A stretch of DNA of 20,347 nucleotides from a virus. Below, piece after piece: positions 1-20,347 of the stretch. Made by a program: the position numbers and the translations under genes. The stretch covers positions 1 through 20,347 of the IMG/VR virus record IMGVR_UViG_3300021961_000806. One strand, written 5' to 3'. Position 1 is the stretch's first letter, and every line of letters begins with the position of its first letter. The notes below the pieces were generated by a model. That model did no database searches, had not been told where the DNA came from, and worked only from the letters and a program-made list of their open reading frames with translations.

Positions 1-2
1 TG

Positions 3-29
3 GCTCCCCTGCAAGCTGCTGCGGCATAA
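3..29 (+). CDS. Possible C-terminal end of an upstream gene (portal protein?)
   Basis: Frame 3 at the left edge reads APLQAAAA and then TAA at 27-29, which leaves a normal gap before the next start at 57. An alanine-rich tail fits the end of a phage structural protein, and the portal would be expected just upstream of this module. Only eight residues are visible. The other two forward frames also stop before position 57, so the frame choice is a guess. Confidence 0.22.
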   Translation, partial: APLQAAAA

Positions 30-56
30 TATCGCCATTGTTTTTTGAGGTTTGAC

Positions 57-281
57 ATGGACAACCAACAGCTTTTCAACTTAGTAGTATCAGTTGCCGG
101 GTTCTTGGCGATCTATGTCATCAACCAGTTGACCCGCACCATCCAAAAACTGGAAGATAAGGTCAACGAACTGCCGCACACATATCTGGCAAAAGATGAC
201 TACCGCTCGGATATTGCAGAGGTCAAGTCAATTCTCAAGCAGATATTTGACAAGCTAGACAACAAGCAAGACAAGCCATGA
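57..281 (+). CDS. Small membrane-anchored coiled-coil protein
   Basis: This 74-residue protein starts at the ATG at 57, with TTGAGG just upstream as ribosome-binding site; an in-frame TTG at 45 overlaps that site and is unlikely to be used. Residues about 6-24 (LFNLVVSVAGFLAIYVINQ) form one hydrophobic segment. A charged, heptad-like region follows, with the motif PHTYLAKDDYRSDI and a lysine-rich tail. It probably sits in the host inner membrane with the coiled coil in the cytoplasm. Proteins of this shape recur in podovirus genomes without a known function. The stop overlaps the next ATG (ATGA at 278-281), so translation is probably coupled. A role in lysis or host takeover is possible but not shown. 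Confidence 0.8.
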   Translation: MDNQQLFNLVVSVAGFLAIYVINQLTRTIQKLEDKVNELPHTYLAKDDYRSDIAEVKSILKQIFDKLDNKQDKP

Positions 282-373
282 AAGACTTGGCCATCAGCTT
301 TGTTGCAGCGGTGGCCGTAGTCGTTTTTGTGGTGTACTGCGTGAAAGTAGTGGTGTGGGCCTATGCTAGCTGA
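278..373 (+). CDS. 31-residue single-pass membrane microprotein
   Basis: The ATG at 278 overlaps the stop of the preceding gene (ATGA), and the stop at 371-373 lies past the ATG of the next gene at 363. The frame encodes 31 residues: MKDLAISF, then an almost unbroken Val/Ala/Phe stretch (about residues 5-29) and AS. That is one transmembrane helix with very short ends. Overlap on both sides argues for a real, coupled microgene. Its function is unknown; a small holin-like or accessory membrane peptide is conceivable. Confidence 0.6.
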   Translation: MKDLAISFVAAVAVVVFVVYCVKVVVWAYAS

Positions 374-794
374 ACTTGCAATAGCGAATGCCGCGTTTTC
401 CGTCATCAAAGAGACGGTGCAGAACGGCGGCGACATCATGGCCGCTGGTCAGAAGTTGTTCGACTACTTTGACAACACCAGCAAAATCCAAAAGAAGGCC
501 GAGTCAGACAATGACATGGAAGCCTTCGCTGCCATCGAGCAGATCAAGAACAATGAGGCCGAACTCAAGCGCATGATGGTCTATCACGGTCGTGCTGGCC
601 TGTGGGATGACTGGCTCAAGTTCAAAAAAGAGGCCAAGCAAAAGCGTGATGCTGTTGAAAGAGAAGCTGCACGCAAGAAGGCTGCAAGGATCGAAAAGAT
701 TTGGCTGACTGTAATGTGGACAGCCGTTGTTGTTTTGCTTGGCTCACTGACAATTGTCGGACTGTACGTTGTTGACCAAATCAAATCACGTTAA
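363..794 (+). CDS. Coiled-coil protein with C-terminal membrane anchor
   Basis: This is a 143-residue protein. The N-terminal part (LAIANAAFSVIKETVQNGGD, then GQKLFDYFD) matches a type I recognise from many aquatic podoviruses, always unnamed. Residues about 40-110 are rich in Lys, Glu, Ala and Arg and look like a long coiled coil. One hydrophobic helix (about residues 115-136, TVMWTAVVVLLGSLTIVGLYVV) ends the protein. The shape, a cytoplasmic helix tethered by a C-terminal anchor, resembles neither a classical spanin nor a holin. It overlaps the preceding microgene by 11 bases and belongs to the same run of small membrane genes upstream of the capsid genes. Confidence 0.8.
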   Translation: MLAELAIANAAFSVIKETVQNGGDIMAAGQKLFDYFDNTSKIQKKAESDNDMEAFAAIEQIKNNEAELKRMMVYHGRAGLWDDWLKFKKEAKQKRDAVEREAARKKAARIEKIWLTVMWTAVVVLLGSLTIVGLYVVDQIKSR

Positions 795-802
795 AGGACG
801 CT

Positions 803-1090
803 ATGTTTAAAAAAGTCAAACTCACGCCAGAAGAGATTGAAGTTCGCACATGGGCTTTTGTCGTTCGTGGCATCTTTGTGATGGTGTTCTTGATCGCTAT
901 GGGTGTTTTGTTTGCCGTAGCGTTTGAGCCACAAGAGGAAGTCTTGGCCCCGATTGACGCTGTGTTCCTTGAAATCCTGAAGGCCATTGCTTTCATGGGT
1001 GTTGGCACTCTTGGTGGCATTGCTGGGCGCAGGGTCGTCGGCGCTGCCGCTGAAGCAATCGGAACCAAGGAAGAAGAAAATGACGCCTGA
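803..1090 (+). CDS. Two-helix membrane protein
   Basis: This 95-residue protein has AAAGGACG (794-800) as ribosome-binding site. Two hydrophobic segments are clear, at about residues 21-42 (VRGIFVMVFLIAMGVLFAVAF) and about 58-78 (LKAIAFMGVGTLGGIAGRRVV). They are separated by an acidic loop (EPQEEVLAP). The second segment has glycine spacing suited to helix packing. The last residues are acidic (KEEENDA). This hairpin membrane topology is compatible with a holin or antiholin, but a better holin candidate lies at 12399, next to the endolysin. The next gene starts inside its last codons (ATG 1080). Confidence 0.75.
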   Translation: MFKKVKLTPEEIEVRTWAFVVRGIFVMVFLIAMGVLFAVAFEPQEEVLAPIDAVFLEILKAIAFMGVGTLGGIAGRRVVGAAAEAIGTKEEENDA

Positions 1091-1319
1091 GCTGCAAAAG
1101 TACTATGAGGCCAGGTTCGACCTGTTTTCCCAGCAAGGCTGGCACGACCTCATGGAAGACATTGACGTGATGTTGGAGGCGATGAACAATGTCTCTACCA
1201 TTGCGGATGAAAAAAGTCTACAATTTCGCAAAGGCGAAATTTCTATCCTGACTTGGCTGAAAACCCTGAAAGGGGTCAGCGAACGAGCATACGAGGATTT
1301 GAATGAGAAGAATGTTTGA
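1080..1319 (+). CDS. Small hypothetical protein
   Basis: The frame is open further upstream, but ATG 1080 is chosen: it follows GGAACCAAGGAAGAAG, a purine-rich site, and overlaps the end of the previous gene by 11 bases. The product is a 79-residue, mostly helical, soluble acidic protein (MTPELQKYYEARFDLF onward). There is no membrane segment and no catalytic motif that I can recognise. Similar short proteins starting MTPELQKYYE are found beside capsid genes in uncultured phages, but I know no function. It overlaps the following zinc-ribbon gene by 17 bases. Confidence 0.7.
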   Translation: MTPELQKYYEARFDLFSQQGWHDLMEDIDVMLEAMNNVSTIADEKSLQFRKGEISILTWLKTLKGVSERAYEDLNEKNV

Positions 1320-1530
1320 ATTTGCCTGCGAATGCGGGCAGCGCACGGAGGCTTTGGTGGTGTATGAGACCACTGAAGTGCCGTGTGGATGCGGCGGTAC
1401 AGCCAGCCGCGTCATAAGCGCCCCGGCGTTTAACTTGGAGGGGTGGTCAGGTCATTTCCCAACTGCGCACGCGCAGTTTGGCCGACGCCACACTGAAAAG
1501 TTAGCCGCCGAGCGCAAAGCCAACTCATAA
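1303..1530 (+). CDS. FmdB-like zinc-ribbon protein
   Basis: This 75-residue protein resembles the FmdB putative regulatory family, small zinc ribbons that normally begin M-x-x-Y/F-E-F-x-C. Here residues 4-12 read MFEFACECG. The four cysteines fall at C9, C11, C28 and C30, followed by GG. Both knuckles are spaced C-x-C instead of the usual C-x-x-C, which is odd. The rest (NLEGWSGHFPTAHAQFGRR) is basic and may bind nucleic acid or protein. The start at 1303 follows GAGGA at 1293-1297; ATG 1312 is an alternative that fits the family start better. In phages such proteins lie near terminase, portal or capsid genes, with unknown role. Confidence 0.72.
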   Translation: MRRMFEFACECGQRTEALVVYETTEVPCGCGGTASRVISAPAFNLEGWSGHFPTAHAQFGRRHTEKLAAERKANS

Positions 1531-1580
1531 GCCATTGGCCGAGTTGAATCTCCTACAACCATTTTGGCAGGAACATCTAT

Positions 1581-2312
1581 ATGTTGATTGACAATGAATC
1601 TGAGCCGCTAGGCGAACTCGAAGCAGAAGAGGCGAAACAAGAACTTCCTGAAAAATACAGGGCTAAAAGTTTGGAAGAAGTCGTGCGGATGCACCAAGAG
1701 GCTGAAAGGCTGATTGGCAAGCAGGCCCAAGAGGTCGGCGAAGTCCGTAAACTGGCCGACGAGTTGCTCAAGCAGAACCTCAGCTCTAAGCAGCAGCATA
1801 TTCAGGAGGAAGAACCTGAAGTTGACTTTTTTGAGAACCCTCAAAAAGCAGTTCAAGCAACGATCGACAAGCACCCCGATGTGCTCGCAGCCCGGCAAGC
1901 CGGTCTTGAGTTCAAACGGATGCAAATTCAGCAAAAGCTGGCGCAGGATCACCCTGACTTCTCCCAAGTCGTCAACGATTCTGAGTTCCAAAACTGGGTG
2001 AAATCTTCACCTGTACGTGTGGGGCTCTACGCAAAAGCAGATGGTGAGTTTGACTACGATTCAGCAAACGAGCTGTTGTCCACCTTCAAGCAGCTTCGCG
2101 GCATCAAGGCCCAACAGTCTGAGAAAGCGTCCGACGCTTCACGGGCTAAGAGCATGAAAGCAGCGCAAGTTGACGTAGGCGGCTCTGGCGAGAGTTCAAA
2201 GCGAGTCTATCGACGGGCCGACCTCATTCGGCTGAAAATGACTGACCCAGCGAGGTACGAAACACTGTCTGACGAGATCATGCAGGCGTACTCCGAAGGG
2301 CGAGTCCGGTAA
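1581..2312 (+). CDS. Capsid scaffolding / assembly protein
   Basis: This 243-residue, acidic, highly helical protein sits directly upstream of the major capsid gene, the usual place for a scaffold. Residues 20-60 carry the pattern LPEKYRAKSLEEVVRMHQEA and then LIGKQAQEVGEVRKLAD, typical of podovirus capsid assembly proteins. The middle is rich in Gln and Glu and the end is basic (SSKRVYRRADLIRLKM, AYSEGRVR), as expected for a scaffold whose C-terminus grips the coat protein. It would form the inner scaffold of the procapsid and leave before DNA packaging. The ribosome-binding site is GGCAGGAAC before ATG 1581. No protease domain is visible. Confidence 0.85.
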   Translation: MLIDNESEPLGELEAEEAKQELPEKYRAKSLEEVVRMHQEAERLIGKQAQEVGEVRKLADELLKQNLSSKQQHIQEEEPEVDFFENPQKAVQATIDKHPDVLAARQAGLEFKRMQIQQKLAQDHPDFSQVVNDSEFQNWVKSSPVRVGLYAKADGEFDYDSANELLSTFKQLRGIKAQQSEKASDASRAKSMKAAQVDVGGSGESSKRVYRRADLIRLKMTDPARYETLSDEIMQAYSEGRVR

Positions 2313-2335
2313 CACAACTTTTTTGGAGATTTAAC

Positions 2336-3310
2336 ATGGCAAACACCGCTTTTTCCCCTACCAATTCGGTAACCACCACTTCCGCAGCTAACTTCATCCC
2401 AGAAATCTGGTCTGATGAAATCGTTGCTGCCTTCAAGAAGAACCTCGTTTTGGCCAACCTGGTCAAGAAGATGTCTTTCAAAGGCAAGAAGGGCGACACC
2501 GTTAACATCCCTAGCCCAGCCCGTGGTTCTGCCTCGGCCAAAGCTGCTACTGACGCCGTGACTCTGATCGCAGAGAGCGACACCAACATTCAAGTGCTCA
2601 TCAACAAGCACTTCGAATACAGCCGCTTGATCGAGGACATCGTCGAAGTGCAAGCCTTGACTTCCCTGCGCTCTTTCTACACAGAAGACGCTGGTTACGC
2701 CTTGGCCCGCCGCATCGACACCGACTTGGTGCAACTGGGCCGCGCTTTCAACGGCGCTACCGTGGGCACTGACGACTACGCCACTTCGGCCTCTAGCACC
2801 AAAGCCTATGTCGGCTCCGACGGCACCACAGCCTACAACAGCGCCAGCTCCAACGCTGCTGCTTTGACTGACGCCGCCATCCGCCGCACCATCCAGCGTC
2901 TGGACGACAACGACATCCCTATGGACGGTCGCTTCTTCCTGATCCCTCCTTCGAGCCGCAACACCCTGATGGGTCTGGCCCGTTACACTGAGCAAGCATT
3001 CGTCGGCAACGGCGACGCTATCCGCAACGGTGAGATCGGTCAACTCTACGGTATGGCCGTGTTCGCTACCTCCAACGCCGACACCGGCGCTGGTAACAGC
3101 GGCGCTGACCGTATCTGCTTGATGGGCCACCGCGATGCGATGGTGCTGGTTGAGCAGTTGGGCATCCGCTCGCAGACTCAGTACAAGCAGGAATACCTCG
3201 GTACCCTGTTCACTGCTGACACCCTGTACGGCGTGAAGGCTCTGCGCACTGCGGCATCGTCATCGGCTGCTAACGCCTCCGCTGCCTACGCCTTGGCTGT
3301 TCCAGCCTAA
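2336..3310 (+). CDS. Major capsid protein (HK97-type fold expected)
   Basis: This is a 324-residue protein. The opening (NFIPEIWSDEIVAAFKKNLVLANLVKK), the following GDTVNIPSP segment and the DTNIQVLINKHFEYSRLIEDI stretch are characteristic of podovirus coat proteins of the P22/T7-like capsid families. The middle (YALARRIDTDLVQLG) matches the long spine-helix region, and the end contains QEYLGTLFTADTLYGVKAL, a usual coat-protein P-domain signature. It has a strong site (TTGGAG) before ATG 2336. Codon use is biased toward C-ending codons compared with neighbours, as expected for the most highly expressed gene. A strong terminator follows immediately. Confidence 0.93.
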   Translation: MANTAFSPTNSVTTTSAANFIPEIWSDEIVAAFKKNLVLANLVKKMSFKGKKGDTVNIPSPARGSASAKAATDAVTLIAESDTNIQVLINKHFEYSRLIEDIVEVQALTSLRSFYTEDAGYALARRIDTDLVQLGRAFNGATVGTDDYATSASSTKAYVGSDGTTAYNSASSNAAALTDAAIRRTIQRLDDNDIPMDGRFFLIPPSSRNTLMGLARYTEQAFVGNGDAIRNGEIGQLYGMAVFATSNADTGAGNSGADRICLMGHRDAMVLVEQLGIRSQTQYKQEYLGTLFTADTLYGVKALRTAASSSAANASAAYALAVPA

Positions 3311-3316
3311 TGAATA

Positions 3317-3347
3317 GCCCCCGGTCACAAGCCGGGGGCATCTTTTT
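3317..3347 (+). terminator. Rho-independent terminator after the capsid gene
   Basis: GCCCCCGG at 3317-3324 pairs perfectly with CCGGGGGC at 3332-3339 across a 7-base loop, and T-rich sequence (TCTTTTT) ends at 3347. It lies 6 bases past the capsid stop. It probably lets only part of the transcription continue into the tail genes, which sets a high capsid-to-tail ratio. Confidence 0.9.
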
Positions 3348-3359
3348 AAGGAGATTCAA

Positions 3360-3683
3360 ATGGCAACAGCATCAGCAGTAACATCCCGCAGGGGCAACGA
3401 TCAGTTCCGAGGCATCTTCAGCGACACATGGGTGGTCACCGCCACCTTGAACGCTGGCTCCTTGGTTGACGGCGCTGGCGAGACTGACGACATCACGATC
3501 CCAGGCGTTGCTTTGGGTGACATGGTGATCGGCGCGTCTTTGGGCGTGGATTTGGTTGGTTTGACTGTTACCGGCTACGTGTCGGCAGCAGATACTGTCA
3601 AGTTCCGCATCCAAAACGAGTCGGGCTCGACCGTTGACTTGGCTTCCTCGACGCTGCGCGTCGTAGTGGCCCGCATGGTCTAA
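3360..3683 (+). CDS. Small virion protein, possibly head decoration
   Basis: This 107-residue protein is rich in Val, Thr, Gly and Asp and predicted to be all-beta. It starts at ATG 3360 after AAGGAG (3348-3353). The segment VTATLNAGSLVDGAGETDDITIPGVALGDMVIGAS is typical of small phage beta-sandwich proteins. Placement between the coat gene and the tail genes, flanked by its own pair of terminators, points to a protein needed in many copies, such as a decoration or head-fibre protein. No sequence motif proves this. The two terminators make it a nearly independent transcription unit. Confidence 0.72.
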   Translation: MATASAVTSRRGNDQFRGIFSDTWVVTATLNAGSLVDGAGETDDITIPGVALGDMVIGASLGVDLVGLTVTGYVSAADTVKFRIQNESGSTVDLASSTLRVVVARMV

Positions 3684-3689
3684 ATGACG

Positions 3690-3709
3690 GGGGGCTTCGG
3701 CCCCCTTTC
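3690..3709 (+). terminator. Rho-independent terminator with UUCG loop
   Basis: GGGGGC at 3690-3695 pairs with GCCCCC at 3700-3705 around the extra-stable TTCG tetraloop, followed by TTTCT. It lies 6 bases after the stop of the small virion protein gene. The short T run may make it leaky, which would allow read-through into the tail module. Confidence 0.8.
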
Positions 3710-3724
3710 TACTGAAAGAAAATC

Positions 3725-3937
3725 ATGGCTACATTTCGTTGTTTGGCAAGTGGTAATACGGTGACGTTCACTCAACAACACGACATTGACTCGATGCGCG
3801 GCCACGGCGGCTACGTTTTGGTTGACGAGCAGGGCGAAGCAGTCCCAGTCCAGCCAGAGAGCAAAGAGTTGCCAATGACGGCCCCAGTGCCTGTCAAACG
3901 CATGGGACGCCCCCGCAAGGCTGTTGAAACAATCTAA
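3725..3937 (+). CDS. Small hypothetical protein with AT-hook-like tail
   Basis: This 70-residue protein starts MATFRCLASGNTVTF and continues with a short beta-like N-terminal part (about residues 1-40, including RGHGGYVLVDEQGEAVPV). A proline-rich linker leads to KRMGRPRKAVETI. The GRPRK core resembles an AT-hook, a minor-groove DNA-binding motif. A single copy in a phage structural operon could equally be a peptide tail in the particle. It is the first gene after the second terminator and leads into the chain of small basic proteins. Function unknown. Confidence 0.7.
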   Translation: MATFRCLASGNTVTFTQQHDIDSMRGHGGYVLVDEQGEAVPVQPESKELPMTAPVPVKRMGRPRKAVETI

Positions 3938-3947
3938 GGAGCACGTT

Positions 3948-4091
3948 ATGTACGGCAAAGCACCCAAGATGACAGATTCGAAGAAGGCCAAGAAGGCCAT
4001 GCCCGTCACCATTATGGTGGCCGTTGGCAAGCCTAAGCCCATGCCCAAGCGTGGGCAGCGCACCGCCACCAACAAGGCGAACAAGAAATGA
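3948..4091 (+). CDS. Lysine-rich microprotein 1 (47 residues)
   Basis: ATG 3948 follows AAGGAG (3937-3942). The 47-residue product opens MYGKAPKMTDSKKAKKAMP, has a short hydrophobic stretch (TIMVAVG) and ends NKANKK. It has many lysines and no acidic cluster. The stop overlaps the next ATG (ATGA at 4088-4091), and the last codons are purine-rich and double as ribosome-binding site for the next gene. It was too short for a standard ORF cutoff but is supported by clean start and stop overlaps. A DNA- or capsid-binding role is possible; nothing shows it. Confidence 0.65.
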   Translation: MYGKAPKMTDSKKAKKAMPVTIMVAVGKPKPMPKRGQRTATNKANKK

Positions 4092-4240
4092 AAACCAAGG
4101 CTGAGAAGAAAATCAGCAAGGTGATGCGCGAGTACAAGGCCGGTGGCCTGCACTCGGGCAAGGGCGGCCCCGTGGTCAAGTCCAAGAAGCAGGCGGTCGC
4201 CATTGCGTTGTCGCAGGCTGGAAAGGCGAAGAAGAAATGA
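4088..4240 (+). CDS. DUF6496-like basic microprotein (50 residues)
   Basis: This 50-residue frame opens MKTKAEKKISKVMREYKAG and continues LHSGKGGPVVKSKKQAVAIALSQAG. This pattern, KVMREYKxGxLHSGxGxxVxxxKQAxAIALSxAG, is the family I know as DUF6496, found in phages and some bacteria. Its function is unknown. It ends AKKK, and its TGA overlaps the ATG of the next gene. Both overlaps, with the conserved family pattern, make the gene secure although it is short. High charge and a helix rich in Ala suggest nucleic-acid contact, but this is inference. Confidence 0.8.
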   Translation: MKTKAEKKISKVMREYKAGGLHSGKGGPVVKSKKQAVAIALSQAGKAKKK

Positions 4241-4383
4241 AACCCGGTCTCTATGCCAATATTGCAGCCAAGAAAGAGCGCATCAAAGCGGGTTCTGGCG
4301 AGAAGATGCGCAAACCCGGCACCAAGGGCGCTCCAACAGCAGCTGCCTTCAAGGCTGCGGCCAAGACGGCTAAGAAAAAATGA
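4237..4383 (+). CDS. Basic microprotein of the GLYANI type (48 residues)
   Basis: The 48-residue product opens MKPGLYANIAAKKERIKAGS, then has GEKMRKPGTKGAPT and the tail AAKTAKKK. I recognise this arrangement (GLYANI, AGSGEKMRKPGxKGAP) from marine and freshwater phage genomes, where it accompanies DUF6496-like proteins and stays unnamed. Start and stop both overlap neighbours by ATGA. The GSGEKMRKPG segment is strongly basic and glycine-rich, as in phosphate- or nucleic-acid-binding loops. Packaging into the virion is possible. Confidence 0.77.
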   Translation: MKPGLYANIAAKKERIKAGSGEKMRKPGTKGAPTAAAFKAAAKTAKKK

Positions 4384-4529
4384 GCAAGACCGCCACCCAT
4401 TACTTGCCTGATGGTAAGGTCTACAAAGGCCCCGTCCACAAAGAGGGCGGCGTCTTGATGACGGGCGCAAAGCACACCGCCAACAGCAAAAATCTGACGC
4501 ATACACCGCCTAAGAAGGTGAAAAAATGA
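4380..4529 (+). CDS. Basic microprotein with HYLPDGKVYKGPVHK start (49 residues)
   Basis: This is a 49-residue frame: MSKTATHYLPDGKVYKGPVH, then KEGGVLMTGAKHTANSKNL and the tail PPKKVKK. The YLPDGKxYKGPxHK pattern occurs in the same phage microgene clusters. Two histidines and many lysines are evenly spread. It overlaps both neighbours by ATGA, and AAGAAGGTG near its end provides the ribosome-binding site of the following gene at a normal spacing. Function unknown. Confidence 0.75.
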   Translation: MSKTATHYLPDGKVYKGPVHKEGGVLMTGAKHTANSKNLTHTPPKKVKK

Positions 4530-4819
4530 AGACGCCCGCCTGGCAGCGCAAAGAAGGACAGTCCAAGACCGGGGGCTTGAATGCCAAAGGCCGGGCGTCT
4601 TATAATGCGTCAACCGGGGGCAATCTAAAAGCCCCCGTAAAGTCGGGCGACAACCCTCGTAGGGCCTCCTTCTTAGCACGCATGGGCAATATGCCCGGGC
4701 CTGAGATGAAAGATGGCAAGCCCACCCGGCTGCTCTTGTCTCTGAAGGCTTGGGGTGCATCATCCAAAGAAGACGCCAAGGCCAAGGCCAAAGCGATCTC
4801 AGCCAGGAACAAGAAATGA
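4526..4819 (+). CDS. DUF6321-like protein
   Basis: This is a 97-residue protein. The line PAWQRKEGQSKTGGLNAKGR (residues 4-23), followed by SGDNPRRASFLARMGNMPGP and LLLSLKAWGASS, is the family I know as DUF6321, widespread in aquatic phages and of unknown function. Many Arg and Lys residues lie in the middle and the end is KAKAISARNKK. It is the last of five ATGA-linked genes with lysine tails; its AGGAACAAGAA codons serve as ribosome-binding site for the next gene. A good sigma-70 promoter pattern (4577-4606) lies inside the coding sequence. Confidence 0.82.
   Translation: MKTPAWQRKEGQSKTGGLNAKGRASYNASTGGNLKAPVKSGDNPRRASFLARMGNMPGPEMKDGKPTRLLLSLKAWGASSKEDAKAKAKAISARNKK
4577..4606 (+). promoter_or_regulatory. 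Possible intragenic sigma-70 promoter
   Basis: TTGAAT at 4577-4582 (4 of 6 to consensus) and a perfect TATAAT at 4601-4606 are 18 bases apart, inside the DUF6321-like gene. A GGGGGC/GCCCCC hairpin (4616-4621 with 4631-4636) would lie at the start of the transcript. It could boost the tail genes. The TATAAT also encodes Tyr-Asn in a plausible family context, so chance is possible. Confidence 0.3.
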
Positions 4820-5148
4820 GACCAGTATCCGTCGGCGTCAACCCCACTGCGGGATCGACCAGCACCATCTACACGGTGCCGACGGGCTATTACGCCAAAT
4901 TCAACCTGCTGTACGTCCACAACACGGGGGGCGGGTCCAAGACTTTGACCGTCCAGTGGTACGACGCAAGCGCAGCCACCAGCATTGACATCCTGACTGC
5001 GGTGACCTACACCAGCAAGGCGTACACCCAGTTTGACAACGCCTACGTGGTGCTGGAAGAAGGCGATCAACTGCGCGTCACACCAGAAGCTGGGAGCGCG
5101 TTTTCTATCATCGCCACATTTGAAGAAATAGGGTTGACACGCCAATGA
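4816..5148 (+). CDS. Small beta-rich virion protein
   Basis: The frame is open from further upstream, but ATG 4816 overlaps the stop of the previous gene (ATGA) and follows AGGA at normal spacing. The 110-residue product is predicted beta-rich: TSTIYTVPTGYYAKFNLLYVHN, then a GGGSKTLTVQWYDAS segment and LEEGDQLRVTPEAGSAFSI. The alternating pattern and the phrase VLEEGDQLRV look like a jelly-roll or Ig-like particle protein. It sits just before the tail-tube genes, so head-tail joining or surface decoration fits. Its stop overlaps the next start. Confidence 0.72.
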   Translation: MRPVSVGVNPTAGSTSTIYTVPTGYYAKFNLLYVHNTGGGSKTLTVQWYDASAATSIDILTAVTYTSKAYTQFDNAYVVLEEGDQLRVTPEAGSAFSIIATFEEIGLTRQ

Positions 5149-5792
5149 CCTACCTACAACTCATCAACGACGTGCTGATCCGGTTGCGTGAAACGCAAGT
5201 TTCGACCAACAGCGAGACGACCTACTCGGCCCTGATTGGCAAGTTTGTCAACGACGCCAAGCGCCAAGTTGAGGACGCCTACGCATGGAACGTGCTCGGC
5301 CAAACCGTGACGATCACCACGACGCCCGGCACATACATCTACTCGATGACTGGCGCAGGCCAGAAGTTCCAAGTGCAGGACGCCATCAACACAACCTCCA
5401 ACGTCGGGCTGCGCAATATCAGCTTCGTGGAGATGAACCGCTTTCAGAACTTTGTGCCTGCCATCGACGGCATCCCCGAATACTACTCATTCGACGGCGT
5501 GGACGGCAACGGCGACACCAAGGTGGTACTGTATGCCCGCCCAGACGGCGTCTACAACATCCCATTCTCGCTGACCGTACCACAGGCTACCTTGGCAGCC
5601 GACAGCACGTTGGTGCTGGTGCCTGACGTGCTGGTGGTGCAAAACGCCTACGCCCGTGCTCTGGTCGAGCGCGGCGAGGATGGCGGCCTGAGCAGCTCCG
5701 AGGCGTACCAGCTTTACCGGGGCATGTTGGCTGACTACATCGCTTTGGAGGGCACACGCTTTCCCGAGCAACAAGAGTTTGTTGCCATATGA
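5145..5792 (+). CDS. Tail tubular protein A-like / head-tail adaptor
   Basis: This is a 215-residue protein. The opening YLQLINDVLIRLRETQVSTN and the following YSALIGKFVNDAKRQVEDAYAWNVL are typical of the T7 gp11-like tail tubular A / adaptor proteins of podoviruses. The end is helical (YARALVERGEDGGLSSSEAY, LADYIALEG), as in family members whose C-terminal helices pack against the portal ring. It would form the ring joining portal and tail hub. It lies directly before the tail tubular protein B-like gene, the conserved order, and overlaps both neighbours by ATGA. Confidence 0.82.
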   Translation: MTYLQLINDVLIRLRETQVSTNSETTYSALIGKFVNDAKRQVEDAYAWNVLGQTVTITTTPGTYIYSMTGAGQKFQVQDAINTTSNVGLRNISFVEMNRFQNFVPAIDGIPEYYSFDGVDGNGDTKVVLYARPDGVYNIPFSLTVPQATLAADSTLVLVPDVLVVQNAYARALVERGEDGGLSSSEAYQLYRGMLADYIALEGTRFPEQQEFVAI

Positions 5793-7348
5793 GCCAGCAA
5801 ATCCAGACTGCCAGCATTTCAGCGCCGGGATTCTTCGGTCTGAACACGCAAGACTCGCCTCTGGACTTGGCGTCAGGCTTTGCGCTGGTTGCCACCAACT
5901 GCGTGATCGACCAGTTTGGTCGAGTCGGCGCACGCAAGGGCTGGTCACGGGTGAACGCCTCCTCGGGCGACCTGGGTGCGAACAACGTGGGTGTGATTCA
6001 TGAGCTGGTGCAGTCTGATGGCACGCTGACAGTGTTGTTTGCGGGCAACAACAAACTGTTCAAGCTGGACGGCTCCAACGCTGTGGTCGAGCTGACCTAC
6101 GGGGGTGGGGGCAGCGCACCAACGATCACGGCCAGCAACTGGTCAGTTGCATCGCTCAATGGCATCACCTACTTCTTCCAAACGGGCCACGACCCGCTGA
6201 TCTACGACCCAGCCGTCAGCACAACGACCTTCCGCCGTGTGAGCGAGAAGTCGGGCTATGTCGGCACTGTGCCTTCGGGCGATATTGTCATCTCTGCGTT
6301 CGGTCGGCTGTGGGTGGCGAACACGGCTACGGTCAAGAACGTGGTGTATTTCTCTGACTTGCTGTCGGGCCATGTGTGGTCTACAGGCACGGCGGGCTCG
6401 CTGAACGTAGACCGTGTGTGGCCCAATGGCTCTGACGAGGTGCAGGGCTTGGCCGCGCACAACGGCTTCCTGATCATCTTTGGCAAGCGTCAGATTCTGG
6501 TCTACGCCAACGCCACAACTCCGGCCACTATGTCGCTGTCCGACACGGTAGGGGGGATAGGTTGCATCGCCCGTGACTCCATCCAGTCCACGGGCAAGGA
6601 CGTGCTGTTCTTGTCCAACTCGGGCGTGCGCAGCTTTGCTCGCACAATCATCGAGAAGTCAGCTCCGTTGGGCGACCTGTCCAAGAACGTGCGCAACGAT
6701 TTGATGGGCATTGTGGCGGGCGAGGTCTTGGCGAACATCAAGTCGGTCTATTCCGAGTCAGAGGCGTTCTATCTGCTGACGCTGCCCTCGGTCAAAGAGG
6801 TGTACTGCTTTGACACCCGCCAGCAGTTGCAAGACGGCGCGTTTCGTGTGACGGTTTGGGACTCGATTGAGCCAACAGCGCTGCTGTCAAAGCGCAACGG
6901 TGACCTGCTGATCGGCAAAAACGGCTATGTCGGCAAGTACGGCACCTACCAAGACTACACATCGTTGTACCGGATGCAGTACTACACGAACCACGCTGAC
7001 CTCGGCAACCAGAACGTCACCTCGCTGCTGAAAAGGCTCAAGGTGATTGTGATCGGTGGCACCAACCAGTTCGTGACGATCAAGTGGGGCTTTGACTTTC
7101 TTGCCAACTACCAGTCGGCTAACGTTTTAATTCCAACGCAAGGCGTTTCGGAGTACGGCGTTGCGGAGTATGGCGCCAACGGCTCGCCCGTGGCCGAATA
7201 CTCTGAGGGTGTGGCCCTGCAAACTTTGTCAACATCGGCAAGCGGCAGCGGTAAAATCGTGCAAACCGGCTACGAGTCCAACATCAACGGCTCGCCTCTG
7301 TCAATCCAACGGATTGAGATTCAATCTAAAGATGGGAAAATATCGTGA
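5789..7348 (+). CDS. Tail tubular protein B-like / tail hub protein
   Basis: This 519-residue protein follows the adaptor gene, the position of T7 gp12 or the P22 gp10-like hub. The N-terminal part (GFFGLNTQDSPLDLASGFAL and NCVIDQFGRVGARKGW) is a strong signature of this family in podoviruses. The rest is a series of beta strands with repeats of the sort seen in its propeller-like body (GRLWVANT, HNGFLIIFGKRQILVY, GDLLIGKNGYVGKYG). Near the end an imperfect EYG repeat occurs (GVSEYGVAEYGANG). It would form the tail tube below the adaptor and hold the fibres. It starts at the ATGA overlap at 5789 and ends in an overlap with a GTG start. Confidence 0.85.
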   Translation: MSQQIQTASISAPGFFGLNTQDSPLDLASGFALVATNCVIDQFGRVGARKGWSRVNASSGDLGANNVGVIHELVQSDGTLTVLFAGNNKLFKLDGSNAVVELTYGGGGSAPTITASNWSVASLNGITYFFQTGHDPLIYDPAVSTTTFRRVSEKSGYVGTVPSGDIVISAFGRLWVANTATVKNVVYFSDLLSGHVWSTGTAGSLNVDRVWPNGSDEVQGLAAHNGFLIIFGKRQILVYANATTPATMSLSDTVGGIGCIARDSIQSTGKDVLFLSNSGVRSFARTIIEKSAPLGDLSKNVRNDLMGIVAGEVLANIKSVYSESEAFYLLTLPSVKEVYCFDTRQQLQDGAFRVTVWDSIEPTALLSKRNGDLLIGKNGYVGKYGTYQDYTSLYRMQYYTNHADLGNQNVTSLLKRLKVIVIGGTNQFVTIKWGFDFLANYQSANVLIPTQGVSEYGVAEYGANGSPVAEYSEGVALQTLSTSASGSGKIVQTGYESNINGSPLSIQRIEIQSKDGKIS

Positions 7349-8058
7349 GCAACTACGTACAAAGTACCAACTTCGCCACCAAGGACGCTCTGGCTTCTGG
7401 TGACCCTCTGAAGATCGTCAAGGGCACGGAGATCAACACCGAGTTCAACAACATCGCTACAGCCGTGGCGACCAAAGCCGACTCGGCGTCGCCTACGTTT
7501 ACAGGTACGGTGACAATCCCAACATTGGCGCTGACCAATGATCTTGCTATTGCAGACGGTGGCACCGGCGCATCTACTGCCGCAGGAGCTGCCACTAATT
7601 TAGCGGCTGAGTTCGGAAAACTTTTGTTCCCTGTCGGCGCTATCTATACAGCGGTGGTTTCCACCAACCCCGGCACGCTGCTCGGCTTTGGTACTTGGAC
7701 GGCGTTTGGCGCGGGCCGCGTGATGGTCGGTTTTGACTCTGGCAACACGCTGTTTGACACCGCTGAAGAAACTGGCGGTAGTGCGAACGCTACTTTGCCG
7801 AGCCACACGCACACAGCCTCGACAGCGACTGCGGGCGATCACAATCACGTCATTGAAACTTACACGGCAACTGACCAATTTGTCACAAATACACGTGTTT
7901 CCGCAAGTGGAACAAGCGCGCCGTATGCAGGGCAATATACAACAAATACAGCAGGCGCACACGCACACTCCGTAACGGTTGATTCTGCGGGCTCCTCTGG
8001 GACCAACGCTAACTACCAGCCGTACATCACCGTGTATATGTGGAAACGGACAGCATGA
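7345..8058 (+). CDS. Short tail fibre with collar-type C-terminal domain
   Basis: This 237-residue protein starts at GTG 7345, overlapping the previous stop (GTGA). The middle has DSASPTFTGTVTIPTLAL and IADGGTGASTAAGAATN, repeats usual in trimeric tail fibres. The C-terminal half (FPVGAIYTAV, LLGFGTWTAFGAGRVMVG, ETGGSANATLPSHTHT, and the ending NYQPYITVYMWKRTA) is the phage tail collar / baseplate-like domain found at fibre tips, with a histidine-rich region (HTHTAS, DHNHV, AHAHS) that probably binds metal. It most likely contacts the host surface. No larger spike or depolymerase is seen in the window, so this may be the main receptor-binding protein. Confidence 0.83.
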   Translation: MSNYVQSTNFATKDALASGDPLKIVKGTEINTEFNNIATAVATKADSASPTFTGTVTIPTLALTNDLAIADGGTGASTAAGAATNLAAEFGKLLFPVGAIYTAVVSTNPGTLLGFGTWTAFGAGRVMVGFDSGNTLFDTAEETGGSANATLPSHTHTASTATAGDHNHVIETYTATDQFVTNTRVSASGTSAPYAGQYTTNTAGAHAHSVTVDSAGSSGTNANYQPYITVYMWKRTA

Positions 8059-8348
8059 TCACGCACCACTTCAGCGATGGGCTGTACGCCAAAGAGGCCG
8101 CATTCGCGGCGGGCACGGCCATCCTGAAGCACACGCATGACTTCAGCCACCTGTCGATCCTAGCCAAGGGCAAGGTGGCGGTGATGAAGGGCGAGGACAT
8201 TGAGGTGATCGAGGCCCCGGCCTGCATAGAGATCAAGGCTGGTCTGACGCACGGCGTCAAGGCCATCACGGACTGCGTTTGGTTTTGTATTCACGCCACT
8301 GACGAGAAAGACCCGTCTAAAGTGGATGACGTTTTGATTGGAGTTTGA
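8055..8348 (+). CDS. Cupin-fold protein
   Basis: This 97-residue protein starts at ATG 8055, which overlaps the fibre stop by ATGA; an ATG at 8040 in the same frame is less likely. It shows the cupin pattern: LKHTHDFSHLSILAKGKVAV (first motif, H26, H28 and H32) and IKAGLTHGVKAITDCVWFCIHA (second motif, H66), around a small beta barrel. These histidines are suited to binding one metal ion. Small cupins of this kind appear in phage tail regions with unknown task: a structural cap of the fibre, or a sugar- or metal-binding enzyme. No other catalytic domain is present. Confidence 0.8.
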   Translation: MITHHFSDGLYAKEAAFAAGTAILKHTHDFSHLSILAKGKVAVMKGEDIEVIEAPACIEIKAGLTHGVKAITDCVWFCIHATDEKDPSKVDDVLIGV

Positions 8349-8349
8349 T

Positions 8350-9420
8350 ATGCCATTTATCGCAGCAGGCGGTGCAATTATCGGTGGTTTGATTGGTGGC
8401 AGCTCGGCCCGTAGAGCAGCGCAAACACAGGCTGACGCTCAGATTCGCGCGGCGCAAATCGCGGCGGAAGAAGCACGCTTCCGGCCCGTGGGCATCACAA
8501 CACGCTTCGGCCAGTCGCAGTTCACGACCGGCCCTGATGGGCGTGTGTCTGGGGCCAGCTACACGCTCGACCCCCAACTGCGGGCCATGCAGGACCGCTT
8601 CTTGGGCCTGGCAGGCGGTGGGCTGGATCAAGCCGCGATGGCTCAGCAGCAGTTCGCTCCGCTGCAAGGCGCAGCGCAGGGTCTGTTCGGTCTAGGCCAG
8701 CAGTACCTCGCCCAGTCGCCTCAAGAGGCTGCGCAGCAGTTCATGTCGCAGCAGCAAAACCTGCTCGCGCCTAGCCGTGAGCGCCAGTTCGCACAGCTCC
8801 AAAACCAACTGTTCCAGACAGGCCGTGGCGGCTTGTCGGTCGGCGCAACAGGCGAGCGCCCAAGCGGTGCAGCAGGTCTTGGCGCAACGACGCCTGAGCT
8901 GGAGGCGTACTACAACGCCATCGCCCAGCAAGACGCAGGCTTGGCCGCACAGGCACAAGAAGCGGGGCAGCGTCAAGTGGCGTTCGGCGCGGGTCTGTTC
9001 GGCACAGGCGGCAATTTGCTCACGCAAGGCTACGGCGGTCAGGCTGCTGCGCTCGACCCGTACAGAGCGTACCTGTCCGGCGCAACCGGCTTGGAGACTT
9101 TGGGCCAGCAGCCGCTGGAGCTGGGGTCAGCTTTGGGTGGCCGCATTGCCAACCCAAGCGGATCGAACGCTTTGCTGCAAGGCGGTATGGGCGCTGCACA
9201 AAGTCAGTTTGCGGCCAACGCCTACAACCCGTTCGCCACGGCGCTGACGGGCTTGAGCCAGAATGAGAAGTTCACCAACGCGCTGGCTAACCAGTTCAGC
9301 CCGTTTGGTGGTACGCCGCAAGGTGCATACGGGCAGCAGGACCAGTATTTGGCTGGGGCTTATGCCAACCCGCAAACTCAACAAGCGAAGCTGTTGGACG
9401 CGCAACTGTTCGGGTTCTAA
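8350..9420 (+). CDS. Probable internal virion protein, Gln/Ala-rich (1)
   Basis: This 356-residue protein is chosen from ATG 8350, after GGAG; an in-frame TTG at 8338 lies inside the end of the cupin gene. The N-terminus (PFIAAGGAIIGGLIGGSSA) is a glycine-rich hydrophobic stretch that could enter a membrane. Then follows a helical region (RAAQTQADAQIRAAQIAAEEA). The body is low-complexity and rich in Gln, Ala, Gly and Leu. This fits the ejection or internal proteins of podoviruses (T7 gp14 to gp16 or P22 gp7, gp16 and gp20 roles) that pass into the host with the DNA. No lysozyme motif is visible. The assignment rests on position and composition. Confidence 0.68.
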   Translation: MPFIAAGGAIIGGLIGGSSARRAAQTQADAQIRAAQIAAEEARFRPVGITTRFGQSQFTTGPDGRVSGASYTLDPQLRAMQDRFLGLAGGGLDQAAMAQQQFAPLQGAAQGLFGLGQQYLAQSPQEAAQQFMSQQQNLLAPSRERQFAQLQNQLFQTGRGGLSVGATGERPSGAAGLGATTPELEAYYNAIAQQDAGLAAQAQEAGQRQVAFGAGLFGTGGNLLTQGYGGQAAALDPYRAYLSGATGLETLGQQPLELGSALGGRIANPSGSNALLQGGMGAAQSQFAANAYNPFATALTGLSQNEKFTNALANQFSPFGGTPQGAYGQQDQYLAGAYANPQTQQAKLLDAQLFGF

Positions 9421-9430
9421 GGAGTAAGAC

Positions 9431-10729
9431 ATGGCAGAAATCGTGCAATCTCTGTTCGGCGTCACGCCTCAGATGTACCAACAGCAGCAGCAAGACCGCG
9501 TTGATGCGCAGGCGCTGCGTTTTGCGCAGCTCGACCCGTTCCAGCAAGCGCAGTTCTCGATCAGCCGTGGGGCTAACATGCTCGGCGGCGCGATCGGCGG
9601 CGCTTTGGGCGGCCAAGACCCTGAGTTGCAGCGCATCACCATGCGTCAGCAGATCGCCCGTCAGCTCAACCCGAACGACCCCGCCTCAATCCAGCAGGCT
9701 ATCGCCATGCTGCAACAGGCAGGTGACACTGATGGCGCGATGCTGCTGCAAGGTGAGTACCGCAAGCTGCAAGAGAGCAATGCCCTGGTGGCGCAGCGAG
9801 GCGCGGCTGCGGCTGCGTCCACAGCTGCTGCAACACGGGAACGCACACAAGCGTCGCCCAAGGAAGTGCTGTTGGCTAAAGAAGTTGCGCTGCTGTCCGG
9901 TCCAGAAGGCTCGCCCGAGTACAACGCAGCTTACGCGTCGTCGCTGCAAAGTCAAATATCTAAGCCCGACGCAAAACCTGTTGTAGTGGGCAACGCGCTT
10001 GTTGACCCTGGGTCTGGCCGCGAGATTTACAAAGGCCCTAGCCCAGAAAAGTATTCTGCGCACGCGCAAGAACTGATCGACGCAGGCTTGACGCCCGGCA
10101 CCGAGCCTTTCCAAAACCGGATGCTGGAGTATGTCGGCAACAAAGCCAAGGGCGCAGCCAAAGGCACGGGCAACTTCACCATTGGCGGCATAACCATCGA
10201 TACCGGTGAAGCGGCAAAAGCAGCCGGTAAAGTGGTAGGCACAAACGTAGCGAACATTGAGAACCAATACTCAATGCTCACCGCTTTTGACGACGCGATT
10301 AAATTAGTAGACCAAGGTATCTACGGCGGCGCTTACGGACCTGAGCAAGCGGCGGCGACCAAGTATTCGCTGGGTTTGCTCGGCAACAAAAAGAAGCTCG
10401 AAAACACGGAAGTGTTCTTGTCGAATATCGGCGAGATCGTCATCCCTCGTTTGGTACAGTTTGGTGGCAACGACTCGAACGAAGAACTGAAATACTTGCA
10501 AAAAGTCGTTGCAGGCGATCAGCGTCTGGAGCCAGCCGCGGTCAAACGCATCTTGGCAAGTGCCGAGAAGAAGGTGCGTAACAACATCGCGCGTTTGCAA
10601 AAGCAGGCCGAAGCGGGTAAAACAGGCGCGGAGCTGCCGACTGCTCCTGTTACCGCGCCCGCCGCACCCAAGGCGACCAAGCGCTTCAACCCACAGACAG
10701 GCAAACTCGAGCCCGTAACAGGAAACTGA
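9431..10729 (+). CDS. Probable internal virion protein, Gln/Ala-rich (2)
   Basis: This 432-residue protein starts after AAGGAG (9420-9425). The N-terminal part (MYQQQQQDRVDAQALRFAQL) is glutamine-rich and followed by GANMLGGAIGGALGG, the same glycine-hydrophobic theme as its left neighbour. A helical middle (LAKEVALLSGPEGSPEYNAAY) and a C-terminal coiled-coil-like region (AVKRILASAEKKVRNNIARL) precede a proline- and alanine-rich basic tail. This fits an ejection protein that helps form the channel for DNA entry. I see no transglycosylase motif. Its stop lies one base before the next start. Confidence 0.68.
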   Translation: MAEIVQSLFGVTPQMYQQQQQDRVDAQALRFAQLDPFQQAQFSISRGANMLGGAIGGALGGQDPELQRITMRQQIARQLNPNDPASIQQAIAMLQQAGDTDGAMLLQGEYRKLQESNALVAQRGAAAAASTAAATRERTQASPKEVLLAKEVALLSGPEGSPEYNAAYASSLQSQISKPDAKPVVVGNALVDPGSGREIYKGPSPEKYSAHAQELIDAGLTPGTEPFQNRMLEYVGNKAKGAAKGTGNFTIGGITIDTGEAAKAAGKVVGTNVANIENQYSMLTAFDDAIKLVDQGIYGGAYGPEQAAATKYSLGLLGNKKKLENTEVFLSNIGEIVIPRLVQFGGNDSNEELKYLQKVVAGDQRLEPAAVKRILASAEKKVRNNIARLQKQAEAGKTGAELPTAPVTAPAAPKATKRFNPQTGKLEPVTGN

Positions 10730-10730
10730 C

Positions 10731-12395
10731 ATGCCAAAATATATCCAAGTAGGCGATGATGTTGTTGAGTTCCCAGATGGAATGACGGACGCGCAGATCG
10801 AGCAAGCTCTTTCTGGCACCGCACCGTCGGCCCCTGTAGTTGCGCCGTCGTCAGGTTTCCAAATGGGTCTTAAAGACCCTATTACTGGCGGCGCTCAACT
10901 GCTGCCTCGTGCCTTAGCGGGCATAACCAGCTTAGGTGGCATGGCCCCAAACCCTGTCAGCCAGTTTTTCACCAGCGAAGCTCAACGCGTGGATGAGATG
11001 GCGCGGGCAGAAGAACAAGCCTACCAAGCGCAACGTCAAGCGCAAGGTGGTTCGGGCTTCGACGCAGCACGTTTGGCAGGCAACATCTTGAACCCCGCCA
11101 GCTTTGTGCCTGCCAGTCGTGCGGCGCAGTTAGCTCGTGCAAGGGGTGTGAACACCGTAGGCCAAGCCGCTGCGGCTGGCGCTGTTGGCGGCGCGATGCA
11201 GCCTGTCGTAGGTGAAGGCGACTTTGGTACGCAAAAGACCGAGCAGACTGTTATTGGCGGCGTTACTGGCCCCATCGGCGAGAAAGTTGTTGCTGGCGCA
11301 GGGCGCGTGCTTAACCCGCTTGTTTCCAAAGCCGAAGCAACAATGCGCGAACTGGGTATCCGGCCTACCACCGGGCAGACGTTGGGCGGTCAGTTCAAGA
11401 CGATTGAAGAATTTGCGCAGAATCTGCCTTTGATCGGGTCGAGCATTGAAAACGCTCGCCAGCGGGTGTTGTTTGACTTCAACAAAGGCGTCATCAACAA
11501 AGCTCTCAAAAAAGTTGACGACAAACTACCCGTTGACGTTATTGGACGCGACGCGATTGCTTACGCATCGGATCAGGTCGGAGCGCAGTACGATGACGTG
11601 CTGTCGAAGATGTCATTTGATTTGGATTTCAAAACAACCAGCGACATCCTCGGCGCGTTGAGCAAAGCCAAAGGGCTGGATGCCAATCAACGGCAAAAAG
11701 TCACAGAGACGTTAAACGACATCGTGTTCGGCAAGTTTGCCGGTCAAAAACTTGATGGCCCCGCGTACAAAGGCATTGAAAGCGATTTGCGTTCGGTGGC
11801 GAGCAACTATCTTAACGGGAGTAGCGCGTCTGAGCGTGAGATAGGCAAAGCACTGAATGACGTGCTGGGCGTTTTCAAGAAAGAACTCTACGCCCAGAAC
11901 CCAAAGCAGACATCAAAGCTGCGCCGCATTGACAGCGCGTATGGTGACCTGGCTGTGATTAACGTGGCGGCGGCGAACTCCGGCGCAAGCAGCGGCGTGT
12001 TCACCCCGAAGCAGTACTCTACTGCGGTGCGTCAGCAAGACGTGACCCGCCGTAAGTCGGCTTTCGCAAAAGGCCGCGCAAAGGGCCAAGCAGTGTCCGA
12101 CGCAGCGGTTGAAGTGATCGGTGACCCAACCAATGCGACAACGCTGGGGCGTGTTGCGGCTTCAGTTGGTGGTGGTTTGGGGATGTTTTCACAACCCCAA
12201 GTCGCAATCCCTGCGATGTTTGCGGTGCCCGCCGCATATAGCCCCGGCGGTCAAGCTGCGCTGGACGCGCTGCTGCGGGCGCGGCCTGAGTTGGCCCGAC
12301 AAGCGGGTGGGATGCTGTCGCGTCAATCTGCGCCGTTGGGCGGCGTCGCCGTGCCGAGCGCCGTGGGCCAGTACAACCTGTCCGAACGGAGGTAA
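10731..12395 (+). CDS. Probable internal virion / DNA ejection protein (3)
   Basis: This is a 554-residue protein. The opening PKYIQVGDDVVEFPDGMTDA, then QIEQAL, is a short N-terminal module seen at the start of many large podovirus internal proteins (a V-EFPDGMTDxQIxxAL type motif). After it come Ala/Gly-rich hydrophobic stretches (ALAGITSLGGMAP, AAAAGAVGGAMQPVVG) that may insert into a membrane, and long helices (EATMRELGIRPTTGQTLGGQ, ENARQRVLFDFNKGVINKAL). The C-terminal part has a further hydrophobic segment (VAIPAMFAVPAAYSPGG). It is the third and largest of the internal-protein set. No peptidoglycan-cutting domain is recognised. Confidence 0.7.
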   Translation: MPKYIQVGDDVVEFPDGMTDAQIEQALSGTAPSAPVVAPSSGFQMGLKDPITGGAQLLPRALAGITSLGGMAPNPVSQFFTSEAQRVDEMARAEEQAYQAQRQAQGGSGFDAARLAGNILNPASFVPASRAAQLARARGVNTVGQAAAAGAVGGAMQPVVGEGDFGTQKTEQTVIGGVTGPIGEKVVAGAGRVLNPLVSKAEATMRELGIRPTTGQTLGGQFKTIEEFAQNLPLIGSSIENARQRVLFDFNKGVINKALKKVDDKLPVDVIGRDAIAYASDQVGAQYDDVLSKMSFDLDFKTTSDILGALSKAKGLDANQRQKVTETLNDIVFGKFAGQKLDGPAYKGIESDLRSVASNYLNGSSASEREIGKALNDVLGVFKKELYAQNPKQTSKLRRIDSAYGDLAVINVAAANSGASSGVFTPKQYSTAVRQQDVTRRKSAFAKGRAKGQAVSDAAVEVIGDPTNATTLGRVAASVGGGLGMFSQPQVAIPAMFAVPAAYSPGGQAALDALLRARPELARQAGGMLSRQSAPLGGVAVPSAVGQYNLSERR

Positions 12396-12398
12396 CCC

Positions 12399-12809
12399 AT
12401 GTTCCCCTTGACCGCGATACTGGGCATCGGCGAGAAGCTGATCGACAAGCTGGTGCCCGACCCAGAGGCCAAGGCCAAGGCGCAGCTCGACCTCGCCAAG
12501 ATGGCGCAGGACGGTGAGTTGGCGAAGATGGCTAACGAGACCGACCTGTACAAGACCGAGCAGAACAACGTCACGGATAGGTGGAAAGCTGATATGGGCA
12601 GCGACTCGTGGCTGTCCAAGAACATCCGGCCTATGGCGCTAATTGCCATTTTCGTGGCCTACTTTATGTTTACCGCCATGTCTGCGTTTGGCTACAACGC
12701 GCAGGAGTCCTACGTCCAGCTGTTGGGCCAATGGGGTCAGATCATCTTCTTGGCTTATTTCGGTGGTCGGACAGTTGAAAAGCTGGCGGACATGAAAGGT
12801 AAGAAGTGA
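12399..12809 (+). CDS. Holin of the GTA 3TM type
   Basis: This 136-residue protein has GGAGG directly upstream. The amphipathic N-terminus (LTAILGIGEKLIDKLVPDPEAKAK) and the conserved DRWKADMGSDSWLSKNIRP motif, followed by a hydrophobic helix (MALIAIFVAYFMFTAMSAF) and a second one (GQIIFLAYFGGRTVEK), match the holin family I know as GTA_holin_3TM. It sits beside the endolysin, as expected. It would time lysis by making holes in the inner membrane for the cytoplasmic endolysin. Its last codons and stop lie in a 24-bp sequence that is repeated after the HNH gene. Confidence 0.87.
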   Translation: MFPLTAILGIGEKLIDKLVPDPEAKAKAQLDLAKMAQDGELAKMANETDLYKTEQNNVTDRWKADMGSDSWLSKNIRPMALIAIFVAYFMFTAMSAFGYNAQESYVQLLGQWGQIIFLAYFGGRTVEKLADMKGKK

Positions 12810-12812
12810 AAG
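12789..12812 (+). repeat. 24-bp direct repeat, left copy
   Basis: This copy spans the last codons of the holin, its stop and the start of the HNH gene. It matches 13305-13328 at 23 of 24 bases; the single difference (G here, A there) lies in the start codon. The distance between the copies is 516 bases, exactly framing the HNH gene. Confidence 0.93.
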
Positions 12813-13306
12813 TTTGCACTGTCTGCAAGTGTGAGAAACCTTTCGCTATGTTTAGCCCGGATAAAAGGCTAAAAGATGGTTGCCAAAGCCGTTGCAAAGT
12901 ATGCTACGCGCAAATAATGATGGAGCGCCGTAAAGCAAACCCCCAAGCGCACAGGGCCGACGTAAAGCGCAGCACCCAAAAGCACTACGCCAAAAAGCTA
13001 TTGCGTAACAACACCTACCGCGCAAGCAACCCAGATAAGGTTTCCAAGTGGAAAGCTAAAGACAGGAAAGATAACAAAGCGCGAGTGTTGGCCGACAACG
13101 CAAAGCGCCGGGCGTCAATGCAAGGTGAAACACCAAAAGACGTAGTGCAGGTTTACGCCTTGCGAGATTTTTACGTTGCGATGTCTTTGGGCGAGCTGTT
13201 TCATGTTGATCACATAATCCCTATCTCAAAAGGTGGTAAGCACATTGCTGAAAATTTGCGTGTAATCCCCGCAATCGACAATTTGCGTAAAGGCGCAAAC
13301 CTCTGA
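12806..13306 (+). CDS. HNH endonuclease, free-standing, inserted in the lysis module
   Basis: This 166-residue protein starts at GTG 12806, overlapping the holin stop (GTGA). It has an N-terminal zinc-finger pattern (C4-x2-C7 and C30-x2-C33, around KPFAMF) and a central basic coiled region (about residues 40-110). The C-terminal HNH core reads FHVDHIIPISKGGKHIAENL, followed by IPAIDNLRKG, with D135, H136, N150 and N159 in the expected places. It would cut DNA. The gene looks richer in A and T than its neighbours. It interrupts the holin-endolysin pair and is flanked by 24-bp repeats, so it is best read as a mobile homing-type endonuclease. It could also be a host-DNA nuclease. Confidence 0.88.
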   Translation: MKVCTVCKCEKPFAMFSPDKRLKDGCQSRCKVCYAQIMMERRKANPQAHRADVKRSTQKHYAKKLLRNNTYRASNPDKVSKWKAKDRKDNKARVLADNAKRRASMQGETPKDVVQVYALRDFYVAMSLGELFHVDHIIPISKGGKHIAENLRVIPAIDNLRKGANL

Positions 13307-13328
13307 CATGAAAGGTAAGAAATGAAAG
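13305..13328 (+). repeat. 24-bp direct repeat, right copy
   Basis: This copy of the holin-end sequence lies just after the HNH coding sequence. It spells out the holin tail again (Met-Lys-Gly-Lys-Lys, stop) and carries the endolysin ATG at 13322. AAAGGTAAG in it still provides the ribosome-binding site of the endolysin, so the insertion kept endolysin translation intact. Confidence 0.93.
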
Positions 13329-13834
13329 ACAACTTCGACGCAGCGCTCAAGGCCATCCTCCACCACGAAGGCGGCTACGTTAACCACCCTGCGGACCCCG
13401 GCGGCATGACCAACCTGGGCGTCACCAAGCGCGTCTGGGAGGAGTGGGTCGGCCACGAAGTTGACGAAAAGACGATGCGCGGGCTCACGCCCGAGATCGT
13501 TGGGCCCATGTACAAAACCAAGTACTGGGACAAGATCAAGGGCGACGACCTGCCCACCGGCGTAGACTACTGCGTGTTCGACGCTGCTGTGAACTCTGGC
13601 CCCGGTCGTGCGGCCAAGTGGCTGCAAGCCTGCGTCGGCGTCGAGCCGGACGGCGGCATCGGCCCCAAGACGCTGGCCGCAGTCGCTGCGTTTGACCCCA
13701 AGGAGCTGGTCGAGGACTACAACAAGCGTCGCCTGTCCTTCCTCATGGACCTCAAGACGTGGGACACGTTCGGCAAGGGCTGGGGTCGCCGTGTGGCTGA
13801 GGTGCAGACCAGCGCCAGCTCTATGCTCGCATAA
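13322..13834 (+). CDS. Endolysin, glycoside hydrolase family 108 (N-acetylmuramidase)
   Basis: This is a 170-residue protein. The N-terminal domain has LHHEGGYVNHPADPGGMTNLG, the signature of GH108 muramidases with E16 in the EGGY motif as catalytic acid. It continues YKTKYWDKIKGDDLP and VFDAAVNSGPGRAAKWLQ, also family-typical. The C-terminal part (VEPDGGIGPKTLAAV) is the small peptidoglycan-binding helical domain (PG_binding_3). There is no signal peptide, so release depends on the holin. It cuts the glycan strand of peptidoglycan. The length is normal for the family. Its 3' end overlaps a minus-strand gene by 14 bases. Confidence 0.92.
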   Translation: MKDNFDAALKAILHHEGGYVNHPADPGGMTNLGVTKRVWEEWVGHEVDEKTMRGLTPEIVGPMYKTKYWDKIKGDDLPTGVDYCVFDAAVNSGPGRAAKWLQACVGVEPDGGIGPKTLAAVAAFDPKELVEDYNKRRLSFLMDLKTWDTFGKGWGRRVAEVQTSASSMLA

Positions 13835-13976
13835 CCAACCAGATCAGCATCGGCCACACCGTCAGGCCGAGCACTGCCATCAGCACCCAGTACGCCAGCC
13901 TCTTGAGCTGCTCACGCCAGACAGACTCTGGCAGCGGCTCTGCGGCTGGCGTCTTTCTGCCAATGCGGGCCGTCAT
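13821..13976 (-). CDS. 51-residue single-pass membrane protein
   Basis: The minus-strand ATG at 13976 overlaps the stop of the upstream minus gene (ATGA). The frame encodes MTARIGRKTPAAEPLP, a basic amphipathic stretch (VWREQLKRLAYW) and one hydrophobic helix (about residues 31-49, LMAVLGLTVWPMLIWLV), ending MRA. It is the last gene of the leftward operon, and its 3' end overlaps the endolysin's by 14 bases. A lysis-related role would fit its neighbour, but it is transcribed with the early-type genes, so this is open. It has no lipobox and is not a clear spanin. Confidence 0.6.
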   Translation of the reverse strand: MTARIGRKTPAAEPLPESVWREQLKRLAYWVLMAVLGLTVWPMLIWLVMRA

Positions 13977-14158
13977 TGCTCGGCCCTCAAAAAGAGCGTC
14001 AGTCGGTTGATCTTGCCTTGGTGATACTCAACCATCTTGGCGGCGTATTCTTGCGCATCTTGCATCTCTAGCAGGCTGCGCTTAGCGGCCTCCAGTTCGC
14101 GCAAAGCGCTTGAGGCGATGCTTGGTGCTTGGAACATGGACTTGATTAGATTGAACAT
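13973..14158 (-). CDS. Small helical hypothetical protein
   Basis: This 61-residue protein starts MFNLIKSMFQAPSIASSALR and continues with heptad-like helices (ELEAAKRSLLEMQDAQEYAA and HQGKINRLTLFL). It is probably soluble and coiled-coil, perhaps dimeric; the short N-terminal hydrophobic part could touch a membrane. It overlaps the upstream gene by 13 bases and the downstream one by 4. I do not recognise a family. Confidence 0.65.
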   Translation of the reverse strand: MFNLIKSMFQAPSIASSALRELEAAKRSLLEMQDAQEYAAKMVEYHQGKINRLTLFLRAEQ

Positions 14159-14625
14159 ACGATGGGTCTTGCTTTCTTGTGTAGTTTGTCTTTGATAACT
14201 TCGTGAAGTGCTTTTTCCATTTGAGCGACTGTGCAGCGCTCGAGTTGTGCGTCATGGATTTCCATGACCGTGTTGGCTGCGGTCAGCTCTGGCCCGGTGA
14301 ACACAAAGCGGTCGCCCTTGGCAACGCCTCGTCTTCCCATCGCCAGCAGCGCGTCCTGCCCCGCCCTGATCTCCTCGGCCCAGTCCCGGCCCAGTGAGGC
14401 GTCAACCCGGCACAGCGCCTCGGTGACATTGAACGCCTCGATGAGGATGTCCATGTCCGAGCGGGTGGCTGTCCCCTCGACGACAGATCGCAGGGCCAGG
14501 TGGTTCTTGATCCGCACGTTGCCCATGACTTCTTTGGCCGTGAGCACGGGCTTCATGCCTGCGAGCACCCACGTCAACGGGTCAGGCAGCTGCGCCTTTG
14601 GTCGGTATTTGCTGCGCTTACGCAT
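14146..14625 (-). CDS. Conserved phage hypothetical protein
   Basis: This is a 159-residue protein. The beginning MRKRSKYRPKAQLPDPLTWV, followed by RIKNHLALRSVVEGTATRSD, resembles an unnamed protein type I have met in phages and prophages of betaproteobacteria. It is mostly helical, with a basic start and a basic end (DKLHKKARPIVCSI). No catalytic motif is visible. It lies in the middle of the leftward operon, overlapping the upstream gene by 8 bases and the downstream one by 13. A DNA-related early function is likely from context only. Confidence 0.72.
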   Translation of the reverse strand: MRKRSKYRPKAQLPDPLTWVLAGMKPVLTAKEVMGNVRIKNHLALRSVVEGTATRSDMDILIEAFNVTEALCRVDASLGRDWAEEIRAGQDALLAMGRRGVAKGDRFVFTGPELTAANTVMEIHDAQLERCTVAQMEKALHEVIKDKLHKKARPIVCSI

Positions 14626-14878
14626 CCATATCCCTTTTAACTTGAACTAACCAAAGGCACGCATCTGCGTAATCGCACGCGGCATCTTGATACGCGTGGT
14701 GCCTTTTAACAAGTTGGTCGTAGCGGTCGTAATGACCGTATTTGAAGGGGTCAAGCTCGCATTTTCGATGTAAAGAACTCTCTTTAGACCAAGCCGCCAA
14801 GGCTTTCGCAAAAGTCTTTTCGTACCTAGCAACCGCTTTGGTGGCTCTGTTAAATTCTTTTTCAAGTATTTTGTCCAT
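14618..14878 (-). CDS. Helical hypothetical protein rich in Lys, Tyr and Ala
   Basis: This 86-residue protein begins MDKILEKEFNRATKAVARYE. It contains an aromatic, charged stretch in its middle (DPFKYGHYDRYDQLVKRHHA) and ends in a helix (YADACLWLVQVKRDMDA). It is predicted helical and soluble. Its start lies directly after the stop of the upstream gene (TAAATG). The region has more A and T than its neighbours, so it may have been acquired separately. I do not recognise it. Confidence 0.62.
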   Translation of the reverse strand: MDKILEKEFNRATKAVARYEKTFAKALAAWSKESSLHRKCELDPFKYGHYDRYDQLVKRHHAYQDAACDYADACLWLVQVKRDMDA

Positions 14879-15196
14879 TTACTTCTCCGTTGGTTTTGGG
14901 CAGTTGGCTGGCGGCACCACGACGCACCACACCGCCGCCCACTGACCACGGTACGGGCCGGTCCAGCGGTCGATGTAGGCGTCAGGCATGGCTGCCAGCG
15001 CGTTGTCTAACGTGTCTTTGCGTGCGCCTGTGGCGTCGCTCAGTTGGCATATGGTCATGCCGTCAGTCGTCTGGCGCAGTAGCTCGCGTATTCTTGTGGC
15101 GTGTGTTTTCATGTCTTCCAATTCTTGTATGCGTGCGTATGCCTCTTGGCAGAACTTAGCCAGGTTGTGTTTCTCCCAAGCCTCAAAGCGGCTCAT
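14879..15196 (-). CDS. Small protein with a winged-helix-like C-terminal part
   Basis: This is a 105-residue protein. The N-terminal 35 residues form a helix (FEAWEKHNLAKFCQEAYARI). The rest (IRELLRQTTDGMTICQLSDA, then TGARKDTLDNALAAMPDAY and IDRWTGPYRGQWAAVWCVVV) has the order expected of a helix-turn-helix with wing: helix, turn at TGARKDTLDNAL, then strands. It is probably DNA binding, possibly a regulator of the phage. Start and stop overlap neighbours by a few bases, so it is translated with the operon. A dedicated search would be needed to place it in a family. Confidence 0.65.
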   Translation of the reverse strand: MSRFEAWEKHNLAKFCQEAYARIQELEDMKTHATRIRELLRQTTDGMTICQLSDATGARKDTLDNALAAMPDAYIDRWTGPYRGQWAAVWCVVVPPANCPKPTEK

Positions 15197-15384
15197 AGGT
15201 GCTTGGCCCCGGCAAACATGGTGATGCGCTCACGGGCGACGCGCAGCGTGTTGTAGCGCTGGTGCAGCCGCTCCATGATCTTGATGCGGCGCTGGCCGAG
15301 CAGCTCCTCGTCGAGCAGGGCCTTGACCTGCTCCTCCGTCATCGTCGCCAGCGCGTCGTTAAGGCTTCGCCATGTGTAGTTCAA
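15193..15384 (-). CDS. Small helical protein (TTG start)
   Basis: I place the start at TTG 15384, giving LNYTWRSLNDALATMTEEQV onward (63 residues), because GGAGA lies at suitable spacing and the YTWRSLNDALA part looks conserved among similar phage proteins. A TTG at 15405 and an ATG at 15342 are alternatives; the ATG has no clear ribosome-binding site. The body (ALLDEELLGQRRIKIMERLH and QRYNTLRVARERI) is a basic helix pair. The 3' end overlaps the next gene (ATGA). Function unknown. Confidence 0.6.
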   Translation of the reverse strand: MNYTWRSLNDALATMTEEQVKALLDEELLGQRRIKIMERLHQRYNTLRVARERITMFAGAKHL

Positions 15385-15526
15385 TTTTCTTCTCCAGTGA
15401 TTCAATGAGTGTCTTGGTGCGGTTGTAGCTGCGAACAGCAGAGTTCATTTGCCGCTCTTTGTGCTTGATCTCGCTTTTGGCGATCTTCAGCCGTGCTTTG
15501 TATTGGTCGATCCGTTTCACTGCCAT
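15359..15526 (-). CDS. 55-residue basic coiled-coil microprotein
   Basis: On the minus strand, ATG 15526 lies inside the end of the winged-helix gene (stop at 15517) and opens a 55-residue frame: MAVKRIDQYKARLKIAKSEI, then KHKERQMNSAVRSYNRTKTL and IESLEKKIELHMAKP. It is almost entirely helical with heptad spacing. Charge is strongly positive. The overlap arrangement matches the rest of this operon. It was too short for a standard ORF cutoff. Function unknown; a nucleic-acid-binding coiled coil is plausible. Confidence 0.6.
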   Translation of the reverse strand: MAVKRIDQYKARLKIAKSEIKHKERQMNSAVRSYNRTKTLIESLEKKIELHMAKP

Positions 15527-15852
15527 AGTGGTTTTTCTCCTGCAAATGTTGTCTTGGGTATAAACGCGTCGCGCTTCCTTTTTAAGTAGCTTCTGCGGCT
15601 GCGTTCTTGTTGTGGCTGCGACCGTCTAGGCTGCGCGTCCACGCCGTCGCCCAGCGCGTAAATCTTGACCCGGTTGCGCCCGTCGGTTTCGTTGCTGTAG
15701 TCGATGACGTAGATCATCTTCTGCGCCTTCAGCTCAGTCAGCATCCTGCCTACGGCCTTCGGGGTAGCGCCAGTTTTCTCGGCCAGCCCAATGCGGGTTT
15801 GCGGGCCTTCCAAGATAGCCTTGAAGACCTGCACCATGTGTTGAATATTCAT
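15517..15852 (-). CDS. Winged-helix DNA-binding protein
   Basis: The frame is open upstream, but ATG 15852 is chosen: AGGAG lies 5' of it and it overlaps the stop of the tiny upstream ORF. The 111-residue product has a helix (MNIQHMVQVFKAILEGP), then QTRIGLAEKTGATPKAVGRM, a helix-turn-helix with the usual A-x-x-x-G turn, and LTELKAQKMIYVIDYSNETD, whose last strands form the wing. The end is basic and disordered (RRSQPQQERSRRSYLKRKRD). This is a compact regulator type similar to MarR- or IclR-like wings. It may repress or activate the phage's own genes. No effector domain is present. Confidence 0.75.
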   Translation of the reverse strand: MNIQHMVQVFKAILEGPQTRIGLAEKTGATPKAVGRMLTELKAQKMIYVIDYSNETDGRNRVKIYALGDGVDAQPRRSQPQQERSRRSYLKRKRDAFIPKTTFAGEKPLWQ

Positions 15853-15914
15853 ACGCAACTCCTGATGGTCAGCAGGGCCAGCATGGTGGCAATAAAAATC
15901 CATGCTATTTTCAT
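15849..15914 (-). CDS. 21-residue membrane micro-ORF
   Basis: On the minus strand, ATG 15914 and TGA 15851-15849 frame MKIAWIFIATMLALLTIRSC plus V. Both its start and its stop overlap neighbours by ATGA, an arrangement matched by the genes on each side. The product would be a signal-like or transmembrane helix. The Cys near the end recalls a lipoprotein but the -2 position is Arg, which does not fit a lipobox. It may be a translation-coupling leader for the regulator gene rather than a functional peptide. Confidence 0.4.
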   Translation of the reverse strand: MKIAWIFIATMLALLTIRSCV

Positions 15915-16027
15915 TCGTCCTCCAACGGCTTACGTTTGTCCTGCCGCCAGATGGCATATCCACACAGCAGTCCGTGAAACCATGTGATGCCAATCATCAA
16001 CCATGTGTCGGGGTCTAGCTCTCTCAT
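15911..16027 (-). CDS. 38-residue single-pass membrane microprotein
   Basis: Minus-strand ATG 16027 overlaps the helicase stop (ATGA), and the stop overlaps the next tiny start. The product starts MRELDPDTWLMIGITWFHGL and continues LCGYAIWRQDKRKPLEDE. It has one likely hydrophobic helix (residues 9-27) with several Trp, and a charged tail. Clean overlap on both sides supports a real gene. Function unknown. Confidence 0.52.
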   Translation of the reverse strand: MRELDPDTWLMIGITWFHGLLCGYAIWRQDKRKPLEDE

Positions 16028-17310
16028 TTCAGTGCCTCCAAGGCGATAGTGGACAGGTCTTGTTTGTCATGGAGCGCGGTCCAAATCTTCGCATCCACGG
16101 TCTTGTCGGTCAGCATGACGTAGCACCACACAGGACGCTGCTGGCCTGAGCGGTGCAGACGACCAACGGTCTGTTCGTACAGCTCCAGACTCCACGGCAA
16201 CGACAGAAACACCACATGACAGCCTCCGTGCTGGAGGTTGAGGCCGTGGCCTGCTGACTTAGGGTGGACGGCCAACAGCTCGACCTCTCCTCGGTTCCAG
16301 CGCTCGATGGCGTCGTCATCATCAAGCGTGACAAGCCGGGGCAGCCGTCGCTTAAGCTCGGCCAGTTCTTCTTTGTACTGGTAGACGATAAGGGTGTTGG
16401 CATGTTGATTCTCCTCAAGTAATTCTTCAAGCCTGTCGAACTTGTGCGGCGAGTGCCAGATCGGGCCGTTGTCGGTGTACAGGAAGCCTGACGACATCTG
16501 CTGCAACTTCTGCGTGACCACGGCAGCGTTGACCGCCACCACGTCGTCCAGCACGAAGTCTTTTTTCAACTTGTTGTAGCCCGTCATGTCCATCTGGCAG
16601 CGCAGCTCCACCGTGTGCAGCGGCGGCAGCTTGTCCTTGTACTCGCCCGGCTCCAGCACGAACGTGGCGGGCTTGATGCGGGCCATGACCAGCTCCAGCG
16701 CCCCACGGCGAGGGGTCCAGTCGCCGAACTCTCGGTTGGTGCAGACAAAGTACTGCTGCATGAACGCGCCCTTGGCCCGGCCCAGCAGCGTCTGGTCCAC
16801 GATCTTGCACTGGCCGAACACGTCCTCAAGACCGTTGCTGGTGAACGAGCCGGTCAGGCCCCAGCGCACGGGGCAGTCGAGCACCTTGTTCAGCGCTTTG
16901 AAGCGTGCGCCAGACGGGTTCTTCAGCTTGGTCAGCTCGTCGAACACCACGCCGTCAAACTCGAACTTCTGGTCGGCCAGCCACTGGATGTTGTCGTAGT
17001 TGGTCACGACCACTTGAGCCTTGGACTGGAGCGCAGCCAGGCGCTGCTTGGGCGTGCCCACGGCGACGGCGACCGACAGCAGCGGCGCCCACTTAGGCTG
17101 CTCAACAGGCCAGACGTCGGTGCACACGCGCTTGGGCGCGAGCACCAGCCAGCGCTTGACGTGCTGGTCGCGCCACATCTCCCACATGGCCGTGAGCGTG
17201 ATGGCTGTCTTGCCCGCACCCACAGGCGCGAGCACCATCGCCCGGTCGTGCTCGAACAGGAAGTCAGCCGCCTGCTCTTGGTAGTCACGTAGCTTTGGCA
17301 TTGAGTTCAA
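16024..17310 (-). CDS. SNF2-type superfamily 2 helicase
   Basis: This 428-residue protein has Walker A at residues 28-35 (APVGAGKT, K34), motif II DELTK (D124, E125), motif III GLTGS (151-155) and motif VI QTVGRLHRSGQ (380-390). Motifs with KNPSGARFKAL and TNYDNIQW are also typical of phage SNF2-like helicases. It would use ATP to translocate on double-stranded DNA in replication, recombination or repair. The length is normal for phage members and smaller than chromatin remodellers. It lies after VRR-NUC and DUF3310 genes, a common phage grouping. ATG 17301 is a second possible start. Its end overlaps the microprotein gene at 16027. Confidence 0.9.
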   Translation of the reverse strand: MNSMPKLRDYQEQAADFLFEHDRAMVLAPVGAGKTAITLTAMWEMWRDQHVKRWLVLAPKRVCTDVWPVEQPKWAPLLSVAVAVGTPKQRLAALQSKAQVVVTNYDNIQWLADQKFEFDGVVFDELTKLKNPSGARFKALNKVLDCPVRWGLTGSFTSNGLEDVFGQCKIVDQTLLGRAKGAFMQQYFVCTNREFGDWTPRRGALELVMARIKPATFVLEPGEYKDKLPPLHTVELRCQMDMTGYNKLKKDFVLDDVVAVNAAVVTQKLQQMSSGFLYTDNGPIWHSPHKFDRLEELLEENQHANTLIVYQYKEELAELKRRLPRLVTLDDDDAIERWNRGEVELLAVHPKSAGHGLNLQHGGCHVVFLSLPWSLELYEQTVGRLHRSGQQRPVWCYVMLTDKTVDAKIWTALHDKQDLSTIALEALK

Positions 17311-17536
17311 TCAGCAGCTCGATGTAGTGCTTGGCCTTCTCAAGGTCAGCAATGCCGTTCTTGTCACGCCAGCGGGTGATGTACTTCACGACATTTCCCT
17401 CGCAAAAGCCGAGGTTGTTGGCGTGGATGTAGATGATGGGCTGGATGCCCTTGTCCTTGTAGTGGCTGCCGCCGACCTGTTTGGACAGGGCGTCAAAGGC
17501 TTCGTCTTCTTCAAGCGTGATTGGTAATGAACTCAT
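17285..17536 (-). CDS. DUF3310 protein
   Basis: This 83-residue protein contains LSKQVGGSHYKDKGIQPIIY and IHANNLGFCEGNVVKYITRW, the hallmark of DUF3310, small proteins common in phages, sometimes labelled nucleotide kinase without proof. The C-terminal helix (LEKAKHYIELLIELN) is also typical. It probably works in nucleotide or DNA metabolism with the helicase and nuclease genes. It overlaps the upstream gene by 26 bases and the helicase start by 26. No Walker motif is present, so a kinase role is doubtful. Confidence 0.88.
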   Translation of the reverse strand: MSSLPITLEEDEAFDALSKQVGGSHYKDKGIQPIIYIHANNLGFCEGNVVKYITRWRDKNGIADLEKAKHYIELLIELNAKAT

Positions 17537-17786
17537 CGATTTGCTCCTTGTTCCATAGACACGTGTATTTCTGATTCATCTTCGCCATGTCAGCAGCGAA
17601 GACCTTTTGCAACTCCGAGAGCCTGCCGCCCTCAGTCTTGACCTCGACGAACCATGTACTGCCGTTAGGCAAGCACACGATCCGGTCTGCCACGCCCCGA
17701 TGCGCAGGGCTGGTGAACTTGTACGCCCGACCACCCACGTCTTTGACGCGCTTGATCAGGTAGGCTTCAACTTGTTTTTCTAGCAT
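17511..17786 (-). CDS. VRR-NUC domain nuclease
   Basis: ATG 17786 gives a 91-residue protein starting MLEKQVEAYLIKRVKDVGGR, then KFTSPAHRGVADRIVCLPNG and WFVEVKTEGGRLSELQK. This is a complete stand-alone VRR-NUC domain, a PD-(D/E)XK-like nuclease, with G31, D34, E48, K50 and Q60 as core residues. It likely resolves branched DNA during replication or recombination. The frame stays open further up; a start at 17834 lies in the inverted repeat and is less likely. There is no clear ribosome-binding site before 17786. With the predicted promoter, the mRNA would start almost at the ATG, so it could be leaderless. Confidence 0.87.
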   Translation of the reverse strand: MLEKQVEAYLIKRVKDVGGRAYKFTSPAHRGVADRIVCLPNGSTWFVEVKTEGGRLSELQKVFAADMAKMNQKYTCLWNKEQIDEFITNHA

Positions 17787-17793
17787 GGCACGA

Positions 17794-17822
17794 ATAATAC
17801 ATGAAAAAAGTTGTTGTGCGAA
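17794..17822 (-). promoter_or_regulatory. Leftward sigma-70-like promoter
   Basis: On the minus strand, TTCGCA (17822-17817, 4 of 6) and TATTAT (17799-17794, 5 of 6) are separated by 17 bases. It would drive the leftward operon from the VRR-NUC gene to the membrane protein at 13821. The predicted start falls close to the ATG at 17786. Confidence 0.5.
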
Positions 17823-17837
17823 AGTTTTTTTCATGTA
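17798..17837. promoter_or_regulatory. 12-bp inverted repeat, candidate operator
   Basis: TACATGAAAAAA at 17798-17809 is perfectly inverted as TTTTTTCATGTA at 17826-17837, with a 16-base spacer. The arms touch the -10 regions of both divergent promoter candidates, so a bound dimer could control both at once. Two winged-helix-like proteins are encoded in the operon, but no partner is proven. Confidence 0.6.
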
Positions 17838-17841
17838 AGAT
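17814..17841 (+). promoter_or_regulatory. Rightward sigma-70-like promoter (weak)
   Basis: TTGTGC (17814-17819) or TTGTTG (17811-17816) with TAAGAT (17836-17841) gives spacers of 16 or 19 bases. The match to consensus is modest. It would drive the DUF2800, ssDNA-binding and DNA polymerase genes. Position between divergent operons is the main support. Confidence 0.35.
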
Positions 17842-17871
17842 ACAGGCTCCATCAACTAAATTGGAGTTCAC

Positions 17872-18030
17872 ATGAAGATAGAGTTCACCCGCGCCGAAGT
17901 AGAGGACATCATCTTGCAGTACGCCTACAACCTGACCACGCGAGAGTTTGTCAAATTGGAGGCTGGCGGTTACCGCACAATGCCCGACACCTTCACGGTC
18001 AGCACGAAAGAAGAAGATGCAGCACAGTAA
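17872..18030 (+). CDS. Small acidic hypothetical protein (52 residues)
   Basis: ATG 17872 follows TTGGAG at normal spacing. The 52-residue frame begins MKIEFTRAEVEDIILQYAYN, continues LTTREFVKLEAGGYRTMPDT and ends FTVSTKEEDAAQ. It is mostly a helix followed by a short beta part, and acidic. The stop overlaps the start of the nuclease gene by 14 bases, so it leads the rightward operon. Small proteins of this kind begin replication operons in other phages, but I cannot name it. Confidence 0.7.
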   Translation: MKIEFTRAEVEDIILQYAYNLTTREFVKLEAGGYRTMPDTFTVSTKEEDAAQ

Positions 18031-19144
18031 TATCGTCGGCGGCAGCACCGCCAAGCGCGTCATCGCCTGCCCTGGCAGCGTGGCGCTGGTGCAGAAGATG
18101 CCGCCTAAGCCATCGAGCGAGCACGCCGATCGCGGCACCTTGCTGCACGACGTGATCAGCGAGTTCCTCGACCAGACGGACAAGCCGATCACCGACTGGC
18201 TGGGCAAGACCTACGAGGGTCAAGTGCTCACGCAAGAGCTGCTCGACGAGAAGCTCGTCGTGGCCTTGGAGCTGCTCGACGAAGTGGACCCCAAGAAAGA
18301 GATGGTCTACGAGGTCGAGACCCGTGTCGGCTTTGGTGACCTGCTGCCCGGCGTGTTCGGCTCGACCGACCTGATCGGTCGCATCGGCGACAGAGCCGTT
18401 GTGCTGGACTGGAAGTTCGGTGACGGCGTGGTGGTGACCGCTGAGGAGAATGAGCAGCTGATGTTCTACGCAGCGGCTGCCATGCGCACGCCAGAGACAG
18501 CGTGGGCCTTTGAGGGTGCGCAGGACATTGAGATGGTCATCATCCAGCCGCCCATGATCCGTCGCTGGGTCACGACCAAAGACCGCATCGCGCAGTTCGA
18601 GCGTGAGCTGGTCAAGGCCGTCAAAGCAGCGCAGCAGCCTGACGCAAAAATACAACATGGCGACCACTGCCGCTGGTGCGCGGCCAAGCCGATCTGCCCT
18701 AAGATGACCGGCGCTGTGGACCGTGCGTTAATGACAACACTCAAGGAAATTGACGTTGACACGTTGGGCCGTTACCTGAAGAATGCAGACCTTCTCGAAG
18801 ACTGGATCAAAGACCTGCGTGGTCTGGCGATGCAGCTGCTTGAGAAGAACCTGCCCGTGCCCGGCTACAAGCTGGTGCAAAAGCAAGCAAGACGTAAATG
18901 GTCCGATGAGAGCAAAGCCAAAGCGCTGTTGCTCGAAATGGGCCTCAAAGAATCTGTCGTAGTCGAGACTTCGATCATGTCTCCTGCGCAGGCCGAGAAG
19001 GCGCTTAAAAAGCGCTTTAGCGAACTGCCAGAAGGCTTGGTCAAGTCCGAGTCGTCAGGTACCACGATGGCACCGGAGAGCGATCCCCGGCCAGCCGTCC
19101 TTCAACTGGGCGACCTTCGGGAAACCCTTTCTAAACTCCAGTGA
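18017..19144 (+). CDS. DUF2800 nuclease of the PD-(D/E)XK (RecB/Cas4-like) superfamily
   Basis: ATG 18017 gives 375 residues; the frame is open further up but GAAGAAG precedes this start and the family begins here. The order is typical: CPGSVALV near residue 18, RGTLLHDVI (H44), GSTDLIGR (D118), VVLDWKFGDG (D131, K133), EENEQLMFYAAAAM (Q147, Y151), then C218-x2-C221-x5-C227. Cys18 and the late cysteines could hold an iron-sulfur cluster as in AddB and Cas4. It would cut or trim DNA ends during replication or recombination. It sits with SSB-like and DNA polymerase genes, a usual phage grouping. Confidence 0.88.
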   Translation: MQHSNIVGGSTAKRVIACPGSVALVQKMPPKPSSEHADRGTLLHDVISEFLDQTDKPITDWLGKTYEGQVLTQELLDEKLVVALELLDEVDPKKEMVYEVETRVGFGDLLPGVFGSTDLIGRIGDRAVVLDWKFGDGVVVTAEENEQLMFYAAAAMRTPETAWAFEGAQDIEMVIIQPPMIRRWVTTKDRIAQFERELVKAVKAAQQPDAKIQHGDHCRWCAAKPICPKMTGAVDRALMTTLKEIDVDTLGRYLKNADLLEDWIKDLRGLAMQLLEKNLPVPGYKLVQKQARRKWSDESKAKALLLEMGLKESVVVETSIMSPAQAEKALKKRFSELPEGLVKSESSGTTMAPESDPRPAVLQLGDLRETLSKLQ

Positions 19145-19153
19145 AAGTAAAGT

Positions 19154-19783
19154 ATGCAACTCGCAACATTCTCTAAAGCAAACCTCCCCGCAGTCTCTAC
19201 ACTGTCTAACTCCCTGCGCAGCATCGCTGCCGATGTCGGTCCTGCTGGTGGCGTTGCCATCATTAAGATGGACAAGGGTGGTCACTGGGTCTTTGGTGCA
19301 GACCAGACCGAGATCGACGCTGACAGCACATGGGCCATCAACCCCTTCTCTTTTGTCCACGGCTTCATCGCCTGGGGCGACGGCGAGGTGTTGGGCGAGA
19401 AGATGACCAGCGTGGCTAACCCACTGCCTGAGCTTGACGAAGCGCCTCCCGGTGCTAAGAAGGGCTGGGAGTCGCAGGTGGGCATGAGCCTGCAATGCGT
19501 CTCTGGCGACGACAAGGGCCTTGAGTGCCGCTACACCGTGACGTCCGTCGGCGGTAAGCGTGCAGTGCAGACCTTGGCCGTGGCCTTGGCTGACCAAGTG
19601 GAGAAAGACCAGTCCAAACCAGTCGCCATCGTGCGCCTGAAGAAAGACAGCTACGCCCACAAGTCCTACGGCAAAATCTACACCCCGGTCTTTGAGATCA
19701 TCGAGTGGGTGAGCATGGATGGTGAGCCTGCCGAAGCTGCACCAGCAGACGAAGCACCGCGCCGCCGTACCCGCGCAGCGTAA
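19154..19783 (+). CDS. Probable ssDNA-binding protein
   Basis: This is a 209-residue protein. It lies between the DUF2800 nuclease and a family A DNA polymerase, the slot of an ssDNA-binding protein in many phages. The middle is beta-rich (GGVAIIKMDKGGHWVFGADQ, LQCVSGDDKGLECRYTVTSV) and compatible with an OB-like fold. The last 25 residues are acidic and then basic (PAEAAPADEAPRRRTRAA); known SSBs have acidic tails, so the basic end is unusual. I do not see the pattern of the DUF2815 SSB family, so the assignment rests on context and shape. Confidence 0.6.
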   Translation: MQLATFSKANLPAVSTLSNSLRSIAADVGPAGGVAIIKMDKGGHWVFGADQTEIDADSTWAINPFSFVHGFIAWGDGEVLGEKMTSVANPLPELDEAPPGAKKGWESQVGMSLQCVSGDDKGLECRYTVTSVGGKRAVQTLAVALADQVEKDQSKPVAIVRLKKDSYAHKSYGKIYTPVFEIIEWVSMDGEPAEAAPADEAPRRRTRAA

Positions 19784-19822
19784 CCTTTTCTGATGCCCAG
19801 TGACAGTGGGCATTGGAAAAGG
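19784..19822 (+). promoter_or_regulatory. 16-bp hairpin covering the DNA polymerase ribosome-binding site
   Basis: CCTTTTCTGATGCCCA (19784-19799) pairs with 19807-19822 along all 16 positions, counting two adjacent G-U pairs, around the loop GTGACAG. Most of the ribosome-binding site AAGGA (19819-19823) of the polymerase gene is inside the 3' arm. There is no T run after it, so it does not look like a terminator. It begins right after the stop of the preceding gene. Confidence 0.8.
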
Positions 19823-19830
19823 AACCGACT

Positions 19831-20347
19831 ATGATTCTCTGGCTAGATTTCGAGACCCGCAGCCGCTGCGATCTCAAGAGCAAAGGCGTTTACAACTACG
19901 CCCAGGATAGTACGACTGACGTCTTGATGATGTCCTACGCCTTCGACGATGGCGAGGTCGTCACATGGTTGCCGCATGAGCCGTTCCCCGAGGCCGTGCG
20001 CAACCACAAGGGCTTGATCTACGCGCACAACGCCACCTTCGAGCGGCTGATCTTCTGGTACGTCCTCCAGATCAACTTCAAGTTGGAGCAGTTCTACTGC
20101 ACCGCCACGCAGGCCCGCGCCAACTGTGCCCCCGGCTCGCTCGAAGACGTGGGCCGCTTCGCTGGCGCTGACATGCGCAAGGACCACCGTGGCAGCCAAC
20201 TGATCCGTCTGCTGTCCGTGCCGCAGGCCAACGGCCAGTTCCGCGAGGACGCTGCGCTGATGGCCGAGATGGTCCGTTATTGCGAGCAGGACGTCCGTGC
20301 GATGCGGGCGATCAGCCAAGCCCTGCGCCCGTTAAGTGATGCCGAAT
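19831..20347 (+). CDS. DNA polymerase, family A, N-terminal 3'-5' exonuclease part (truncated by window)
   Basis: ATG 19831 follows AAGGAACC. The visible 172 residues form a DnaQ/PolA-type 3'-5' exonuclease: LWLDFETRSR (D6, E8, exo I), IYAHNATFERLIF (N67, E71, exo II with Glu where classical enzymes have Asp), and MVRYCEQDVRAM (Y150, D154, exo III). The cysteines in YCTATQARANCAPGS and the stretch GSLEDVGRFAGADMRKDHRG are familiar from phage polymerases of this group. The polymerase domain lies beyond the window. It is most likely the phage replicative DNA polymerase. The coding sequence is incomplete at 20347. Confidence 0.87.
   Translation, partial: MILWLDFETRSRCDLKSKGVYNYAQDSTTDVLMMSYAFDDGEVVTWLPHEPFPEAVRNHKGLIYAHNATFERLIFWYVLQINFKLEQFYCTATQARANCAPGSLEDVGRFAGADMRKDHRGSQLIRLLSVPQANGQFREDAALMAEMVRYCEQDVRAMRAISQALRPLSDAE

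Follow-up and report, generated by a model that had tools for sequence, protein, structure and literature searches.

The window, by which we mean the whole 20,347-nt stretch of viral DNA analysed here, carries on its plus strand a three-transmembrane holin gene (12399–12809; GTA_holin_3TM/PHROG 3427; PF11351 E = 4.5e-9, PHROG 3427 E = 6.7e-25), a predicted free-standing HNH endonuclease gene encoding 166 aa from a GTG start (12806–13306; PF01844, PHROG 1035) and an endolysin gene of the glycoside hydrolase 108 (GH108) type with a PG_binding_3 domain (13322–13834; PF05838 E = 8e-29). The holin and endolysin ORFs are each complete without splicing. As the initial annotation had described, a 24-nt repeat frames the HNH gene: the plus-strand copies at 12789–12812 and 13305–13328 are identical at 23 of 24 positions, the sole difference being AAGTG/AAATG, and both ends of the HNH ORF coincide with them. 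No other pair of 24-mers with one mismatch or fewer was found in the 20.3-kb window.

Copy 1 contains the holin tail (DMKGKK and stop), an AAAGG at 12795–12799 and the HNH GTG at 12806, which is overlapped by the holin stop TGA (12807–12809). The HNH stop TGA occupies 13304–13306, and its final two bases are the first two of copy 2, which carries a stranded holin tail, an AAAGG (13311–13315) and, 6 nt beyond this motif, the endolysin ATG at 13322. The earlier description of each copy as the end of the holin, its stop and the start codon of the next gene is accurate for copy 1 but not for copy 2, in which the stranded tail, read from the sequence, forms a mini-ORF of five codons (MKGKK and stop; 13308–13325, plus strand). 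This mini-ORF begins 1 nt past the HNH stop, its own stop overlaps the endolysin ATG, and it may pass ribosomes on to the endolysin. Without copy 2, with the ATG right after the HNH stop, the closest AAAGG would lie about 14 nt off. The proposal that the endolysin kept its ribosome-binding site is supported by the well-placed AAAGG of copy 2, whose present role would be to supply this motif and to restore a stop/start overlap.

Just after the endolysin, two overlapping small ORFs of 51 and 61 aa lie on the minus strand (13821–14158); they have no PHROG match and are possibly spanin-like. Elsewhere in the window, the region at 5789–7348 has 'amidase' (phrog_5107) as its best PHROG match, its other matches being head-closure/virion proteins, and a lysis label for it is doubtful. 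A small cupin-like ORF of 98 aa lies among the virion genes (8052–8348; Pfam Cupin_2 E = 1e-4, below cutoff).

The HNH gene

Membership in the HNH endonucleases is predicted from the HNH/beta-beta-alpha-Me motif with its conserved His and Asn. PF01844 matches the protein with 26.6 bits against a cutoff of 21.4 (E = 6.7e-6), and the HNH domain is placed at residues 130–163 (13193–13294, plus strand; including HVDHIIP...NLRVIPAIDN) by Pfam and by invariant columns. An N-terminal Cys4 motif (C4, C7, C30, C33) and the C-terminal HNH motif are invariant among ten family members, as are D135-H136, N150 and N159. The profile of PHROG 1035 (endonuclease VII) matches along the whole protein (E = 1e-22), a full-length likeness to an endonuclease VII-like HNH family whose label comes from sequence alone and does not imply branched-DNA resolvase activity. 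In an AlphaFold model of the protein the HNH domain is predicted with low confidence (mean pLDDT 69). Among solved structures, no convincing match to the protein was found.

GC3 is 0.54 in the HNH gene, below that of the holin (0.80) and the endolysin (0.85), and the gene therefore looks compositionally foreign. Searches of IMG/VR, phage records and species genomes yielded no near-identical HNH gene. The top identity to any HNH protein found was 68.5% (L288), and identity was at most 38% among the matches listed from phage records.

Empty junctions in relatives

Dozens of IMG/VR relatives lack an HNH gene, and in them the holin stop and the endolysin start share an ATGA, in agreement with the proposal that the HNH gene inserted into, and opened, an older ATGA overlap of holin and endolysin. 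The best empty match (L003) contains the single repeat copy anticipated in the initial annotation for relatives without the gene, and this copy is identical to copy 2 at 24 of 24 positions and to copy 1 at 23 of 24. Over 200–300 nt, L003 is about 93–95% identical to the window on the left and 91% on the right, and it has no similarity to the window inside the HNH gene. Because L003 matches the window on both flanks, the insert consists of the HNH core and a single copy of the repeat. The window endolysin shares 95% amino acid identity with that of another phage with an empty junction (L001). The empty junctions are single-copy; neither empty relatives with both copies nor an HNH gene common to all relatives, the two patterns named as contrary to an insertion, was observed. 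As for the suggestion that the HNH gene took over translational coupling to the holin, its start does now overlap the holin stop, and the coupling itself is suggested by the overlaps.

At the ATGA of the holin stop, endolysins of unrelated types (GH108, M15_3 peptidase, GH19-like) and small uncharacterised genes also replace one another (L084–L160); at these holin 3' ends the holin tail is constant and the following gene varies.

The HNH gene is present in some phages and absent from others at a single fixed site flanked by conserved genes, as expected of free-standing homing endonucleases. On a holin tree of 109 rows the presence of an HNH gene needs at least seven changes, three of them forced by well-supported (starred) branches, and the starred 41-row clade of the window's holin includes 37 empty phages. 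Because the sampling was non-random, with empty phages drawn near the window's holin and filled ones obtained through HNH scans, the tree shows patchiness and not rates. The closest HNH gene (L288) also has a GTG start and is identical to that of the window at 21 of the first 23 nt; the window's HNH gene is not firmly placed with it in the HNH tree. Copy 2 and most empty junctions have ATG, not GTG, a distribution that fits the G of copy 1 having come with the HNH gene and copy 2 being native. The mosaic identities may point to the super-Mendelian inheritance and co-conversion that homing would produce in mixed infections.

HNH genes of three families at the same junction

About a dozen further alleles of the window's HNH family (family A), 57–68% identical, were found at the same junction by a protein scan and a DNA pattern for the C-terminal motif IPAIDNLRKGA. 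Those examined begin at the holin stop and finish at the ATG of the following gene, be it GH108, an M15 peptidase or another kind of gene. From the end of the HNH stop to the next ATG the distance is -1 to +11 nt in every other tabulated family-A allele; HNH and the next gene overlap by 4 nt in L163 and L300, and L131/L168 have a stop-A-ATG geometry at the HNH 3' end. The window alone has a gap (15 nt) between HNH stop and endolysin ATG, filled by copy 2, and a repeat of the 24-bp type is absent from the dozen or so other family-A alleles. In family A the AAAGG of the endolysin is encoded by the HNH gene's own last codons, for a conserved Arg-Lys-Gly-Ala (AAAGGNGC), and predicted anti-SD pairing is similar to that at empty junctions (medians of -3.9 and -4.3 kcal/mol, respectively). 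A family-A gene in L294 (read on the reverse complement, with the HNH open from 3891) has an N-terminal part that is frameshifted relative to L293/L295; this is apparently a decaying allele at the same junction.

Two other HNH families occupy the same junction: family B (HNH_3), in L116, L178, L179, L180 and L181, the last of which precedes a GH108 endolysin, and family C (HNH), in L040, L205–L216 and L223. All are HNH proteins, their best Pfam/PHROG matches differ from those of family A, and a remote common origin of the three families is possible. No holin-tail repeat was found in families B and C. Since the tabulated family-C alleles overlap the endolysin by 11–20 nt in another frame, their 3' end encodes a new start for the endolysin (in several alleles CATGCGCGAAAACTTTGA). 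In L205–L208, the first 14 nt of the family-C HNH gene exactly match endolysin starts found in empty phages. The gene of L212 and L213 opens with MKSNFDLAL(S/T)QLLKHEGGYVN, copying the start of the following endolysin (MKTNFDLALSQLLKHEGGYSN) over 21 codons (48/63 and 46/63 nt identical, respectively). The family-C HNH of these two (L212:2923–3489, L213:718–1284) is fused in frame behind the duplicated first 21 endolysin codons, which serve as its N-terminus. This arrangement provides independent evidence that invasion of the junction can duplicate the endolysin start region, in a register unlike that of the window.

Occurrence of the repeat

When 2.9 million viral contigs were scanned by pattern for two repeat copies 470–500 nt apart, none was found; the window's own record may have been left out of that set. 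Among 26 other HNH alleles there was no long similarity between the 5' and 3' boundaries, the best 20-nt boundary match being within or barely above shuffles. Family-C L211, L212 and L223 were slightly above (14–15/20 against shuffle maxima of 13–14), because both of their ends bear ATGAAA-type endolysin starts. The holin-tail repeat as a general design was rejected, there being no second case in the scan and none in the 26 alleles. The idea that such a repeat is a general route of harmless entry is not supported by the other family-A alleles or by families B and C, which lack it. Judging from the alleles compared, the 24-bp repeat would be one idiosyncratic solution, and capture of the holin-coupled start together with re-supply of the endolysin start would be the general feature.

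Origin of the window's junction

Comparison establishes the insertion, the empty sites, the foreign composition and the reuse of the junction by three HNH families. The explanation that we favour, and consider probable, is a recent homing-type entry of a family-A HNH gene into an empty ATGA overlap with a 3' join that shifted into the holin tail; nuclease activity, homing, the mechanism of joining and translational coupling at the HNH junction are its putative elements. The HNH start codon would have landed at the former start of the endolysin, hence its overlap with the holin stop. During homing-type repair the left join would have formed at the holin/HNH start and the right join in the holin tail of the recipient, upstream of the endolysin ATG that is used in the relatives. 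This aberrant 3' join may have occurred via a short match such as GACATGAAAG, a likely cause because ATGAAAG occurs twice, 14 nt apart, in the empty junction. The outcome would be a second holin tail whose AAAGG lies 6 nt ahead of the endolysin ATG and whose mini-ORF restores the ATGA overlap. Illegitimate repair joined by microhomology is documented in T4 homing (PMC2988022). A donor with the predicted HNH-TGAC-ATGAAAG-endolysin junction was not found, and it also weighs against this explanation that no HNH protein found exceeds 68.5% identity to that of the window, that the placement with L288 in the HNH tree is not firm and that the repeat arrangement is known from one case, the window.

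A plain target-site duplication, in which the empty junction was nicked at two points, or cut with a long stagger, some 24 nt apart and fill-in then copied the site on both sides of the HNH gene, would agree with the exact fit of the insert and one repeat copy between the halves of the L003 junction, and an identity of 23/24 resembles a fresh duplication. We consider it unlikely, however, since none of the other family-A alleles or those of families B and C carries such a duplication, which argues that it is not the enzyme's habit, and since HNH homing is established to work by repair copying and not by cut-and-paste (PMC2988022). A transposon with a target-site duplication was also rejected as a candidate: the HNH protein is the only one encoded, and the other insertions have no such repeat.

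Alternatively, an ancestral precise HNH insert could have been modified later, when out-of-register recombination over ATGAAAG copied a holin tail, either the phage's own or that of an empty phage, beside the endolysin. In keeping with such a history, every other allele is inserted precisely, its stop touching the next ATG, and the stop-C-ATG before copy 2 resembles the stop-A-ATG of L131/L168. Yet it requires an extra event, a repeat-free sister of the window HNH gene was not found, and both flanks match an empty phage, leaving this sequence of events quite improbable. Still more doubtful is an assembly or strain-mixture artefact that fused a phage carrying the HNH gene with an empty one at the repeat. 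The window, of 20,347 bases, is an entire virus record of the IMG/VR type, probably metagenomic, and HNH-bearing and empty phages may share one sample; but the novel 3' join has no long word in common with known HNH ends, a 24-bp repeat with one difference is below the usual assembly word length, and both ORFs are intact, so that we regard such a fusion as very unlikely indeed.

Possible start capture in the lysis cassette

The moment of lysis is set by endolysin and holin dosage, and the lysis cassette should therefore be a poor place for insertion. Even so, different HNH genes have inserted there time and again, and in nearly all cases stops and starts are in contact on either side. We tentatively suggest that lysis junctions might be a hot spot for mobile HNH genes of a start-capture type, which would take the holin-coupled start of the endolysin and carry a replacement at their 3' end. 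Under the same tentative proposal several HNH families would do so independently, and the replacement would consist of a new ATG and an AAAGG within the final HNH codons or, in the window, of the duplicated holin tail. If this is true, these genes can invade an essential gene under tight timing and cause no loss, and they are a 5'-end counterpart of the replacement-end elements of fungal mitochondria. The recurrent entry with stop/start contact provides a testable rule for how operons of overlapping genes are invaded by selfish genes. Natural empty/filled pairs, for example L003 and the window, suit tests of translational coupling and homing, and the window's repeat would permit exact loss of the HNH gene by recombination, back to the empty junction.

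Comparison with known systems

Free-standing HNH homing genes are already known, as are their GUG starts and their coupling to a stop upstream (PMC2988022). The mob/seg genes of T4-like phages, which represent intronless homing, resemble the gene described here in that stand-alone HNH genes lie between conserved genes and are patchily present; the start of T4 mobE overlaps the upstream stop (UAAUGA) as the window HNH gene overlaps the holin stop, T4 mobA has the same GUG start, and the microhomology repair documented there would be a further likeness (PMC2988022). In contrast to mob/seg, the 3' side of the insert here would give the invaded downstream gene its start signals back, through the holin-tail repeat in the window and through overlap in the relatives; here, too, the site is a lysis junction and HNH cleavage is putative.

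An HNH gene between holin and endolysin is reported for Geobacillus phage PK5.1 (PMC10459684), the only mention found in the literature on the exact arrangement. It is the same kind of gene in the same kind of place within a lysis cassette; PK5.1 differs in its amidase-type endolysin and its host, and in the available part of that account the repeat, overlap and start capture go unmentioned.

Mobile endonuclease ORFs of fungal mitochondria carry a replacement C-terminus, as in Allomyces atp6 and Glomus atp6, atp9, cox2 and nad3 (PMC3630166). The likeness lies in an endonuclease gene inserted in a host gene and a duplicated gene end, which here too would keep the invaded gene whole. In the fungal ORFs it is the 3' end of the gene that is duplicated, with a LAGLIDADG enzyme in Glomus atp6, whereas here it is the 5' initiation region, in phages and with HNH enzymes; as read from the DNA alone, the duplicated end is the initiation region in the window and the first 21 endolysin codons in L212/L213. 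The 5'-end version in phage lysis cassettes, involving three HNH families and with the holin-tail repeat as one of its forms, appears from the literature consulted to be new.
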